The translations under genes were made by a program, and so were the position numbers. Below the pieces are notes generated by a model. That model ran no database searches. It was not told where the DNA came from and saw nothing but the letters and a program-made list of their open reading frames with translations. Shown here one piece after another: positions 1-64,000 of a DNA stretch of 64,000 nt; position 1 is the first letter of the stretch; each line of letters begins with the position of its first letter. Source of the stretch: Celeribacter sp. PS-C1 (lineage in GTDB: Bacteria > Pseudomonadota > Alphaproteobacteria > Rhodobacterales > Rhodobacteraceae); NCBI RefSeq assembly GCF_019429625.1, contig NZ_JAHXRW010000005.1:1-64000 (forward strand), written 5' to 3'.

Positions 1-47
1 TCAAACACGTGCTAAAGTCCCCGATCGGCGGTAGCACAACATAGTGT

Positions 48-124
<77 letters not shown>

Positions 125-526
125 AAATTAACAAAATATATCAGACACCTACATACCGCCTTCGGGCGGATCTCTGCGCGGCTAAACGCCTCATGGAAGC
201 GTTGACGAGCCTGCTGCCGTGGCGACGACCCTCTTTCCCGAGGCGGAAATGCAAAGCGCGCGAAGAAAAGGGGAGAGATCACAATGCAAAAGCGAATAGT
301 CGCCAGTTGTGAACTTCCGTTGAAATCGTAACGTCGCCAGACATCTGGCAATCATCGGAATATAGAAGGCGACGTTCCAATATGTCGCTGGTTTTTCGTT
401 AGCCTGACGCTCCAGTTGGGCCACTGTTGTCTGGTTCCGAGACCATGCGGGCGCCAACTTGAACTCAAGCCGGCGCCCGCAAACACTCTAAGAAGGAAGC
501 CGCACGCGGTGCTACGACTGAAAGGG
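125..526. other. intergenic region, no gene seen
   Basis: About 400 bases between the tRNA and the 3' end of importer 1. Short open frames here lack convincing starts and recognisable products. A small hairpin CCGCC-TTCG-GGCGG (156-169) follows the tRNA and may end its transcript, but no T tract follows. A longer inverted repeat lies at 446-481. Confidence 0.6.
446..481 (-). terminator. inverted repeat, possible terminator of importer 1 operon
   Basis: A 10-bp perfect inverted repeat (446-455 with 472-481, core GCGGGCGCC/GGCGCCCGC) with a 16-base spacer, about 45 bases beyond the stop of the minus-strand ATPase gene. The position suits a transcript end. No T tract follows on the minus strand, so intrinsic termination is uncertain and the repeat may only protect the 3' end. 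Confidence 0.35.
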
Positions 527-1255
527 TCAGTGCGACATCCCAATAAAGCTGCGCAGTTCCGGGGTTTGAGGGTTGGTGAACACCTCCTCAGGCGCGCCCA
601 TCTCGTGGATGCGGCCTTGGTGCATGAACACCAGACGCGAACAGACATCGCGGGCAAAAGCCATCTCATGGGTGACCATGATCAACGTCATGCCCTCTGA
701 GGCGAGTTCGCGCACCACTTCGAGCACTTCGCCCACAAGTTCCGGGTCGAGAGCGGAGGTTACTTCATCGCATAGGAGCGCAATCGGTTCCATCGCCAAC
801 GCACGGGCAATGGCCACACGCTGTTGCTGTCCACCCGAAAGCTGATCGGGATAGTTGTCAAACTTGTCGCCAAGCCCCACCCGGTCAAGCATCTTGCGCG
901 CCATGGCTTCGGCATCTGACTTCGAGGTCTTCTTGACCACCTGCTGCGCGAGCATCACGTTCTCACCGGCGGTTTTATGCGGAAAGAGGTTAAATTGCTG
1001 AAAGATCATGCCGACCTTTTGGCGCAGGTTCCGCAGGTGCATCTCGTCGTTGACCAATTGTTGCCCATCAACAGAGACAGCTCCCTTGTTGATCTCTTCC
1101 AAGCCGTTGATGCAACGTAGAAGCGTCGATTTGCCGGAGCCGGATTTGCCGATCAGGGCGATGACTTCGCCTTTTTTGATGTGCAGATCGATGCCCTTTA
1201 GCACCTCGGTCTCGCCATAGCTTTTGTGCAGGGCGTCGATATCAATGAGCGGCAT
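527..1255 (-). CDS. polar amino-acid ABC transporter ATP-binding protein (importer 1)
   Basis: The 242-aa cytoplasmic ATPase that powers importer 1. Walker A (GKSGSGKS) lies near residue 37, the ABC signature LSGGQQQR near 140, Walker B ([12 protein letters not shown]) follows, and the switch histidine is in VTHEM. Length and motifs fit the GlnQ/HisP/ArtP group that works with a periplasmic binding protein and a pair of permeases. AAAGGA precedes the ATG, and the gene overlaps the permease upstream by 14 bases, so translation is coupled. It is the last gene of the operon. Substrate is not shown by the ATPase. Confidence 0.93.
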   Translation of the reverse strand: MPLIDIDALHKSYGETEVLKGIDLHIKKGEVIALIGKSGSGKSTLLRCINGLEEINKGAVSVDGQQLVNDEMHLRNLRQKVGMIFQQFNLFPHKTAGENVMLAQQVVKKTSKSDAEAMARKMLDRVGLGDKFDNYPDQLSGGQQQRVAIARALAMEPIALLCDEVTSALDPELVGEVLEVVRELASEGMTLIMVTHEMAFARDVCSRLVFMHQGRIHEMGAPEEVFTNPQTPELRSFIGMSH

Positions 1256-1892
1256 TGAGTTTCCTTTCGAGTTTCCGTGCGCTCAGCGACAACGGGTAAC
1301 ACAGAGCGAAATAAATCAGGGCCACAAGGCCATAAACGGTGAAGGGCTGGAAGGTGGCGTTGGCCAGAACCGTGCCCGCCTTGGTGACTTCGACGAAGCC
1401 GATGATCGAGGTCAGCGCCGTACCTTTCACCACCTGAACCGAAAAGCCTACGGTCGGCGGGACCGACAGTTTGAGCGCTTGTGGCAGGATGATGTGGCGC
1501 ATCTGTTCGACATAGGTCATGCCGAGCGAGGCAGAAGCTTCCCATTGGCCTTTCGGAATGGCGGTCACGCAGCCGCGCCAAATCTCGACGAGAAAGGCGG
1601 CGGTCCAAAGGATCAGCGCGACGCTGGCGGCGAGGAAGGGCGAGACGTTAATGCCCATGAGACCAAGCCCGAAGAAGGCGAGGAAGAGCTGCATGAGCAA
1701 GGGCGTGCCCTGAAACACCTCGGTGTACACTTTGACGACTTGCTGGAGCCATTTGCGCTTGCCGATCCGTGCAAAGAGCAGGATCAGCCCGAGGATGCCA
1801 CCGCCAATGAAGGAGATGATCGACAGGAGAACCGTCCAGCCGGTGGCGAAGATCAGGTTCGTCAAAATGTCCCAAAATCCGATCTGACTCAT
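1242..1892 (-). CDS. polar amino-acid ABC transporter permease (importer 1)
   Basis: A 216-aa inner-membrane permease of the HisM/GlnP family with several hydrophobic helices, such as the stretch starting TVLLSIISFIGGG. The EAA loop that docks on the ATPase is visible (ASLGMTYVEQMRHIILPQA, about residues 121-139). It pairs with the next permease upstream, overlapping it by 4 bases (ATGA), and overlaps the ATPase by 14 bases. Such compact coupling is typical of amino-acid importers. The substrate cannot be read from this subunit. Confidence 0.92.
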   Translation of the reverse strand: MSQIGFWDILTNLIFATGWTVLLSIISFIGGGILGLILLFARIGKRKWLQQVVKVYTEVFQGTPLLMQLFLAFFGLGLMGINVSPFLAASVALILWTAAFLVEIWRGCVTAIPKGQWEASASLGMTYVEQMRHIILPQALKLSVPPTVGFSVQVVKGTALTSIIGFVEVTKAGTVLANATFQPFTVYGLVALIYFALCYPLSLSARKLERKLNAAH

Positions 1893-2566
1893 CGTGAGGC
1901 CCTCCGTTTCGTGGCGAAGATCGAATGACCCACCTGGATAAGGATAAAGCGCAAGAGGATCGCAAGGCCGAGGTAGATCGCGGTGGAGACGAAATAGGCC
2001 TCAAACGCGCGGAAGGTGCGGGACTGGGTGAAGTTGGCTGCGAAAGTCAGGTCTTCGACGGCGATCTGGCTGACGACGGCGGAGCCGAGCATCACGATCA
2101 CGACCTGAGAGGCGAGCGCCGGCCAGATCTTTTGTAACGCAGGCACCAGAACGATGTGGCGAAAGGTCTGGATCGGCGACATCGCGAGCGATGCCCCGGC
2201 CTCGAACTGGCCTTTCGGCGTGGCCTCGATCCCGGCACGAATGATCTCCGCACTATAAGCGCCGAGGTTGATCACCATAGCGAGCATGGCGGCCTGCACT
2301 TCGGTCAGGCGCAGCCCCAGAGCGGGCAGACCGAAGAAGATGAAGAAGAGCTGAATGAGGAATGGCGTGTTGCGGATCAGTTCGACGTAAACGGCGACGA
2401 TGATGCCGAGCCATTTCGGCCCCAAAGACCTTGCCCAGGCACAAAACGTGCCCACGGCAATGCCGACAACACCGCCCACGGCGATGAGTTTGATGGTCAT
2501 CCATATGCCTGCCAGAAAGACAGGCCAATAGGTGCCAATCCACTCGAAGTTGAATTGGTAATTCAT
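1889..2566 (-). CDS. polar amino-acid ABC transporter permease (importer 1)
   Basis: The second permease of importer 1, 225 aa, same family as its neighbour. It contains the N-terminal motif of amino-acid permeases (VELIRNTPFLIQLFFIFFG) and an EAA loop (GASLAMSPIQTFRHIVLVPA). The two permeases probably form a heterodimer in the inner membrane. It begins 58 bases after the binding-protein gene, across a GC-rich hairpin (2596-2614), and overlaps the following permease by 4 bases. Confidence 0.92.
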   Translation of the reverse strand: MNYQFNFEWIGTYWPVFLAGIWMTIKLIAVGGVVGIAVGTFCAWARSLGPKWLGIIVAVYVELIRNTPFLIQLFFIFFGLPALGLRLTEVQAAMLAMVINLGAYSAEIIRAGIEATPKGQFEAGASLAMSPIQTFRHIVLVPALQKIWPALASQVVIVMLGSAVVSQIAVEDLTFAANFTQSRTFRAFEAYFVSTAIYLGLAILLRFILIQVGHSIFATKRRASR

Positions 2567-2590
2567 ATGAAGTGTCCCGATGATGGAAAA

Positions 2591-2614
2591 AGATCGCCCC
2601 GCGCGAGGCGGGGC
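2591..2614 (-). terminator. hairpin between binding-protein and permease genes
   Basis: Stem GCCCCGC (2596-2602) and GCGGGGC (2608-2614) with a 5-base loop. On the minus strand a TTTTT tract follows four bases after the stem. Its place directly behind the binding-protein gene suggests partial termination or protection of upstream mRNA, giving more binding protein than permease. The role is inferred. Confidence 0.6.
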
Positions 2615-2624
2615 GGGATCCGGA

Positions 2625-3413
2625 TCAGAGCTCTGCGGGCAGGTCGAGGCCCAGCCACTGCTGGCTGATCGCGTTCAGCTCACCATCGGCTTTGGCGGCG
2701 GCGATGATTTCATTGAGCTTCGCCATCAACTCCGGCTCACCTTCGTTGAAGCCGATGTAGCAGGGCGAATTCTTCACGAGGAATTTCATTTCCGGGCGTT
2801 TCGGCGGGTTGCGTTCGATGATCGCGGCGGCGACGACGTTGCCGGTGGCGATGGCTTCGACTTGGCCGGAGAGGAAGGCGGAAATCGTGCCATTGTTGTC
2901 TTCATAGCGCTTGAGCGTCGCGTCTTCCGGCGCGATCTCGGTCAGTTCGAGGTCCTCGATGGAGCCACGGGTCACGCCGACAACCTTGCCGGACAGATCG
3001 CCAGCCTCGGAAATCTCAACATCGGAGGGCGCGAAGACACCATTGTAGAACGGCGCATAGGCGTCGGAAAAGTCGATCACGGCGTCACGCTCGGCATTTT
3101 TGCCCATGGAGGAGATGACGATGTCGACCTTGTTGGTTTGCAGATAAGGAATGCGGTTCGCGGAGGTCACGGGCACCAGCTCAACCTCAACGCCAAGTTT
3201 TTCGCCGATCAGATTGGCCATGTCGATGTCGTAGCCCTGCGGTTTCATATCGGCGCCGACGGAGCCGAAGGGCGGAAAGTCTTGCGGCACAGCCACGCGG
3301 ATTTTGCCCGCAGCCGTGATGTCGGCCAGAGCATCCGCGAAGACGGCGGTGGCGGAGAGAGAAAAGGCAGCGGCGAGAGCGCCGGCTTTCAGAAAATTGC
3401 GTTTCGTGATCAT
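2625..3413 (-). CDS. periplasmic amino-acid-binding protein (importer 1)
   Basis: A 262-aa solute-binding protein, family 3. The N-terminus MITKRNFLKAGALAAAFSLS followed by ATAVFA is a signal peptide, so it is exported. The mature part starts ADALADITAAGKIRVAVPQDFPPFG in outline, the usual entry into lobe 1, with GYDIDMANLIGEKLGV next. It would capture a polar amino acid and hand it to the two permeases. GGGGAA precedes the ATG. It lies 36 bases downstream of the GntR gene on the same strand, so both are probably co-transcribed. Exact ligand unknown. Confidence 0.93.
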   Translation of the reverse strand: MITKRNFLKAGALAAAFSLSATAVFADALADITAAGKIRVAVPQDFPPFGSVGADMKPQGYDIDMANLIGEKLGVEVELVPVTSANRIPYLQTNKVDIVISSMGKNAERDAVIDFSDAYAPFYNGVFAPSDVEISEAGDLSGKVVGVTRGSIEDLELTEIAPEDATLKRYEDNNGTISAFLSGQVEAIATGNVVAAAIIERNPPKRPEMKFLVKNSPCYIGFNEGEPELMAKLNEIIAAAKADGELNAISQQWLGLDLPAEL

Positions 3414-3449
3414 AGTTATTCCCCTGATAGTTAAAAGTTGAAGCGCAGT

Positions 3450-4130
3450 TTAACCCCGACCGTTCGGCGCCTCATCGAGACGGAGGGTATTCTTGAGAAG
3501 TTCGATCGCGTCTGGCGATGTGTCGATCATGATCCCGGCTTCGACATCTTCGAGATGTTCAAAGGACAGGCGGGCGGCGGTTTTCATATCGCCGCGGGCG
3601 ATGGCTTCGAAAATCTCGACGTGATCCTTGTGCGAGGCCAGCGCATTGTGTTCGGATTGGTAGCGCAGAGAGATGAGATTGGTCCGGGCCGCCAATGTGC
3701 GCATGGTTTCGACCAATGTTGCATTGCCCGATTGTTTGACGATGCGGACGTGGAAATCGCCCATGAGATAGGTGAGGCGCGTCTTGTCGCTCGCGTCCAC
3801 CGCTTTGCGTTCTTCGTCGATATGGGCTTGCAGGTCGGCGATTTGCGCCGCTGTGAAAGGCGCTGAATTGATAAGGAAGCCGTATTCGAGAATGCGGCGG
3901 GTCGCGTAGACCTCAGCGGCCTCTTCCGCAGAAGGTTCGACAACAAACCAGCCTTTGCGCGGTTTCACCATGACGATATTGCGCGCCTCAAGCCGCGTCA
4001 GCGCCTCACGGACGAGGGTGCGTGATACGCCAAAGGCTTCGGCGAGTTGATTTTCCGACAGGCGATGGCCTGGTTTGATCCGGCCTTCGACCACGGCCGA
4101 AAGCAATGTCGCTTCAATCCCTTTCGGCAT
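3450..4130 (-). CDS. GntR-family (FCD subgroup) transcriptional regulator
   Basis: A 226-aa DNA-binding regulator. The winged helix is at the N-terminus (LAEAFGVSRTLVREALTRLEA) and the C-terminal alpha-helical FCD ligand domain has the metal-site pattern FHVRIVKQSGN and later SHKDHVEIFEAI. I chose ATG 4128-4130 (MPKGIEATLL) over a start 90 bases earlier, because the longer form would translate through a TTGTATGCAA-type operator. It sits first on the strand before importer 1, so it most likely controls that operon and itself. Effector unknown; many relatives sense organic or amino acids. Confidence 0.88.
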   Translation of the reverse strand: MPKGIEATLLSAVVEGRIKPGHRLSENQLAEAFGVSRTLVREALTRLEARNIVMVKPRKGWFVVEPSAEEAAEVYATRRILEYGFLINSAPFTAAQIADLQAHIDEERKAVDASDKTRLTYLMGDFHVRIVKQSGNATLVETMRTLAARTNLISLRYQSEHNALASHKDHVEIFEAIARGDMKTAARLSFEHLEDVEAGIMIDTSPDAIELLKNTLRLDEAPNGRG

Positions 4131-4145
4131 CTCTTGTCGCTCACT

Positions 4146-4170
4146 CTTGCATGTCAATCTTGTATGCAAG
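4146..4170 (-). promoter_or_regulatory. probable GntR operator
   Basis: CTTGCAT (4146-4152) is repeated inverted as ATGCAAG (4164-4170). Inside the right half, CTTGTATGCAAG (4159-4170) is close to the TTGTATACAA-like sites bound by FCD-type GntR proteins. It lies 16-40 bases upstream of the chosen regulator start, a good position for autoregulation of the regulator-importer operon. Confidence 0.6.
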
Positions 4171-4998
4171 AGAGATGGCGAAGCGATTTCTAGCAAGTTT
4201 TGCCTCGAAAAATGCGGCAATGAGAGGTCAAAACTTCATTTCGACTATTTTTTGAACGCCCACTTGGCAAGAAAGACGCCAAAGCTACCACTATGAGAAT
4301 GGGGCGGGTCCCTTTCAGAAGATTCCCTTCCCCCTGAAACTAAGGTTCGGCTTGGAGGTCGATTTCCGCCCCAATCCTACGTCAACGGGACACACCACCT
4401 TGCCTTCTGCAACCGTTCCTCACATGACCTCTGAAGCTCATGGAGGTCGCGGCTCCGCGGCATCCGGCGCGTTTTGTTCCGTTGTGACATCGCGTCTCAA
4501 CGCTCTCCCGGTCCCTCGTAGAAGCACCGTGAAAGCAAATGGAGAGAACTTAAAAGTGTGGTTGAAAGGGCAATGGACGCAGGCGTCCCAAACGAGCGTT
4601 TCTGTATGATGCGGTATATCCCGTAGGAATCACGGGTCTGTGGTTGACGCTTAGAGCGGTGAAAGTCCCGTGAGCGCACAGACGATTCTAACCAGATTTC
4701 GGTGTTTCAAATATTTTGAAACCTTAGAAATGTAGCGCGGGTGAAGCGCTCAAGAGTAGACAATTATCAAGATCGGTTGCGTCTGTATGGACGATGCCAA
4801 ATCAACCAAGCAGTTGGAGAACCAAGGCTTTTATGAAACCGTAGGCTCGGTTCAATGGCGCTGAAACGGAGGTCCCCAGCCACGTATCGGATACAATCCT
4901 CTCCCCATGTCCTGCATCGACCAGCAATTTTAAACAATGGCCCAAATATTGCCATTTTTTTGCGTTCCTCTGACACAATCCCGTTGAGGTGCGCTGTC
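4171..4998. other. long intergenic region before the Tad locus
   Basis: About 830 bases without a convincing gene; open frames here have no family features. It should hold the promoter of the minus-strand GntR operon and that of the plus-strand tadE operon. Notable items are a set of alternative pairings at 4620-4683 and an AT-rich perfect stem GTTTCAAA/TTTGAAAC (4704-4711 with 4715-4722). Confidence 0.6.
4620..4683 (+). promoter_or_regulatory. possible structured leader RNA (alternative hairpin or pseudoknot)
   Basis: CACGGG (4631-4636) can pair with CCCGT upstream (4620-4624) or with CCCGTG downstream (4667-4672). GTCTGTG (4636-4642) is complementary to CACAGAC (4677-4683), crossing the second pairing as in an H-type pseudoknot. 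It is 315 bases upstream of the first tadE gene. Pairing is visible; function is inference and chance is possible. Confidence 0.3.
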
Positions 4999-5445
4999 AT
5001 GTTCGAAGCCTACAAACTCGCAATGAAAAGGTTCGCCAGAGCTGATGATGGTTCGGCGACTGTTGAGGCGGTCTTAATCCTGCCGCTCTTTTTGGCCATT
5101 ATGGCACTCCTCTTTGATGCATCGTCTATGTTTCATGGGGAGGCAAAAGCTCTGCGCGTGCTTCAGGACGCGAACCGGAACATGTCCATCGGTAGATTGG
5201 AAACGGATGGCGAAGTTGAAGCCTACATAGCTGCCAGGCTGACGGCATTGAACATCACGACCTTGTCGGTAGACACCACTTCGAACAACGATGTTGTCCT
5301 GACTTCAATCATCATTCCAGCGCGCCAATTTCAGCTCTTCGGCTACTTCGAGGCGCTCCTGAACGCGAACATCGAGATCACTGGGGCCCACATCCGAGAG
5401 AGCTGGGACCCATCAACCTTTACGTCTGTGGTATCCACATCATGA
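4999..5445 (+). CDS. TadE-like pseudopilin
   Basis: A 148-aa protein with the TadE layout: a short positively charged N-terminus, the motif DDGSATVEAVLILPLFLAIM, one hydrophobic helix (about residues 20-42), then a periplasmic domain. TadE-type proteins are minor pseudopilins processed by the prepilin peptidase and needed to assemble Flp pili. ATG 4999 was chosen because GAGGT lies 10-14 bases upstream and the longer frame adds an unrelated leader. It overlaps the next gene by 4 bases (ATGA) and heads a three-gene operon. Confidence 0.75.
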   Translation: MFEAYKLAMKRFARADDGSATVEAVLILPLFLAIMALLFDASSMFHGEAKALRVLQDANRNMSIGRLETDGEVEAYIAARLTALNITTLSVDTTSNNDVVLTSIIIPARQFQLFGYFEALLNANIEITGAHIRESWDPSTFTSVVSTS

Positions 5446-5849
5446 CACGTATGAGCCCAAAAAACTTCCTTCGGGACCAGAGCGGTTCGGCCACGATCGA
5501 AACCGTTCTGTGGCTGCCATTTTTCGCATTTTTCATCACGTTCTTTGTCGACGTGGCGATGATCTTCCAAGGGCAGGCGCGTGCGCTCAAGGTCATTCAA
5601 GAGGCGAACAGGGAACTCTCAATCGGCGCGTATACTTCGATTTCAGACTTCGAAGCGCGGGTCATGGCTGACCTGACGGCGATGGGAATGGCTCCTGATA
5701 GCCTTGATACATCTATCGTCGCCGGTGTCGTTACGACACGAGCGCTCATTCCTACGGATGCGCTCGCAGTGGTGGGGCTCTTTACACCCTTAACCTCTTT
5801 CCAGGTCGGTGTCGGCTCGGAAATGATGATTGAAAACTGGGAGGTATGA
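5442..5849 (+). CDS. TadE-like pseudopilin
   Basis: A 135-aa paralogue of the preceding gene: DQSGSATIETVLWLPFFAFF and then a single transmembrane helix, followed by an extracytoplasmic domain with QGQARALKVIQEANRELSIG, matching GEAKALRVLQDANRNMSIG in the neighbour. The two therefore arose by tandem duplication and may form a hetero-oligomer in the pilus assembly machine. Translation is coupled on both sides by 4-base ATGA overlaps. Cleavage after the glycine before SATIE is possible by analogy with prepilins but not shown. Confidence 0.78.
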   Translation: MTRMSPKNFLRDQSGSATIETVLWLPFFAFFITFFVDVAMIFQGQARALKVIQEANRELSIGAYTSISDFEARVMADLTAMGMAPDSLDTSIVAGVVTTRALIPTDALAVVGLFTPLTSFQVGVGSEMMIENWEV

Positions 5850-7222
5850 CGATGCGCCTGTCCCACAACTCTAAATTTCTGAGCAACACGGATGGGTCGA
5901 TCACGATCCTCGGTCTCTTCTTTCTTGTCGCCTGTATTGCCGTTGCCGGACTCGGCCTGGATGTGATGCATGCTATGTCGACGCGGACACATCTTCAGGT
6001 CGCTGGCGATTCCGCGGCTCATGCCGCTCTGATCTCGCGACAAAATTTTTCGGAAGCCGAGTCAAAGGCGATCGGGGTTTCGGTTGCGAAGATGGCGCTC
6101 CCCACTGGAAAATATGGAAATTCCATTCAAACCAGCGATATCCAGTTTGGCCGATGGGATGCCGAAAAGAAAAGCTTTACCGCGTCAGCCGGCGAGGACG
6201 ACGCCGTGCTCGTGGATGTTCAGCAGGCCGCAGCACGCAACAATGCGCTGGGCATGTATTTTCTGCGTTTCGCCGGCATCTGGTCGATGGACGTGTCTTG
6301 GCAGTCTGTCTTTGAAACCTATGTGCCCACCTGCATGCGCGAAGGATTTGTGGCAGATCTCAAAGTCGATGTGACAACCGGCAACACCTATACGCCCGGC
6401 TTTTGCATTCATGCGAATACCTATGTCGAACTCAACAATGACAATACGTTTCACGACGGGGTCATCGTGTCGATGCCCGACAAAAATGACATTGTCCTGC
6501 CGTCTGATGGGACGTCGTCGAACACCGGCCTCTCAAAGGCGTTGCGCGATGGTGCGTATGAGTTGAATGTGATGCGCCGGATCGAGGAATTTATCGCGGG
6601 GCTTCAGGATAAGAATTCCGACTACTACCGCAGCTACATCACCAATTCCGAGGTCTTGGACATCAGCTGTGTGCTGAGTGGCAAGGGGTGCCTGGGGGCG
6701 GATGAACCCGGATTGACTCAGATTGAAATGGCTTGGGAGGAGGGGCGTATCCATAACGTCACCTGCACGAAGCCGTCTGATTTTCTTCAGGTCAAGTCGA
6801 GCACCAACACACCATTCCGCAATGGCATTCTGATCACCAATTGTCAGGTCAAGCTTAACGACTATCAGGCGTTTGAGAATATGGTGCTCGTATCGACCAA
6901 TACCAACACCCAAGCGGACGGATATGCTGTAACCGCAGCTTCAAATTTCCGGCTGGGACGCGATGACAATTGCGCGGCGGGCAACGACGCGCAGATCTTG
7001 ACCTACGGAGCGGTCAAAATCGCACAGAGCTTCGAGTCCTACGGCGGCCAGATCATTGCAGGGGAAAACATTGTGTTCACAGCAGACGCGGTCGGGATTT
7101 CGGGTATTTCGCTGATTGCCGGCGGGGAGATTCGTGGAACGACCGATTCCGTTATTGGCTTCTGCGGCGGTGCGCAAATGGACAATAGCTTCCTTCCTGA
7201 ATATTTCCGGATGGCATTCTGA
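5846..7222 (+). CDS. TadG-like Flp pilus assembly protein
   Basis: A 458-aa protein beginning with the N-terminal Tad domain: NTDGSITILGLFFLVACIAV, one membrane helix, then LQVAGDSAAHAALISRQ, the alanine-rich segment typical of TadG. The large remainder is extracytoplasmic and contains paired cysteines, for example CVLSGKGC, DDNCAAGN and GFCGG, suggesting disulfides. TadG is thought to help localise or anchor the pilus at the envelope. No von Willebrand MIDAS motif was seen, unlike some TadG proteins. It overlaps the preceding tadE by 4 bases. Confidence 0.72.
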   Translation: MTMRLSHNSKFLSNTDGSITILGLFFLVACIAVAGLGLDVMHAMSTRTHLQVAGDSAAHAALISRQNFSEAESKAIGVSVAKMALPTGKYGNSIQTSDIQFGRWDAEKKSFTASAGEDDAVLVDVQQAAARNNALGMYFLRFAGIWSMDVSWQSVFETYVPTCMREGFVADLKVDVTTGNTYTPGFCIHANTYVELNNDNTFHDGVIVSMPDKNDIVLPSDGTSSNTGLSKALRDGAYELNVMRRIEEFIAGLQDKNSDYYRSYITNSEVLDISCVLSGKGCLGADEPGLTQIEMAWEEGRIHNVTCTKPSDFLQVKSSTNTPFRNGILITNCQVKLNDYQAFENMVLVSTNTNTQADGYAVTAASNFRLGRDDNCAAGNDAQILTYGAVKIAQSFESYGGQIIAGENIVFTADAVGISGISLIAGGEIRGTTDSVIGFCGGAQMDNSFLPEYFRMAF

Positions 7223-7605
7223 TCGACCGAGAGGGACAGAAGCGATGCAATGGAGCGCGCCGCGACGCGCTCCATAAGTCTAGCGACATATAGGAACCAT
7301 ACCTCACCGGCGCGGCTCTGTTTGGTTCCGGCTTCCTGTCTTTTCGGATCGCGCGAAACTGTCCCATTGACGACAACGGCAAGCAGGCGATTTTCACATT
7401 TTCCGTCGTTTTGAAACGCGGATTTCTGGACGCGGCAGTCCAACGACAGGCGACTCATTGAAGCCGTGGCGTAGCGCTTGCCGCCTGACTGCGACCCGAA
7501 GTTTTATCGAATGTTTCCGGTATGTTGCCGGGCGGCCTAGGTCGAGGACCTCTAAATGTGCAAAATGTGATATGATGGGAGTGTGTTCTCGGGAGGAGAA
7601 GTGAC
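7223..7605 (+). other. intergenic region with hairpin and promoter
   Basis: About 380 bases. A 10-bp GC-rich stem ATGGAGCGCG/CGCGCTCCAT (7250-7259 with 7266-7275) lies 28 bases after the tadG stop and may end the first Tad block, though no T tract follows. The centre holds no recognisable gene. A promoter for the DUF1326 gene is suggested at 7568-7576. Confidence 0.5.
7568..7576 (+). promoter_or_regulatory. extended -10 promoter for the DUF1326 gene
   Basis: TGA directly followed by TATGAT is a near-consensus extended -10 element, 30 bases before the start codon. No good -35 box is seen 17 bases upstream, which extended -10 promoters can do without. GGAGGAG at 7591-7597 then serves as the ribosome site for ATG 7606. 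Confidence 0.4.
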
Positions 7606-8220
7606 ATGACCAATTGGCATATTGAAGGCGACTATATGGAAACCTGCAACTGCGATTTCCTGTGTCCGTGCATCACATCGAACCTTACAGCGACACCGAC
7701 CGAAGGGGAGTGCAAGGCGGCGATCGCGATGAAGATCACCAAGGGGGATAAGGATGGTATTTCGCTCGACGGCACTTCGGTTATCGTGGTTCTCCACTCA
7801 CCGGGCGCAATGATAGACGGCAATTTGAAAGTTGGCGTCATCATCGACGAAGCCGCGAGTGACGCTCAAGCGAAAGCGATTTCGGAAATCGTCTCAGGTG
7901 CCGAAGGCGGCCCGTTGGAAGCCCTTGGGCCGTTGATCGGTGAAGTGGCGGGTATCGAACGACGTGCCATCAGCTTTGAAGGAGACGGGACCAAATATGC
8001 GGTGAGCGCCGGAGAGCTGATTGAGCAGGAAATCGAAGCTGCCCTCAGTGGTCTGCCGGATGGCGGGCCGATCATCATTGAAAATGTCGTCCATCCGGTG
8101 AGTTCGAGATTGGCGTTGGCTCATGCGAAGAAGAGCAAATTTGATGCCTTCGGTATCGAATGGGACAATAGCAGCGGTACCAAAAACGGGCACTTCGCGC
8201 CCTTCGAATGGACCGCTTGA
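7606..8220 (+). CDS. DUF1326 domain-containing protein
   Basis: A 204-aa protein of the DUF1326 family. The family's hallmark is the N-terminal cysteine cluster, seen here as ETCNCDFLCPC with cysteines at residues 14, 16, 20 and 22, which looks like a metal site. No signal peptide. Genes of this family are regularly followed by a DUF2182 membrane protein, as here (44-base gap). The pair's function is not established; a role in metal handling is my inference from the cysteines. A strong ribosome site GGAGGAG supports the start. Confidence 0.85.
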   Translation: MTNWHIEGDYMETCNCDFLCPCITSNLTATPTEGECKAAIAMKITKGDKDGISLDGTSVIVVLHSPGAMIDGNLKVGVIIDEAASDAQAKAISEIVSGAEGGPLEALGPLIGEVAGIERRAISFEGDGTKYAVSAGELIEQEIEAALSGLPDGGPIIIENVVHPVSSRLALAHAKKSKFDAFGIEWDNSSGTKNGHFAPFEWTA

Positions 8221-8264
8221 GGCTTCGATCTTTCCTTTGATCTCATCCATAGAGGGGTGGGCGC

Positions 8265-9050
8265 ATGACATTGCTAGAAATCACACTTCGACGCGACCAG
8301 ATGATCGTGATTATTGCTCTGTCGATGATCGTAGTGCTTGCTGCACTCTACACGGTGTTTGGCATCGGCATGCCAATGTCGTCTCTCAAAATGACGGGCA
8401 TGTCGATCAGCATGCCTGACATGATGATGCGGCCTGCGGACTGGAGTGTGGGTTATGCGGCGCTTGTTTTCTTCATGTGGTGGATCATGATGATCGCCAT
8501 GATGGTCCCGAGCGCCGCCCCAACGATCCTTCTTTACGCCAGCTTGGTGCGAAAGAATAAAAACGAGGCTGCGCCATATGCCTCTGTGGCGTTCTTTCTG
8601 TCTGGGTATTTGGCAGTTTGGGGTGCTTTTAGTCTCATTGCGACCCTCTCGCAGTGGGGCTTGTCCCGTCTCGGTGTCCTGAGCGGTATGATGGAACTCG
8701 TGAATGTCGCGGTCGCATCCAGCGTGTTGATCGCCGCAGGGACTTATCAGTTCACGCCGCTCAAAAAAGCGTGCCTGCACCATTGTCAGAACCCTTTGGT
8801 TTTTCTGATGCATCACTGGAAACCTGGGGCTGTCGGGGCATATCGGATGGGGGCGGAAAACGGGCAGTATTGCCTTGGCTGCTGTTGGTTCTTGATGGCC
8901 CTGCTTTTCGTCGGCGGCGTCATGAATCTCTTTTGGATCGCAGGGATCGCACTCTATGTCGGGATCGAAAAACTGTCCTCCGAATGGAAATGGCTCCCCC
9001 CTCTCACCGGAGGTGTTCTGATCGCAGCAGGGGTCAGTGTCCTGCTCTAA
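8265..9050 (+). CDS. DUF2182 integral membrane protein
   Basis: A 261-aa polytopic inner-membrane protein. The family's conserved helix WWIMMIAMMVPSAAP (residues 72-86) is clear and rich in methionine. A cytosolic or periplasmic loop carries KKACLHHCQNP (C170, H172, H173, C174) and a later segment QYCLGCCW (C203, C206, C207). These cysteine, histidine and methionine clusters suggest binding or transport of a soft metal such as copper, but this is inference. It belongs with the DUF1326 gene upstream. Confidence 0.85.
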   Translation: MTLLEITLRRDQMIVIIALSMIVVLAALYTVFGIGMPMSSLKMTGMSISMPDMMMRPADWSVGYAALVFFMWWIMMIAMMVPSAAPTILLYASLVRKNKNEAAPYASVAFFLSGYLAVWGAFSLIATLSQWGLSRLGVLSGMMELVNVAVASSVLIAAGTYQFTPLKKACLHHCQNPLVFLMHHWKPGAVGAYRMGAENGQYCLGCCWFLMALLFVGGVMNLFWIAGIALYVGIEKLSSEWKWLPPLTGGVLIAAGVSVLL

Positions 9051-9099
9051 CATGGTGATGCCTAGGGGCGCGCTCCAAAGAAACGAGGAGCCAGAGAAC

Positions 9100-9888
9100 A
9101 TGGAAAACTTTGCCAGCCGTTATCAATCCGTGCTTGTTCCAACCATCTTCGTGCCTTGGGCAAAAGAGCTTATCCGGCGGGTCGATATGAAGGGGGGCGA
9201 GCGCGTCCTCGATCTCGGATGCGGCACCGGCGTTGTCTCGCGACAGATCGCCGAGGCTGGCCTTGTCCCAAGCGCCCTGACGGGTGTGGATCACAACCCG
9301 GATATGCTGGGCGTTGCGCGTGCCCTGTTCTCGGATGACGGGATCAAAGCACAATGGATCGAGGCCGATGCAGCTGCCCTGCCTTTCGATGATGATGCTT
9401 TTGACGTGGCTTTTTGCCAACAGGCCTTACAGTTCTTCCCGGACCGTCCTGCGGCTCTCAAAGAGTTGCGACGCGTTATGAAACCGGGCGGCAGGGTCGT
9501 GTTCTGCGTTCAGAAAGGTCTTGATCTCAACCCCATGCTGCGTGCGCAGGCGTCCGCGCTCGACGCCTATGTCGGAGAGGGAGCAGGCGCGGCGGTGCGC
9601 GCCATTTGCAGCTTGCCGGACGAAGAGGTTTTGCGACATCTTTTCGAAGGCGCTGGCTTTCGGGCCATAGATGTTGATGAAGTCACACTGGAATTACATC
9701 ACCCGGATGCTCGCGCCTTTGCGGCGGGGGCAATGGGTGGCATGCATACCGGAGATAAACTTTCCGGATTGGCCGATAGCAAAATCGATCTCGCAATCGA
9801 CGCATTTTTGACAGGGCTCGGCAAACTCTTTGATGGCACGGCCATGCGTTTTCCGCACGTGTCGAATGTCGTTGTCGCCGAAGCTTGA
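9100..9888 (+). CDS. class I SAM-dependent methyltransferase
   Basis: A 262-aa cytosolic methyltransferase with the UbiE/Methyltransf_11 core: motif I VLDLGCGTGVVSRQIA binds S-adenosylmethionine, an acidic residue ends the second strand (GVDHNPDML), and DDAFDVAFCQQALQFFPD plus LKELRRVMKPGGRVVF mark motifs II-III. ATG 9100 was preferred over an earlier frame start at 9037 because GAGGAG sits 9 bases before it and homologues begin near NFASRYQSVLVP. Acceptor unknown. It follows the DUF2182 gene closely and may be co-transcribed. Confidence 0.82.
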   Translation: MENFASRYQSVLVPTIFVPWAKELIRRVDMKGGERVLDLGCGTGVVSRQIAEAGLVPSALTGVDHNPDMLGVARALFSDDGIKAQWIEADAAALPFDDDAFDVAFCQQALQFFPDRPAALKELRRVMKPGGRVVFCVQKGLDLNPMLRAQASALDAYVGEGAGAAVRAICSLPDEEVLRHLFEGAGFRAIDVDEVTLELHHPDARAFAAGAMGGMHTGDKLSGLADSKIDLAIDAFLTGLGKLFDGTAMRFPHVSNVVVAEA

Positions 9889-10050
9889 GACCGAGAGCTG
9901 TACTGCTTCTTGCGTCCTCTGAAGACCTCACGGTTCTAGCGCTGGGCGCTGCGGTGTCGACACAATTCATAGAATTCTTGTTATTGCGTAATTTTATGTC
10001 AAAATAGGCCGGTGAAGAGAACTATATATCAAGCTGGATGAGGAGCTCCG

Positions 10051-11664
10051 GTGGCGCATGTTTGGTTAAAGCGGGCGGGCAGACTGTGTTTGGCCCTTAC
10101 GCCGCTCGCGTTTGGTCTTGTATTTATACGTGAGCTGTTCCCTGTTTTCGGGCTCAGTCCGAATGTGATGAGTTTGCTTGGCGCGATCCTGATGATCCAC
10201 CTAGCTGTGCTTTCGCTCGCATTGCTGGTGAAAGGCAGACAGGAGACGCAGCGCTTACATGTGATTTTTCTCGTCTTCCTGTTTCTGATGGCTTTGGCCG
10301 TCCCTTTCTCCTTTATGAAAGACGCTTTTGGGACACGGGACGTCGGCAGTTTGCTGATGACCATCAATGAGAATGAACTTGGTGCCATGGTGTCCGTCGG
10401 CTTCGATGGCTTCCAAACCTTAATTCTTCAGCATGTTTTGCGTGCCGGGGCACTGGTTTTCGGGGCTTGGCTTTTTGTCCGCTACATATGGCACGGGGTG
10501 CCGACGCTTGTGGCCTGCACGACCTTGTTGCTGGGCGTGAGCCCGATCCCGCACTATTTCTTCCGAAGCATCGTCCCCGATCCGGCGCACGCTCTGATCA
10601 GAACCGATGATGTGGCCAGTGGGCCCATCATTCTCGAGCGCCCTCTCAAAAAGAAAAACCTGATCATCGTCTATTTGGAGAGCATCGAGCGCAGCTATCG
10701 GGACATGGACGCGACTGCGGAGGCGTTTAAAAGCCTCGCCGCGTTGGAAGAGCAGGGGATTTCGTTCCGAAATATCGGGCAAGCCTATGGCACGGGATTC
10801 ACGGCCGGTGGGTTGGTTGCGACGCAATGCGGTGTGCCGCTTCTGCCGCGGGGCGCGATCAGTATCGCAAAGAAAATCCACGATAAGACCGATGTCATTC
10901 CCGACGCGACGGATTTCCTGAGCGACCTGACCTGTCTCGGGGATGTTCTCAGCGCGGAAGGCTATAATGCGAGCTACATCAATGGCTCAGACCTCGCCAT
11001 TTTCTCCAAGGGGGATTTTTTCCGAAGCCATGGCTACCAGCGCGTCATGGGCCTCACCTCATACGAAGGATGGGAAAATGAGACGCGCAGGAATGTCTGG
11101 GGCATGGATGACGATTTGCTGTTTGAGAGGGTGCACCAGGAACTGGACTATCTCGCAGGACAAGACGCCCCCTTCCTGCTGTCTACCCTGACAATCGCGA
11201 CACACGGGCCCGATGCTTTTCTGGACCAAACGTGCCGCGACGTGCCGGAAGGTGAGAGTCGCATTCCCGAAGCCATTGCCTGCACCGCAGCTCATGTCGA
11301 GGCCTTGCTGGCCAAGATTGACGATCTCGGCATCGCGCAAGACACACTTGTTCTCCTGACGTCGGACCACCTCTCATTTCGAAATACTTTGGCCGATCAA
11401 CTCCGGTTGGTCGAAGAAAGACGGAATTTTTCGGTCGTACTCGGTGCGGGGCAACGCGAAGTCATGCGCTCGGGGAGCATGTTCGACATCTATCCCACAC
11501 TTCTCGAACTCCTAGGATACCGTATCGAAAACGGTCGGGCGGCGCTTGGCCAGTCTTTGGTGTCTGAAGACCTCACCTTTGCCGAGTTGGAAGGTTTAGA
11601 CGTGCTGAACCGCGCGATCAAGAACAACAGCGACCTTCAAAGGACCATCTGGTCCATGCATTGA
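10051..11664 (+). CDS. OpgB-like phosphoglycerol transferase (sulfatase-fold)
   Basis: A 537-aa membrane enzyme. About five N-terminal helices (residues 1-170) precede a periplasmic alkaline-phosphatase/sulfatase-fold domain. Motifs match E. coli OpgB (MdoB): IVYLESIERSY (E210), YGTGFTAGGLVATQCGVPL (probable nucleophile region T251), CLGDVL, LSTLTIATHGPD, and metal ligands in LLTSDHLSFRN. OpgB moves phosphoglycerol from phosphatidylglycerol to osmoregulated periplasmic glucans, so a similar envelope-decoration role is likely. It starts with GTG, preceded by GAGGAG. It is shorter than E. coli OpgB, lacking that protein's C-terminal domain. Confidence 0.75.
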   Translation: MAHVWLKRAGRLCLALTPLAFGLVFIRELFPVFGLSPNVMSLLGAILMIHLAVLSLALLVKGRQETQRLHVIFLVFLFLMALAVPFSFMKDAFGTRDVGSLLMTINENELGAMVSVGFDGFQTLILQHVLRAGALVFGAWLFVRYIWHGVPTLVACTTLLLGVSPIPHYFFRSIVPDPAHALIRTDDVASGPIILERPLKKKNLIIVYLESIERSYRDMDATAEAFKSLAALEEQGISFRNIGQAYGTGFTAGGLVATQCGVPLLPRGAISIAKKIHDKTDVIPDATDFLSDLTCLGDVLSAEGYNASYINGSDLAIFSKGDFFRSHGYQRVMGLTSYEGWENETRRNVWGMDDDLLFERVHQELDYLAGQDAPFLLSTLTIATHGPDAFLDQTCRDVPEGESRIPEAIACTAAHVEALLAKIDDLGIAQDTLVLLTSDHLSFRNTLADQLRLVEERRNFSVVLGAGQREVMRSGSMFDIYPTLLELLGYRIENGRAALGQSLVSEDLTFAELEGLDVLNRAIKNNSDLQRTIWSMH

Positions 11665-11706
11665 ACGGGCCATTGTGATGCCTGAAAGCCCCATATTTGC
11701 GGGTAA

Positions 11707-11738
11707 TTTCCCTGTTTCGAGATGAAAATTCAGGGAAA
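11707..11738. repeat. inverted repeat upstream of the second Tad block
   Basis: TTTCCCTG (11707-11714) and CAGGGAAA (11731-11738) form a perfect 8-bp inverted repeat with a 16-base spacer, 43 bases past the transferase gene and 96 bases before the TPR lipoprotein start. It could end transcription of the preceding gene or be an operator. No T tract follows on the plus strand. Confidence 0.35.
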
Positions 11739-11833
11739 GCGAAAAAAGTGTGGATTGCATTCACGCAACCGTTACTCTCAATATAGGATGTAAAATTGGC
11801 GACAAAGCCAGTGTGGGGACACAGGGGGAGGGC

Positions 11834-12337
11834 ATGAAGAAATTTCTTTTGGTCGTCGGACTTCTCGGACTCGTGGCGTGTGAAAACGGCGCTTTCAATG
11901 ACGGGTCTGGTTCAGTGATGGATACCGCAAACAGAAGCTATTATCGCGATGACGATAAACTGGTTGCGGCAAAGGTTCAGTTCAAAGAGGGCAACTTCGG
12001 TCGCTCTTACACGCTTTTCGACAAGGCGTTGGATGTGACCCCGAATGATCCCGAGGCCCTTTTGGGCTATGCCGCATCAGCGGACATGTTGGGCCGGTTC
12101 GACAAAGCAGATGTCGCCTATCGCAAGCTGCGCCCGATCATCGGCAATACATTGCAGTACCATAATAACTATGGCTACTCGAACCTTTTGCGCGGCAATC
12201 TGACCGTTGCGCGGCAACATTTCCTGATTGCCTATGAGATGGACCCGTCGAACGAATTCGCGGCCAATAATCTCGAGCTGTTGCGCAATTCGATCAACTA
12301 TCCGCGCAGGGCCCCTGGCGATCTCAACGGCATTTAA
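11834..12337 (+). CDS. TadD-like TPR lipoprotein
   Basis: A 167-aa lipoprotein: MKKFLLVVGLLGLVACENG is a lipoprotein signal peptide with lipobox LVAC, so the mature protein is anchored by its cysteine. It contains about three tetratricopeptide units, for example FGRSYTLFDKALDVTPNDPE and LGRFDKADVAYRKL. TadD-type TPR lipoproteins stabilise the outer-membrane secretin of Tad pili, which fits this place directly before the prepilin peptidase gene. ATG 11834 follows GGGGGAGG; the longer frame adds a leader that would destroy the signal peptide. Confidence 0.82.
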   Translation: MKKFLLVVGLLGLVACENGAFNDGSGSVMDTANRSYYRDDDKLVAAKVQFKEGNFGRSYTLFDKALDVTPNDPEALLGYAASADMLGRFDKADVAYRKLRPIIGNTLQYHNNYGYSNLLRGNLTVARQHFLIAYEMDPSNEFAANNLELLRNSINYPRRAPGDLNGI

Positions 12338-12348
12338 GAGACACGCGT

Positions 12349-12840
12349 GTGTCTGGCCTTGAGCTTCTAGAATATATCTCAGCACTCTCTATCATGGGAG
12401 TGCTGACCTATATTTGTATTCATGATTTCAGACACTTGATCATAGAGAATTGGGCGATCGTCGCCTTGCTCGGGCTTTATGTTCTGTGGTCCGGCCTTTC
12501 GGGGTTTCCGTCTGTGGCGACTGATGTCTTCATGGCGGTGCTGTTTTTTCTCTTGGCGCTCGTGATGTGGATTTTTCGGGCTATGGGGGCGGGGGACGTC
12601 AAACTCTACTTTGTTCTTGGGCTGTTGATGGGCATGGAATGGGCCATCGTTTTCATCGTGATGCTGCTCGTCTTTTCGGTTCTGTTTTGGATCGGACTGA
12701 AGTTGAGCACGCGATACAAAGACACGAGCAATTATATCATTTCACGGTTTCGCTTTTTTAAAGCGGAGGGCGTGTTGCCCTATGGCGTGGTGATGACTTT
12801 GTCTGCAGCTCCGGCCATCTTAGGGCGGTTTTTCAGTTAA
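12349..12840 (+). CDS. cpaA: prepilin peptidase (CpaA/TadV)
   Basis: A 163-aa polytopic aspartic protease that cleaves Flp prepilin and TadE/F pseudopilins at the inner membrane. Both catalytic aspartates are visible: D26 in YICIHDFRHL and D83 in the GAGDVKLYF motif. As in other TadV/CpaA proteins the N-methyltransferase domain of classical type IV prepilin peptidases is absent. The start is GTG at 12349, 11 bases after the TPR lipoprotein stop. Substrates in this window are the Flp pilin at 14913 and probably the TadE-like proteins. Confidence 0.92.
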   Translation: MSGLELLEYISALSIMGVLTYICIHDFRHLIIENWAIVALLGLYVLWSGLSGFPSVATDVFMAVLFFLLALVMWIFRAMGAGDVKLYFVLGLLMGMEWAIVFIVMLLVFSVLFWIGLKLSTRYKDTSNYIISRFRFFKAEGVLPYGVVMTLSAAPAILGRFFS

Positions 12841-12895
12841 TCTTGAGAAAATTTGCATTCTGAGAGAGGATTGCTGCGGGAGTAAGAGGGGGAAT

Positions 12896-14554
12896 GTGGC
12901 GATGAGACGTTTTTGGAGAGACAGACGTGGCTTTGTATTGGTGTTGTCTCTGTTGGCGTTGCCGATTTTCATCGGCTACGGATTGATCCTAATCGACATC
13001 GGGCGCGGCAATAATATCCATGCGGATTTGTCTGCGGCAGCAGATGCCGTCGCGCTGGCCGGCGCAGGTGAGCTTGATGGCGGTGTCGATGCCATTGACC
13101 GCGCAAAGACGGCCATGGCCGCGCTGACAAACACGGTCAGCATGATCGGGAAAAGCGGCCCTGATATGGAGATCAGGCTCGATTACAAAGATGAAGCTGG
13201 CAATGAATTCACGGTGGTCTTTTTGGAAGACATACCCGTGCGCGACGAAGACCCGATAGATTTCGACGAAGCGACAAGCGATCCGACAAAAGCGAAATTC
13301 GTCTGGGTCAGGGCCAAGTCAAAGGACATGATCTCGGCCTTTTTGAACCCGATCACGAACCGTAGCGAGCGCATCTCGATCAGTGCCGTGGCGGTGGCCC
13401 AGGCCAAATCGGCCACGTGCAATATCCCCCCTCTCTATATGTGCAACCCGTTCGAATATGATTCATCGGGCACCTATGTGGGGGAGCAACTGCAAACGAG
13501 GTTCGCCGATGGCGATCTGCATGGTCGCATCGTAAAGCTGCACCCGAAAGGCTCGTCGACTGCGGCGCCCGGCAATTTCGGGTTCTTGTCAATTGATGGC
13601 AGTTCAAGCGCGGACGCCATTCGCGACTTCTTTGCCGGATCCACTGTGCCGAAATGCTTTGCGTCAGATAAGGTCCAGACGAAACCCGGCGGCGCAAGTT
13701 CGATCTCGCAGGGCGTCAATACGCGTTTCGACATGTATGAAGGTCCGTTCAGCAACTGGAACAATGACACCGCGTCCTTTGTCATTGCTCCGGCTGAAAA
13801 CGTGCGCAAAGGCATCCGGCCTAAGGTGAACGGCACCAATATCAACGATTGTGTGCGACCGAACCCGTCTACGGCCTCTCCCAATGGTACTCCTGGCGAC
13901 GATCATATCAACGATTTGGTCGCCGGCTGGGACGCCAACGGCACCGATGATTTCGTTTATGGCCTGCCGGACAACGATACGATGTCTGCGCCTGGTTCAT
14001 TGGTCCCCGGTGCTGCGATTGGCACGGGGGACTGGCCGATCGAGGACTATCTGATGGAGAATTACGGGTTCACAGCAGCTCAGGCGGCGACCCTGAAGAC
14101 CTCTATTCCGAATGCCTTCAGTGAAAAGGTGTCCGCTGTCGGCGCCTCTCATGCATCTCGTTACGAAGTTTACCGTTGGGAATTGGACGCGGGTGTCGTT
14201 GATGTGTCTGAGCGCCATCCGGGCGACAGCGCAACGGGCGGCGATGAAAGCGAGAGCGGCGCGCCTTATTGCGGGATCGAGGACAAGCCAAAGGCGATCG
14301 CTCCGATCAGTGCGCCTGATCGGCGTCTGATGGTTGCTGCCATCGTGGATTGTGGAGAGCAGGCTGCGGAAGGTGGCGGCACCAACACCTATGAGGTCAA
14401 CAGCTATGCGAGCATCTTCTTGGTCCGTCCGATGACGGAAACTGCGCCTGGCGTGGATGCCACCATTGATATCGAGATCGTCGATATCACGGGCTATGGG
14501 GGCAATGGCACGCTTGATAACTTTATCCGTAAAGAGGCTGTTCTGGTGCGGTGA
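12896..14554 (+). CDS. TadG-like Flp pilus assembly protein
   Basis: A 552-aa protein with an N-terminal Tad domain: DRRGFVLVLSLLALPIFIGY is the membrane segment and HADLSAAADAVALAGAGELD is the alanine-rich helix typical of TadG. The rest is extracytoplasmic, with cysteines (CNIPPLYMCNP, NDCVRP, PYCGIED, IVDCGEQ) likely in disulfides. It is a second TadG-like protein in the locus, not a close copy of the one at 5846. GTG 12896 and ATG 12902 are both possible starts after GAGGGGG; they differ by two residues. Confidence 0.75.
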   Translation: MAMRRFWRDRRGFVLVLSLLALPIFIGYGLILIDIGRGNNIHADLSAAADAVALAGAGELDGGVDAIDRAKTAMAALTNTVSMIGKSGPDMEIRLDYKDEAGNEFTVVFLEDIPVRDEDPIDFDEATSDPTKAKFVWVRAKSKDMISAFLNPITNRSERISISAVAVAQAKSATCNIPPLYMCNPFEYDSSGTYVGEQLQTRFADGDLHGRIVKLHPKGSSTAAPGNFGFLSIDGSSSADAIRDFFAGSTVPKCFASDKVQTKPGGASSISQGVNTRFDMYEGPFSNWNNDTASFVIAPAENVRKGIRPKVNGTNINDCVRPNPSTASPNGTPGDDHINDLVAGWDANGTDDFVYGLPDNDTMSAPGSLVPGAAIGTGDWPIEDYLMENYGFTAAQAATLKTSIPNAFSEKVSAVGASHASRYEVYRWELDAGVVDVSERHPGDSATGGDESESGAPYCGIEDKPKAIAPISAPDRRLMVAAIVDCGEQAAEGGGTNTYEVNSYASIFLVRPMTETAPGVDATIDIEIVDITGYGGNGTLDNFIRKEAVLVR

Positions 14555-14912
14555 TCCGTCGAATCAATGGCCCTGATCGACCGAAATCTGCCTCTGGGAA
14601 TGGGAAGGTTAACGAATCGTAAAGTCGCCTCTTTTCTCAGGGCAAAACAGAAAATGTTGCAAAAATGGCAACACATTCACTGCTTTGAGAATATTGTTGC
14701 GTTAAATGCGGCTTAATAGGTGCGAAAATACGCCAAAAATTTGACAGAAGAATCTTCGCGTCTCATGCTGATCACATGGAGTTGATGAAACTTCCATTCG
14801 TGGGGGGAACCACGAACATTTTGATGCACGTATTTCAGAAGGCTCGCTCGTTGCGCTTCTGACCCTGTGTTTGTGTCTAATGTGTCGGAGGTTAAAAAGT
14901 GGAGAAGACTAA
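14555..14912 (+). other. flp promoter and structured leader region
   Basis: About 360 AT-rich bases before the pilin gene. GTTGC-GCAAC (14655-14673) forms a small stem after tadG. A TTGACA box is at 14741-14746. Two hairpins then lie in the likely transcript leader: TTCGTGG/CCACGAA (14797-14816) and TCAGAAG/CTTCTGA (14835-14862). GGAG at 14901-14904 is the pilin ribosome site. This suggests that flp has its own strong promoter. Confidence 0.5.
14741..14769 (+). promoter_or_regulatory. possible flp promoter
   Basis: TTGACA at 14741-14746 is a consensus -35 box. Seventeen bases on, CATGCT (14764-14769) is a weak -10 match. It precedes the structured leader of the major pilin gene. The -35 is convincing, the -10 is not. 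Confidence 0.35.
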
Positions 14913-15122
14913 ATGTTCGACTTAATCACTAAACTTGTTGTGCGTCTCAAGACCGAAAAAGACGGCCTTGCGTTGACGGAATACCTGATCCTGCTCGGCT
15001 TACTGACTGCCGTGGTGATCGGCGCCGTGATCGCATTTGGCGACAGCCTCGGGATCGCCTGGCAAGGTTGGGCAGACTGGATCAAGGGTCTCGAAGACAA
15101 CGCGCCTTCTGGCTCGATCTGA
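14913..15122 (+). CDS. flp: Flp-family major pilin
   Basis: A 69-aa prepilin, the structural subunit of the Tad pilus. A short charged leader ends KTEKDG and the prepilin peptidase would cut after G18, leaving LALTEYLILLGLLTAVVIGA with glutamate at +5 and the adjacent tyrosine, the Flp signature. The hydrophobic helix is followed by a short polar tail (WADWIKGLEDNAPSGSI). Size is usual for Flp pilins. GGAG lies 8 bases before the ATG. Hairpins on both sides of the gene probably stabilise an abundant short mRNA. Confidence 0.95.
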   Translation: MFDLITKLVVRLKTEKDGLALTEYLILLGLLTAVVIGAVIAFGDSLGIAWQGWADWIKGLEDNAPSGSI

Positions 15123-15132
15123 TGATCAAGAA

Positions 15133-15232
15133 GGCGTCCTCTGCTGCGACGCCTGACAGGAAATTGTGTGTACCGCTCAGGCGGTGCGCACGCCCAACAG
15201 GAAAAATATTCACGACGCTCTGAAGTCGTGAA
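15133..15232 (+). promoter_or_regulatory. two hairpins between flp and cpaB
   Basis: AGGCGTC/GACGCCT (15133-15155) starts 11 bases after the pilin stop, and TTCACGAC/GTCGTGAA (15209-15216 with 15225-15232) follows. Neither has a T tract, so they look like mRNA-stabilising or processing stems that let flp mRNA outnumber the downstream cpaB mRNA. Function is inferred. Confidence 0.5.
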
Positions 15233-15292
15233 ACGGCCAGCCAAGGAATGACAAGGATTTCAGCTGGTGCCCTGAGGTGGGGGAGGTAAGAG

Positions 15293-16372
15293 ATGCGGTT
15301 TACGACAGCGGCCAGCTTTCTTATTGCGGCGATCCTGGCGATCGGCGCAGTTTTTGGCGCTCAAAGATGGCTAAGCTCGGAGCGCTTGCAGATTCAATCT
15401 GACGTTCAGCGTGAGATGCAGGCCCAGCAGGAAGTCAAAGCTGCGCAGGCGACCATCGTCGTCGCGGATAAGGCCATTTCCTTTGGGGAGCAGATTGAGC
15501 CCAATATTCTGCGTGAGATCGAATGGAGCAGCGATGTGTTCCCGGAGGGCGCATTTGCCAAGATTTCCGACGTCGTCGTCGGTCAAAATGTTGATCAACA
15601 ACGGTTCGCGCTGACGCAAATTGCGTTCGGTGAACCAGTCCTCGCCTCTAAAATCACGATTCCGGGCCAGCGCGCGAAACTTTCGACGGCTTTGTCGCCG
15701 GGACTGAAAGCAGTCTCGATCCGGGTCAATGATGTGCTTGGGGTGGCGGGCTTCGTTTTGCCGGGAGACCGGGTCGATGTGATGATCACACGTGGCAGAG
15801 GTGGCTCGGCTTTCGTCGATGTGTTGCTCCAGGGCGTGCGAGTGATTGCCATTGACCAAACTGCGGATGATAGCCGTGACAAGCCCAGCGTCGTGCGCAC
15901 AGTGACCTTTGAGGTCAGCACCTCTGAAGCTCAGAAACTCGTGCTCGGGTCCAATGTCGGGACTCTGTCTCTTGCGCTGCGCAATGCAGGTTCGGGGGAG
16001 ATTGAACGCATTGAGCGCGTGACGGCGGCTGATCTGAATGATGATGATGTGGCTGACGACTTGATTGAAGCCGCATTGAACACGCAGACCTCCGCGGAAA
16101 CGGAGCGGTTGAACCGACTAGAAGAACAGCTACAGGCACTTTCCGAATTGCGCGCTCAGCAGGATGCAGCTCTCTCGGCGCAATCAGAGGCTGTTCCAGT
16201 CTCGGCGACAATCCCTTTTGAGACACGGACGAGTGTCGGCGTCATCCGCGATGGATCAAGAAAAGAATATAAGGTTCTGCGCGGGGCTTCATCTCAAGGT
16301 GAAGCGGGCAGCGCGGCGAATGTCGACATGATACAGGCTGTTGACACGCGCGCTGAAGCTGGAACTGAATAA
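15293..16372 (+). CDS. cpaB: Flp pilus assembly protein CpaB (RcpC)
   Basis: A 359-aa periplasmic protein with one N-terminal helix (FTTAASFLIAAILAIGAVFGA). An SAF-like domain follows (VADKAISFGEQIEPNILREI) and the RcpC core is clear: GLKAVSIRVNDVLGVAGFV, PGDRVDVM, and later TFEVSTSEAQKLVLGSNVGTLSLALR. The C-terminal third includes a likely coiled coil (LNRLEEQLQALSELRAQQDA). CpaB bridges the inner-membrane platform and the CpaC secretin. GGGAGG precedes the ATG. It sits in the conserved order flp-cpaB-cpaC. Confidence 0.93.
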   Translation: MRFTTAASFLIAAILAIGAVFGAQRWLSSERLQIQSDVQREMQAQQEVKAAQATIVVADKAISFGEQIEPNILREIEWSSDVFPEGAFAKISDVVVGQNVDQQRFALTQIAFGEPVLASKITIPGQRAKLSTALSPGLKAVSIRVNDVLGVAGFVLPGDRVDVMITRGRGGSAFVDVLLQGVRVIAIDQTADDSRDKPSVVRTVTFEVSTSEAQKLVLGSNVGTLSLALRNAGSGEIERIERVTAADLNDDDVADDLIEAALNTQTSAETERLNRLEEQLQALSELRAQQDAALSAQSEAVPVSATIPFETRTSVGVIRDGSRKEYKVLRGASSQGEAGSAANVDMIQAVDTRAEAGTE

Positions 16373-16426
16373 CACAGGGTGTTCCCGAAAAGGGGGCACC
16401 AAAAGAATGCACGAGGCAGGCAGGAC

Positions 16427-17848
16427 ATGACAAACAACATCTTCAAGAAAGTTTCAGGGCTTGGGCGGCATCTCTTGCTGGCTGCCTTCTTGATGTTTCA
16501 GGCGACATCAGTGGTCGCTGAAACACGATCTATCGCCATCGGTGACGGGGTCTTCAGTTCAATTGAACTGGCGTCCGGGCGCACTTTGAATGTCCAGACG
16601 GATCGGCCATTCAAAGACATTCTGATCGGCAACACCGACGTTCTCGATGTTTTCCCACTCACGGAAACCTCGCTCTATATTCAGAGTAAGCGCAACGGCG
16701 TCACGAACATCTCTCTCTATGATGAACAGAAGAACTTGCTGGAGGTCATCGACGTCCGGGTGCGCTCCGACTATTCCGATCTTGCGATGTCGATCCGGGA
16801 TGCGGTTCCGTCCGCCAATGTGAATGTGGCCAACGTGAACAACCGGGTGCGGTTGTCCGGTGAGGTCAAGAACAACGTCGATGCCGAACGTGTCTTGCAA
16901 ATCGCCAGCCAATACACCGATGAGCCGGTGATCAACGCGATGCGTGTGAAGGGCGAACAGCAGGTCGAACTTGATGTGCGGATCATCGAGGTTGAGCGCA
17001 ATTCCGGCACCAAACTCGGCGTCGATATGTATGGCTCGAACGCTTCGGGCAACACCGCCTTCAACACGGATACGGGCGCGATCCCGTCGGACGCCCCGTT
17101 CGGCGTCACCATCGGCAGCCTTCTCGAAGTGTCCGGGATGCAGGTCGATCTGCTCATCAACGCGCTCGAAAGCAAAGGTCTGGCGCGGCGTTTGGCCAAC
17201 CCGAAACTTGTAACAACCAGCGGGACGGAAGCAAACTTCGTGGCTGGTGGTGAGGTTCCGATTGCCGTGGCGAGTCGGGACGATGTCGAGGGCACCGTGA
17301 CCGTTTCGACGGACTACCGCGCCTTTGGTGTGCGTCTCAATTTCCGGCCGGAAGTGCTCGACAACGAGCTGATCCGCCTGCGCATCAAACCTGAGGTCAG
17401 CGATATTGATGAATCGATCGACGTGAACGGGGAGCCGGGTTTCATCACCCGCCGCGCCGAGACCACCGTGTCCCTGCGCTCCGGCCAGAGTTTTGCGATC
17501 GCAGGTCTGCTGCAAGCCAACAATGCGCGCAGCGTCGATCAGGTGCCGTGGCTGGGCCAAGTGCCAATTCTGGGCGCGCTTTTCAAATCGACGAGCTACC
17601 AGAAACGTGAATCCGATCTGGTGATCCTTGTGACGCCGCGCATCGTGCGCCCTGCGCGTCCGGGCGAGCCGATGGCGACTCCGCTGGACGGCACGCGTTC
17701 CTCGAACGATGTTGAATTGTTTCTGATGGGCCTTCTCGAAGTCGATAAGAAAACGATCCGTGGATACCGGGATGGGGCCGGCGTCAACGGGGTTTATGGC
17801 CATATCATTGAGCTGGAGTTTGAAGATGGCGTCATCACGAAAAAATAA
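16427..17848 (+). CDS. cpaC: Tad pilus outer-membrane secretin CpaC (RcpA)
   Basis: A 473-aa secretin forming the outer-membrane channel for the Flp pilus. A signal peptide (residues 1-30, ending SVVAE) is followed by the N0-like pilus domain (LASGRTLNVQTDRPFKDILIG), a BON-like domain (VNNRVRLSGEVKNNVDAERVLQIA) and the secretin core (VELDVRIIEVER, LANPKLVTTSGTEANFVAGGE, SGQSFAIAGLL, VPWLGQVPILGALFKS, LVILVTPRIVRP). ATG 16427 gives a clean signal peptide; an in-frame GTG 48 bases earlier overlaps the cpaB end. Its 3' end overlaps the next gene by 23 bases. Confidence 0.93.
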   Translation: MTNNIFKKVSGLGRHLLLAAFLMFQATSVVAETRSIAIGDGVFSSIELASGRTLNVQTDRPFKDILIGNTDVLDVFPLTETSLYIQSKRNGVTNISLYDEQKNLLEVIDVRVRSDYSDLAMSIRDAVPSANVNVANVNNRVRLSGEVKNNVDAERVLQIASQYTDEPVINAMRVKGEQQVELDVRIIEVERNSGTKLGVDMYGSNASGNTAFNTDTGAIPSDAPFGVTIGSLLEVSGMQVDLLINALESKGLARRLANPKLVTTSGTEANFVAGGEVPIAVASRDDVEGTVTVSTDYRAFGVRLNFRPEVLDNELIRLRIKPEVSDIDESIDVNGEPGFITRRAETTVSLRSGQSFAIAGLLQANNARSVDQVPWLGQVPILGALFKSTSYQKRESDLVILVTPRIVRPARPGEPMATPLDGTRSSNDVELFLMGLLEVDKKTIRGYRDGAGVNGVYGHIIELEFEDGVITKK

Positions 17849-18023
17849 GCGGGTTCTGCTCGGACTGGTGTTGATGACCGCCCTGTCTGGCTGCGCTGCG
17901 GAATACATGAACAATTGGGATCGTGTTTCGACGCGTGCCGGGAACGCGATGGACGCGAACACTGCAATTATGGAAGTGGTGCCCAGCAACGCGGACAACA
18001 CGTCAACAAATGTCGGCAGTTGA
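17826..18023 (+). CDS. small Tad-locus lipoprotein
   Basis: A 65-aa lipoprotein, MASSRKNKRVLLGLVLMTALSGC, with lipobox LSGC, then YMNNWDRVSTRAGNAMDANTAI. Short lipoproteins with an R-x-AGNA-x-xxN pattern directly after cpaC are, as I recall, common in rhodobacteral Tad loci. It may stand in for CpaD, the lipoprotein that pilots the secretin, which is otherwise missing here. The ATG at 17826 lies inside cpaC in another frame, a 23-base overlap, so translation is probably coupled. Confidence 0.72.
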   Translation: MASSRKNKRVLLGLVLMTALSGCAAEYMNNWDRVSTRAGNAMDANTAIMEVVPSNADNTSTNVGS

Positions 18024-18109
18024 GCCTCGCATCTGTGAGACGTGTGGTGTGCGGATGGATTGGAGAGGCGTGAGGCCGGCTGGACGTTAGGGATAGGGGG
18101 CTGACTGAC

Positions 18110-18610
18110 ATGTTGAGGAGGGTGCGACAACGTTTTTGGCGGAATGAAGAGGGTGCCATTCTGGTCGAAACGCTTGTTGCAATGCCGGTTCTTGCGCTGA
18201 TTACCTTTGGTATTCTCGAATTCGGCAACCTGATGTGGCAGCGTCAACAGCTTCAGATCGGTGTGCGCGATGCTGCGCGCTATTGGTCAAAGTGCCGCCA
18301 CACCGTGAGTCCCACTGCATTCGACAACTGTGATGCAACGATCGCGCGCAATATTGCCTTTCATGGACGTCCTGACGGATCCGGACCGTTTCGTGTGCCA
18401 GGCTGGGATGAGGCTTCCGAATTGACGCTTTGGCCCGCAGAAGATGGGTTGAACCCCACGCCGGGACTTGGGGATTACGTCCAGGTCGAGGGGCGTTTCG
18501 AATATCAGGGATCGCCGTTTTTTAATGCCGTTTTTTGCCCGCGGCGCGACGATATCTGCGTTCCGATCGAGATCGGTTACTGGGCGACAATGCGGTACTA
18601 CGGATGGTGA
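18110..18610 (+). CDS. TadE-like pseudopilin
   Basis: A 166-aa TadE-family protein: WRNEEGAILVETLVAMPVLALI followed by one membrane helix and an extracytoplasmic domain (MWQRQQLQIGVRDAARYWSKC) with cysteine pairs (CRHTVSPTAFDNCD, CPRRDDIC). The possible prepilin-type cut is after the glycine of EEG, leaving AILVE. It is co-transcribed with the next TadE-like gene, with which it overlaps by 7 bases. Such proteins are minor components required for Flp pilus assembly. Confidence 0.85.
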   Translation: MLRRVRQRFWRNEEGAILVETLVAMPVLALITFGILEFGNLMWQRQQLQIGVRDAARYWSKCRHTVSPTAFDNCDATIARNIAFHGRPDGSGPFRVPGWDEASELTLWPAEDGLNPTPGLGDYVQVEGRFEYQGSPFFNAVFCPRRDDICVPIEIGYWATMRYYGW

Positions 18611-19245
18611 GCGTCAGGGGACATATAAAGCGGTTTTGGCAGGACCGCCGAGGGATCTCCCTCGTAGAAGGCCTTTTGGCCATGCCCATCGTGCTGATCG
18701 TGCTCGCCGCGATGTTCGAGTTCGGCGCCCTGATGTTTCAGTGGAATATGACGGTCAAAGCGACCCAAATCGGGGCGCGACTTGCGGCCGTTTCGACGCC
18801 CTTGGTGGGGGACGTGGCATACGATGCGACGATGAGCGGCGACTTCGGCACAATCATCGAAGGTGAGCCGGTTCCCCCGGGGACCCCGTCGATCTCCTGC
18901 GGCGCGGACGGACCTGCATGCGATCCGCCTGCGGCCATGATGCGGTTGTTTACCGGGGGCGATGGGATTTGTGGTGAGGTTTCGGAAAACTCAGTGATCG
19001 GGATGTGCGACGTCGCCCCGTTTCTGGGCATCGAGAACGTGAAGGTGACCTATCAAAGGTCGGGCCTCGGCTATGTCGGACGCCCCTTTGGCCAAATTTC
19101 GACGGTCACCGTCGAGGTTGTCGATCAGACATTCGACTTTTTCCTGCTCGATAGTCTGATCCCGGCCTTGGGCAATATTCCCATTCCGGCGCATCCGGCA
19201 GCGATAACGAGTGAAGATCTAAACGACTGCAAAGACAGTTGCTGA
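18604..19245 (+). CDS. TadE/TadF-like pseudopilin
   Basis: A 213-aa protein of the same class: QDRRGISLVEGLLAMPIVLIV, one helix, then FGALMFQWNMTVKATQIGARLAA and a longer extracytoplasmic domain with several cysteines (ISCGADGPACDPP, DGICGE, GMCDVA, NDCKDSC). In TadE/F pairs the second gene often encodes the longer partner. ATG 18604 overlaps the previous stop and gives the expected short basic N-terminus; a longer frame start at 18535 lies inside the previous gene and is unlikely. Confidence 0.83.
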   Translation: MVSVRGHIKRFWQDRRGISLVEGLLAMPIVLIVLAAMFEFGALMFQWNMTVKATQIGARLAAVSTPLVGDVAYDATMSGDFGTIIEGEPVPPGTPSISCGADGPACDPPAAMMRLFTGGDGICGEVSENSVIGMCDVAPFLGIENVKVTYQRSGLGYVGRPFGQISTVTVEVVDQTFDFFLLDSLIPALGNIPIPAHPAAITSEDLNDCKDSC

Positions 19246-19260
19246 GGCAGAAGGGTGACT

Positions 19261-20403
19261 ATGCAAGAAGGATCTAAAGCAAAGATTTTGATGTTCAACG
19301 GCGAAGGTTTGGATCAGAACGATGTTCTGGCACCGCTGAAAAGCCGTTCCACAGGCAAGGTCGAGATGGTGCGGCAGGAGGACCTGCAAAAGGTGCTGTC
19401 TCAGTCGACCTACGATCTGTTTTTGATGCATGTAGAAAGTTTGGGACATGAAGAGATCCAAGTCCTGACCAATGTCAGAGGCACGACACCCGATCTGCCG
19501 GTGCTGATCGTCTCGACCGAACTCTCTGCGGATCAGACCCGACTTTTGCTCAAGCACAATGTGCAGGACTGGCTCGCGAAGCCCGTATCCGCCGATGCGC
19601 TTGACAGCGCCATTATTGGCGCGTTCCGTGTGAAGCGCATTCAGGACAACAGCGTGCATGCGGTGTTGTCGGTTGTAGGCGGCGCCGGTGCGACGACCGT
19701 CGCTGTCAGCCTTGCGGACCTGTTCGTGTCGGAAAACAAGAAAAACTCCAATGTCGCTCTGTTCGATCTGGATTTCTCGACAGGGAACTGTTCCTACGCT
19801 CTGGATATGGTCAACGAATTCAACCTTGGCTCGGTCGTCAGTGCGCCGCAGCGGGTCGACGACGAATTCATCCGCCTTGTTCAGCAAAAGCATCGTCGAG
19901 GGTTCTATCTCTACTCGTTCAAAAAGCCGGGATTGAATACTGAGATCAGCAGCTATGAGCTTGTTCTGAGGATGTTGGATGCTGTGTTGTTGGAACACAC
20001 GCACACCATTCTGGATATTCCGTATTACGAAACCGAGTGGCGTGACGATGTCCTGTCCGCAGTGAACACCTGCACATTGGTGACAGAACTTAACCTGCCC
20101 GCGCTCAAACATACGCTCGATATGGTCAAACATGTGCGGAAGCTGCGGGGCGAAACATTCCCGCTGAATGTAATCATCAACAAGAAAAGCGGCCAACTCT
20201 TTGGCAGTCGCATCAGCAAGAAGCGGTTGCAATCCCTGCTCGAAGGCGTGCCCTACTACTTCCTTCCGGAAGAGAAAGACATCCTTGGCGAAGCGCTTGA
20301 TCGGGGCATCCTTCCGGTGGAAATCCGCGCGCGCAACGGCTTCTCACGGCGGCTGTCGAAAATTTTCGAAAAGCTGCAGATGGCGCCCAAGGTGACGTCA
20401 TGA
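19261..20403 (+). CDS. cpaE: Tad pilus localisation ATPase CpaE (TadZ)
   Basis: A 380-aa MinD/ParA-like protein. Residues 1-120 resemble a degenerate receiver domain (DLFLMHVESL, VLIVSTEL, WLAKPVSADALDSAI); the rest is a P-loop fold with an atypical Walker A, VVGGAGATTVAVSLA, lacking the usual lysines, as often in TadZ. VALFDLDFSTGNCSYAL is the second conserved strand. TadZ directs pilus machinery to its cell position. ATG 19261 has AGAAGGG upstream at good spacing; a GTG at 19255 is too close to it. Its stop overlaps the next gene (ATGA). Confidence 0.9.
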   Translation: MQEGSKAKILMFNGEGLDQNDVLAPLKSRSTGKVEMVRQEDLQKVLSQSTYDLFLMHVESLGHEEIQVLTNVRGTTPDLPVLIVSTELSADQTRLLLKHNVQDWLAKPVSADALDSAIIGAFRVKRIQDNSVHAVLSVVGGAGATTVAVSLADLFVSENKKNSNVALFDLDFSTGNCSYALDMVNEFNLGSVVSAPQRVDDEFIRLVQQKHRRGFYLYSFKKPGLNTEISSYELVLRMLDAVLLEHTHTILDIPYYETEWRDDVLSAVNTCTLVTELNLPALKHTLDMVKHVRKLRGETFPLNVIINKKSGQLFGSRISKKRLQSLLEGVPYYFLPEEKDILGEALDRGILPVEIRARNGFSRRLSKIFEKLQMAPKVTS

Positions 20404-20963
20404 CGAGGCTGCGCCCGGATCGTCGAAGATTTCTTGCGGCGGCGGTTGCCAGCGTCTTGGTCCCGTCAGTCTCCTGGGCCGAGAACGTGAAACGCGTCCC
20501 GCGCGATCATGGCCCCCAGACCATGGAAATCGTCGAGTATCCCAACGACTTCAAGCCGGGCACAATTGTGATCTCCAACGCGGATCAAACGCTTCATCGG
20601 CTTTTGGGAGGAGGCAAGGCAGAGCGCTACAAAATCTCTGTCGGACGCGATGGATTTCTCTGGACAGGGGCGACGGTCGTAGGGCGCAAGGCGACTTGGC
20701 CGGGCTGGACGCCGCCGGGCGCAATGCGCAAACGCGATCCCTCTTTGCCGGAATATGTCCCGCCGGGACCCTATAATCCGCTCGGCGCGCGGGCACTCTA
20801 TCTGTTCTCAGGCGGCCGGGACACGCTCTACCGGATTCATGGCACTAACAATGCCGGAACCATTGGGAATTATGAAACTTCGGGATGCTTTCGGATGACG
20901 AACGCCGATGTGATGAGCCTTTATGAAAAGGTCTCACCCGGCACGCTGGTCGTTGTGAAATAG
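20400..20963 (+). CDS. L,D-transpeptidase (YkuD domain) inside the Tad operon
   Basis: A 187-aa exported enzyme. RRRFLAAAVASVLVPSVSWA resembles a Tat signal. The YkuD domain ends in the catalytic block RIHGTNNAGTIGNYETSGCF, with H147 and nucleophile C163, followed by RMTNADV. These enzymes form 3-3 peptidoglycan cross-links or attach proteins to peptidoglycan in the periplasm. The gene is coupled by a 4-base overlap to cpaE and is 11 bases before cpaF, so it is expressed with the pilus machine. A role in opening or anchoring the pilus in the wall is inferred. Confidence 0.9.
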   Translation: MTRLRPDRRRFLAAAVASVLVPSVSWAENVKRVPRDHGPQTMEIVEYPNDFKPGTIVISNADQTLHRLLGGGKAERYKISVGRDGFLWTGATVVGRKATWPGWTPPGAMRKRDPSLPEYVPPGPYNPLGARALYLFSGGRDTLYRIHGTNNAGTIGNYETSGCFRMTNADVMSLYEKVSPGTLVVVK

Positions 20964-20974
20964 GGGGGACACGC

Positions 20975-22378
20975 ATGTTAGGCCGCTTCTACACAAAGAA
21001 AAATGTCGAGACGCCAGAGGGCGCAGAGACGCCTTCGACGTTGCAGGAGAAACCTTCCGTCGAGAAACCTTCGGCGCATGCGAAACCGGCGCAGACGGAG
21101 TTGCGTGATTTCGTCAACGAACGTGTTGAATTGCACCGTTTCCTGATCGACAAGATCAACCTTTCGATCCTCGACACGATGGAAGAGGACGAGTTGCACG
21201 ATGAATTGCGCCCTCTGGTGCGCGACTATGCAAAGGCCAACAGCTTTCCCCTCAGCGGCAGCGAGCTTGAAGGGCTGATCAACGACATCGCCGACGAGAT
21301 GCTCGGTCTGGGGCCGCTCGAGCCGCTTTTGGACGATGACAGCATCGCCGATATTCTTGTCGTCGGTTCCGGCAGCGTCTTCATTGAACGCGGCGGGGTT
21401 TTGGAAAAAACGAATGTGCGCTTCAAGGATGAAGACCACCTGATGCGCATCATCAACAAGGTGGTCGCCTCCGTCGGGCGTCGCGTTGACGAAAGCTCTC
21501 CGCTGGTGGATGCCCGTCTGCAGGACGGCTCACGTGTCAACGTCGCGATCCGGCCTGTCGCCGTGGACGGGCCGCAAGTCTCGATCCGGAAATTTGCCAA
21601 GCGTCCCTATTCTCTCGACAAACTCGTCGAGAACAAAGCCCTGTCCCAAGGCATGGCTGATCTCTTGGCGGCCTGTGCCGAGGCCAAGATCTCAATGATC
21701 ATTTCGGGCGGCACGGGGTCGGGGAAAACGACAATGCTCAACGCCTTGTCTTCCTACATTCCGTTTCAGGAACGTCTGGTCACGATTGAGGACGCGGCAG
21801 AGCTTCAGCTTCAGCAGCCCCATGTCGTGCGTCTCGAAACTCGCCCGCCGACGGTCGATGGCCGGCATGAGATCATGCAGCGCGATCTCGTCAAAAACGC
21901 CCTGCGGATGCGCCCTGACCGCATCATCGTCGGCGAGGTGCGTGGCGGCGAGGCGTTTGACATGCTTCAGGCGATGAACACCGGCCACGAGGGGTCGATG
22001 TCGACGGTGCACGCCAACAGCCCTCGCGACGGGATCAGCCGGATCGAGCAAATGGTAGGTATGGCGGGGATGCCGATGTCACAAACAGCCATCCGCTCTC
22101 AGATTTCGTCGGCGGTTCAATTGATCGTCCAACTGTCGCGTTTGCGCGACGGCACGCGGCGCGTGACTTCGATTTCCGAGATTACAGGGATGGAAGGCGA
22201 CATCATCCAGCTTCAGGAACTCGCCAAATTCAAACGTCTTGGCGTGACCGACGACGGCATGATTTTGGGAGAATTCCGTCCCACGGGCATTCGCCCAACC
22301 TTTTACGAAGAGTTGGAGACGATGGGCCTCAATCTTCCGAGCGAAACCTTTGATCCATCCAAGGCGACACCTGCATGA
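20975..22378 (+). CDS. cpaF: Tad pilus assembly ATPase CpaF (TadA)
   Basis: A 467-aa secretion ATPase that powers Flp pilus extension and retraction. After a variable N-terminus come the N-domain ([21 protein letters not shown]), Walker [11 protein letters not shown] (residues 244-253), the Asp box ([11 protein letters not shown]), Walker B ([17 protein letters not shown]) and the His box ([13 protein letters not shown]). All motifs look intact. GGGG precedes the ATG. It overlaps tadB by 4 bases. It works at the cytoplasmic face with the TadB/TadC platform. Confidence 0.96.
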
Positions 22379-23337
22379 ACGACAGATTGATCTTTCTCTA
22401 TGGACTGATTTTTATCGCGGCGCTGCTATTGGTCGAAACCGTGTTGCGTATCTTGATGCGCCGTCTTTCGTCCCGCAAAGAGGTTGCCAACCGTTTGGAG
22501 GCTGTCAAACAGCGCGTGGACGGCCCGGATGCGTTTCAGGAACTTCTCAAACGCCGCGGGTTGGGCGAGGGAACGGACCTCAGTTCCTTCTCCGCAATCC
22601 ATCGGAAATTCATCGGCCAGACAGGGCTCGAAATCTCGAATGTCCGGCAGATTTCCTATCTGATCCTCTTTGCGCTTTTTGGGCTGTTCGCTTCGGGGTT
22701 GTTCTTGGGGCTCAGTGGCATTCCTCAAGTCATCTTTTCGCTGGTTTTCGCCGTGGCGCTGGGCGTGCTTATTCTCTGGGTGAAGCGCGCGAGCCGTATC
22801 CGTCTCTTCACACGTCAACTTCCAGAGGCGATCGATGTGATCGTCCGTAGCCTCAATGCAGGGCATCCTCTGAACGCCGCGATCGCATTGGTGTCGAGAG
22901 AAATGCCGGATCCGATCGGGTCGGAATTTGGCATTCTGCATGATCAGATGACCTATGGTGCGGATCTCGAATTGGGCATGATGGCACTTTATGATCGCGT
23001 GGGCGCGCCGGAGATTCAGCTTTTGACGGTAACGGTGAGCGTTCAGCGGGGAACGGGCGGCAATCTTTCGGAAATTCTGGAAAACCTCTCCAGCATGATC
23101 CGTGCCCGATTGATGATTAAGCGGAAAATCCTCGCGATTTCGGCAGAGGGCCGCATCACCGCTTGGATCATGCTCGGCTTCCCCTTCGGTCTTTACTACA
23201 TGATCCGAGCCTTGGTGCCCGAGTATTTCGATCCGGTTTGGGAATCCGGCTACGGCACACTTGTCGTCACCGGATGTCTCATCATGATTTTCTTCGGAAT
23301 GATCATCATACGCCGTTTGGTGAACTTTGATTTCTGA
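22375..23337 (+). CDS. tadB: Tad pilus inner-membrane platform protein TadB
   Basis: A 320-aa polytopic protein of the GspF/type II secretion F-domain superfamily. Helices lie at about residues 1-22, 95-145 and 265-318; the cytosolic F domain includes LPEAIDVIVRSLNAGHPLNAAI and TVSVQRGTGGNLSEILENLS, both characteristic of TadB. It forms the platform with TadC on which CpaF acts. It is translationally coupled to cpaF by a 4-base overlap and lies 18 bases before tadC. Confidence 0.94.
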   Translation: MNDRLIFLYGLIFIAALLLVETVLRILMRRLSSRKEVANRLEAVKQRVDGPDAFQELLKRRGLGEGTDLSSFSAIHRKFIGQTGLEISNVRQISYLILFALFGLFASGLFLGLSGIPQVIFSLVFAVALGVLILWVKRASRIRLFTRQLPEAIDVIVRSLNAGHPLNAAIALVSREMPDPIGSEFGILHDQMTYGADLELGMMALYDRVGAPEIQLLTVTVSVQRGTGGNLSEILENLSSMIRARLMIKRKILAISAEGRITAWIMLGFPFGLYYMIRALVPEYFDPVWESGYGTLVVTGCLIMIFFGMIIIRRLVNFDF

Positions 23338-23355
23338 ACGGATTGGGAGCTCGAC

Positions 23356-24282
23356 ATGCTAACGGAAACGACAGTCCTCATTCTGATTTTTGTGGCAGTC
23401 TTGCTCTGCGTGTTTGTGCTCGCGGACTTTATTCTCGGTCGTCGCGATGTTTCCAAGCGTATGGAGCGCGCGAGTAAAGGCCGACAAGAACGTGAAGACC
23501 AGATCGACAAGAATCTCGGCTCAGGCAATGAGAGCATCCGCTACTATCTTGATGTCGTGAAAAATGAGCCGGCCAATTCCTTGCGGATGCGGCTTGTGCA
23601 GGCGGGATATTTTTCTCCCAGGGCGCTGCGGACTTTCAACATCATCCGCATCCTTGTGAGCCTGAGCGTGATCACCGCGTCTTTCATCGCCTTTTCGATC
23701 CTCTTCGTCGGCGCGGGGTCTTTTGCACATATGTTCATCGCGCTCGCTCTCGGCGGGATCGTTTTTGTGCTTTGCTCTTATGTGCTCGAACAGAAGGCCA
23801 AGAAGCGTCAGCGAGAGTTCGGAAAGCTCTTTCCTGATTTTATGGATCTGCTGCTTGTGTGTGTCGATTCCGGGCTCGGGATCAATTCTGCAATCGATCG
23901 CGTGACGCGCGAGTTTCTGGTCACTACGCCGGATTTCGGCGTGCAGTTGTCCATCGTAAACCTCGAAACGCGAGCGGGTCGGCCCCTTGATCAAGCCCTG
24001 ATGAATTTTGCGAAACGCATCAATGTGGATGAGGCCCGCACGCTTGCTGTTTTGTTCAAGCAGTCGCAAGAACTCGGCGCGTCGATCAGCCATACCCTAC
24101 GGGTGTTCAGTTCTGAGATGCGCGAACAGCGGCTGATCCGAGCGGAGGAAAAGGCCAATGCTTTGCCCGTGAAGATGCTCATGCCGATGGCGCTTTTCAT
24201 GTTTCCGGTCAACCTCGTCATCGTGCTTGTGCCGATCTTGATGACGATCATGAAAATGATGGTTGGCTTGTCGCCGCGTTAA
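23356..24282 (+). CDS. tadC: Tad pilus inner-membrane platform protein TadC
   Basis: A 308-aa partner of TadB with the same F-domain: FPDFMDLLLVCVDSGLGINSAI and LAVLFKQSQELGASISHTLRVF, then LPVKMLMPMALFMFPVNLVI, the usual TadC ending. Membrane helices lie near residues 3-22, 95-140 and 270-300. TadB and TadC form the inner-membrane core of the pilus machine. GGGAG lies before the ATG. Confidence 0.94.
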   Translation: MLTETTVLILIFVAVLLCVFVLADFILGRRDVSKRMERASKGRQEREDQIDKNLGSGNESIRYYLDVVKNEPANSLRMRLVQAGYFSPRALRTFNIIRILVSLSVITASFIAFSILFVGAGSFAHMFIALALGGIVFVLCSYVLEQKAKKRQREFGKLFPDFMDLLLVCVDSGLGINSAIDRVTREFLVTTPDFGVQLSIVNLETRAGRPLDQALMNFAKRINVDEARTLAVLFKQSQELGASISHTLRVFSSEMREQRLIRAEEKANALPVKMLMPMALFMFPVNLVIVLVPILMTIMKMMVGLSPR

Positions 24283-24321
24283 CCAGACAGGCATGAGGAC
24301 TTCACCAGAGAAAGACATGAC

Positions 24322-25599
24322 ATGACCAAATTTCATTATCCAGAGCCGCCCAAAACCGTAGAGGAGACGGGGCTTAGCATGAGTTTTCTCATCAATCTGG
24401 TCGCGAAGGTCATGTATGAGCGGGGAACGCTGACGCCGCTTTTGATTGCCGAAGAGATCAAACTGTCCAAATTGATCTGTCGCCTGCTGATTAAGGAGAT
24501 GACGCGTCTTCTGCTGGTGGAGGCGCAGGGGCTTGAGAGTGCGGATATCAAATCCGACATTCGCTACAGTCTGACGGATGCAGGTCGCAAAGTGGCAATC
24601 GAAGCCATGCTGGCCTCGCAATATGTGGGACCTGCGCCGGTGACGCTTGAAGCGTTCACCGCGCAAATTAAGGAACAGTCCATCCACACCGAAGAAATCC
24701 ATCGCGACGATTTGGTGGAAGCGTCAAAGCATTTGGTCTTGCCGAAAGGGATGATGGCACAACTCGGTCCGGCCGCCAATTCCGGGCGCTCTGTCCTTTT
24801 GTATGGCGAGCCTGGGAACGGAAAGACATCGCTCGCGCAAGCGTTGGGCGATGCGTTCAGCGATACGGTCTACTTCCCCTACGCCATGCTGGTCGGCAAT
24901 CAGATCATCAAATTTTTCGATGAAACATTGCATGAGGTGGTGGAGCAGGATCCCGAGATGCCACCACTCGATGCGCGTTGGGTGCCCTGTCGCCGCCCTG
25001 TCGTGATCGCGGGGGGCGAGTTGACGCTGCCGATGTTGGACCTTTCTTTCGACGTCACCTCACGATTTTACGAAGCGCCCATGCATTTTAAAGCGCTCTG
25101 CGGTGTGTTCGTGCTGGATGACTTCGGACGTCAGGTTTCCACTCCACAGGAGTTTCTGAACCGCTGGATCGTCCCGCTTGAAAAGGGGTTTGATATTCTC
25201 TCGCTGCACACCGGGCGCAAGTTCATGGTGCCCTTCGATCAGTTGGTGGTTTTCTCTTCAAACATGTTCCCCGAAGAACTTGGGGACGGGGCCTCTCTGC
25301 GGCGCATCTATTTCAAGATTTACGTACCCTGTCCGACCCGCGAGGATTTTCTGAAAATCTTCGAGGATGCGTGCCGCGACCTTGCTTTTGACTGGAAGCC
25401 GGATGTGGTGGGCGACTTCTTCACCAAGGAATATGAAGAGAAACAGCACATCACATCCGGCGCGCACCCGCGCTTTTTGCTGCAACATATTGATGCCTAT
25501 TGCCGATATGAGGACGTGCCGCGCGAAGTGACACCGGAATACCTTGAGATCGCGAGCCGCAATGTCACGGCGAGCAAGAGAAGGGCCGGTTCTGAATAA
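24322..25599 (+). CDS. AAA+ ATPase with N-terminal winged-helix-like region, Tad-associated
   Basis: A 425-aa cytosolic ATPase. The first 100 residues are helical and resemble a winged helix (GTLTPLLIAEEIKLSKLICR, then DIRYSLTDAGRKVAIEAML). The ATPase domain has Walker A GEPGNGKT (residues 162-169) and Walker B VFVLDDFGR (D266, D267), followed by a probable sensor 1 segment (VVFSSN) and FLKIFEDACRDL in the lid. It closes the Tad gene run, 39 bases after tadC. I do not know a named family; its place suggests a role in regulating or assembling the pilus. Confidence 0.7.
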   Translation: MTKFHYPEPPKTVEETGLSMSFLINLVAKVMYERGTLTPLLIAEEIKLSKLICRLLIKEMTRLLLVEAQGLESADIKSDIRYSLTDAGRKVAIEAMLASQYVGPAPVTLEAFTAQIKEQSIHTEEIHRDDLVEASKHLVLPKGMMAQLGPAANSGRSVLLYGEPGNGKTSLAQALGDAFSDTVYFPYAMLVGNQIIKFFDETLHEVVEQDPEMPPLDARWVPCRRPVVIAGGELTLPMLDLSFDVTSRFYEAPMHFKALCGVFVLDDFGRQVSTPQEFLNRWIVPLEKGFDILSLHTGRKFMVPFDQLVVFSSNMFPEELGDGASLRRIYFKIYVPCPTREDFLKIFEDACRDLAFDWKPDVVGDFFTKEYEEKQHITSGAHPRFLLQHIDAYCRYEDVPREVTPEYLEIASRNVTASKRRAGSE

Positions 25600-25940
25600 A
25601 AGTGGCGTGAGACGCTGTCCTGTAGTGAAGGTCAGTGAAAGGCGTCGACGTCAGTTCGTCCGTGTCGGAAATGCGGGGGAAGCGTCCGAAATTTATCTCA
25701 CCGAAAGCAAAGAAACCAAATCATTTCGCATATTTTCGCCGTTCCACAATCGGCCCTTTTAAAACTACCAGTCGAAGAAACATCTGCGTGGTGCCATAGC
25801 GAGCGAAATAGAGAGATTGGACACAATGAAGCACCTTAGAGAGCTAAATTGTCTGGACTTGCGCTCTCTTTCGCGACCTCAATGAAAATGGAGACACGCG
25901 TGCATTTCGTCACTTCAAAATTGTGAAAGGGATAAGCTCA
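25600..25940. other. intergenic region, no gene seen
   Basis: About 340 bases separating the Tad locus from the secreted-protein cassette. It is more AT-rich than its surroundings. No convincing terminator or complete promoter could be recognised, although one or both must exist unless the cassette is read from the Tad transcript. AAGGGAT at 25927-25933 serves as ribosome site for ATG 25941. Confidence 0.5.
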
Positions 25941-26588
25941 ATGAAACTCGTTTTCGGCCTCGTGTTGAGTGCCTTTGTTGCCGCGTCAGCACATGCGGCT
26001 GATTTTACTGTTCGAAGTGGCGGTCCATCGGAAAAAGAGCTTTATGCCCGTTCGACAGATGGCGCACCGGAAGGTACAGCGTTTTTCCGCCCTGTTTTGA
26101 GCGGCGTTCTCTATCGCTCTGGTTTCTCCGGCGGCGACAAAGACCGCACCGGACTGTCGTCGTCTCAGAAGACTACGCTGTGCCAGGATGGGTTCTCGAC
26201 AGCTTTCTATGCAGACTTCGGCAAGAACACATCTTATGGCGAGACTTCTTGCAGCACCGGCTCGTTGGACTATCAGTCCGCGCGTTCGTCGCGGCCGGCA
26301 AATGTCATGAAAGCGATCCACGACACGATCGTCACGCCGGAAAAAGGTCCGGTTTTGGTGCATTGTATGTGGGGCGTCCACGCCTCTGGCGCGCTGTCCG
26401 CAATGGCGCTTGTTCAGTTCTGTGGTTGGAGCGAAGACCGGGCGAAAGACTACTGGAACACCGCACGCAACGACGCGCCCTGTTCGGGCGGCTGTGACGC
26501 GTGGATTGATGCGAAGTTTGAAAACTTCTCGTTTGATCCAACGCTCGCGATTTCCGAAGAACAACGCGCAGCTATTTGTCCGAAATAA
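25941..26588 (+). CDS. secreted tyrosine/dual-specificity phosphatase-like protein, signature Arg missing
   Basis: A 215-aa exported protein: MKLVFGLVLSAFVAASAHAA is a Sec signal peptide. The fold of a dual-specificity phosphatase is suggested by VLYRSGFSGG near residue 57 and by GPVLVHCMWGVHASGALSAM, which fits the P-loop HC-x5-R-S/T except that the arginine is alanine (H141, C142, A148, S149). Loss of this phosphate-binding arginine usually abolishes activity, so it may be a pseudophosphatase or use another chemistry. Further cysteines (C81, C104, FCGW, PCSGGC, ICPK) suggest disulfides. ATG 25941 was chosen for its signal peptide. First gene of a five-gene cluster. Confidence 0.6.
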   Translation: MKLVFGLVLSAFVAASAHAADFTVRSGGPSEKELYARSTDGAPEGTAFFRPVLSGVLYRSGFSGGDKDRTGLSSSQKTTLCQDGFSTAFYADFGKNTSYGETSCSTGSLDYQSARSSRPANVMKAIHDTIVTPEKGPVLVHCMWGVHASGALSAMALVQFCGWSEDRAKDYWNTARNDAPCSGGCDAWIDAKFENFSFDPTLAISEEQRAAICPK

Positions 26589-26603
26589 GAGAGACGCCCG
26601 ATT

Positions 26604-28040
26604 ATGACACACGCCAAGGCCCTTCTGAGTTCAACCTTTCTGCTGCTTTCCTCCATGACCGCTCAGGCCTCGGACGCCGTGATCGGTGCCGAGATGACCT
26701 TCACGAGCCCAAACGGCCTTATGGAACGATGCGTGCGGATCGCATCGCTTCCCGGCGCGAAGTATTCAAAGGACGATCTGAAAGAAGAAGAGGCCTTTTG
26801 TGAGATCGACCTCTATCACACGAATGTTGCGCTTTGTCCGAAAACCTGGAGCACGAGCCCCGGCATGATGGTCTATGACATCAGCGAAGGGCCCTACGCG
26901 GGCGCGCGCGACCGTTTCCACCGAGATGCCTGCCGGGAGGGCAAGTCGGCGAGCGCTCAGGCCAAGGATGCGCTCGCGAAATTCAAAGTGACGATGAATG
27001 CCGAGGGCACCAGCGGCACATTTTCGACCGCGCCGCTGCTCTATTACCATCTGTCGCGCTATTTCGACATGACGGTGAAGGTCCCGGTGGCGGTTTGGCG
27101 CAGTATGGATGCCGCGGAACAGTCCAAAGAAGTGGCGCGCCCGGGGCTGTCGCTTTCTGGGAACACGGGTCGGATGAACCACGAAGGGTGGCGGCATCTC
27201 GTGAACGCGGAGCAAAATCCGTCGACCTATTCGCCAACGGATGAGCTCTTTACCTCTGACCGGACACAAATTTACGGCGTGCTTCTCACCAGCCCCGGTC
27301 ATCGCTATGGGTCAGAGGTCAACGGCACACGGAAATCCGGCTGGGGCAAAGGTCAGAATTTTGACTTTCAAGAAACCCCCGCCTTTTTGGCGCTGCGCTC
27401 AATGCTTCCACTGGAACAGGCGATTGCTCATGGTCTGAGCGAGGCCAGAAAAGATAGCCAGATCAATCGCGATTTGGGGTCTGACGTCTCTGCGCATCAG
27501 GTTGCCTATTGGATGCGCGAAGTGTCTGAAATTGTTCTGTTGGACTTTATTTTCAGCCAACAGGACCGGATCGGGAATATTGATTTCACGCCCTATTACT
27601 ATTGGGTGGAAGAGGGTGAGCTGAAACATAAGAAAGCCAACCATCACGAGCCCGCTGATGGCACTGTTCCATCCGAGGCGATCCTGATCCGTCGCACGAA
27701 CCTCAACGACAACGACGCTGCCGGGCGTGTGGCCTATGCCAACTTCGCGAAATCGACCCAGATGCTGGAGAAAATCCGACATTTCGATGCGGACATTTAT
27801 CGACGTCTGATCGCGTTGAATGCTGATCTCACGGCGCAGGGCGAGATCTATCAGTGGCTGGCGTCCAGTCTTGGTATGACGGAGCGGCAGGTGAGCCAAG
27901 TCGTCAAGAATACTGCGCTTGCGACCGATATTTTGCGCAACAGCTGCGAGCGCGGCGAGCTGATCTTTGATCTTCACCCGAAGCGTTTCTTTGAAACCGG
28001 TCAGGTTGTCGCCGAACAGGTTTCTTGTGATGGTGCGTAA
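26604..28040 (+). CDS. secreted kinase-like protein (weak resemblance to Fam20C/HipA/CotH folds)
   Basis: A 478-aa exported protein with a signal peptide (residues 1-22, ending AQAS). I do not recognise a named family. The segment VLLDFIFSQQDRIGNIDF (residues 311-328) resembles the catalytic loop of Fam20C/HipA-type kinases (LDFLIGN-x-DRHxxN), and RTNLNDNDAAG (365-374) resembles their metal-binding DNG/DFD segment. The Asp-Asn spacing is one residue short, so this is tentative. Cysteines at 43, 66, 78, 110 and near the end suggest disulfides. It lies 15 bases after the phosphatase-like gene and overlaps the phosphoesterase gene by 11 bases. Confidence 0.45.
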   Translation: MTHAKALLSSTFLLLSSMTAQASDAVIGAEMTFTSPNGLMERCVRIASLPGAKYSKDDLKEEEAFCEIDLYHTNVALCPKTWSTSPGMMVYDISEGPYAGARDRFHRDACREGKSASAQAKDALAKFKVTMNAEGTSGTFSTAPLLYYHLSRYFDMTVKVPVAVWRSMDAAEQSKEVARPGLSLSGNTGRMNHEGWRHLVNAEQNPSTYSPTDELFTSDRTQIYGVLLTSPGHRYGSEVNGTRKSGWGKGQNFDFQETPAFLALRSMLPLEQAIAHGLSEARKDSQINRDLGSDVSAHQVAYWMREVSEIVLLDFIFSQQDRIGNIDFTPYYYWVEEGELKHKKANHHEPADGTVPSEAILIRRTNLNDNDAAGRVAYANFAKSTQMLEKIRHFDADIYRRLIALNADLTAQGEIYQWLASSLGMTERQVSQVVKNTALATDILRNSCERGELIFDLHPKRFFETGQVVAEQVSCDGA

Positions 28041-28995
28041 ACTTCTGGCGATCGTCTCCCTGATCCTATGCGCGAGTGCTGGGGCGGCGGACGGTCTGAA
28101 AGTTGTGGTGATCTCTGACTTGAATGGTAGCTATGGCTCCGTTGATTATTCCTCATCGGTCACACGCGCTGTGAGCCGGATCGTTGAAATGAAACCCGAC
28201 CTTGTGATCTCCACCGGGGATATGGTGGCGGGGCAACGCAAGCCGCATCTGAGTGAACGCGAAGTCCGCGCCATGTGGGCGGGCTTTCATCAGGCGGTGA
28301 CGGATCCGCTGACGGCTGCGCAGATTCCTTTGGCGGTGACGCCCGGCAATCATGATGGATCGGCGTACGGCGGGTTTGAGCTTGAGCGGGCGATCTACGG
28401 CGAGACCTGGATCGCGCATCAACCGGATTTGGACTTTGTCAAAGGGTCCAACTACCCGTTTTCTTATGCGTTCGATCTTGGAGGGGTGCGCTTTGCTTCC
28501 GTGGATGTCACGACGGTCGGCCCTCTCTCTGGGGAGCAAATGGGTTGGGTCAGTGACATCATGTCGGGCACGCCGGAGCGTCGCGTTGTCTTCAGCCACT
28601 TGCCCCTGTGGCCCTTTGCTGTTGGGCGCGAAACAGAGATCATCGGCGATCCGGTTTTCGAAGCCCTGCTGTCAAAGCTGGATGTGGATCTGCACCTTTC
28701 CGGCCACCATCATGCCTTCTATCCGGGCGCGGTTGGCGATCTCGGAGTGATTTCTCAGGCCTGTCTGGGCAGCGGAAAAAGAGCCCTCATCGGCGCCGAG
28801 AGCGAACGCTTTCAGGCGATTACTCTTCTTGAGTTCTCCGAGGACGGCCACATCGAGGTCAGTGCTTTTAAGGCGCCGGATTATTCAGAACGCGTCGAGA
28901 TTTCGGGCCTTCCGCACACGTTGGAAACATCGCATCGTAGAATTGAGCGGCTGGACCATGTGTCTCTGCCGCATGTGACTTGGAAACAGGACTAG
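28030..28995 (+). CDS. secreted calcineurin-like metallophosphoesterase
   Basis: A 321-aa exported enzyme. MVRKLLAIVSLILCASAGAA is a signal peptide. Metal-site motifs of calcineurin-like phosphoesterases follow in order: VISDLNGSYG (D30, with N32 where the family usually has His), STGDMVAG (D64), TPGNHDG (N107, H108), VVFSHLPLW and LSGHHHAFYPG. Activity as a periplasmic phosphomonoesterase or diesterase is likely. The start ATG 28030 overlaps the previous gene by 11 bases and yields a clean signal peptide; the longer frame start does not. Confidence 0.85.
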   Translation: MVRKLLAIVSLILCASAGAADGLKVVVISDLNGSYGSVDYSSSVTRAVSRIVEMKPDLVISTGDMVAGQRKPHLSEREVRAMWAGFHQAVTDPLTAAQIPLAVTPGNHDGSAYGGFELERAIYGETWIAHQPDLDFVKGSNYPFSYAFDLGGVRFASVDVTTVGPLSGEQMGWVSDIMSGTPERRVVFSHLPLWPFAVGRETEIIGDPVFEALLSKLDVDLHLSGHHHAFYPGAVGDLGVISQACLGSGKRALIGAESERFQAITLLEFSEDGHIEVSAFKAPDYSERVEISGLPHTLETSHRRIERLDHVSLPHVTWKQD

Positions 28996-29020
28996 GCCGT
29001 TTGCGTGCCTGATAGAGAGA

Positions 29021-29824
29021 ATGCAAACCATGAACCGTAAAGCCAACACATGGCGCTTTCAGAGCATATACTTCTTTGCTTTTCTGGGGGTGTTGGGGGC
29101 CCTTGTGGTCGTCGCACCGGCACTGGCCCAGAGCCCGGATGGCCCGCTTGTTATTCCTTCGGAGATCGACGTGCGCGCCCGCGGTTGGAGCCAGTTGACG
29201 AATTGGAAAGAGGTGCTTGAGTTCGCGCTTGCCGTTGTGGAGACGACAGTGTTCACGGCGCTTCTCGCCTTTCACCCGGCCAATCGCGATGTCCCGTCAA
29301 AGGTGTTGGGCGGAGAGCTTCAAAAGGGCATGTTTCTCTTTGCTCTGATCGGGATGCTGACCGGCTTTCTTGTCATGCACCACGGCTATCTGATCGGCTT
29401 CGTGATCTTTGGCATTGGGGGGCTGTTCCGCTTTCGGATGGAATCCAGCACGATTGCGGACACGGGCCAACTGGTCGTGACATCCTTGGCCGGCCTTGCG
29501 GTGGGGCTGGACCTCCCGGTCATGGCGATGATCGGGACTATTGCGGCGTGGTTTTTGCTTCAGATTTTTGGCAAGACAAAGTTGTTCGGACTGGAAGTAA
29601 AATTCGAGGAAAAGAAAAACTCTCTCGGTTTGCTGCGTGACCTGCCAAAGATGCTTGAGGAGAAGGGGTTCTCGGTTGTCACTGTGACTAAGGCAAAGTT
29701 CAAGCCAACGGTGCGCTACACGCTATCTTCGCGCAAACCCGGTGCCCAAAACCTTCTGATTGAAGAAATGACAGAGATGCAGGCCACCGGCAAAAGCGGC
29801 GTTGTCGATTGGCACGTCGATTAA
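29021..29824 (+). CDS. DUF4956-like membrane protein
   Basis: A 267-aa protein: an N-terminal helix or signal (YFFAFLGVLGALVVVAPALA), a periplasmic stretch, then three or four membrane helices (FALAVVETTVFTALLAF, GMFLFALIGMLTGFLVMHHG, YLIGFVIFGIGGLFRFRM, PVMAMIGTIAAWFLLQIFG) and a cytosolic C-terminal domain. GLFRFRMESSTIADTGQL is reminiscent of DUF4956 proteins, which are often encoded beside VTC-type polyphosphate polymerases and CotH kinases. Start may be ATG 29021 or ATG 29030; the latter has better spacing from AGAGAGA. Role unknown; cluster membership suggests support for the secreted partners. Confidence 0.55.
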   Translation: MQTMNRKANTWRFQSIYFFAFLGVLGALVVVAPALAQSPDGPLVIPSEIDVRARGWSQLTNWKEVLEFALAVVETTVFTALLAFHPANRDVPSKVLGGELQKGMFLFALIGMLTGFLVMHHGYLIGFVIFGIGGLFRFRMESSTIADTGQLVVTSLAGLAVGLDLPVMAMIGTIAAWFLLQIFGKTKLFGLEVKFEEKKNSLGLLRDLPKMLEEKGFSVVTVTKAKFKPTVRYTLSSRKPGAQNLLIEEMTEMQATGKSGVVDWHVD

Positions 29825-29831
29825 CGAAGTC

Positions 29832-30716
29832 ATGGCGTGTGTTCAGAGCTATATCCGATGTGCGTTGTTGTTTTTGGTCGGCGGCATCGCGTCTCCGGTT
29901 GCGTCCGAGGACGTGGGCGACCCCGTCGCGCTGGAATTTCTCGGAAGCTGGAAGATTTATGCGCATCACGAGGATTTCGAAGAACCCTCGGGCCTCGTCT
30001 TTGATCCTGAGACGGAGGAATTTCTCGTCATCAGCGACAACACCGATCGCTTCTATAGCCTCTCAGCGAGCGGAGAGAGGGTGAAGGATATCGGTGTAAT
30101 CGATCATCTCGAAGATCCGGAAGGCGTGACTTTGGATGTGCAACGTGGACGGTTGCTTGTGCTCTCCGAGGATCAGGCCGCCATCTATGTGATCCCGCGC
30201 GACACGCCCGAAAATGTCGAAAAATACGCGCTGAAAAAGGTGATTGAGAACGCATCGGACGAGGTGCGGGATTTGCTGGAGGGACGTTTCTCGCCGGAAG
30301 GCATTACCATTGACGCGACCACTGGGGCCGTGCTCCTTGTCAATGAGCGCAGCCCCCGCGTGCTCGTTGAACTGTCTCCTGACCTCACTGACATTCTATC
30401 GGTCGAGCCGCTCTCGGCGGAGAATGGATTTGTTGTGGAGAGGGTGAAAGAGCATCATCTGGATGTTTCTGGACTCGATTACGACGCGGGCCGGAACGCG
30501 CTCTGGATCGTAAGTGACACGGGTGAGAGCGCGTTTTTCTGGAGGCGCGGGCAGGGGCCTGCTCAGCGCTTCGAGCTTCTTTGGAAGGATGATGGAGGGG
30601 CGCTGAGGCGGATCGAGAACGCCGAAGGGATTGCGCTCAACCCCGCGGGTGACAGGCTTTTCATCATCAACGACAACGACAAAAAATCGCGTCTGTTTGT
30701 CTATGCTGTCCACTAG
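29832..30716 (+). CDS. exported SdiA-regulated/YjiK-like beta-propeller protein
   Basis: A 294-aa exported protein: YIRCALLFLVGGIASPVASE is a signal peptide. Repeated strands such as EPSGLVFDPETEEFLVISDN, HLEDPEGVTLDVQRGRLLVL, FSPEGITIDATTGAVLLVNE and NAEGIALNPAGDRLFIINDN form a beta-propeller like the SdiA-regulated (YjiK) and phytase-like esterase families, which share acidic D-PEG loops. It may bind or hydrolyse a phosphorylated ligand with calcium, but this is not established. ATG 29832 is 8 bases after the DUF4956-like stop. It is the last gene of the cassette. Confidence 0.65.
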   Translation: MACVQSYIRCALLFLVGGIASPVASEDVGDPVALEFLGSWKIYAHHEDFEEPSGLVFDPETEEFLVISDNTDRFYSLSASGERVKDIGVIDHLEDPEGVTLDVQRGRLLVLSEDQAAIYVIPRDTPENVEKYALKKVIENASDEVRDLLEGRFSPEGITIDATTGAVLLVNERSPRVLVELSPDLTDILSVEPLSAENGFVVERVKEHHLDVSGLDYDAGRNALWIVSDTGESAFFWRRGQGPAQRFELLWKDDGGALRRIENAEGIALNPAGDRLFIINDNDKKSRLFVYAVH

Positions 30717-31051
30717 GGCAGCAATTCATAAACGTCCAAAGGCGAAAGAGCGTAATTATTCGCGGCACACAGCGTGATTCTCGGACCTCTTCGGGGCTGT
30801 GGAATGCGGTGACGCGACGTGATGCATCTCAGATGCTTGAGATGACTTGTGCCATTGGGCGCCCCAGAAACCACCTACAGTTTTGTTTTAGCTGTCTGTT
30901 TTCGAGCTTCGCTCTGACAGGTGGAAATATTTTTTTCTAAAATATTATTTGCATACTAAGTTTTTTCTTATATGAAAAATAATATCAAAAAGAATAATCC
31001 CCGCAGCAAATGTGGGGGCCAGAAAACCCACTCAGGAGAGGTTGAAGACCC
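30717..31051 (+). other. intergenic region with hairpins before importer 2
   Basis: About 335 bases. CATCTCA/TGAGATG (30825-30844) and the AT stem AATATTTT/AAAATATT (30926-30946) follow the propeller gene; neither has a clear T tract beyond it. The AT-rich stretch 30925-30995 probably holds the importer 2 promoter. CCCCGCA/TGTGGGG (30999-31017) lies in its leader, and AGGAGAGG at 31034-31041 is the ribosome site. Confidence 0.5.
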
Positions 31052-31864
31052 ATGAATAAATTTACTTTGCCCGCCGCTTTGCTTGCCGTTACCGCCGTCG
31101 CGGGGACGGCCGCTCAGGCAGACAAGCTTGATGACGTGATCTCGTCCGGCAAGCTGCGCTGCGCCGTCGTTCTGGACTTTCCGCCGATGGGGATGCGCGA
31201 CGAAAACAACGAGCCGATCGGTTTTGACGTGGATTACTGTAACGATCTGGCTGCCGCTCTCGGTGTCGAGGCCGAGATCGTAGAGACTCCTTTCCCGGAA
31301 CGTATCCCTGCGCTGATGTCCGGTCGTGTCGATGTGGGTGTCGCCTCCACCTCCGACACGTTGGAGCGCGCCAAGACCGTGGGCTTCACCGTGCCTTACT
31401 TCGCCTTTGAAATGGCGGTGACGGCGAATGATGAAACCGGCATCGACTCCTTCGAAGCCATGAAAGGCCACACCGTGGGCGCCGTCGCGGGCACCTATGA
31501 GGCCATCGCGTTGGAAGAATTCGTCAACGAATGGGGCGAAGGTTCCACCTTCCGTCCGTATCAGACGCAGGCTGACGTGTTCCTCGCGCTGAGCCAAGGC
31601 CAGCTTGACGCAACCGTGTCGACCTCGACCGTGGCGCAGGCCAATGTGAAGTCCGGCAATTTCGAGGGCATCTCTGTCGTTGGCACAGCCCCCTTTGACA
31701 TCGACTATGTCGGTCTCTTCGCGAAACGCGACGAATACGGCTTCCTGAACTACCTCGATCTCTTCGTGAACCAACAGGTCCGCACCGGGCGTTACGAAGA
31801 GCTCTATGAAAAATGGATCGGTGGCGATGTCCCGTCGCTCTCCGTGCCGGGCGTCTATCGCTAA
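31052..31864 (+). CDS. periplasmic amino-acid-binding protein (importer 2)
   Basis: A 270-aa family 3 solute-binding protein with a signal peptide (residues 1-22, ending AAQA). The lobe-1 start is DVISSGKLRCAVVLDFPPMG and GFDVDYCNDLAAALGV follows, then IPALMSGRVDVGVASTSDT. It delivers a polar amino acid to the permeases encoded next. Since the hydroxyproline genes begin 2.2 kb downstream, uptake of a hydroxyproline is a reasonable guess, but nothing in the sequence proves the ligand. Confidence 0.92.
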   Translation: MNKFTLPAALLAVTAVAGTAAQADKLDDVISSGKLRCAVVLDFPPMGMRDENNEPIGFDVDYCNDLAAALGVEAEIVETPFPERIPALMSGRVDVGVASTSDTLERAKTVGFTVPYFAFEMAVTANDETGIDSFEAMKGHTVGAVAGTYEAIALEEFVNEWGEGSTFRPYQTQADVFLALSQGQLDATVSTSTVAQANVKSGNFEGISVVGTAPFDIDYVGLFAKRDEYGFLNYLDLFVNQQVRTGRYEELYEKWIGGDVPSLSVPGVYR

Positions 31865-31882
31865 GCTCTGACGGCTCTCCAT

Positions 31883-31908
31883 CGCGGCGCGGGGTTTCCC
31901 GTGCCGCG
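31883..31908 (+). promoter_or_regulatory. hairpin between binding-protein and permease genes
   Basis: An 11-bp GC-rich stem (31883-31893 with 31898-31908, one G-T pair) with a GTTT loop, 19 bases after the binding-protein stop and before the first permease. No long T tract. It is in the same position as hairpins in importers 1 and 3 and probably favours binding-protein expression. Confidence 0.6.
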
Positions 31909-31940
31909 TCTCTATTGCTCTCCAGGGAAATAGAACTCAC

Positions 31941-32606
31941 ATGTTCGATTATACGTTCCAGTGGAAGCAGGCTCTGGCGCGACTGCCAAAGATGCTGGAC
32001 GGCGCGGTGGTGACGATGGAGGTCGCGGTTCTGTCGATGCTCCTCGGCATCGCGCTCGCCATCCTCCTGACCCTGTTTCGCCAATCCGGCTCCAGACCGC
32101 TCAAAGCCATCGCGACCACCTGGGTCGAGATCGCCCGCAACACGCCCGCGCTGTTTCAGATTTACATGGCGCATTTCGGGATCGCGAGCTTCGGCATCCA
32201 TTTCTCGCCCTTCACCTCGCTTCTGATCGGCATCACCTTCAACAATGCGGGCTATCTGGCCGAAAACTTTCGCGGCGCGCTCAAGGCGATCCCGGACACG
32301 CAAACCCGTGCCGGGCGTTCACTTGGCATGACGCCGGTGCAGTCTTTCCGCTATATCGTCATGCCGCAGATGTTGCGGATTTCCTTTCTGCCGATGACGA
32401 ACCAGATGGTCTGGGCGATCCTGATGACCTCACTGGGTGTCACAGTTGGCATGAATATGGATCTTTACGGCGTGACGCAGGATCTGAACGCGCTGACCTT
32501 CCGCACGTTCGAGCTTTTCGCCATTGCCGGTGTGATTTTCTACGTCATCACCAAAATCATCACCCTCGGCGCGCGTCTGATCGCGATGCGCCTGTTCCGG
32601 TATTGA
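31941..32606 (+). CDS. polar amino-acid ABC transporter permease (importer 2)
   Basis: A 221-aa inner-membrane permease of the HisM family. TWVEIARNTPALFQIYMAHFG is the conserved N-terminal signature, and the EAA loop reads GRSLGMTPVQSFRYIVMPQM. About five membrane helices. It partners with the permease starting 10 bases downstream. GGGAAATAG lies before the ATG. Confidence 0.92.
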   Translation: MFDYTFQWKQALARLPKMLDGAVVTMEVAVLSMLLGIALAILLTLFRQSGSRPLKAIATTWVEIARNTPALFQIYMAHFGIASFGIHFSPFTSLLIGITFNNAGYLAENFRGALKAIPDTQTRAGRSLGMTPVQSFRYIVMPQMLRISFLPMTNQMVWAILMTSLGVTVGMNMDLYGVTQDLNALTFRTFELFAIAGVIFYVITKIITLGARLIAMRLFRY

Positions 32607-32616
32607 GGAGACAGAC

Positions 32617-33270
32617 ATGTTTGACACAGCTCTCTCCGCCAATGACCTGATCTTCCTCGCCAAGGGCGCGGGCATCACCATCGTCGTGACCGCCATTTCT
32701 GTGGCGATCGGCACGGTGCTGGGCATCCTCTTCGGGGTCATCCGCGTGCAACTGGGTGCGGTGCTTTCCGCGCCTCTGACCTTTGTCCTCGACATCTTCC
32801 GCTCCGTGCCGCTGTTGATCCAACTTGTGCTGGCGAATGCTTTCGTCGGTATGGTGCTTCAGCTACAGGTCTCCGGCTTTTTCGTCGCCTGTCTGGTGCT
32901 CTCGCTCTACACCTCGGCCTATTGTGCCGAGATCGTGCGCGGCGGCATCGATGCGGTGCCCGCGACCACGCGCCGGGCGGCGCGGTCCTTGGGCATGTCT
33001 TGGGGGCAGGATATGCGCTATATCGTCCTGCCGCTGGCAACGCGTGTAGCCTTGCCCTCTTGGATCGGTCTTGCGCTGGGCGTCATGAAGGACTCAGCAC
33101 TCGTCTATGTGGTTCAGGTCACCGAGCTTTTGAAATCCACACAAATCCTCATCACGCGCCTGCAAGAACCGATGTTCCTGCTTCTGATCTGCGGCGCGTT
33201 CTACTTTATCATCAGCTTCCCGCTTGCCCGTTTCGGGGGCTATCTCGAAAAAAGGTGGTCCAATGATTGA
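32617..33270 (+). CDS. polar amino-acid ABC transporter permease (importer 2)
   Basis: A 217-aa second permease of importer 2. [21 protein letters not shown] is the N-terminal signature, and the EAA loop reads [20 protein letters not shown]. About five membrane helices. GAGGAG is present just upstream. The gene overlaps the ATPase gene by 8 bases, giving coupled translation. Confidence 0.92.
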
Positions 33271-33985
33271 GATCCAGAATGTCCGCAAATCCTTTGGCGA
33301 TCTTGAGGTTCTCAAAGGCATCGATTTGAACGTCAATAAGGGCGAGGTGGTCACCGTGATCGGTGGCTCCGGCTCAGGGAAATCTACGCTGCTGACCTGT
33401 ATCAACGGGTTAGAGCCGATCAACGCGGGGAAGATTTTGGTCGACGGCACCGAGGTGCACGCCAAAAGCACTGACCTCAACAAGTTGCGGCAAAAGATTG
33501 GTATCGTGTTTCAACAGTGGAACGCGTTCCCGCATCTGACCGTGTTGGAGAACGTCACGCTGGCGCCACGCAAGGTCTTGGGGATGGATAAGGCAAAAGC
33601 CGAAGCCATCGCCGAGAAGCAGCTCAAACACGTGGGGCTTGGCGACAAGCTCAAGACCTATCCGACGCGCCTCTCGGGTGGCCAGCAACAGCGTATGGCG
33701 ATAGCCCGCGCGCTGGCGATGTCGCCGGATTATATGCTGTTCGACGAGGTGACCTCGGCGCTCGATCCGCAGCTGGTGGGCGAGGTTCTGGAGACGCTTC
33801 AGATGTTGGCAGAAGAAGGCATGACCATGATCCTCGTCACCCATGAAATGAGCTTTGCCCGCGACGTATCCGACCGGGTTGCGTTCTTTCATCAAGGTGT
33901 CATGGCGGAGATCGGTGTGCCGGAGCAACTGTTCGGCGATCCGCAACATGTGGAGACGCAAAAGTTTCTCGCCAGCGTGCGGTGA
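33263..33985 (+). CDS. polar amino-acid ABC transporter ATP-binding protein (importer 2)
   Basis: A 240-aa ATPase of the GlnQ/HisP type: Walker [11 protein letters not shown], signature [15 protein letters not shown], Walker [13 protein letters not shown], switch histidine in VTHEM. I chose ATG 33263 ([12 protein letters not shown]) because AAAGGTGG lies just upstream and homologues begin here; the longer frame start is inside the permease. It closes the operon, followed by a strong terminator. Confidence 0.93.
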
Positions 33986-34003
33986 GAGGTCTTTCACACG
34001 ACG

Positions 34004-34037
34004 AAAGGCGCGGGAGAAGAACTCCCGCGCCTTTTTC
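34004..34037 (+). terminator. strong bidirectional intrinsic terminator
   Basis: A 13-bp stem AAAGGCGCGGGAG/CTCCCGCGCCTTT (34004-34016 with 34022-34034), AAGAA loop, then TTTTTC on the plus strand and an A/T tract for the minus strand. It separates the plus-strand importer 2 operon from the convergent minus-strand reductase gene and can serve both. Confidence 0.9.
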
Positions 34038-34055
34038 TATGGGCTGTCGCCTGCG

Positions 34056-35087
34056 TTAAAGCGCGGCGAGGCCCTTGGCTTCGAAGAGGTCAAGCTGCGC
34101 AAGCTCGGCTTCGCTGAGTGTGATCCCTTGGCTTCGAGACTCTTTGCGCGCCTTGAACCGCCGTTGCGATGGAAGCCGCGCGCCCTGTCCCGCTATCGCG
34201 GTCAAAAGCCGCTCGCCCTCGGCCAAAGGATCGCGTCCGCTGCGCGCGGAGAAGGTCGTCGGATCAAGCGCAAGTATCAGCGCCCCGTGACGGGGCAAGA
34301 GATGCGTGCCGCCGGAGAACTCGAGCGCCTCTTTGCTCATGAACTCACCCAAAAGCGCGCCCGCGAGCAATTCGACCATTGTGGCAATCGCCGAACCTTT
34401 GTGCCCGCCAAAGGGCAACATCGCCCCCGCAAGGGCCGCATCCGGGTCGGTCGTGGGGTTGCCGTCGCGGTCGATGGCCCAGCCTTCAGGGATCGGCGTA
34501 CCCGCCCGGCGGTGCAGTTCGATCTCGCCCCGTGCGGCCACCGAAGTGGCAAAGTCGAAGACATAGGGGTGGCTGTCAGGGCGCGGCCAGCCAAAGGCAA
34601 AGGGGTTGGTGCCTAGCAAAGGTTCGGTGCCACCAGTGGGGGCGACCGAGGCGTAGCTTGGGCACATGGAGAGCGCGGCGAGGCCCTCTTCGGCCAGTGC
34701 CTCGACATCGTGCCAGAGCGCCGAGAAATGCAAACAATCGCGGATCACCAAAGCGGCCAGCCCGGTCTCTTTCGCCCGCGCCACAAGCATTTCTTTGGCG
34801 GCAAAGAACGCCGGGTTCGAGAACCCTGCATTGGCGTCCACTTCGATCACGGCTTTGCCTGTGTCGACGATTTCCGGGATGGCATCGGGTTTGACCATGC
34901 CTTCCTTGATCACACGCATGCAGCCTTCGATCCGGTAAATCCCGTGCGATTTGCAATGATCGCGCTCACCCGCGACGATCACATCGGTGACGGCCTCGGC
35001 GTTTTGCGGAGTGAGGCCGCAGGACAGGAAAATCGACTGAACACGTTGGTGCAGCTCTTCAACGGATATCGGGGCGGGTGTGCTCAT
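34056..35087 (-). CDS. Ldh_2-family delta1-pyrroline-2-carboxylate reductase
   Basis: A 343-aa cytosolic NAD(P)H-dependent reductase of the malate/L-lactate dehydrogenase type 2 family. Typical segments are GERDHCKSHGIYRIEGCM (active-site His), LVIRDCLHFSALWHDVEALA, GTNPFAFGWPRP and PFGGHKGSAIATMVELLAGAL. In hydroxyproline clusters this family reduces delta1-pyrroline-2-carboxylate, the product of 3-hydroxyproline dehydratases, to L-proline. Both dehydratases are encoded nearby, which supports this over malate or lactate dehydrogenase. ATG 35085-35087 has AAGGA upstream; the longer frame lacks one. It follows the XRE-cupin gene by 32 bases. Confidence 0.82.
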   Translation of the reverse strand: MSTPAPISVEELHQRVQSIFLSCGLTPQNAEAVTDVIVAGERDHCKSHGIYRIEGCMRVIKEGMVKPDAIPEIVDTGKAVIEVDANAGFSNPAFFAAKEMLVARAKETGLAALVIRDCLHFSALWHDVEALAEEGLAALSMCPSYASVAPTGGTEPLLGTNPFAFGWPRPDSHPYVFDFATSVAARGEIELHRRAGTPIPEGWAIDRDGNPTTDPDAALAGAMLPFGGHKGSAIATMVELLAGALLGEFMSKEALEFSGGTHLLPRHGALILALDPTTFSARSGRDPLAEGERLLTAIAGQGARLPSQRRFKARKESRSQGITLSEAELAQLDLFEAKGLAAL

Positions 35088-35119
35088 CTTGTCGTCCTTC
35101 GGTGGGGCTGGCGCCCTGA

Positions 35120-35752
35120 TTATTGGGTGATGTCGGTGTAGGTGCAGGCCCAGAAAATTCGTGTCTCGACATCGTCGAGCGCCCGCAACCCATGTTTCAA
35201 GGTGCTGTCGAAATAGGCGCAATCGCCGGGTTCCAAGATCACCGGCTGATAATGTTCGACGACCAATTCGACGCGGCCCGTCAGCACATAGAGCGTCTCT
35301 TCGCCGGTATGGGCCTCAAGCTCGTCTGCCTTGAGCGCGTTGCGCTGTTCGACGGTGGTCACCAGCGGGATGATTTTTTTGTCCACGAGCGCGTTACATA
35401 GAACCTCATATTCGAAGTTCTTCGAACGCACGATCTGGCCTTGGCCTGCCTTTGTCACGGTGAGGCGCGTGGTCTGCATCGCTTCGGTGTTTTCCGAGAA
35501 CAGGCGTTCCATGCCGATGTCATAGGCCCGCGCGATCCGGACAAGATTTTCATAACTCGGCGAGACGCGCCCGTTTTCGATCTTGTGAATCGTCGACAGG
35601 GCCACCCCGGATTTCTGCGCGGCGGCGTCCAAGGTCAGACCAGCGGCCTGACGCACGGCTTTCATGCGGGTGCCAAGCTCGCTCCGGAGGTTTTGCCGTT
35701 CCGCTTCCCAATCCTCACCGGGGTTTTGATCCGTGGCGCTGTCCATCGTCAT
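35120..35752 (-). CDS. XRE-family regulator with C-terminal cupin domain
   Basis: A 210-aa regulator: helix-turn-helix at about residues 27-80 (LTLDAAAQKSGVALSTIHKI) and a cupin sensor domain at 115-205 (AHTGEETLYVLTGRVELVVE, LEPGDCAYFDSTLKHGLRA). Such proteins control small-molecule catabolism, with the cupin binding the inducer. It is divergent from the aconitase-X gene and upstream of the reductase on the same strand, so it probably controls 3-hydroxyproline use. Start ATG 35752 or, two codons on, ATG 35746. Confidence 0.88.
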   Translation of the reverse strand: MTMDSATDQNPGEDWEAERQNLRSELGTRMKAVRQAAGLTLDAAAQKSGVALSTIHKIENGRVSPSYENLVRIARAYDIGMERLFSENTEAMQTTRLTVTKAGQGQIVRSKNFEYEVLCNALVDKKIIPLVTTVEQRNALKADELEAHTGEETLYVLTGRVELVVEHYQPVILEPGDCAYFDSTLKHGLRALDDVETRIFWACTYTDITQ

Positions 35753-35898
35753 CGTATTTTTCTTTTCTTACCATATTTGATTGTTTAAGCATATATCTGC
35801 GTCACTCACAATGATAGCAATCCCAGCCCGGCAAACGGAATACCCATGTTGTGACTTGGGCGGTTTCCATTGCTGGGAGCGCCACAGGAGGACATGAG

Positions 35899-37575
35899 AT
35901 GCCAGATCTGATCGTTGAGGCCAAAGTCAAAGCGCCCGTGCTTTTGTGTGAAGAGGGGCTGAGTGTTTGGGGCGGGGTCGATCCGGCCACGGGCGAGATC
36001 ATCGACGCTCATCACCCGCAGCATGGCCAAACGCTGGCGGGACAGATCGTCATGATGCCGACGAGTCGCGGCTCTTGTACAGGCAGCGGGGTGTTGCTTG
36101 GGCTTGCTTTTGCGGGACAGGCGCCGCGGGCGCTGATCTTTCGCGAAAACGAAGACATTCTGACCCTTGGCGCGCTGGTCGCGACCAAGCTGTTCGACCG
36201 TCCCATCGCCGTTCTGCGCCTCTCGGATGAGGACTATGATCAGCTGGCGCAAGAAGAGGCGGCGGAGATTACCGCAACCCATCTCATCGCGGGGGATAAG
36301 ACATGGCCTTTGTCGCGCATGGCGGCGGCGGTCGAGCTGACCGAGACCGATCGTGCGTTTCTCGCCGGTACGTTTGGGGAGGCCGCGCAGCTGGCGATGG
36401 AGATTATCGTGACCATGGCCATCGCGCAGGGCGCCACGCGTCTGACCGATGTGAGCCGGGTCCATATCGACGGTTGCATCTACGCCAGCCCCGCCTTTTT
36501 GACCTTTGCGCGCGCCATGGCTGACAAAGGCGGACGGGTGCGGGTGCCGACCACAATGAATGCAATCTCCGTTGATCATGCAAATTGGCGCAATCAGGGT
36601 GTGGCCGAAGATTTCGGTCTGCCCGCCAGCCAATTGGCCGACGCCTATGTCGAGATGGGCGCAAAGCCCAGTTTCACTTGCGCGCCCTATCTTTTGGCGG
36701 ACAGGCCTACAGAGGGCGAAGACATCGCCTGGGCCGAAAGCAATGCGGTGATCTACGCCAACAGCGTGTTGGGCGCGCGCACCGTGAAACACGCGGATTT
36801 CATGGATCTGTGCATCGCACTGACCGGGCGCGCGGCACAGGCCGGGGTCTATCTCGATCAAAACCGTGCCCCGCGCCGGATCGTGACGGTGAGTGTGCCT
36901 GAGGGGATCGACGATGCCTTCTGGCCGATGCTCGGTTGGCTATTGGGACAGGCGGCGCCGGATCGCATTCCGCTTTTGCGCGGGCTGGAAGACACCACGC
37001 CCAGCGAGGATGATCTCAAGGCTCTTTGCGCCGCCTATGGCACCACTTCTGCTTCGCCGATGCTGCACATCGCCGGGATCACGCCGGAGGCGGAGATGCC
37101 GCCCGCGCCAAACGCCGATGAGGCCATCCTCGGGCCGGAGGATTTCGTCCAGCTTTGGGGCGAGTTCAACGCTGGTGGGGAAAAGGTCGAACTTGTCGCG
37201 CTGGGCAGTCCACATTTTTCGATCGCCGAATGCGAGGCCTTTGCCGATCTTATGGAGGGGGCAAAGGTACATCCTGAGGTGGTGACGATCATCACACTGG
37301 GGCGTCAGAGCCTCTCGGCGATTACGGAAAGTGGCGTCAAGGCGCGTCTTGAAAACTCTGGGGTCAAGATCGTGCCGGATCTCTGTTGGTGCTCGATCTC
37401 TGAACCGGTGTTTCCCCCTTCGGCCCAAGTCTTGATGACCAATTCCGGCAAATACGCCCATTACGCGCCAGGCCTGTCGCGCCGTTCCGTGCGTTTCGGC
37501 TCACTCGCGCAATGCGCCGAAACCGCGCGGTCGGGGCGGGCACCGGCCGCCCCGCCGCCTTGGGTTTCCAACTGA
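35899..37575 (+). CDS. aconitase X family cis-3-hydroxy-L-proline dehydratase
   Basis: A 558-aa single-chain aconitase X. The N-terminal swivel domain (DUF126) includes MMPTSRGSCTGSG with C60; the larger domain (DUF521) includes VHIDGCIYASPAFLTFARAM and GGRVRVPTTMNAISVDH, and the C-terminus has DLCWCSISEP and MTNSGKYAHYAPGL. Bacterial single-chain aconitase X enzymes were shown to dehydrate cis-3-hydroxy-L-proline to delta1-pyrroline-2-carboxylate using a bound iron-sulfur cluster. Neighbouring reductase and trans-3 dehydratase support this. ATG 35899 has a perfect AGGAGG seven bases before it; the longer frame start is rejected. Confidence 0.9.
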   Translation: MPDLIVEAKVKAPVLLCEEGLSVWGGVDPATGEIIDAHHPQHGQTLAGQIVMMPTSRGSCTGSGVLLGLAFAGQAPRALIFRENEDILTLGALVATKLFDRPIAVLRLSDEDYDQLAQEEAAEITATHLIAGDKTWPLSRMAAAVELTETDRAFLAGTFGEAAQLAMEIIVTMAIAQGATRLTDVSRVHIDGCIYASPAFLTFARAMADKGGRVRVPTTMNAISVDHANWRNQGVAEDFGLPASQLADAYVEMGAKPSFTCAPYLLADRPTEGEDIAWAESNAVIYANSVLGARTVKHADFMDLCIALTGRAAQAGVYLDQNRAPRRIVTVSVPEGIDDAFWPMLGWLLGQAAPDRIPLLRGLEDTTPSEDDLKALCAAYGTTSASPMLHIAGITPEAEMPPAPNADEAILGPEDFVQLWGEFNAGGEKVELVALGSPHFSIAECEAFADLMEGAKVHPEVVTIITLGRQSLSAITESGVKARLENSGVKIVPDLCWCSISEPVFPPSAQVLMTNSGKYAHYAPGLSRRSVRFGSLAQCAETARSGRAPAAPPPWVSN

Positions 37576-37585
37576 GCGCGGGGGG

Positions 37586-38620
37586 TTACCCTTTGATCTT
37601 CGGCCAAGTGTCGGACAGGCGATAACCGCCCGGCCACGGGTCTGTTGGGTCAAGCATATGCTGCGCCGTGCCGGTGATCCATGCGCGCCCGCTGATCTCT
37701 GGGCGGATCGCCTCCGTGTCGCCCAATGCCACGGTGCCGAGGATGCGGCCGTGAAATTCAGAGCCGATGATCGACACGCCGGTCAGACGGTCCTCCGGCC
37801 CCATCTCTTGGCGTGCGTGTAAAAGCGCCATTCGGGCCGAAACGGCGGTCCCGGTGGGAGAGCGGTCGAGTTTGCCGGGTTGGATCGCCACCACCGATTG
37901 CGCGCGCAGCTCTGCACCATTCCGCTCAATCGGTCCGGCAAAGAGGCAAAAGGAATGATGCGTCCAATCCGGGTTGGTCGGATGTTCAAAGCGATACTGC
38001 GCGTTCGCGGCATTTGTGATGCGAATGCCCAGTTCGGCAATCTCGCGCGCGTTTTCTGCCCGCAGATCGACCCCAAGAGCAACGGGGTCAACGACCACGA
38101 AACTGTCGCCGCCAAAAGCCGTGTCCACGGTGATCTCGCCCAGCCCCGGCACCTCCAGCGGCACGCCAAGGCGGCTTGCGAAGGAGGGCAGGTTCTCGAC
38201 GTAAATCCGTTCGGCCTTGCCATTGGCACAATCCGCCCGCACCCGCACCAGCCCGCCGGGGGCCTCAAGCACCATCTCGGTGACGGGCTCTGTCATCGCA
38301 ATGATGCCACTGTCGAGCAGCACGGTGGAGACGCAGATCGAGTTCGACCCTGACATGGGTGGGGTGTCTTCGGGCTCCATGATGATCCACGCCGCCTGCG
38401 CCTCCGGATGCTTTGGCGGCACCAGTAGGTTGACGTGTCGGAATACACCGCCGCGCGGTTCGTTCAACATGAAATTGCGCAGGGTCTCGTCTTGCGCGAT
38501 CCACTTGCGTTGCTCCCAAACCGTCTCGCCGGGCGGAGGCGCGACACCTCCGACGATTACATCGCCAACTTCGCCCTCGGCATGGCAGGAAACAACATGG
38601 ATGACTTTCGTGCTGCGCAT
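37586..38620 (-). CDS. trans-3-hydroxy-L-proline dehydratase (proline racemase superfamily)
   Basis: A 344-aa member of the proline racemase superfamily. The two positions that are cysteines in racemases and epimerases are Ser90 ([10 protein letters not shown]) and Thr256 ([13 protein letters not shown]), so it cannot act as a two-base epimerase. This pattern, and the N-terminus [20 protein letters not shown], match from memory the trans-3-hydroxy-L-proline dehydratase of a Labrenzia-type alphaproteobacterium. The product, delta1-pyrroline-2-carboxylate, would be reduced to proline by the Ldh_2 enzyme at 34056. AGGAGAG precedes the ATG. Its stop is 10 bases from the convergent aconitase X stop. 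Confidence 0.87.
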
Positions 38621-38650
38621 GGGCGCTCTCCTTGGCTGTGTGGAGTATAG

Positions 38651-38681
38651 AAAAGGCGGGCCACTCGCAGTGCCCGCCTTT
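38651..38681 (-). terminator. intrinsic terminator of the deaminase gene
   Basis: AAAGGCGGGC/GCCCGCCTTT (38652-38661 with 38672-38681), 10-base loop, followed on the minus strand by TTTTC. It lies 25 bases beyond the DapA-like stop and before the trans-3 dehydratase start, separating the two transcripts. Confidence 0.8.
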
Positions 38682-38705
38682 GGTCGTCAGAATGATGTCA
38701 GAGGA

Positions 38706-39635
38706 TCAAACCCATGCATCATACCACGCACGGAACAGCGCGTATTGGCTATCCACATGGGCTTTTTGTGCGGGCGAAAGCATGTCGGTTTCGTTGAAGT
38801 GCAGCTCATATTCCGCATCCCCGGTCAGAACCATCAGGCGCTTGTAAAAGAGCACAAGCTCCGGGCCCTCGTCGAAGGAGGACAGCACCATGAGCGCGTC
38901 TTCCAGTTCTTTGGCTTTCTTGCGGGCTTCGATGTCTCCGGTCGCGGCTTTCTTGCTCAGGGCGACGAGTTGCAGCACCTCTTTCGGAAGCGCGTTGCCG
39001 ATGCCGGTGATGGCGCCGGTTGCGCCGCAGTTGATGAAGCCGTGGCACACCTGGGTGTCGACGCCGACCATGAGGGTCAGATCGTCATTGCCGGAGGTGA
39101 TGGTTTCAGCCGCGTAGGTCAAATCCTTGGCGCCACCGAATTCTTTGAAGCCGATGAGGTTCGGGTAGGCGGCGTTCAGTTCAAAGAACAGATCGGCGCG
39201 GGTTGCGAAGCCGTAATAGGGGCTGTTGTAGATCACGGCAGGGATGTCTTTGGCCGCTTCAAGGATCGCGGCGAAATGCGCCTTTTGGGCGGCGACAGAG
39301 GACCCGCGGGACAGAACGCGCGGGATCACCATCAGACCTTTGGCGCCGACTTTCGCGGCGTGGGCGGCGTGGGCGACGGCAGATTTCGTGTTCACGGCGC
39401 CGGTGCCGACGATGACGGGCACGCCGGCCTCGACAAGGGCCTCGACACCTTTCATGCGCTGCTCATCGGTCAAAAGCGGCCAGTCACCCATAGAGCCACA
39501 ATACACCACGGCGGACATGCCTGCCGCGATCAACTCCTGACCTTTGCGGGCCAGGGCCGCGTAGTCGGGCTCGCGGGCCTCGGTGCAGGGGGTCATCAGC
39601 GCGGGAATGCAGCCGGTAAAGATCGTGTCGCTCAT
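38706..39635 (-). CDS. delta1-pyrroline-4-hydroxy-2-carboxylate deaminase (DapA family)
   Basis: A 309-aa cytosolic member of the dihydrodipicolinate synthase superfamily. The Schiff-base lysine K164 is in LIGFKEFGG and the catalytic Y136 in AVIYNSPYYG. GSMGDWPLLT replaces the usual GTTGE loop, as in pyrroline-hydroxycarboxylate deaminases. The enzyme would convert the oxidation product of cis-4-hydroxy-D-proline to alpha-ketoglutarate semialdehyde. ATG 39633-39635 has AAAGGA upstream, while the longer frame would begin beyond a regulator operator. A TTGTCGACAA palindrome about 95 bases upstream suggests control by the adjacent GntR. Confidence 0.88.
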   Translation of the reverse strand: MSDTIFTGCIPALMTPCTEAREPDYAALARKGQELIAAGMSAVVYCGSMGDWPLLTDEQRMKGVEALVEAGVPVIVGTGAVNTKSAVAHAAHAAKVGAKGLMVIPRVLSRGSSVAAQKAHFAAILEAAKDIPAVIYNSPYYGFATRADLFFELNAAYPNLIGFKEFGGAKDLTYAAETITSGNDDLTLMVGVDTQVCHGFINCGATGAITGIGNALPKEVLQLVALSKKAATGDIEARKKAKELEDALMVLSSFDEGPELVLFYKRLMVLTGDAEYELHFNETDMLSPAQKAHVDSQYALFRAWYDAWV

Positions 39636-39729
39636 CTGCGGTCCTTTCAAAGTGTGCCTTGCAGTCTCGGGCGCGGGAGGTGTCCGACGTTTCTGCTTTG
39701 TCGATATTTGAAATATCATTTGGACAATT

Positions 39730-39743
39730 ATTTGTCGACAAAT
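39730..39743 (-). promoter_or_regulatory. GntR operator copy 1 (TTGTCGACAA palindrome)
   Basis: ATTTGTCGACAAAT is a 14-bp perfect palindrome about 95 bases before the deaminase start. The core TTGTCGACAA recurs at 40669-40678 on the other side of the GntR gene. A half-site-like TTTGTCGATAT lies nearby at 39697. FCD-type GntR proteins bind TTGT-n2-ACAA-like palindromes. Confidence 0.7.
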
Positions 39744-39815
39744 AAAATTTAAAAATGAAATTGGACTTATAAGTGGTTTAAAAGCAATGTGTTGTTTGGA
39801 TTGTGAAGAGCTAGA

Positions 39816-39850
39816 AAGCAAAAAGAGCGGCCCGAACGGGCCGCTCTTTC
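39816..39850 (-). terminator. intrinsic terminator of the GntR gene
   Basis: AAAGAGCGGCCC/GGGCCGCTCTTT (39822-39833 with 39838-39849), four-base loop, followed on the minus strand by a TTTTT-rich run into TGCTTTC. It begins 22 bases after the GntR stop. Confidence 0.88.
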
Positions 39851-39871
39851 GAAAGGAATAGAGACTCGCTT

Positions 39872-40588
39872 TTAGAGCGAGAGAGAGGCGTTCGGCCGTG
39901 TGTCGGCGGAAATATAGGACTGGATTTGCGACACAATCTGATCTGCATGGACGCGCGCCAGTTCATCAGCGAGGGCGATATCGCGGGCGACGATGGCGGC
40001 GATGATGTGCTCATGTTCAGTGACATATTGCTGCGGCAGCTTGTCGTTGAAGGAGGAATAATACAGACGCAAGATGCGGCGCCCTTCGTCCAGAAGCCGA
40101 GTGAACAACTCAATGTAATAACGGTTGCCCCCGGCCTTTGCGATGGCGACATGGAAGTCGCGATTGGAGGCAATCATCCCAAGCACATCCTGCTCTGCCA
40201 CGGTTCGGGCAAAGGCATCCTGAAAGGCCTGAATCTCGGCAACATGCTCCGGGCGATGGTTCTGTGCCGCCAGCCGCGTGGTGACGCGATACATCAAAGT
40301 GAGCGCGTCAAAGAAATCGCCCAAATTCAGAAAGTCGATGTTCGATACGATCGTGGCGCGGTTGGTCAGTGTCGTGATCAACCCTTCGGCCGCAAGCCGG
40401 ACCAGCGCCTCCCGGATCGGCGTGCGTGACAGAGAAAACCGTTCGGACAGCTGCACTTCGTCGATGGGGCTGCCGGGGGTGAGTTTCAGCTCAATGATCT
40501 CGTTGCGCAGGGTCTCATAGACATGCGTGACCCCGGATCCGCGCTTTAGCGGAGGCTGATCGGCTTTCTTTTCTTTGGTTTTTGTCAT
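39872..40588 (-). CDS. GntR-family (FCD) regulator of hydroxyproline catabolism
   Basis: A 238-aa regulator. Winged helix at the N-terminus (VQLSERFSLSRTPIREALVRL) and FCD ligand domain with metal-site pattern NRDFHVAIAKAGGNRYY and EHEHIIAAIVARD. ATG 40586-40588 (MTKTKEKK) has AGAGGA upstream; the longer frame start would lie in the operator itself. It sits between the deaminase (minus) and the oxidase-epimerase-dehydrogenase operon (plus), each preceded by TTGTCGACAA, so it most likely represses both in the absence of a hydroxyproline-derived inducer. Confidence 0.9.
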   Translation of the reverse strand: MTKTKEKKADQPPLKRGSGVTHVYETLRNEIIELKLTPGSPIDEVQLSERFSLSRTPIREALVRLAAEGLITTLTNRATIVSNIDFLNLGDFFDALTLMYRVTTRLAAQNHRPEHVAEIQAFQDAFARTVAEQDVLGMIASNRDFHVAIAKAGGNRYYIELFTRLLDEGRRILRLYYSSFNDKLPQQYVTEHEHIIAAIVARDIALADELARVHADQIVSQIQSYISADTRPNASLSL

Positions 40589-40668
40589 GCGATAGATGTC
40601 CTCTGCTGAGCGAGAAATATGTTTGCATAAAGGGGGAATACGGCGCCATACCCTTTTTAAAATTTTTA

Positions 40669-40678
40669 TTGTCGACAA
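40669..40678 (+). promoter_or_regulatory. GntR operator copy 2 (TTGTCGACAA)
   Basis: TTGTCGACAA, identical to the core of the palindrome at 39732-39741, lies in the divergent region 68 bases before the oxidase start and 80 bases before the GntR start. It can control both directions. Preceded by an AT-rich stretch (40649-40669) that may include promoter elements. Confidence 0.68.
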
Positions 40679-40746
40679 GGCAAATGCAGGGTGTTAGCGT
40701 TACGGCTCGTAAGATCAGGCCGTGAGATCAGGGAAGGGCTCTCTTC

Positions 40747-41994
40747 ATGCAGGTTTGTGTTATCGGAGCGGGAATCATCGGCTCGAGTGTCGCGCTCGAT
40801 CTGGCGCGTGATGGCCATGAGGTGACGCTGCTCGACCGCGACTCTGTGGCTGCCGGCGCCTCGCAGGGCAACGCGGGGGCCTTTGCCTTTGCCGATGTGA
40901 TTCCGCTGGCGACACCGGGGATCATGAAGAAGGCGCCGAAATGGCTGCTTGACCCGCTTGGGCCGCTCTCGGTGCCGCCCGCCTACGCATTGAAGATCAC
41001 ACCCTGGCTCATCCGCTATTGGCGCGCGAGCTGGCGGGACCGCTATGCCGCAGCGCTCAAGGCGCAATCTGAAATGATGCGCCTGTCGCAAGACGCGCTC
41101 GATACGCTGGTTGCTGATTTCAACCTCTCCGAACTGATGCGGCCTGAAGGGCAGATGCAGCTCTACGAAGGAGAGGCCGCGTTTCAGGCCAGCCAAACGG
41201 GCTGGGACGAGCGTCGCAAGGCCGGTGTGAAATTTGAATTCCTGACAGGCACCGAGGCGATTGCCGAAATTCAGTCTGGTATTGATCCGCGCTTTACCCA
41301 TGCGGGCTTTACGCCCGAGTGGAAAAACGTCACCGATCCGGCGGTCTGGACCCGACGCATCGCCGAAGAGGCGCAGCGTCTGGGCGCGCGTTTTATTCGG
41401 CGCGAGGTCACCCGAATTGAGCCGACTGACCAAGGCGCGATTGTGCATTCGTCTGACGGGGAGGAGCGGTTCGATAAGGTGGTTCTGGCCGCTGGTGCCT
41501 ATGGCAATCCGCTTCTCAAATCTCTTGGCCTCAAGCTGCCGCTCGAAACGGAGCGCGGCTATAACACCACGCTGCCTGCGGGCGCGTTTGACCTGAAAAC
41601 CCATCTGACATTCTCCGATCATGGCTTTGTTGTCACGAAAATCGGCGAAGGCGTACGGGTCGGTGGCGCGGTCGAACTGGGCGGGATGACACTCGCCCCG
41701 CGCATGGCCCGTGCCGAGGCGCTTTTGACCAAGGCCAAGCGGTTCCTGCCGACACTCGACACAGACGGCGGCAAGCAATGGATGGGGTTCCGCCCCTCCA
41801 TGCCGGACAGCCTCCCTGTCATCGGCGCGCACCCTGAGACTTCTTCCGTGGTGTTCGCCTTTGGCCATGGCCATCTCGGGCTCACGCAATCTGCGGGAAC
41901 CGCCCGGCTGGTCTCTGATCTGATCGGTGGTCGCACACCGCCCCTCGATCTCACTCCGTTTCGTCCCACCAGATTTGCCGGATATCGCGCATGA
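40747..41994 (+). CDS. FAD-dependent cis-4-hydroxy-D-proline oxidase (DadA family)
   Basis: A 415-aa DAO-family flavoprotein. The FAD-binding motif VIGAGIIGSSVALDLARDGH lies at residues 5-24, and GVRVGGAVELGG with the C-terminal FAFGHGHLGLTQSAGTA is typical of DadA. In this setting it oxidises cis-4-hydroxy-D-proline to delta1-pyrroline-4-hydroxy-2-carboxylate, passing electrons to the respiratory chain. It overlaps the epimerase gene by 4 bases and lies downstream of operator copy 2. General D-amino-acid dehydrogenase activity is the alternative. Confidence 0.87.
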   Translation: MQVCVIGAGIIGSSVALDLARDGHEVTLLDRDSVAAGASQGNAGAFAFADVIPLATPGIMKKAPKWLLDPLGPLSVPPAYALKITPWLIRYWRASWRDRYAAALKAQSEMMRLSQDALDTLVADFNLSELMRPEGQMQLYEGEAAFQASQTGWDERRKAGVKFEFLTGTEAIAEIQSGIDPRFTHAGFTPEWKNVTDPAVWTRRIAEEAQRLGARFIRREVTRIEPTDQGAIVHSSDGEERFDKVVLAAGAYGNPLLKSLGLKLPLETERGYNTTLPAGAFDLKTHLTFSDHGFVVTKIGEGVRVGGAVELGGMTLAPRMARAEALLTKAKRFLPTLDTDGGKQWMGFRPSMPDSLPVIGAHPETSSVVFAFGHGHLGLTQSAGTARLVSDLIGGRTPPLDLTPFRPTRFAGYRA

Positions 41995-43004
41995 GCAATC
42001 ACACCTTCACCTGTATCGACGGCCACACCTGTGGCAACCCTGTGCGTCTCGTGGCCGGCGGTGGTCCGCGTCTCGAGGGCGCGAATATGATCGAAAAGCG
42101 CGCGCATTTTCTGCGCGAGTTCGACTGGATCCGCACCGGGTTGATGTTCGAGCCGCGCGGGCATGACATGATGTCCGGTTCGATCCTCTATCCGCCGACG
42201 CGCGAAGATTGCGATGTTGCCGTGCTGTTCATCGAAACCTCCGGCTGTCTGCCGATGTGCGGTCACGGCACCATCGGCACAGTGACCATGGCGATTGAGA
42301 ACGGGTTGGTGACGCCGAAAGTGCCGGGCAGGCTCATGCTCGATACGCCCGCCGGTCCCGTGTCCATCGACTACCGCCAAGAGGGCCGTTTCGTCGAAGA
42401 GGTGCGCCTCACCAATGTGCCCGCCTTCCTCTATGCCGAGGGGCTGACCGCCGAGATTGACGCGCTGGGTGAGGTCACGGTGGATGTGTCTTATGGCGGT
42501 AATTTCTACGCCATCGTCGAGCCGCAGGCCTGTTTCAACGACATGGCTGATTTTACGGCGGGGGAATTGATCGAGATGAGCCGGGCGCTGCGCCGCGCGC
42601 TCAATGAAAAATACGATTTCGTGCATCCCGAAAAGCCGGAGATCAACGGCTTGTCGCATATCATGTGGACCGGCAAGCCGACCGTCGAGGGCGCGACGGC
42701 CCGCAACGCCGTGTTCTATGGCGACAAGGCCATCGACCGTTCGCCTTGTGGCACCGGCACCTCGGCGCGTATGGCGCAATGGGCCGCCAAAGGCCGGCTC
42801 AAAGTGGGCGATGAGTTCATTCACGAAAGCATTATCGGCAGCCTTTTCAAGGGCCGGGTCGAAGCCGCCGTCAAAGTCGGTGCCGAGGACGACGAGCGCG
42901 ATGCCATCATTCCCTCGATCGGCGGGTGGGCGCGTCAGACCGGCTTTAACACCATCTTCATCGACGACCGCGACCCCTATGCTCACGGGTTTACCGTGGT
43001 GTGA
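41991..43004 (+). CDS. 4-hydroxyproline 2-epimerase (proline racemase superfamily)
   Basis: A 337-aa epimerase. Both catalytic cysteines are present: C90 in LPMCGHGTIG and C253 in DRSPCGTGTSAR, so it can move the alpha proton by the two-base mechanism. It would interconvert trans-4-hydroxy-L-proline and cis-4-hydroxy-D-proline, feeding the oxidase encoded just upstream with a 4-base overlap. Gene order favours hydroxyproline over proline as substrate. Confidence 0.92.
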   Translation: MSNHTFTCIDGHTCGNPVRLVAGGGPRLEGANMIEKRAHFLREFDWIRTGLMFEPRGHDMMSGSILYPPTREDCDVAVLFIETSGCLPMCGHGTIGTVTMAIENGLVTPKVPGRLMLDTPAGPVSIDYRQEGRFVEEVRLTNVPAFLYAEGLTAEIDALGEVTVDVSYGGNFYAIVEPQACFNDMADFTAGELIEMSRALRRALNEKYDFVHPEKPEINGLSHIMWTGKPTVEGATARNAVFYGDKAIDRSPCGTGTSARMAQWAAKGRLKVGDEFIHESIIGSLFKGRVEAAVKVGAEDDERDAIIPSIGGWARQTGFNTIFIDDRDPYAHGFTVV

Positions 43005-43052
43005 GGTGTCGTGCGCGGCGTCGACTGTTCTGAGATTCTGAAAGGATACGAC

Positions 43053-44567
43053 ATGACATTCACCCCGCATGGGAAACATTTGATTGTAGGCGATTGGGTT
43101 GCAGGCGAGGACGCGTTTACCTCCACGCCGACGACCGGTGAGGGCCAGCGTTTTTCTAAAGGCACGCCCGCGCTGATCAATCAGGCCGTGCAAGCCGCCG
43201 AAGATGCGTTTTGGACCTATGGCTATACGACGCGCGAAGAACGCGCGGTGTTTCTCGAAACCATCGCCGCCGAGATCGAGGCCCGCGCCGATCTGATCAC
43301 GCCCACCGCAATGGCCGAAAGTGGCCTGCCCGAAGCGCGCCTTGTGGGCGAGCGCGGGCGGACGACGGGGCAGCTCAAACTCTTCGCCGATCACATCCGC
43401 AAGGGCGACTATCTGGACCGCCGTTATGACGAGGCGCTGCCCGACCGCGCGCCTCTGCCGCGTCCCGATCTGCGGCTGATGCAACGTCCCATCGGGCCGG
43501 TCGCGGTTTTCGGTGCGTCGAACTTTCCGCTGGCCTTCTCGGTCGCGGGCGGGGATACGGCCTCTGCTTTGGCAGCGGGCTGTCCGGTTGTTGTGAAGGG
43601 CCACGAAGCCCACCCGGCCACCTCTGAGATCGTTGCCGATGCCTTCAAAGCCGCGATTGAGAAATGCGGTTTGCCTGCGGGCGTCTTCTCCATGGTGCAT
43701 GGTGGCACGCATGAGGTCGGCGCGGCTTTGGTCCAGCATCCGTTGATCAATGCCGTGGGCTTCACCGGTTCATTGGCCGGTGGTCGCGCGCTCTTTGATC
43801 TGTGCGCCAAACGCGTCAACCCCATCCCGTTCTTTGGCGAGCTTGGCTCCGTGAACCCGATGTTCCTTTTGCCGGAGGCGCTCTCTGCGCGCGGCGAGGC
43901 GCTTGGGCAAGGTTGGGCCGGATCGCTGGCGATGGGTGCAGGGCAGTTCTGCACCAATCCGGGGATTGTTGTGGTTGTCGAAGGTGACGAAGAGCAGGCC
44001 TTTACCAAAGCCGCACTTGAGGCGCTCACCGCCACCGGGTCGCAGGTTATGCTCACTGAGGGCATCGCTAACGCCTATGTCAAAGGCGGCGATAAGATCA
44101 AAACTCAGCCCGGAGTGCAGGAGCTTTTGACCCAGATGTGCGATCGCCGCGAGGCGAAGCCATTCCTGTTCAAAGTGAAGGCAGAGGATTGGCTGGCGAA
44201 TGAGGTGCTGTCTGAAGAGGTCTTCGGACCTTTGGGTCTCATCGTCACCGTCAAGGACGCGGCGCAGATGATCGAGGTGGCGAAATCCTTCGAGGGTCAG
44301 CTCACCGCAACGCTGCATATGGATGATGCCGACATGGCGCTCGCGGGCCAACTTATGCCCATTCTCGAACGCAAGGCGGGTCGGGTGATGGCCAATGGGT
44401 TCCCGACCGGCGTCGAGGTTTGCAATAGCATGGTGCACGGCGGGCCTTACCCGGCCTCGACAAATTTCGGAGCGACCTCGGTGGGGACGATGGCCATTCG
44501 TCGTTTCCTGCGTCCGGTCTGCTACCAGAATATTCCGGCGGCGGTTCTGCCGCAGGACCTTGTCTAA
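43053..44567 (+). CDS. alpha-ketoglutarate semialdehyde dehydrogenase
   Basis: A 504-aa NAD(P)-dependent aldehyde dehydrogenase of the 2,5-dioxovalerate subgroup. Catalytic C300 is in GAGQFCTNPG, E263 in PFFGELGSVNP, N157 in GASNFPLAFS, and the cofactor loop is GFTGSLAGGRAL. It oxidises alpha-ketoglutarate semialdehyde to alpha-ketoglutarate, the last step of trans-4-hydroxyproline use. ATG 43053 has AAAGGA 7 bases before it; a frame start at 43011 lacks one. A terminator follows. Confidence 0.9.
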   Translation: MTFTPHGKHLIVGDWVAGEDAFTSTPTTGEGQRFSKGTPALINQAVQAAEDAFWTYGYTTREERAVFLETIAAEIEARADLITPTAMAESGLPEARLVGERGRTTGQLKLFADHIRKGDYLDRRYDEALPDRAPLPRPDLRLMQRPIGPVAVFGASNFPLAFSVAGGDTASALAAGCPVVVKGHEAHPATSEIVADAFKAAIEKCGLPAGVFSMVHGGTHEVGAALVQHPLINAVGFTGSLAGGRALFDLCAKRVNPIPFFGELGSVNPMFLLPEALSARGEALGQGWAGSLAMGAGQFCTNPGIVVVVEGDEEQAFTKAALEALTATGSQVMLTEGIANAYVKGGDKIKTQPGVQELLTQMCDRREAKPFLFKVKAEDWLANEVLSEEVFGPLGLIVTVKDAAQMIEVAKSFEGQLTATLHMDDADMALAGQLMPILERKAGRVMANGFPTGVEVCNSMVHGGPYPASTNFGATSVGTMAIRRFLRPVCYQNIPAAVLPQDLV

Positions 44568-44589
44568 CCTAGATTTCGCCGAACATATG

Positions 44590-44634
44590 AGCGCTGGCCA
44601 GCCCACGGTGTGAACTGGCCAGCGCTTGTTTTTT
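44590..44634 (+). terminator. intrinsic terminator after the dehydrogenase gene
   Basis: A 12-bp perfect stem AGCGCTGGCCAG/CTGGCCAGCGCT (44590-44601 with 44615-44626), 13-base loop, then TGTTTTTT. It ends the plus-strand hydroxyproline operon right before the convergent quinoprotein gene, whose stop codon is at 44636-44638. Confidence 0.92.
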
Positions 44635-44635
44635 A

Positions 44636-47044
44636 TCAGCCTTGCGGCAGAGCGTAGGCGATCAGGTAATCGCCGCGATCCGGCGACTGACGGGCACCGC
44701 CAGCGGAGATCACGATGTACTGACGCCCGTCTTCCTGCGACACGTAGGAGATCGGCGTGCCTTGCGAGCCAACCGGCAGGCGGACTTTCCAGACCTCTTT
44801 GCCGGTCGCGCTGTCAAAGGCACGCAGCCAGTAGTCTTGCGTGGCAGCAAAGAACACCAGACCGCCTTGCGTCGACAGTGACCCACCGATGGTCGGCATA
44901 CCCACAGGCATCGGAAGGCGCATCTTCATGCCGAAGAGAACCGTGTCCTGAACCGTGCCAAGCGGCGCTTCCCAGGCGACGGACTGCGTGTCGAGATTGA
45001 CAGCGGTCAGCGTGCCGAACGGCGGCTCCTGACAAGGAATGCCCAGCGGCGAGAGGAAGCGGTTTTTGTTGACGGAGTAGGGCGTGCCTTTGAGCGGAAC
45101 GCCACCCATCACGGTGTTGACGGCTTCGGAGCCATTGGAAGCCGCAGCATCCGGGTCCTGTTCCATCATATGCACCCAGAGGCCCAGACGCATGTCGTTG
45201 ATGAAGATGGTGTTCGCGGTCGGATCATAGGACAGACCGCCCCAGTTCATCCCGCCAAGCGAGCCCGGGAAAGACAGTGAATAATCGGTGTCCGGCGCGG
45301 TGTAGAGACCCTCGTAGCGATAGCCTTTGAAAATCACACGACACATCAGCTGATCGAACGGGGTTGCGCCCCACATGTCTTTCTCGGTCAGATGCGGCGC
45401 ACCGATTTGCGGCATGCCAACGGAGAGCGGCTGTTTCAGGGCGTATTTCTCGCCCGGAATGGTCGCTGGTTTGACGTCGATCTCTTCGACCTCGGTCAGG
45501 GGCTGACCGGTCGCACGATCAAGCACAAAGATCTGCCCGGCTTTGGTGCCAAAGATCAGCGCAGGCGTGCCTTTGAAGTCGATCAGCGTCGGCTGCATCG
45601 GCACGTCAAAGTCCCACAGATCGTGGTGCACGGTCTGATAGACCCATTTCTCGTCGCCGGTGGTGGCATCGAGGGCAAGGATGGAGGCGCCGTATTTCTC
45701 GTCTTCCGGCGTGCGTTCCACACCCCAGAGGTCGATGGCGGCGTTGCCGACCGGCATGAACACGGTGTTGCTCTCCGCGTCATAGGTCATCGGCGCCCAG
45801 ACGTTCGGCGTGGAACGCGTATAGGCGGTGCCGTCGGCAGGCGCATTGCGATCTTCGGGATTGCCCGGATCGAAGGCCCATTTCATCTCGCCGGTGATGG
45901 CGTCAAAGCCACGCATCACACCGCCCGGCATATCGAGCGCCACGTTGTCGGCGACACGTCCGCCCACAACCATGGTGGAGCCCGCCAGAAGTGGCGGTGA
46001 GGTCAGCGAGTAGAGCGGCGCTTGCGCGTCCCCCAGACCCTGTTTCAGGTCGATCATGCCCGCGTCACCAAAGCCTTCGCAAAGCGCGCCGGTTTCGGCA
46101 TCCAAAGCCACGAGCACCGCGTCGATGGTGTTCATGTAGATGCGTTTCTCACAGGCGGCCCCTTCCGGCAGGTTGAACGGGGTCACAGGCGTTGCGCCTT
46201 CGACGGTCGGCTGTTCGAGCGGAATAGACGTGTCGAGATAGGCCAGACCGCGACAACGCACCCAGGTGCGGGTGTCCGTCGGGAAATCATGACGCCAGTT
46301 CTCTTCGCCAGTCGTCGCGTTCACGGAGAGCACGATGTTGTTGGGCGTACAGAAATAGAGGTCTTCACCGACTTGCAGCGGTGTGCCTTGGTCCTCGGAG
46401 CCGCCACCATTGGGGGAGTCCGGAATGTCGCCAGTGCGGAAGGTCCAAGCGACCTCAAGCTCGTCGACGTTGTCGGGCGTGATCTGATCCAGCGCCGCAA
46501 AACGCGTGGCGTCGGGCGTGGAGCCATAGCTGCTCCAGTCCGTCGGCGCGCCTTCGGCAACGGGCGTTTCACCCGAAGCGATCTCGAAATTATGCTGACC
46601 ATGCGGCTGGAACATGCCCCAGACCATGCCCAGAACGACAACCAAAGACACCGCGGCAATGCCGAGGAACGGTCCCGTCATCGGCGCACGACCGGCGCGT
46701 TTGAGCGTCAGCGGGTGAAGCGCCATCATGAGCATGAAGATGATCAAGAAGGTAAAGATCCGGGCGTGCAGAGGCCAGAAATCGAGGCCTGCTTCCCAGA
46801 ACGCCCAGACCACGGTCAGGGCAAAGGCGATGGCGTAGATGATCGTGCCGCTCGGCGAGCCGCGCATGATCTGAACGCCGGAGGCCACAAGCGCGAGCCC
46901 CATAAGCAAATAATACCAACTGCCGCCACGCGCGATCAACATCACGCCGCCAACAGCCAGCCCGAGACCCACCAGCGCCAATACTGCGCCAAGCAGGACG
47001 AGCAGCCATGTCCATGACTGCTTCGAGGAGGTTTCTTCGGTCAT
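44636..47044 (-). CDS. gcd: membrane-bound PQQ-dependent dehydrogenase (glucose/quinate type)
   Basis: An 802-aa quinoprotein. Five N-terminal membrane helices (residues 15-140) precede a periplasmic eight-bladed propeller with tryptophan-docking repeats such as ASILALDATTGDEKWVYQTV and FDSATGKEVWKVRLP. GSEDQGTPLQVGEDLYF, YMNTIDAVLVALDAETGALC, RSTPNVWAPMTYD and GNAAIDLWGVERTPED match glucose dehydrogenase. It would oxidise a sugar or cyclic polyol in the periplasm and reduce ubiquinone. Substrate could also be quinate or shikimate. No PQQ synthesis genes are in the window. AGGA lies before the ATG and a perfect palindrome just upstream of that. Confidence 0.9.
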   Translation of the reverse strand: MTEETSSKQSWTWLLVLLGAVLALVGLGLAVGGVMLIARGGSWYYLLMGLALVASGVQIMRGSPSGTIIYAIAFALTVVWAFWEAGLDFWPLHARIFTFLIIFMLMMALHPLTLKRAGRAPMTGPFLGIAAVSLVVVLGMVWGMFQPHGQHNFEIASGETPVAEGAPTDWSSYGSTPDATRFAALDQITPDNVDELEVAWTFRTGDIPDSPNGGGSEDQGTPLQVGEDLYFCTPNNIVLSVNATTGEENWRHDFPTDTRTWVRCRGLAYLDTSIPLEQPTVEGATPVTPFNLPEGAACEKRIYMNTIDAVLVALDAETGALCEGFGDAGMIDLKQGLGDAQAPLYSLTSPPLLAGSTMVVGGRVADNVALDMPGGVMRGFDAITGEMKWAFDPGNPEDRNAPADGTAYTRSTPNVWAPMTYDAESNTVFMPVGNAAIDLWGVERTPEDEKYGASILALDATTGDEKWVYQTVHHDLWDFDVPMQPTLIDFKGTPALIFGTKAGQIFVLDRATGQPLTEVEEIDVKPATIPGEKYALKQPLSVGMPQIGAPHLTEKDMWGATPFDQLMCRVIFKGYRYEGLYTAPDTDYSLSFPGSLGGMNWGGLSYDPTANTIFINDMRLGLWVHMMEQDPDAAASNGSEAVNTVMGGVPLKGTPYSVNKNRFLSPLGIPCQEPPFGTLTAVNLDTQSVAWEAPLGTVQDTVLFGMKMRLPMPVGMPTIGGSLSTQGGLVFFAATQDYWLRAFDSATGKEVWKVRLPVGSQGTPISYVSQEDGRQYIVISAGGARQSPDRGDYLIAYALPQG

Positions 47045-47057
47045 TTTCTATCCTAAT

Positions 47058-47077
47058 TGACAGTGTTTTCACTGTCA
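47058..47077 (-). promoter_or_regulatory. palindrome upstream of the quinoprotein gene
   Basis: TGACAGTG-TTTT-CACTGTCA: two perfect 8-bp arms, 4-base centre, ending 14 bases before the start codon and next to the ribosome site AGGA. It may be a repressor operator or a leader hairpin that affects translation. Confidence 0.5.
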
Positions 47078-47276
47078 TTTGAGCCGTGTGGACCGACCGC
47101 CCCTCCTCCCAAAGCAATCGTAACATAGCACAAATGAACACCGCGCTCTTCTCACGCGTGGCAATGTGCCTCAATACAAAGAATTCAACACTGCCCTGCG
47201 CTAACACGCACAGAGATTCACATTCTGTTGTGCGAATATGTTTCTTTGTGGTGCTCAGCGCCGCGGCTCTGAAGCC

Positions 47277-48452
47277 CTAGAAAATCTCGAACAGCCCTGC
47301 CGCGCCCTGACCGCCACCGATGCACATGGAAACGACGCCATAGCGTGCCCCGCGACGCTTGCCCTCCAAGAGGATATGCCCCGCCATCCGCGCGCCTGAC
47401 ATGCCGTAGGGATGCCCGATAGAGATCGCGCCGCCGTTGACGTTGAGCAACTCGTCAGGAATGCTGAGGCGATCGCGGCAATAAAGAAGCTGCGCCGCGA
47501 AGGCTTCGTTGATTTCCCAAAGGCCGATGTCGTCAATCGACAGACTCGCGCGGTCGAGCAGGCGCGGAATGGCAAACACCGGACCGATGCCCATTTCCTC
47601 CGGCGCAACGCCCGCAACGGCAAATCCGCGAAAGGCGCCAAGTGGCTCTAATCCACGCTTTTCGGCCTCTTTACCGGACATGACGATACAGGCCGAGGCC
47701 CCATCGGAGAGCTGGCTTGCGTTGCCGGCGGTGACGCATTTGTCAGGCCCCAAAACGGGTGTGAGGCTGGAGAGTCCCTCAAGCGTGGTGCCGGGGCGAT
47801 TGCATTCATCCTGCTCCAGTCTCACCGCCTCCTCATGGCTTTCGCCTGTGGCCTTGTCGGTCACAATCTTAGTGGCCTCCACCGGAACGATTTCGTCAGA
47901 AAATAGACCCTGATCCTGCGCAACAGCGGTTTTTTGCTGTGACGCCAACGCATAGGCATCCTGCGCGTCGCGAGACACGCCGTAGCGCTCGGCGACCACT
48001 TCTGCGGTCTCGATCATCGACATGTAATAGCTGTCGGGAACGCCGGGGGACTTGTAACGATAGCCGTTCCAGTGATTGTTCTGCACCAGAGAAATAGAGT
48101 CTAATCCACCGGAAAGTGCCACATCCACGCCCTCGGCCATGACCATATGAGCGGCCGAAGCGATGGCGTTGAGGCCCGAGGCGCATTGCCGGTCCAGCGT
48201 GACGCCTGCGACTGTGTCGGGCAGACCGGAGGCGATCGCGATGTGACGCGCGACGTTGATGCCGGTGGAGCCTTGGGTCAGGGCTGATCCGAACACGGCC
48301 TCTTCGATTTCTCCACCTTCGAGACCCGCGCGCGCCACAGCGGCCCGCACCGCATGGGCAGCCAAAGCGGGGCCTTCGAGGTTGTTGAACGCGCCGCGAT
48401 AGGCTTTGCCGATGGGGGTGCGGGCGGTGGAAACGATGACTGCGTCACGCAT
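47277..48452 (-). CDS. thiolase (acetyl-CoA C-acyltransferase)
   Basis: A 391-aa cytosolic thiolase. Nucleophile C90 in [12 protein letters not shown], histidine in [16 protein letters not shown], and second cysteine in [13 protein letters not shown] are all present. It can cleave a 3-oxoacyl-CoA into acetyl-CoA and a shorter acyl-CoA. ATG 48450-48452 has AAGGA upstream. It is the last gene of a nine-gene run. With the CoA-transferase genes it would complete breakdown of a beta-keto acid. Confidence 0.9.
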
Positions 48453-48463
48453 GAGTTTGGTCC

Positions 48464-49756
48464 TTAGAGAGTTTCGACGCCGCACCAGTCGGCGATAAAG
48501 AGTGCGGTGGATTGGGTGATGCGGCGGATGCTTTCAAGCTCGACACGTTCGTTGAACCCGTGAATTGCCTCGGCGCGGGGCCCATAGACCAGCGCGGGCG
48601 TTTCGGCATAAAGCCCGAAGAACCGCGCATCGGTCGTCGCCGTGATCGCCATGCGGTCCAGTGCCTCGCCCGTGGTGGCCAGATGCGCCTGATCCAGCGC
48701 GCTGATGGCGGCTTTGGCGGTGGAGGATGTGTCTTCGGAGAGAGCATACCCCTCGGCCATGAAGCCGTGATAGACCACCTCTGGCAGGGCGTTCTTGAGA
48801 AAGGCGTTTTGGCGCGCCGCGTCTAAAATAACCTCTTCGATCTCGGCCTTCGCGGCTTCGATATCCTGCCCCGGAAAGATCGCCATACGCACGTCGATCA
48901 CCGACCAAGCGGGGACAGAACTGGTCCAGTCGCCACCTTGAATCTTGCCGATGTTCAGGTTCAGCGCATGGTCGTGATGGGCGAAATCCTTGTGCCGTTG
49001 GTCAGCGGCGTTCCAGCGATGCTCCATCTCATGGAGTGCGGCAATGAGCGGGATCGCGGCCTCAATGGCATTGGCGCCCGAGCCCGCATAGGCGACATGG
49101 GTCGGCAATCCTTTGAGATGCACCTGAAACCAGATCACGCCGATCTGGGCGGTGACGAGTTTCTCCTCGAAGGGTTCGGGGATCAGCGCCGCATCGGCTT
49201 GATATCCGCGCGCAAGACAGGCCAGCGCCCCATTGCCGGTGCATTCCTCCTCGACGACGGATTGAAAGAATACGTCGGCCGCAGGCGCAAGGTTCAAGTG
49301 GCGCAGCGCATCCAAGGCGAAGAGGTTGGAGGCCAGTCCCGCCTTCATGTCGCCTGCGCCCCGACCATAAAGCCAGCCGTCGGCGAGATGCGGTTCAAAA
49401 GGCGCGCGGTCCCACATGTCCAAGGGGCCAGCGGGCACCACGTCGATGTGACCATTGAGAATAAGCGAGCGACCCTTTTGCGTCTGGCTCTTGTGGGTGC
49501 CGACGACGTTTTGCGCGTCCTCATAGGGGGTGAGCACCGGCGAGAATCCCGGCAGATGGCTAATTTCATCGACGTTGATCTGCCATTGATCGACGGCCAA
49601 GCCGCGATCTTTTAGCTCCGCGGCCATGAAGGTCTGCGCGCTTTGCTCAGCCCCGCGGGTCGACGGGTGCGCGGTCAACTCAGAGAGGAATTCGATCTCG
49701 CGATCAAACAGCGTATCGACCGCAGAGAGGATGCGGGTTTGAAGCTCTTGGTCCAT
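48464..49756 (-). CDS. M20-family metallopeptidase/deacylase (ArgE/DapE type)
   Basis: A 430-aa zinc hydrolase. Metal and catalytic motifs: [11 protein letters not shown] (His and Asp), [11 protein letters not shown] (bridging Asp) and [15 protein letters not shown] (catalytic Glu pair). Members remove N-acyl groups from amino acids or cleave dipeptides. The long open frame begins far upstream, but ATG 49754-49756 gives the normal family length and has GAGG before it. It lies 8 bases after the CoA-transferase B gene. In this operon a role in deacylating an N-acyl amino acid is likely. Confidence 0.88.
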
Positions 49757-49764
49757 GACGTGCC

Positions 49765-50448
49765 TCAGAAGGTTGGAATGTCGGTGTCGGGCAGGATCAG
49801 CTTGGCGCCGGTGGCGGCGATGACTTCGGTCACGCTCACACCCTCGGCCAATTCGCGCAGGGCAAAACCCTCGGGGGTCACGTCGATCACGGCCATGTCG
49901 GTGAAAATCCGATCTACGGCGCGCTCCGCAGTTAGTGGCAGGGAGCAGCGTTCCAACAGTTTGGGATTGCCCTTGCGATCCGTGTGCGTGGTCATCACTA
50001 CAACGCGCCGGGCCTTTTGCGCCAACTCGATGGCGCCGCCTGCGCCGGGGGAAAATTTGCCCGGAATTTTCCAATTCGCCAGATCGCCGTTTTGCGCGAC
50101 CTCAAAAGCGCCCAGCATGGTCAGATCAAGCCGCCCGGAGCGCACCAGCGCGAAAGACACCACACTGTCGAAATAGGCCGAACCGGAGACGGGAGAGACA
50201 TAGGCCCCGCCCGCGTCGATGAGATTGCGGTCGGCTTTCTCATAAGGCAGCGTCGGGCCGATCCCGGTCATGCCGTTTTCGGTGTGCAAACAGACGGGCA
50301 GGTCGGCGGGCAGGTGGTTGATCACCTTGGTCGGCAGGCCGATGCCGAGATTGACCACCATGCCGGGGGTGATGTCACGCGCGGCGCGGGCGACCATGCG
50401 GGTGCGCGGGTCGATGGGTTTCACCTCTGGAAGTTTAACGTCTGACAA
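49765..50448 (-). CDS. 3-oxoacid CoA-transferase subunit B
   Basis: A 227-aa subunit. MVVNLGIGLPTKVINHL, HTENGMTGIGP (catalytic Glu), SAYFDSVVSFALVRSGRLD and MLGAFEVAQNGDLANW are the SctB/AtoA signature. It moves CoA to a 3-oxoacid, usually from succinyl-CoA. I place the start at TTG 50446-50448: AGGA lies eight bases upstream, it overlaps subunit A by 14 bases, and it gives the usual family N-terminus. The next in-frame ATG would remove 17 residues; the ATG further upstream lies deep in subunit A. Confidence 0.88.
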   Translation of the reverse strand: MSDVKLPEVKPIDPRTRMVARAARDITPGMVVNLGIGLPTKVINHLPADLPVCLHTENGMTGIGPTLPYEKADRNLIDAGGAYVSPVSGSAYFDSVVSFALVRSGRLDLTMLGAFEVAQNGDLANWKIPGKFSPGAGGAIELAQKARRVVVMTTHTDRKGNPKLLERCSLPLTAERAVDRIFTDMAVIDVTPEGFALRELAEGVSVTEVIAATGAKLILPDTDIPTF

Positions 50449-51127
50449 CGCCGTAATCCTCGCTGATCTCAGGGAGTTCGACCACCTGGTCGACGAAGGC
50501 GCCGGGGGTTTCGACCTCTTCGGGGGACAGATCACCCAGAGGCAAAAGCCGCTCGGCCTCCGCGATCACTATGGTTGCGGCCATGGCCATCGGCGGGTTG
50601 AAATTGCGCGCGGTGGCGGCATAGGCGAGGTTGCCGAAAGGATCGGCGCGGTCCGCATGGATGAGTGCGACATCGGCGCGAAGCGCGGGCTCGACCAAAA
50701 GCGGCTTGCCGTTCATCTCGACGACTTGTTTGCCCAGAGCCAGCTCTGTGCCGATGCCAATGTCGGTCAAGATCGCGGGGATGCCCGCACCGCCTGCACG
50801 GATGCGTTCGGCCAGAATGCCCTGTGCGCAAAACTCGACCTCAAGACGAGCGTCATTCATCATCGCGATCGCATTCGCGTTCAGGCCCAGATGGGTGACG
50901 ATCAGCTTTTTCACCTGACCGCTGGCCAGCAAATGGTCGATCCCCATCCCCGCCTCGTTGGCGTCGTTTTTCACCAAGGTCAGGTCTTTCTGACCCTGAC
51001 GCTGCAATTCGCGGATCAGAGAAAAGGGCGTGCCGGGCACACCGAAGCCGCCGACCAAGACGGTCGCCCCATCGGGAATGCGCGCGACGGCCGCCTCCAG
51101 AGAAGTGGATTTGTCAGGCAGTTTCAT
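50435..51127 (-). CDS. 3-oxoacid CoA-transferase subunit A
   Basis: A 230-aa partner of subunit B. GATVLVGGFGVPGTPFSLI is the glycine-rich CoA site of SctA/AtoD, with LTLVKNDANEAGMGIDHLL and VEFCAQGILAERIRAGGAG following. ATG 51125-51127 was chosen over a start 33 bases earlier; it overlaps the aminotransferase stop by 14 bases, so translation is coupled. Together A and B activate a beta-keto acid for thiolysis. Confidence 0.9.
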   Translation of the reverse strand: MKLPDKSTSLEAAVARIPDGATVLVGGFGVPGTPFSLIRELQRQGQKDLTLVKNDANEAGMGIDHLLASGQVKKLIVTHLGLNANAIAMMNDARLEVEFCAQGILAERIRAGGAGIPAILTDIGIGTELALGKQVVEMNGKPLLVEPALRADVALIHADRADPFGNLAYAATARNFNPPMAMAATIVIAEAERLLPLGDLSPEEVETPGAFVDQVVELPEISEDYGVVRR

Positions 51128-52472
51128 GATCAAGCACCGGAAGATCGTGGTTGGCTGCAAAAGCGTCTAGACTGTCGATCAGGATGGTCATTAACTCGTC
51201 GATCTGCGCCTCTGTGATGATCAAAGGCGGGCAGACGAGGAAATGATCGCCTTCCGAGCCGCCACGGGTGCGTCGTGCATAGATGATCAGGCCACGCTCA
51301 TAAGCCAGTTCCACCAGTTCCAGATAGGCATTCCACTCTTTCGGCAGCGGCACCATGTCGTCGCGGTCTTGTGTCAACTCAAAGGCCAGCAAAAGCCCCT
51401 TGCCGCGGACGTGACCGATGAAGGGATAGCGCTCCATCAGCGCCTCAAGACGCGCTTTCAACACATCGCCCATCTTGGCGGCGTTTTCGATGATGCCTTG
51501 GTCCTGCATCTCCTCGAGCACGGCAAGACCGGCGGCACAGGCCAGCGGGTTGCCGGAATAGGTGTAGCCATGCAGGAAGCCGCCCTGCGCCTCGACGACC
51601 TCGACGATGTCACCCTTGGCGACCATGGCGCCCAGAGGTGCGTAGCCTGCAGCCAGACCTTTGGACATCGACACGATGTCCGGGATCACGCCGTAATGCT
51701 CGGAGGCCACGAATTTCCCGGTGCGCCCGGCGCCGGTCATGACCTCGTCGAAAATCAGAAGGATGCCGAATTCGTCGCAAATCTCGCGGATGCGTTTGAA
51801 ATAGCTGTCGGGCGCCACAAGCGCGCCGGTGGAGGCGCCGCCGACAGGCTCCATGATAAAGGCCGCAACACTTTCGGGGCCTTCCTCGATGATCTTGTCA
51901 CGCAGAAGCTCGGCGTATTTCAGGCCGCGTTCGTCCTCGGTGAGATTGTCGCGGTCGAGATAGGTGCGGGGTGCTGCGATCTTTGGCATGTCGCGCAGCA
52001 TCGGATCGAAGGGGCGCGCCAGCGGATCATAGCCTGTGAGCGCCAGCGTGCCCAAGGTCGAGCCGTGATAGGAGGGAAAGCGCGAGATGACTTTCCAGCG
52101 TTCCGGTTCGCCTTTGGCCAGCGCATATTGCCGCGCCAGTTTGATACAGGACTCGACCGCTTCGGAGCCGCCCGAGACAAAAAACACGCGGTCCAGCCCC
52201 TCCGGCATCATCTCGGCAATTTTTGTCGCGAGATCTTCGGAGGCATGCGTCCGGAAGTGCAAACGGTAGCCAAAGGTCGAGCGGTCCATCTGGGCTTTCA
52301 TTTTGGCCAGAACACGTGGGTTCGAATGGCCGATGTTCGACACCATCGCGCCGGACGAGCCGTCGATGTAGCGTTTGCCGGCTTCGTCGTAGAAATAAAT
52401 CCCCTCGCCCCGATCCAGATAAGGACGCGGCAGCTTGGTGAGGGAAAACATGTGACTCCGATCCTGGGTCAT
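51114..52472 (-). CDS. class III PLP-dependent aminotransferase
   Basis: A 452-aa aminotransferase of the omega/beta-amino acid group. GASSGAMVSN-like start region (DGSSGAMVSNIGHSNPRV), FVSGGSEAVESCIKLARQY, PLP-binding LLIFDEVMTGAGRTG and the Schiff-base lysine in VSMSKGLAAGYAPLGAM are present. Class III enzymes act on amines away from the alpha carbon, such as beta-amino acids, or at alpha positions in some cases. The following CoA-transferase and thiolase suggest the product is a beta-keto acid. ATG 52470-52472 lies one base after the ATPase stop. Confidence 0.9.
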   Translation of the reverse strand: MTQDRSHMFSLTKLPRPYLDRGEGIYFYDEAGKRYIDGSSGAMVSNIGHSNPRVLAKMKAQMDRSTFGYRLHFRTHASEDLATKIAEMMPEGLDRVFFVSGGSEAVESCIKLARQYALAKGEPERWKVISRFPSYHGSTLGTLALTGYDPLARPFDPMLRDMPKIAAPRTYLDRDNLTEDERGLKYAELLRDKIIEEGPESVAAFIMEPVGGASTGALVAPDSYFKRIREICDEFGILLIFDEVMTGAGRTGKFVASEHYGVIPDIVSMSKGLAAGYAPLGAMVAKGDIVEVVEAQGGFLHGYTYSGNPLACAAGLAVLEEMQDQGIIENAAKMGDVLKARLEALMERYPFIGHVRGKGLLLAFELTQDRDDMVPLPKEWNAYLELVELAYERGLIIYARRTRGGSEGDHFLVCPPLIITEAQIDELMTILIDSLDAFAANHDLPVLDHETA

Positions 52473-52473
52473 T

Positions 52474-53256
52474 TTACTTGGCGCCTTCAGCATATTGAGA
52501 GAGATGTTTGCGGAGGAATTCGCGGGTCCGTTCCTCGGTCGGGTTCTGGAACACCACGGAGGGCGGGCCTTCCTCGACCACGACACCTTTGTCCATGAAG
52601 ATCACGCGATCACAGACGGAGGCCGCGAAATCCATTTCGTGGGTGACGATGATCATGGTCATGTGCTCTTCGGCGAGGCGTTTCATGACGAGGTTCACCT
52701 CTTCGACCAGTTCCGGGTCGAGTGCCGAGGTGGCTTCATCAAAGAGCATGAGTTTCGGTTTCATGGCCAACGCACGGGCGATGGCGACTCGCTGTTTCTG
52801 GCCGCCAGAAAGCTGTGAGGGGAAATAGTCGATCCGTTCCAACATGCCGACGTGCTTGAGTTGTTCCTCGGCCAAGGCGTTTGCCTCGGCGTCGGAGATG
52901 CCTTTGAGCATTTTCGGCGCCATGGTGACGTTGTCGCGCACAGAGAGATGCGGGAAGAGGTTGAAATGTTGGAACACCATCCCGACCTGTTGGCGCATCG
53001 CGTTGATGTGCTTTTCATATTGGCGGTAGGGCAGATCTTTGTTGATCTGCACGCCGTCGAGCCAGACCTCGCCGCCTGTGAGCGGATCAAGATCGTTGAT
53101 CGCGCGCAGAAGCGTCGATTTGCCTGACCCGGACGGGCCGATGATGGCGACAATCTCGCCCCGGTCGACGGAGAGCGAAATGTCCTTGAGCACTTCCAAT
53201 TCGCCGTAGGATTTCTGGGCGTGACGGATGTCTACGAATTTGTTGGCTTCGGTCAT
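52474..53256 (-). CDS. polar amino-acid ABC transporter ATP-binding protein (importer 3)
   Basis: A 260-aa GlnQ/HisP-type ATPase: Walker [11 protein letters not shown], signature [15 protein letters not shown], Walker [23 protein letters not shown] 53254-53256 (MTEANKFVD) was chosen; the longer frame start lies inside the permease gene. It sits between the permease genes and the aminotransferase gene, so importer and catabolic enzymes are one transcript. Confidence 0.93.
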
Positions 53257-53272
53257 GTCAGATCCTTGAAGC

Positions 53273-53929
53273 TTAGCGGGAGAGCGCGGTTTTGCGTTCG
53301 ATCTTGCGCAAGACGGCTTCCATCCCGAGGTTGACGATATAGTAGAAAAGGGCGGCGACGGCGTAGAATTCAAACGGCCGATATGTGCGCCCGATGGCGA
53401 GTTGCGAGGAGAGGGTCAGCTCGGAAACGCCGATCACCGAGACCAGAGCGGAATCCTTGAGCAGTGCGATCATGTTGTTGCCAATGGGCGGGATCACATC
53501 GCGCACGGCCTGCGGGATGACCACCTTGCGGAGCGCCTGACCGCGCGAACAGCCAAGGGTGCGGGCGGCTTCCATTTGACCTTTGTCGACGGCCAGAATG
53601 GCGGTCTGGATCAGTTCGGAATTGTAGACCGCGAAATGCAGGCCCAGCCCGATCACCCCGGCGACAAAGGCCGGAAGGTCGATGCCGAGTTCCACAAGCC
53701 CGAAATAGATCAGGAACAGCTGCAACAGAAGCGGTGTGCCCATGAAGAGCCAGGCGAAGAAGCGCACCGGGAGACGCAGGATCCACGGCGCGTAAAGCGC
53801 GGTGACCGCGAACAGGATGCCACCGAAAAAGCTCAGTATCGCGGAGCAGACGGTGATGGCGATGGTCCAGAGGACGCCGATCAAAATCGTGTCGAGGTAG
53901 CCGGGGACAACGCTGAAATCAAGACCCAT
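53273..53929 (-). CDS. polar amino-acid ABC transporter permease (importer 3)
   Basis: A 218-aa HisM-type permease with about five helices. [20 protein letters not shown] is the N-terminal signature, and [20 protein letters not shown] the EAA loop. It pairs with the permease encoded 39 bases upstream. GC-rich coding, no oddities seen. Confidence 0.92.
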
Positions 53930-53968
53930 GGGATGCGCCTTTCGATGTCTGAATTGGGATGAGGCGGA

Positions 53969-54616
53969 TCATGGCAGGCGCGCCTTTCGGTCGAGAAATG
54001 CGATGCCTTTGCCGGTCACGGTGATGATGATCATGTAGAGAATGCCCGCGATGAAAAACATCTCGAAGGGTTTGTAGGTCGAGCCGATATAGCGCTGGGC
54101 CGTGTAAGTTAGTTCGACGACAGAGATCGCGGCGACAAGTGCCGTGCCTTTGATCTGCGCGTTGATGTTGACGCCAAGCGGGCGGATCATCAGGCGCATC
54201 GCCTGCGGCAGGGTCACCTTTCGAAATGCCTGTGCGCGGGACAGGCCCAAGGTGCGCGCAGCCTCGGTCTGACCATGGTCGACGGAGACAATCGCGCCGC
54301 GCATGGTTTCGGTCATATAGGCGCCGATATTGACGCCAAGTCCGATCACACCGGCCTCGAAGGCATCGAGTTGAATGCCGATCTGGGGGCCGCCGAAATA
54401 GAGGATGAACAGTTGGATCAGCGCGGGCGTGCCGCGAAAGACGCTGACATAGGCCGCGCCGAGAAACCGAAGCAGGGCAAAGCGCGACAGGCGCGCTGCG
54501 GCGCCAAGCGCGCCACAGGCCAGCCCCAGCAGGATGGTGAGCACCGACAATTCGATGGTCACGACGGCGGCCTCTAGGAAATAGGGATAGACCCTAAGGA
54601 TGAGCTCAAAATCCAT
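53969..54616 (-). CDS. polar amino-acid ABC transporter permease (importer 3)
   Basis: A 215-aa HisM-type permease. YVSVFRGTPALIQLFILYFG is the N-terminal signature, and ARTLGLSRAQAFRKVTLPQA the EAA loop; GVNINAQIKGTALVAAISVVE follows. About five helices. Separated from the binding-protein gene by a strong hairpin at 54651-54685. Confidence 0.92.
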   Translation of the reverse strand: MDFELILRVYPYFLEAAVVTIELSVLTILLGLACGALGAAARLSRFALLRFLGAAYVSVFRGTPALIQLFILYFGGPQIGIQLDAFEAGVIGLGVNIGAYMTETMRGAIVSVDHGQTEAARTLGLSRAQAFRKVTLPQAMRLMIRPLGVNINAQIKGTALVAAISVVELTYTAQRYIGSTYKPFEMFFIAGILYMIIITVTGKGIAFLDRKARLP

Positions 54617-54650
54617 GGGGGTGGGGCTTTCTCACGGGAGGATCGAAAGG

Positions 54651-54685
54651 GGCTGACCCGCCGGAAGGGGCCGGACGGATCAGCC
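54651..54685 (-). promoter_or_regulatory. hairpin between binding-protein and permease genes
   Basis: A long stem: GGCTGA pairs with TCAGCC, then CCG with CGG, then CCGG with CCGG, with one mismatch and one bulge (54651-54664 with 54671-54685). Only three T residues follow on the minus strand. It lies 11 bases after the binding-protein stop, the same place as in importers 1 and 2. Confidence 0.6.
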
Positions 54686-54695
54686 ACAGAAGTGA

Positions 54696-55481
54696 TCAGC
54701 GGATGTCTTCGCCGATCCACTCTTCTGCAATGGTGGTGTAGGTGCCGTCTTCCATCATGGCGTCGAGCGCCTCTTGCATGGCAGCTTTCAGTTCCGGGTT
54801 GTTCTTGCGAATTGCGATGCCAGCGCCGAAGGGTTCGGTCTCCGGATCGTTGAACATTTCATATTCGTAGCCGTTCTCTTTGAGCGCGAGAATGGCGGCG
54901 ATGGAGTCGTTCACGATGGCGTCCACGCGGCCGTTTTCCAGTTCGAGCAGCAGTTCCGGCAGACCTTTGTAGGTGCGGACTTTATAGCCTTTGTCCTTGG
55001 CCCATTCTTCATGGGTTTCACCCAGGGTCACGCCAACGCGCACATCTTCGAGATCGGCGAGCGAGGAAATGCCGCTGCCCGGTTTGGTAAAGATCGCGCG
55101 GCCTGTGGTGTAGTAGGGGCCCACGAAATCGACGACTTCGGCGCGCTCGTCCGTGATGGTCATGGAGCCGACGATGGCGTCGTATTTGTTGGCCAGAAGC
55201 CCGCCGATGATGCCGTCCCATGCGGTGGTGACGATCTCGGTCTCAAGGCCGATGCGGTTGTTGATCTCTGTGCCGATGGCCGGGTCAAAGCCCACGACCT
55301 CATTCGTGTCGCTCACAAAGTTGAACGGCGGGTAGGCGCCGGACATGGCGATCCGCATCACGCCTTTTTCTTTTAGTGTTTCAAGCTCTTCTGCCGCCAG
55401 AGGGGCGGTGATGCTCAGCCCGGCGAGGGCAAAGCTGCCCGCCATTACGGCCGATTTGATGAAGGTTCTGCGCTTGGTCAT
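54696..55481 (-). CDS. periplasmic amino-acid-binding protein (importer 3)
   Basis: A 261-aa family 3 solute-binding protein. Signal peptide MTKRRTFIKSAVMAGSFALA and on to APLAAEE. ETLKEKGVMRIAMSGAYPPF begins lobe 1; NEVVGFDPAIGTEINNRIG and KYDAIVGSMTITDERAEVVD follow. ATG 55479-55481 has AGGAGAG just upstream. It is the first gene of the nine-gene run, divergent from the LysR regulator. The ligand is probably the substrate of the aminotransferase or M20 enzyme. Confidence 0.93.
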   Translation of the reverse strand: MTKRRTFIKSAVMAGSFALAGLSITAPLAAEELETLKEKGVMRIAMSGAYPPFNFVSDTNEVVGFDPAIGTEINNRIGLETEIVTTAWDGIIGGLLANKYDAIVGSMTITDERAEVVDFVGPYYTTGRAIFTKPGSGISSLADLEDVRVGVTLGETHEEWAKDKGYKVRTYKGLPELLLELENGRVDAIVNDSIAAILALKENGYEYEMFNDPETEPFGAGIAIRKNNPELKAAMQEALDAMMEDGTYTTIAEEWIGEDIR

Positions 55482-55629
55482 GTCACTCTCCTGATGGTCC
55501 ATCTGTCTTTTGAAGCGGCTTTAAGCCGTCTGATTTCTTCGGCGTCGAAGGCCGCCTTGGCGAAAAAGCTTGCATGTGGCCCATCATCACGCAAATAAAT
55601 AATACAAATGTTCAACATTGGTGAAATCT

Positions 55630-56586
55630 ATGGTTAAGCCTTACGAACAGAGATTCCCCTGGCATCTCGACTGGAATTTGCTTCGCACCTTCATGGTGGT
55701 GGTCGAACAACGCGGGATTTCGCGGGCAGCGGATTACCTCGGGTTGAAGCAGCCCACGATCTCGTCGGCGCTCAAAAGGCTTGAGGACACGACCGGGCAT
55801 CAGTTGATCGTCAGAAAACCGAATGAATTCAACGTGACACGTGCCGGGCGCTTGCTCTACGGCGAGTGTTCGTCGATCTTTGGCGCAGTCTCGCAACTGC
55901 CGTCTTTGCTCGAGGATGGGACGGAAGAATTGCGCGGGCATATCTCCATTGTCACCGCGTCGCATGTGATCAGTGAGCATTTCGATGACGCGCTGCACGC
56001 CTTCACAGAGGCGCACCCCAAGGTCAGTTTTTCCTTCACCGTCGCCGACAGTGAAGAGATCGTGTCGCGGGTGAACCAGAACCGGGCGTCCTTGGGGATC
56101 TGCCTTTTGCATAAAATACCGGCAGGGTTGAAGGCGCAGGTGCTCTACCGAGAGTATTTCGGCCTCTATTGCGGGCCGCGGCATCGGTTGTTTGATCGTG
56201 AAACGATTCCCCTCGCCGAACTGGAAGGCGAGCGTTCCGTGTCGTTTCAGACCGAAACCGATGGTGGCCCGCTGGAGCCCGTGGCGCGGTTGAGGGCGCG
56301 GGCCAAGATCGCTTCGGGATGGAGTGGCGTGTCGGCCAGCCTGCACGAATTGCGCCGGATGATCATCACCAATGTCGGCATAGGGTCTTTGCCCATGCAT
56401 GTGGCAAAGCGTGACGTCGATCTGGGGCGTTTGCGGCAATTGCCGCCCTATGACGATCTGCCCTTGGTCAACATTTACATTTTGACCAACCCGCGCCGGA
56501 AACTCTCGGTGGCGGAGCATGCGTTTCTTGAGGCCTGTGACGCTGCCATTGCGGGGGCTAGTCTGGAAGAGCGCACCTATCGCTGA
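55630..56586 (+). CDS. LysR-family transcriptional regulator
   Basis: A 318-aa regulator. Helix-turn-helix near residues 18-60 (GISRAADYLGLKQPTISSALKRLE), then a periplasmic-binding-like effector domain (LRGHISIVTASHVISEHFDD, SFTVADSEEIVSRVNQNRAS). ATG 55630 gives the usual N-terminus; an in-frame TTG at 55618 is unlikely. It is divergent from the importer 3 operon with a 148-base shared region that includes ATACAAATGTTCAACAT, so it probably controls that operon. Inducer unknown. Confidence 0.92.
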   Translation: MVKPYEQRFPWHLDWNLLRTFMVVVEQRGISRAADYLGLKQPTISSALKRLEDTTGHQLIVRKPNEFNVTRAGRLLYGECSSIFGAVSQLPSLLEDGTEELRGHISIVTASHVISEHFDDALHAFTEAHPKVSFSFTVADSEEIVSRVNQNRASLGICLLHKIPAGLKAQVLYREYFGLYCGPRHRLFDRETIPLAELEGERSVSFQTETDGGPLEPVARLRARAKIASGWSGVSASLHELRRMIITNVGIGSLPMHVAKRDVDLGRLRQLPPYDDLPLVNIYILTNPRRKLSVAEHAFLEACDAAIAGASLEERTYR

Positions 56587-56691
56587 CCAGCTGCGGAGCT
56601 CACCCGCGCGCAGAGATCGAAGAGATAAAGCGCAAAGCCTTCCTCAGCTCTCCGAACGCGGGGCGCATTTGGGACGTCAGGCGATGTGCTG

Positions 56692-56892
56692 TCATTTCGT
56701 CAGGATCAACTTGCCCGCGCGGGTGATGCGCAGGGTGTAAAGCTGGCCGTCCAGATTGATCTGGCGCGTGCTGCCATCGGCAATCAGGCTACGGGCATCG
56801 ACGGGGGGAAGTTGACCGGCATCTGCGGTCATCGAAGTTACATGTGCGTTCATATCGGAGGCCTTTAAGGTCTTGTCGTTTTCATCGGTCAT
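56692..56892 (-). CDS. hemP: hemin uptake protein HemP
   Basis: A 66-aa protein with the HemP ending: DARSLIADGSTRQINLDGQL, then YTLRITRAGKLILTK at the C-terminus. HemP proteins act in hemin uptake and, in some bacteria, activate the hemin receptor gene. No hemin receptor or transporter gene is adjacent in the window, so this copy stands alone. Expression is usually iron-controlled; no confident iron box was identified. Confidence 0.9.
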   Translation of the reverse strand: MTDENDKTLKASDMNAHVTSMTADAGQLPPVDARSLIADGSTRQINLDGQLYTLRITRAGKLILTK

Positions 56893-57242
56893 ATTGACCC
56901 GCCTGCCTTGCGGGTGGGCGGTGCGTTTATCGCGCGGTTAAAATCACCAAGACTGGCTGGACGTTTTTCGTCTCTGCTTGCCTAGGATGTCGCGCTGTCC
57001 ACGCGACTCGCCGAAGTGCTTCGGTCCTGTTGACTGGATATTAAACCTTAGTTTTTCTGTCAACTTTATCTGGACATGAAATTTTAAAAGATGTCGTGGA
57101 ACGTTGCGTTCACAATGGGACATGCGGCAAATTTTAATATTGACGAAGTTGTCATTTCTAATGTTTGAAGAAAGAGCGCCGAGGTGCATATGAGGGTGGC
57201 AGCCATGTTTTGTGCCGTAACGATTTCAGGAGAAGCACCGAA
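56893..57242. other. divergent intergenic region hemP / RND operon
   Basis: About 350 bases. It should contain promoters for hemP (minus) and the efflux operon (plus). TTGAC boxes face each other within GTTGAC (57029-57034) and GTCAAC (57059-57064), a 6-bp inverted repeat around an AT-rich centre. AGGAG at 57229-57233 is the ribosome site for ATG 57243. No gene seen. Confidence 0.45.
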
Positions 57243-58310
57243 ATGACACCGCGAAAAACAGTCGGAACACCGCTCGGATGGCTCGTCATGGCGTTGTTTC
57301 CCATGACACTTTGGGCAGAAACGCCCATGGCCGTCGAGGTGATCAAGGCCCAATCGCATCCCATCGAACAGGAATTGCGGCTGGTCGGGTCGGTCGAGGC
57401 CTCCGACAGTTTTCCAGCGTCATTTCGGCGCGGTGGGCAGATCGACGTGTTCAACGCCGAGATCGGCATGCATTTCAACGCGGGTGACGTGATCGCCCGA
57501 ATTGATCCGACAAATATTGTCGCCGAACTCGATGCGGCCAGAGCCAACCTTGACGCGGCGGAGGCGGCCTTGGTTCAGGCGGATCAGGCCCGCACGCGCG
57601 CCCAGAACCTTTTGGATCGCGGCGTCGGCACGCAGGCGCAATATGACGAAGCGCAGCAAAGCTATCTGGCCGCCAAGGCCACGCGGGATCAGGCCGTAGC
57701 GCTTTTGGAAACTGCGGAACAGGCCAATGACGACACAGTCCTGCGCGCCGCGCGCGATGTCATCGTCACGGATCGTTTCGTCGATCTGGGGGAGGTGGTC
57801 TCCGCCGGCAAAGCCGTGGTGCAACTGGCCCCGGAAGGCGAATTGCAGGCCGTCTTTCTCGCCCCCGACGCGGCGGGCCTGTCGCGTATGCGTGGGCGCG
57901 AGGTCGAGTTGGACCCGAACGGCCCGCTGCCACCGTTCAAAGCCTCGGTCACCGAGGTTCTGCCTGTTTTAACCAACACCGGGACGGTTGAAATTCGCGC
58001 GGATATTCCTGTGGATCAGACAGGTGACATTCCTATCGGCACGTCGATCTCCGGTCGTGCCGCCGTTATGACTGACACCCGGATCGTTTTGCCCTGGACT
58101 GCACTCAGTGCCAATGCCGAGGGGCCTGCCGTCTGGCTGGTCGACCCCGAGAGTTTCACAGTCTCCCTGACGTCGGTGACGATTTCGGGTTACGACGACA
58201 CACATGTCGAATTGTCCGAGGGTTTGAGCGATGGCGATCTCGTCGTCGGCGCGGGGTCGCATCTTTTGTTTGACGGGCGCAAAGTCCGAGGCGTGGAGGC
58301 GACAGAATGA
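57243..58310 (+). CDS. RND efflux periplasmic adaptor subunit (first)
   Basis: A 355-aa membrane-fusion protein with signal peptide (to LWAE). Barrel-sandwich halves (IEQELRLVGSVEASDSFPAS) flank a helical hairpin (AELDAARANLDAAEAALVQA and on), followed by a beta-barrel (LQAVFLAPDAAGLSRMRGRE) and C-terminal domain. It links the inner-membrane pump to an outer-membrane channel. ATG 57243 was chosen for AGGAG and the signal peptide. It overlaps the second adaptor gene by 4 bases. Confidence 0.9.
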   Translation: MTPRKTVGTPLGWLVMALFPMTLWAETPMAVEVIKAQSHPIEQELRLVGSVEASDSFPASFRRGGQIDVFNAEIGMHFNAGDVIARIDPTNIVAELDAARANLDAAEAALVQADQARTRAQNLLDRGVGTQAQYDEAQQSYLAAKATRDQAVALLETAEQANDDTVLRAARDVIVTDRFVDLGEVVSAGKAVVQLAPEGELQAVFLAPDAAGLSRMRGREVELDPNGPLPPFKASVTEVLPVLTNTGTVEIRADIPVDQTGDIPIGTSISGRAAVMTDTRIVLPWTALSANAEGPAVWLVDPESFTVSLTSVTISGYDDTHVELSEGLSDGDLVVGAGSHLLFDGRKVRGVEATE

Positions 58311-59386
58311 AACGGATCGTTTTGGGCCTTTGCCTCTGTCTGACTTCCCCGATGTTTGCTGCGGGCTCCGGTCAGACCTCCGAGATCGTGGTCGAAGGCT
58401 TGCGGCCTGTGGTCTCCGAGTTTATCTCTTCGAATCCCTCCGTCGAGCGTCAGTTCTCCGGGGTGATCTGGGGCGAGGACGTGGCGGCCTTGGCGTTTCA
58501 GACCAGCGGACGCATGGCCGCGATGAATGTCGAAGCGGGCGACCGGATCAAGGCGGGGCAGGGTCTTGCAACCCTCGATCAGATCACGCTGGCGCAGGAT
58601 GTTGCCATTGCGGAGGCAGCCGTGTCTTCCGCCGAGGCGCAGGCAGAATTTGCTCAAACGCAATATGACCGTGTGGCCGCTCTCGTGGCCCGCAATGTTG
58701 CCACCACGGCCCAGATCGAGGCGGCGCGCGCCGCCAGAGATGCCGCAGTGGCTCAGGCGGACAGCGCGCGTGCCGATCTGGTTCGCGCGCGTGAGGCGGC
58801 GGGCTACGGTCAGCTGATCGCACCCCGCGATGGCATCGTGTTGAACACCTATGTCGAGCCGGGCACGATGGTGAGTCCGGGTGTGAGCGTGATGGAGATC
58901 GCCGATCCGACGGGGCGTGAGGCGATCATCGATGTGGCGGAAAGCTTTGCCTCGATCATCCCGAAGAATGCGCGTTTCACGGTCTATCACCGCGCCGAAG
59001 GTGTGGCACCGGTCGAGGCGGAGTTGAGTGTGGTCGAACCTGTTGCTGAGACCAGCCTCGACACGCGGCGGCTGCGTCTGATCCTGACCGATCCGCCGGA
59101 GGACTACCGCATCGGCACTCTGATCACCGCGAGCTACAACAGCGACAGAGCACCCGTGATGACCCTGCCGCAAACGGCGATTGGCGGAACGGCTGAGGCA
59201 CCGGGCGTTTGGCGCGTAACGACAGAGGGCGACACGCGGGTCGCACATTTCACGCCTGTCACGCTGGGCGCCGAGGTCGGGGATCGCATCGTGATCGTCG
59301 AAGGCCTCGCAGAAGGCAACGAGATCATCACCCACGGGGTTCACGGATTGGAAGACGGCCAAGAGGTCGGGGAGCGTTTGCAATGA
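58307..59386 (+). CDS. RND efflux periplasmic adaptor subunit (second)
   Basis: A 359-aa second membrane-fusion protein, signal peptide to FAAGS. SGVIWGEDVAALAFQTSGRMA begins the sandwich domain; the hairpin includes IAEAAVSSAEAQAEFAQTQY, and LIAPRDGIVLNTYVEPGTMV is the lipoyl second half. It overlaps both neighbours by 4 bases. Operons with two different adaptors for one RND pump are known, and the two may form a hetero-oligomer. No outer-membrane factor gene is present here. Confidence 0.9.
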   Translation: MKRIVLGLCLCLTSPMFAAGSGQTSEIVVEGLRPVVSEFISSNPSVERQFSGVIWGEDVAALAFQTSGRMAAMNVEAGDRIKAGQGLATLDQITLAQDVAIAEAAVSSAEAQAEFAQTQYDRVAALVARNVATTAQIEAARAARDAAVAQADSARADLVRAREAAGYGQLIAPRDGIVLNTYVEPGTMVSPGVSVMEIADPTGREAIIDVAESFASIIPKNARFTVYHRAEGVAPVEAELSVVEPVAETSLDTRRLRLILTDPPEDYRIGTLITASYNSDRAPVMTLPQTAIGGTAEAPGVWRVTTEGDTRVAHFTPVTLGAEVGDRIVIVEGLAEGNEIITHGVHGLEDGQEVGERLQ

Positions 59387-62300
59387 AGGGGTTCAACCTG
59401 TCCGATTGGGCGCTGGGGCATCGCTCCTTTATCTGGTTCCTGATGATCGTTGCGGTGGTGGCCGGCGCTCTGAGTTATATGCGTTTGGGGCGTGAGGAAG
59501 ACCCGTCCTTTACCGTCCGCACCATGATCGTATCCGCCAGTTTTCCGGGTGCCACCGCCGAGGAAACCGTGACGCAGGTCACTGACCGGATTGAGCGCAA
59601 GCTGCAGGAGTTGCCCACGCTTGATGGCACGCGCTCCGTGACCTATCCGGGCATCGCGATGGTCTATGTCGACCTGCGCGATGATGTGCCCAACAGCGAG
59701 ATTACGCCCTCCTGGACCCGTGTGCGTCAGATGATGTCGGATATTCGCGCTGAGTTTCCATCGGAATTTCAGGGCTTTTCCTTCAATGATGATTTTGGCG
59801 ATGTGTTCGGCACGATCTACGCCTTCACCTCAGACGGTTTCCGCCCGGAAGAGGTGAAAGACTATGTCGAGGACATTCGCGATGTGGTGCAAAGCCTCGA
59901 TGATGCGGGCAAGGTTGAACTGTTCGGCACCCGTGATCAGGTCATTCACCTCGAATTCTCCGCGCGTCGTCTGGCGGCTTTTGGCCTCGACGCGGGGGCG
60001 GTTCTGTCGTCCCTCTCGGCGCAAAACGCGATTGTGCCCTCGGGGATGATTTCCACCGAAGATGAGAACATCTTGCTACGTGTCACTGGCCAGTTCGATA
60101 CGGTCGAGGCTCTGGCCCAGGCGCCTTTGCGCTCGGGCGATATTTTCTTCACGCTTTCGGATGTCGGCGAGATTTCCGAGGGCTATGACGACCCGCCGAG
60201 CGAGCTGTTCCGCTTTAATGGCCAGCCCGCCATCGGGCTCAAGATCGGCATGTTGGACGGCGGCAATATCCTCGATTTCGGCGAGGAACTTGACCGCACG
60301 ATGATGGAGCAGGCTGCGCTTTTGCCGATGGGGATCGAGATGCATCACGTCGCCGATCAGCCGAAGGTGGTGGACAACTCGGTGGGCCATTTCGTCAAGG
60401 CTTTGATCGAGGCGGTGGTGATCGTTTTGGCGGTGAGTTTTGTGTCGCTGGGCATGCGCGCGGGCTTTGTCGTCAGCCTGACGATCCCGCTCGTACTGGC
60501 GCTGACTTTCGTCTTCATGGAGATGTTGGGCATCACGTTGCAGCGGATTTCCTTGGGCGCCTTGATCATCGCGCTGGGCCTTTTGGTCGATGACGCGATG
60601 ATCGCGATTGAGACGATGATTTCGCGGCTCGAGCTTGGCGAGGGGCGGCGCAAGGCGGCGTCTTATGCCTGGACCTCGATTGCCTGGCCGATGCTGACCG
60701 GCACGTTGATCACCACGGCGGGGTTCATTCCCATCGGGCTCAACAGCTCTCAGGCGGGCGAATACACCCGCACGCTGTTCTATGTGATCGCGATTTCTCT
60801 GGTGCTGAGCTGGATCGTTGCGGTGCTCTTTGCGCCCGTTTTGGGCGCCACTTTCCTACCGAAGAAATGGAAACATTACGATGGCGAGGCGGGGTGGCTG
60901 CGGCGTCGGTTCCACGTCATGTTGCGGCTGGCGATGCGCTATAAATTCCTCACCGTGCTTTTGACATTCGTCGTGTTCGGCCTCTCGGTTGTGGGGATGA
61001 CCAAGGTCGAACAACAGTTCTTCCCAAGCTCGGATCGCCCCGAAGTCGTGGTCGATGTGACCCTGCGCCAGAACGCAAGCATCTACGCGACAGACAGCAC
61101 CATCGCCAGCTTTGAGGCGTGGCTGAAGGATCAGGACGAGGTGAGCTTTTGGACCTCCTATGCCGGAACAGGCGCGCCGCGTGTTGTGTTGACGCTCGAA
61201 TCTCTCACGCCCGGTCCCAACATCGGCCAGCTTTTGATCATGACCTCCGACTTGGAGGCGCGGGATCGGTTGATCGCGAAAATCCGTGCCTATTCCGAGG
61301 CACTGCCGTCGGCGGAATTCTATCCAAAGACCTTTGAAATGGGGCCACCCGTCGGCAAGCCCGTACAGTATCGCGTCTCCGGACCTGACTATGCCGATCT
61401 GCGTGATCATGCGCGGGAATTTGCGGCGGCGATTGCGGCGGATGATCGGCTGACGGCGATTGCCCTCGATTGGAATGAACCGACGCGTGTTGTGCGGGTC
61501 GATCTTGATCAGGCGCGTCTGCGGCAGTTGGGGCTTACACAATCCGATGTGGCGGGGGTTCTCTCGTCGCTGTTCGAGGGTTCGACGGTGACCCAGATCC
61601 GTCAAAACCGCGATTTGATCGACGTTCAAATTCGCGGCGCGGAAAGTGATCGCAAGACTCTGAGCGCGCTTGAAAACCTGCAATTCGCCAATACGCAAGG
61701 CGTGGCCATTCCATTGTCCTCCATCGCGACGCTGGATTGGGTCACCGAACAGCCACTGATCCGCCAAGAAGACCGTGCGCCGGTGATCACCGTCAAGGCG
61801 GCGATTGCCAATGACGACCTGCCGGCCACGATCGTCGATGATCTCGCGCCCATCGTGGCGGCGTTCGCCGAGACATTGCCGCGCGGTTATACGGTCGAGG
61901 TTGGCGGCACCGTGGAGAGCAGCGCCGACAGTCAGGCGCCGATCATGGCGGTGATGCCGATCATGCTGCTGATCATTCTGACGCTGACGATGATTCAGGT
62001 GCAGAGCTTCCGCCTGATGTTCGTCGTCATGGCTGTCGCCCCATTGGGGCTGATTGGTGTGGTTGCCTCACTGTTGACGGCTGGGGCACCAATGGGCTTT
62101 GTGGCGCTACTCGGGGTTTTGGCCCTCTTCGGCATCCTGATCCGCAATTCGATCATTCTCATTCAGGCGATCGAAGATTTGCGGCGCGAGGGTAAATCGC
62201 GCTGGGCGGCGGTGTTTGAGGCCTCCGACAGCCGCGCACGCCCGATCCTTTTGACGGCCGCCGCGGCTTCGCTGGCGCTGATCCCGATCTCGCGTCAGGT

Positions 62301-62436
62301 GTTCTGGGGGCCGATGGCCTATGCCATGATGGGCGGCATCATCGCGGGGACGTTGATAACATTGCTGTTCGCGCCCGCACTTTATTGCATCGTGTTCGGC
62401 GTCAAACCTGAAGCGGAGTCCGGAGTGGAGACATGA
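59383..62436 (+). CDS. RND-family efflux transporter permease
   Basis: A 1017-aa inner-membrane pump of the AcrB superfamily. First helix HRSFIWFLMIVAVVAGALSY; PGATAEETVTQVTDRIERKL starts the porter domain; helices 2-6 begin ALIEAVVIVLAVSFVSLGMR; LGLLVDDAMIAIE holds the proton-relay aspartates in helix 4; a second half repeats the layout. It exports hydrophobic compounds using proton motive force. ATG 59383 overlaps the adaptor stop; the long upstream frame is antisense-like noise. It overlaps the TetR gene by 4 bases. Confidence 0.93.
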   Translation: MKGFNLSDWALGHRSFIWFLMIVAVVAGALSYMRLGREEDPSFTVRTMIVSASFPGATAEETVTQVTDRIERKLQELPTLDGTRSVTYPGIAMVYVDLRDDVPNSEITPSWTRVRQMMSDIRAEFPSEFQGFSFNDDFGDVFGTIYAFTSDGFRPEEVKDYVEDIRDVVQSLDDAGKVELFGTRDQVIHLEFSARRLAAFGLDAGAVLSSLSAQNAIVPSGMISTEDENILLRVTGQFDTVEALAQAPLRSGDIFFTLSDVGEISEGYDDPPSELFRFNGQPAIGLKIGMLDGGNILDFGEELDRTMMEQAALLPMGIEMHHVADQPKVVDNSVGHFVKALIEAVVIVLAVSFVSLGMRAGFVVSLTIPLVLALTFVFMEMLGITLQRISLGALIIALGLLVDDAMIAIETMISRLELGEGRRKAASYAWTSIAWPMLTGTLITTAGFIPIGLNSSQAGEYTRTLFYVIAISLVLSWIVAVLFAPVLGATFLPKKWKHYDGEAGWLRRRFHVMLRLAMRYKFLTVLLTFVVFGLSVVGMTKVEQQFFPSSDRPEVVVDVTLRQNASIYATDSTIASFEAWLKDQDEVSFWTSYAGTGAPRVVLTLESLTPGPNIGQLLIMTSDLEARDRLIAKIRAYSEALPSAEFYPKTFEMGPPVGKPVQYRVSGPDYADLRDHAREFAAAIAADDRLTAIALDWNEPTRVVRVDLDQARLRQLGLTQSDVAGVLSSLFEGSTVTQIRQNRDLIDVQIRGAESDRKTLSALENLQFANTQGVAIPLSSIATLDWVTEQPLIRQEDRAPVITVKAAIANDDLPATIVDDLAPIVAAFAETLPRGYTVEVGGTVESSADSQAPIMAVMPIMLLIILTLTMIQVQSFRLMFVVMAVAPLGLIGVVASLLTAGAPMGFVALLGVLALFGILIRNSIILIQAIEDLRREGKSRWAAVFEASDSRARPILLTAAAASLALIPISRQVFWGPMAYAMMGGIIAGTLITLLFAPALYCIVFGVKPEAESGVET

Positions 62437-63134
62437 ACGATATGCCCGAGCAACAGAAAGAAGATCACCGGACGCGGGTCGGTTACGCGCGGCGGCAGAA
62501 GACGCTGGAGCGGCTGATCGAGGCGGCTATTCTGGTCTTTGCCGAGCGCGGGCTGAATGGCACGGTGATCGACCATGTGGTGAGCCGCGCGGGCGTCTCA
62601 CGCGGGACGTTTTACAACTATTTCGACACGATCGAGGACGTGCTTGAGGCAGCGCGGATCGCTTTGGGGCGTGAGGTGGTGCTTTTGGTCAAGGACACTG
62701 CCGATCTGAGCCAGCCACCCGCGGAGCGTATCGCGCATGGTATCCACGTCTTTATCGAGATCGCCCGACGCAACACGCTTTTCCTCGAATTCACCGCGCG
62801 TCTGGGGCGGCGCAGTTTCAGTTTTGCCTCTGTGCTCTGCGAAACCGGACCGCGATTTATCTCTGACGGGATTGAGTGCGGTGCCTTTCAGGACGTACCG
62901 GAGAGCCTGATTTTCGACATGCTCGAAGTCGGCACCATCGCGATCCTCCGGCGGATCATGGCTGGCGATGAGGTGGATGTGGAGGCCTTCGTGGCGGCGA
63001 TGCTGCGTGTTTTGGGGCTCGACTTTGAGACCTCTCTGGCGGTGGCAAACACATCGGTGCCGGACAGCCTACCAGAGATTCCTGAGGACAGTCTTTTGGC
63101 GCGGGGCAATGCGGCTTGGCTCAGCTCGCACTAA
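62433..63134 (+). CDS. TetR-family transcriptional regulator
   Basis: A 233-aa regulator: helix-turn-helix GTVIDHVVSRAGVSRGTFYN then YFDTIEDVLEAA in residues 42-75, with a C-terminal ligand domain. It is the last gene of the efflux operon, coupled by a 4-base overlap, so it probably represses its own operon and responds to pump substrates. Operator not identified. Confidence 0.9.
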   Translation: MNDMPEQQKEDHRTRVGYARRQKTLERLIEAAILVFAERGLNGTVIDHVVSRAGVSRGTFYNYFDTIEDVLEAARIALGREVVLLVKDTADLSQPPAERIAHGIHVFIEIARRNTLFLEFTARLGRRSFSFASVLCETGPRFISDGIECGAFQDVPESLIFDMLEVGTIAILRRIMAGDEVDVEAFVAAMLRVLGLDFETSLAVANTSVPDSLPEIPEDSLLARGNAAWLSSH

Positions 63135-63138
63135 ACGC

Positions 63139-63798
63139 TTAGTGCGCGTGCTGCTGCATCAGCCCCATCGCCTGCGCCAGTGCGGTTGCGGCGCGCACCC
63201 CGTCGATCAGCACCAGCCCGGTTTGCGCGGAGAGCACCGCGTGATGCGCCGACATGCCCGCACAGCCGAGGATGATCGCGGACGCGCCCTCTTCGGCCAT
63301 GCTTCGGATGTTTTCTGCCAACCGGTCCAGCACCTCGGGGCGGCCCTCTTCGACGTCGAGCACCGGAATGCCGCTGGCTTTGACGCCGAGGCACGGCTCG
63401 CTGAAGCCTTGTTGTTGGATGTTCCCCTCGATCACCGGAACGGAGACGTCGAGCGTGGTTACCACGCCAAAGTTTTGCCCCATCAAAAGCGCCATGTGAT
63501 AGGCCGACTGGCCTATCCCGATCACCGGGCAATGCGCCTCGGCGCGCATCTCACTCAGGCCAGTGTCGTCGAAACAGGCGATGACGATGACATCGACGCG
63601 CTCGGCGCGCGCTTTCGGTAAAAGCGCCATTTGCCCGGCCAGAGCCGCCGCGCCATCTTCGGGACCCTGAATGGCGGGCGGACCGTCATGGTTGGTCCAG
63701 CCGAGGATGTCCGCCTCGGGCAGGGTCGCGCGGGCCGTTGCCACGACGCTCTCGGTCATGGCCTCGGTGGAATTGGGATTGAGAAAGAGAATTTTCAC
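63139..63798 (-). CDS. aspartate/glutamate/hydantoin racemase family protein
   Basis: A 219-aa cytosolic racemase. MKILFLNPNSTEAMTES is typical of the hydantoin racemase (HyuE) branch. Catalytic cysteines C75 (IVIACFDDTG) and C179 (IILGCAGM) are both present. It would invert a chiral centre of an amino-acid derivative such as a 5-substituted hydantoin or allantoin-type compound. It lies 8 bases after the stop of a PotC-type permease on the same strand, so uptake and racemisation of one substrate are probably linked. Confidence 0.85.
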   Translation of the reverse strand: MKILFLNPNSTEAMTESVVATARATLPEADILGWTNHDGPPAIQGPEDGAAALAGQMALLPKARAERVDVIVIACFDDTGLSEMRAEAHCPVIGIGQSAYHMALLMGQNFGVVTTLDVSVPVIEGNIQQQGFSEPCLGVKASGIPVLDVEEGRPEVLDRLAENIRSMAEEGASAIILGCAGMSAHHAVLSAQTGLVLIDGVRAATALAQAMGLMQQHAH

Positions 63799-63806
63799 GG
63801 CTTGCC

Positions 63807-64000
63807 TCAGACACCTTTGCCCGCATCCGACCCGAACCGGGCGCGGCGTTTACCCAAAACCCAGACGGTCAACAAGAACGCCCCGATGATCAGCAGCGAG
63901 AACAGCGTTGTCATCGTGCCCAAAGCATAGATCACGGGCGTGGTCACATTGGTCGTCATGCCGAAAATCTCCAGAGGCAGCGTGTTGTAGGAGCCTGCGG
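63807..64000 (-). CDS. PotC-type ABC transporter permease, C-terminal fragment
   Basis: The last 64 codons of a permease that continues beyond the window; the start is outside. SYNTLPLEIFGMTTNVTTPV is followed by IYALGTMTTLFSLLIIGAFL, the final helix of spermidine/putrescine-type (PotC) ABC permeases, then a basic tail and stop TGA at 63807-63809. The upstream operon presumably encodes the remaining transporter parts for a substrate handled by the neighbouring racemase. Confidence 0.8.
   Translation of the reverse strand, partial: AGSYNTLPLEIFGMTTNVTTPVIYALGTMTTLFSLLIIGAFLLTVWVLGKRRARFGSDAGKGV

Follow-up and report, generated by a model that had tools for sequence, protein, structure and literature searches.

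The best-known kinases acting on secreted proteins and glycans belong to the animal secretory pathway, and the Fam20 enzymes of animals phosphorylate milk and bone proteins. Fam20 is conserved in the animal kingdom according to the available portion of one review (PMC7948968). Relatives have also been reported in bacteria: CotH is said to resemble Fam20C in the excerpt available of one paper (PMC12189002), and kinase families of Legionella cluster with the FAM20/CotH group and are described as effector candidates in the accessible text of another (PMC9758233). In the pel loci of Gram-positive bacteria, genes for CotH and a polyphosphate polymerase occur together with DUF4956 genes, as set out in the available part of a further report (PMC7112168). 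TpbA is a periplasmic dual-specificity phosphatase (DUSP) of Pseudomonas aeruginosa, in which the P-loop reads HCKHGNNR and Arg138 binds phosphate, as stated in the sections available of PMC4409338.

Here we analyze a five-gene cassette of Celeribacter sp. PS-C1 that lies in a window of 64,000 nucleotides, the whole stretch of DNA under study. No description of this five-gene set turned up in searches of the open-licence literature. The cassette is best explained as an accessory extracytoplasmic system of Rhodobacteraceae. Judged from the sequences and predicted models, we put at slightly less than even the chance that it is an exported module handling phosphate on a substrate of the envelope, built around a kinase of Fam20 fold and a phosphatase-like partner that is either divergent or a pseudo-phosphatase. 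Its closest known company is CotH with DUF4956. As in the pel-locus set of CotH, polyphosphate polymerase and DUF4956, so far as the available text describes it, a DUF4956-like membrane protein stands beside a gene of predicted Fam20/CotH-type kinase fold. Unlike that set, the cassette includes ptp, mpe and sdi, is exported, and belongs to a Gram-negative organism in whose genome neither VTC polymerase nor CotH was found at E ≤ 0.01; the polyphosphate role suggested by the first-pass annotation therefore lacks direct support. The five genes are as follows.

ptp, 25941..26588, + strand: exported protein of (predicted) dual-specificity-phosphatase fold, with the P-loop HCMWGVHASG and without the CX5R arginine
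kin, 26604..28040, + strand: exported Fam20-like kinase-fold protein (predicted fold), without a Pfam family
mpe, 28030..28995, + strand: exported calcineurin-like metallophosphoesterase, first motif DLN
duf, 29021..29824, + strand: polytopic membrane protein, remotely DUF4956/MgtC-like
sdi, 29832..30716, + strand: exported beta-propeller of SdiA-regulated/phytase-like type, in which ten acidic residues are invariant

All five reading frames are intact on the same strand with spacings of 15, -11, 25 and 7 bases in order, the overlap placing the ATG of mpe at 28030 within the 3' end of kin, so the tight gene arrangement first described for this locus holds. Promoter and terminator scans of the cassette returned no more signals than shuffled sequences did. 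Export was called by a crude signal-peptide rule, a hydrophobic stretch followed by a small-x-small site, rather than by SignalP, and the starts of the locus proteins were chosen by script near the start of the window protein. In the window, ptp, kin, mpe and sdi pass this rule, and among the locus proteins it is positive for ptp (33/33), kin (34/35, the sole negative being the remnant L025), mpe (32/32) and sdi (22/24). It is positive for duf as well (31/31); hydropathy, computed for the window duf, shows several hydrophobic stretches. This pattern agrees with the proposed four signal peptides and one polytopic protein.

Assignment of kin to a family from sequence alone, by way of Pfam, NCBIfam, PHROGs or the PDB, was rejected for want of a supporting match. 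The Pfam scan of the window proteins gave kin no meaningful match, and sequence searches with it yielded no convincing Fam20, CotH or PDB kinase. The Fam20C profile (PF06702) matched none of 33 kin members at E ≤ 1 and nothing in the Celeribacter sp. PS-C1 genome at E ≤ 0.001; across the phylum it matched one of 299 genomes, below its cut-off. Phosphorylase kinase also came up in profile searches with kin (E 0.77-2, at about profile positions 401-469); these matches fall outside the catalytic loop and were judged to be chance. A phmmer search with the catalytic-loop region only returned two matches, both to non-kinases (E 0.6-1.2).

The fold of kin comes from a confident predicted model (pLDDT 87.6). 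Its top Foldseek matches are Fam20 kinases (E 1.5e-4), and rows 1-21 are all Fam20 chains, with modest TM scores of 0.37-0.42 by query length and an rmsd of 7-11 Å. VIA aligned the model to hydra Fam20 at Z 17.4 (285 aligned residues, 4.1 Å), and to PI4KII, HipT and HipA at 14.0, 10.9 and 8.7. On this modelling kin is predicted to have a Fam20-type kinase fold at a TM of about 0.4; the fold is kinase-like rather than unrelated, in line with the kinase originally proposed. The likeness to animal Fam20A/B/C extends over kin residues 52-460 of the predicted fold and takes in the DR of the catalytic loop, the DN of the metal-binding motif, a signal peptide and conserved cysteines. Unlike Fam20, kin is bacterial, matches neither the Fam20C Pfam model nor the Fam20 chains of the PDB by sequence, lacks the alphaC acids and has a phosphatase-fold gene alongside. 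The Legionella families share with kin a bacterial origin, a kinase-like character and a position near Fam20/CotH, a likeness drawn from their description in the accessible text only.

In kin, Lys80, Lys128, Asp321-Arg322, Gly324-Asn325 and Asp369-Asn370-Asp371 are invariant in all 33 aligned rows (the window and 32 of 37 locus rows; the rows set aside were L025, a fragment, L027 and L035, both duplicates, and L047 and L048, which are near L043) and in a homologue from outside the family. Catalytic Asp321 and metal-binding Asp369 were paired with Fam20 chains by motif alignment, not by superposition: the five Fam20 chains displayed, out of six with a match, carry IFDFL[IM]GN-x-DRHHYE and HLDN[GA], opposite which kin reads LLDFIFSQQDRIGNID and LNDND. 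By ungapped motif alignment, the pair of acids in Fam20 alphaC corresponds to kin Thr139, which is Thr in 32 and Ala in 1 of the 33 rows, and Pro144, which is Pro in 17, Ser in 14 and Ala in 2. No conserved acid was found in the predicted kin alphaC; an acid from elsewhere could take its place. Substitution of one alphaC acid by Gln is part of the reason why Fam20A is a pseudokinase, according to the text available from PMC5865150. The source of extracytoplasmic ATP is a further point counted against an active-kinase reading.

The Pfam PTP match of ptp is below cut-off, and its predicted model has a DUSP fold by both Foldseek, where TpbA (4r0s) ranks first, and VIA, which gives Z scores of 12.1-12.6 to DUSP23, PFA-DSP1 and SIW14. 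Like TpbA, ptp is an exported DUSP-type protein, but against the HCKHGNNR of TpbA (as given in the available sections of its paper) it reads HCMWGVH[AS], and it differs from DUSP23, PFA-DSP1 and SIW14, which are similar in fold, in having no CX5R. The motif HCMWGVH[AS]SG occurs in all 33 non-duplicate locus proteins and HCX5R in none. The alignment of 23 rows (the window and 22 of 35, picked for spread) shows Cys142 and His147 to be invariant and D92, considered for the general-acid role, to be kept in 23/23, though it is absent from the ptp of G674, a genome of the same class outside the Rhodobacteraceae. The earlier label of tyrosine phosphatase needs correcting: the predicted model upholds the DUSP fold, and the signature arginine is missing. 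Ordinary PTP activity is therefore doubtful, and from sequence and model the best reading of ptp is a divergent or pseudo-phosphatase.

Both proteins might instead be pseudoenzymes, a pseudokinase and a pseudophosphatase forming a binding scaffold, with mpe, and perhaps sdi, doing the only chemistry. The predicted alphaC without a conserved acid fits such a scaffold, as do the replacement of the P-loop arginine in 33/33 locus proteins, the window ptp and the G674 ptp, and the retention in just 15 of 23 rows of D110, which we take to be the Asp closest to the DUSP general-acid spacing. The invariance of kin Lys128, Asp321 and Asp369-Asn370 and of ptp Cys142 and His147, however, exceeds the apparent needs of a scaffold, and we regard this alternative as somewhat unlikely. 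Equally doubtful is a bolder proposal: kin would be an exported kinase belonging to the Fam20/CotH branch whose alphaC has been remodelled, and it would pair with ptp as a DUSP-fold cysteine enzyme that uses an HCxxGxH[AS]SG loop, rebuilt from CX5R, for a different reaction. The two would represent a new extracytoplasmic group-transfer system of Alphaproteobacteria.

The window mpe matches Metallophos (PF00149) at E 1.9e-16 and 61.5 bits against a cut-off of 21.5, which bears out its annotation as a calcineurin-like phosphoesterase, and all 30 members (the window and 29 of 35) match at E ≤ 1e-5. D30, D64, N107-H108, H190, H226 and H228 are invariant in these 30 rows, and the first motif, DLN, carries N32 at the position usually occupied by His in calcineurin-like phosphoesterases. 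In-frame stops in four mpe orthologues were dismissed as ordinary C-terminal stops over-read by tblastn. The propeller prediction for sdi likewise stands, the window protein exceeding the cut-offs of both SdiA-regulated (PF06977; E 9.7e-17, 61.6 bits, cut-off 21) and Phytase-like (E 3.3e-12); all 23 sdi members (the window and 22 of 25) match PF06977 at E ≤ 1e-5. For duf the relation to DUF4956 (PF16316) is remote: all 29 members (the window and 28 of 33) match at E ≤ 1, at best 8.8e-6, and the window duf scores 10.9 bits, below the curated cut-off of 30.6. The Metallophos match in 30/30 mpe and the Phytase-like match in 23/23 sdi would also suit phosphate scavenging, in which organic phosphates would give up their phosphate through mpe and sdi, and the sugar phosphates would be bound or processed by the proteins of kinase and phosphatase fold. 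Kinases are unexpected in such a system, and the pair found in the genome outside the family is ptp and kin rather than mpe and sdi; we consider scavenging improbable.

The cassette adjoins a Tad locus in this window, and a role in modifying that pilus had been suggested. Four Tad-region proteins (ORFs at 20975, T2SSE; 23356, T2SSF; 19255, ParA-like; and 16379, presumably the secretin) gave no match at E ≤ 1e-5 when searched against 37 locus records; the flanks covered there extend to about 9 kb at most, and many are shorter. Adjacency in this one window speaks for the pilus and the unmatched flanks against it, so that the suggestion is disfavoured and very improbable.

The kin orthologues come from records of many genera, have identities of 58-75% apart from a distant one at 40%, and keep their reading frames intact, so the cassette is considered to be beyond chance. 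Of 34 non-duplicate loci whose kin is intact, 33 keep the order ptp-kin-mpe, each contig being counted once and close species still included. This count omits the remnant L025 and a further two records that are duplicates, and the mpe of L033 is cut by a contig end. The exception, L024, has a 40% identical kin and none of the other cassette genes. The placement of duf and sdi varies: they follow ptp-kin-mpe, precede it, or occur with duf inverted. A quick kin tree needs five arrangement changes, and its well-supported branches alone force 1-2 per group. Homologues of the five genes do co-occur, as expected of a recurring module, although physical linkage and common descent would lead one to expect part of this co-distribution. 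A set of recurring neighbours (11 clusters, picked after being seen; one member each of 8 was Pfam-scanned) occurs in 27 of 35 non-duplicate locus records and was left out of the system because it is absent near the window cassette.

Within the family, kin was found in 13 of 198 genomes, namely 11 strong matches, G197 (41%) and G013 (a fragment). The same 11 genomes carry ptp, along with a weak match in G077 (12/198), and duf occurs in ten of the 198, all among the 11; G040 has no duf match, and in G197 neither ptp nor duf accompanies kin. Searches with kin matched one of 385 genomes class-wide (Celeribacter sp. PS-C1), two of 299 phylum-wide (Celeribacter sp. PS-C1 and G674), one of 249 in the order of G674 (G674 itself) and none of the plasmids searched. 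In G674, ptp and kin are neighbours and ptp has the same P-loop substitution; mpe, duf and sdi were not found in the 17 kb around the pair. Such patchiness, with strong matches in 11/198 genomes, one Marivita strain holding two cassettes (L037, L049) and two Shimia-labelled records (L044, L050) differing in arrangement, could reflect a passenger cluster kept by horizontal transfer and having no single shared function. The genes remain together although duf and sdi move, and the active-site motifs are kept, which makes a mere passenger cluster quite unlikely.

Under the preferred reading of an exported phosphate module, the DUF4956-like protein would hold kin at the inner membrane, and kin would move phosphate onto an envelope or secreted substrate, either a glycan or a protein, as Fam20B/C and CotH do. 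The protein mpe would be the working phosphate remover, and sdi may read or hydrolyse a ligand. Having lost its phosphate-binding Arg, ptp may act alongside kin in a regulatory or phosphate-site-binding role, or alternatively may be a cysteine enzyme with changed chemistry. The ptp-kin pair would be the functional heart of the cassette, because it is the part found in the one out-of-family genome that the searches matched.

Since bacterial relatives of the FAM20/CotH group have already been reported in Legionella and as CotH, what would be new is an exported cassette that is compact and includes a phosphatase-fold partner. That ptp proteins consistently lack the PTP arginine while keeping the Cys next to it poses a sharp question of enzymology. 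The cassette would offer a testable context for DUF4956 and a genetic system for extracytoplasmic phosphorylation.

The five genes that the first-pass annotation had placed together on one strand are all intact on the forward strand, and they form a real, conserved, exported-looking module, of which a literature search of open-licence papers found no published description. The genes, with the handles used for them and their products, and the preceding gene are:

24322-25599, gene for an AAA-type ATPase, separating the Tad genes from the cassette (its Pfam AAA matches fall slightly short of the cut-off)
25941-26588, forward strand, ptp, DUSP-fold protein, intact ORF
26604-28040, forward strand, kin, Fam20-like kinase-fold protein, intact ORF
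28030-28995, forward strand, mpe, calcineurin-like metallophosphoesterase, intact ORF
29021-29824, forward strand, duf, polytopic membrane protein (remote DUF4956), intact ORF
29832-30716, forward strand, sdi, SdiA-regulated/phytase-like propeller, intact ORF

The spacings are 15 (ptp/kin), -11 (kin/mpe), 25 (mpe/duf) and 7 (duf/sdi) bases. By a crude rule (not SignalP), the N-termini of the ptp, kin, mpe and sdi products are signal-peptide-like, and the duf product has several hydrophobic stretches. In a Pfam scan of the window's proteins, mpe and sdi were over the cut-off, ptp and duf were only suggestive, and kin had no meaningful match.

Among 198 Rhodobacteraceae genomes, kin was found in 13 (E <= 0.001): 11 strong matches, one at 41% identity (G197) and a fragment (G013). 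The ptp gene was found in 12, namely the same 11 and a weak match in G077, and duf in 10 (E <= 1e-5), every one within the 11 and adjoining kin and ptp. Random-placement probabilities for the 11-for-11 match of kin and ptp (3e-18) and for the nesting of duf (5e-16) are indicative only because of linkage and common descent. A search of genome contigs gave 25 records, two of them identical to contigs of G027 and G024. Two cassettes, on separate contigs (L037, L049), occur in Marivita geojedonensis DPG-138, with sdi undetected in one. In G013, an apparent decayed remnant (L025:7930-8979), near an ORF judged by eye to be transposase-like, consists of a stop-bearing kin fragment adjoining an mpe-like fragment. 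An IMG/VR contig holds a kin homologue (L076:2806-3513; 46% identical over residues 28-196) adjoining a gene with matches to families of phage major head proteins (PHROG 10, E 6.6e-32); this homologue could belong to a host flank or be cargo of a phage.

The recurrence expected of the five genes was borne out by the neighbourhood survey. The order ptp-kin-mpe is found in 33 of the 34 non-duplicate loci with intact kin, the sole exception (L024) being a kin 40% identical and without the other four genes. In these 33 loci the arrangement of duf and sdi varies: duf lies downstream of the core in 14 (sdi then following in 12), upstream in 12 (11 as duf-sdi, one without sdi) and inverted downstream in five; it was not found in L023, and the L033 contig stops inside mpe. 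Arrangement labels on a quick kin tree need five changes, although the well-supported branches by themselves force no more than one or two per group. The cassette genes remain linked despite some rearrangement, which favours a shared function.

The proposed link to the neighbouring pilus is unsupported: searches with four Tad-region proteins from the window gave no match (E <= 1e-5) in the flanks, at most about 9 kb, of 37 locus records. In this window, therefore, the Tad locus appears to adjoin the cassette by chance. Many cassettes sit in a recurring neighbourhood (for example L016, L021, L028 and L046), and the flanks of 27 of 35 non-duplicate records hold members of a recurring, mostly exported-looking protein set. 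This set includes an SH3-domain protein cluster (17 loci), TAP-like hydrolase, Transgly_assoc, HGSNAT_cat and small proteins that are lipoprotein-like by eye; it is absent from window region 15001-42000.

The AlphaFold2 model of kin, from 33 aligned orthologues, has pLDDT 87.6 and pTM 0.88. In Foldseek, Fam20 chains fill the top 21 rows for this model (best match at E 1.5e-4 with probability 1.00), at a TM of only about 0.4. VIA-align gives hydra Fam20 Z 17.4 (285 residues, 4.1 A), Fam20C-type chains 14.7-16.4, PI4KII about 14, Fam20A about 13, HipT 10.9 and HipA 8.7. On these rankings the predicted fold of kin is kinase-like and closest to Fam20, in agreement with the kinase resemblance noticed at first pass. 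Kinase Pfam families were matched by none of the 33 members, and the kin profile found no Fam20 chain in the PDB. The motifs CPKxxSTxP, YYHxSR (predicted alphaC) and Q[QK]DRxGNI occur in 34 of 35 kin rows, missing only in the remnant L025, and [ND]DND in 33, missing in L025 and L030 (SDND); Lys128 (33/33 aligned rows) and, in the family alignment, five cysteines are invariant. The Fam20 chains shown carry IFDFL[IM]GN-x-DRHHYE and HLDN[GA] at matching places. According to PMC5865150, Fam20 has an alphaC acid that pairs with Lys, and its catalytic base is an Asp; PMC5413348 assigns nucleotide and metal to Lys271 and Asp478 of Fam20C. Because kin has candidates for Fam20's Lys, base and metal Asp but, unlike Fam20, no acid at either of the two alphaC places, it would be a kinase in which a different acid fills the alphaC role, or else a pseudokinase. 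Classing it as a Fam20 family member would be wrong; at most it works like one.

For the ptp model (pLDDT 87.4), the top Foldseek match is periplasmic TpbA (E 2.2e-5, TM about 0.4), and DUSP23, PFA-DSP1 and SIW14 reach Z 12.1-12.6 in VIA. Whereas TpbA has HCKHGNNR, with phosphate bound by Arg138 (a passage of PMC4409338), ptp reads HCMWGVH[AS]SG in 33/33 non-duplicate loci and the window, and the HCX5R signature is in none of these proteins. The tyrosine phosphatase first suggested thus stands as a fold resemblance but not by its signature. Six ptp cysteines besides Cys142 are invariant in the family alignment; together with those of kin, they would be in keeping with an oxidising compartment. 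In G674, of the same class but outside the family, ptp and kin adjoin, at 37% identity in the alignment for ptp and 28% for kin; the 17 kb around the pair yielded no mpe, duf or sdi. Because the G674 P-loop, HCWYGLHASG, has the same kind of change, the substitution is, judging from the sequences, common to the families and not local decay. Adjoining this pair is an exported-looking 387-aa protein (L077:5176-6339) whose motifs, EIAAFNLSAILGY and QQWDRYSGGN...TDNGG, look Fam20-like by eye; it has no Pfam or PDB match (both E <= 1) and itself adjoins a His_Phos_1 protein (just under cut-off).

All 30 mpe members match Metallophos; the first motif is D-x-N, and the other positions that we take to be the usual metallophosphoesterase ligands are present. 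DUF4956 is matched, weakly, by 29/29 duf members and MgtC by nine. All 23 sdi members match SdiA-regulated and Phytase-like, and their alignment has ten invariant acids, which on our own repeat reading may be two per repeat in five repeats.

The nearest known gene company of the cassette is that of CotH, polyphosphate polymerase and DUF4956, reported together in Gram-positive pel loci in PMC7112168. CotH is similar to Fam20C (a passage of PMC12189002), and known bacterial kinase-like families near FAM20/CotH occur in Legionella (a passage of PMC9758233). The Celeribacter sp. PS-C1 genome gave no match to CotH or VTC (E <= 0.01). In the proposed mechanism, kin would put phosphate on an envelope or secreted substrate and mpe would take it off, ptp would bind or process the phosphorylated site despite lacking the classical arginine, duf would anchor or supply the complex at the membrane, and sdi would bind or cleave a ligand. 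The weakest step of this scheme is where the ATP comes from. The phospho-chemistry frame of the first-pass annotation is a reasonable one for this module, in which ptp is a candidate phosphatase and kin a candidate kinase.
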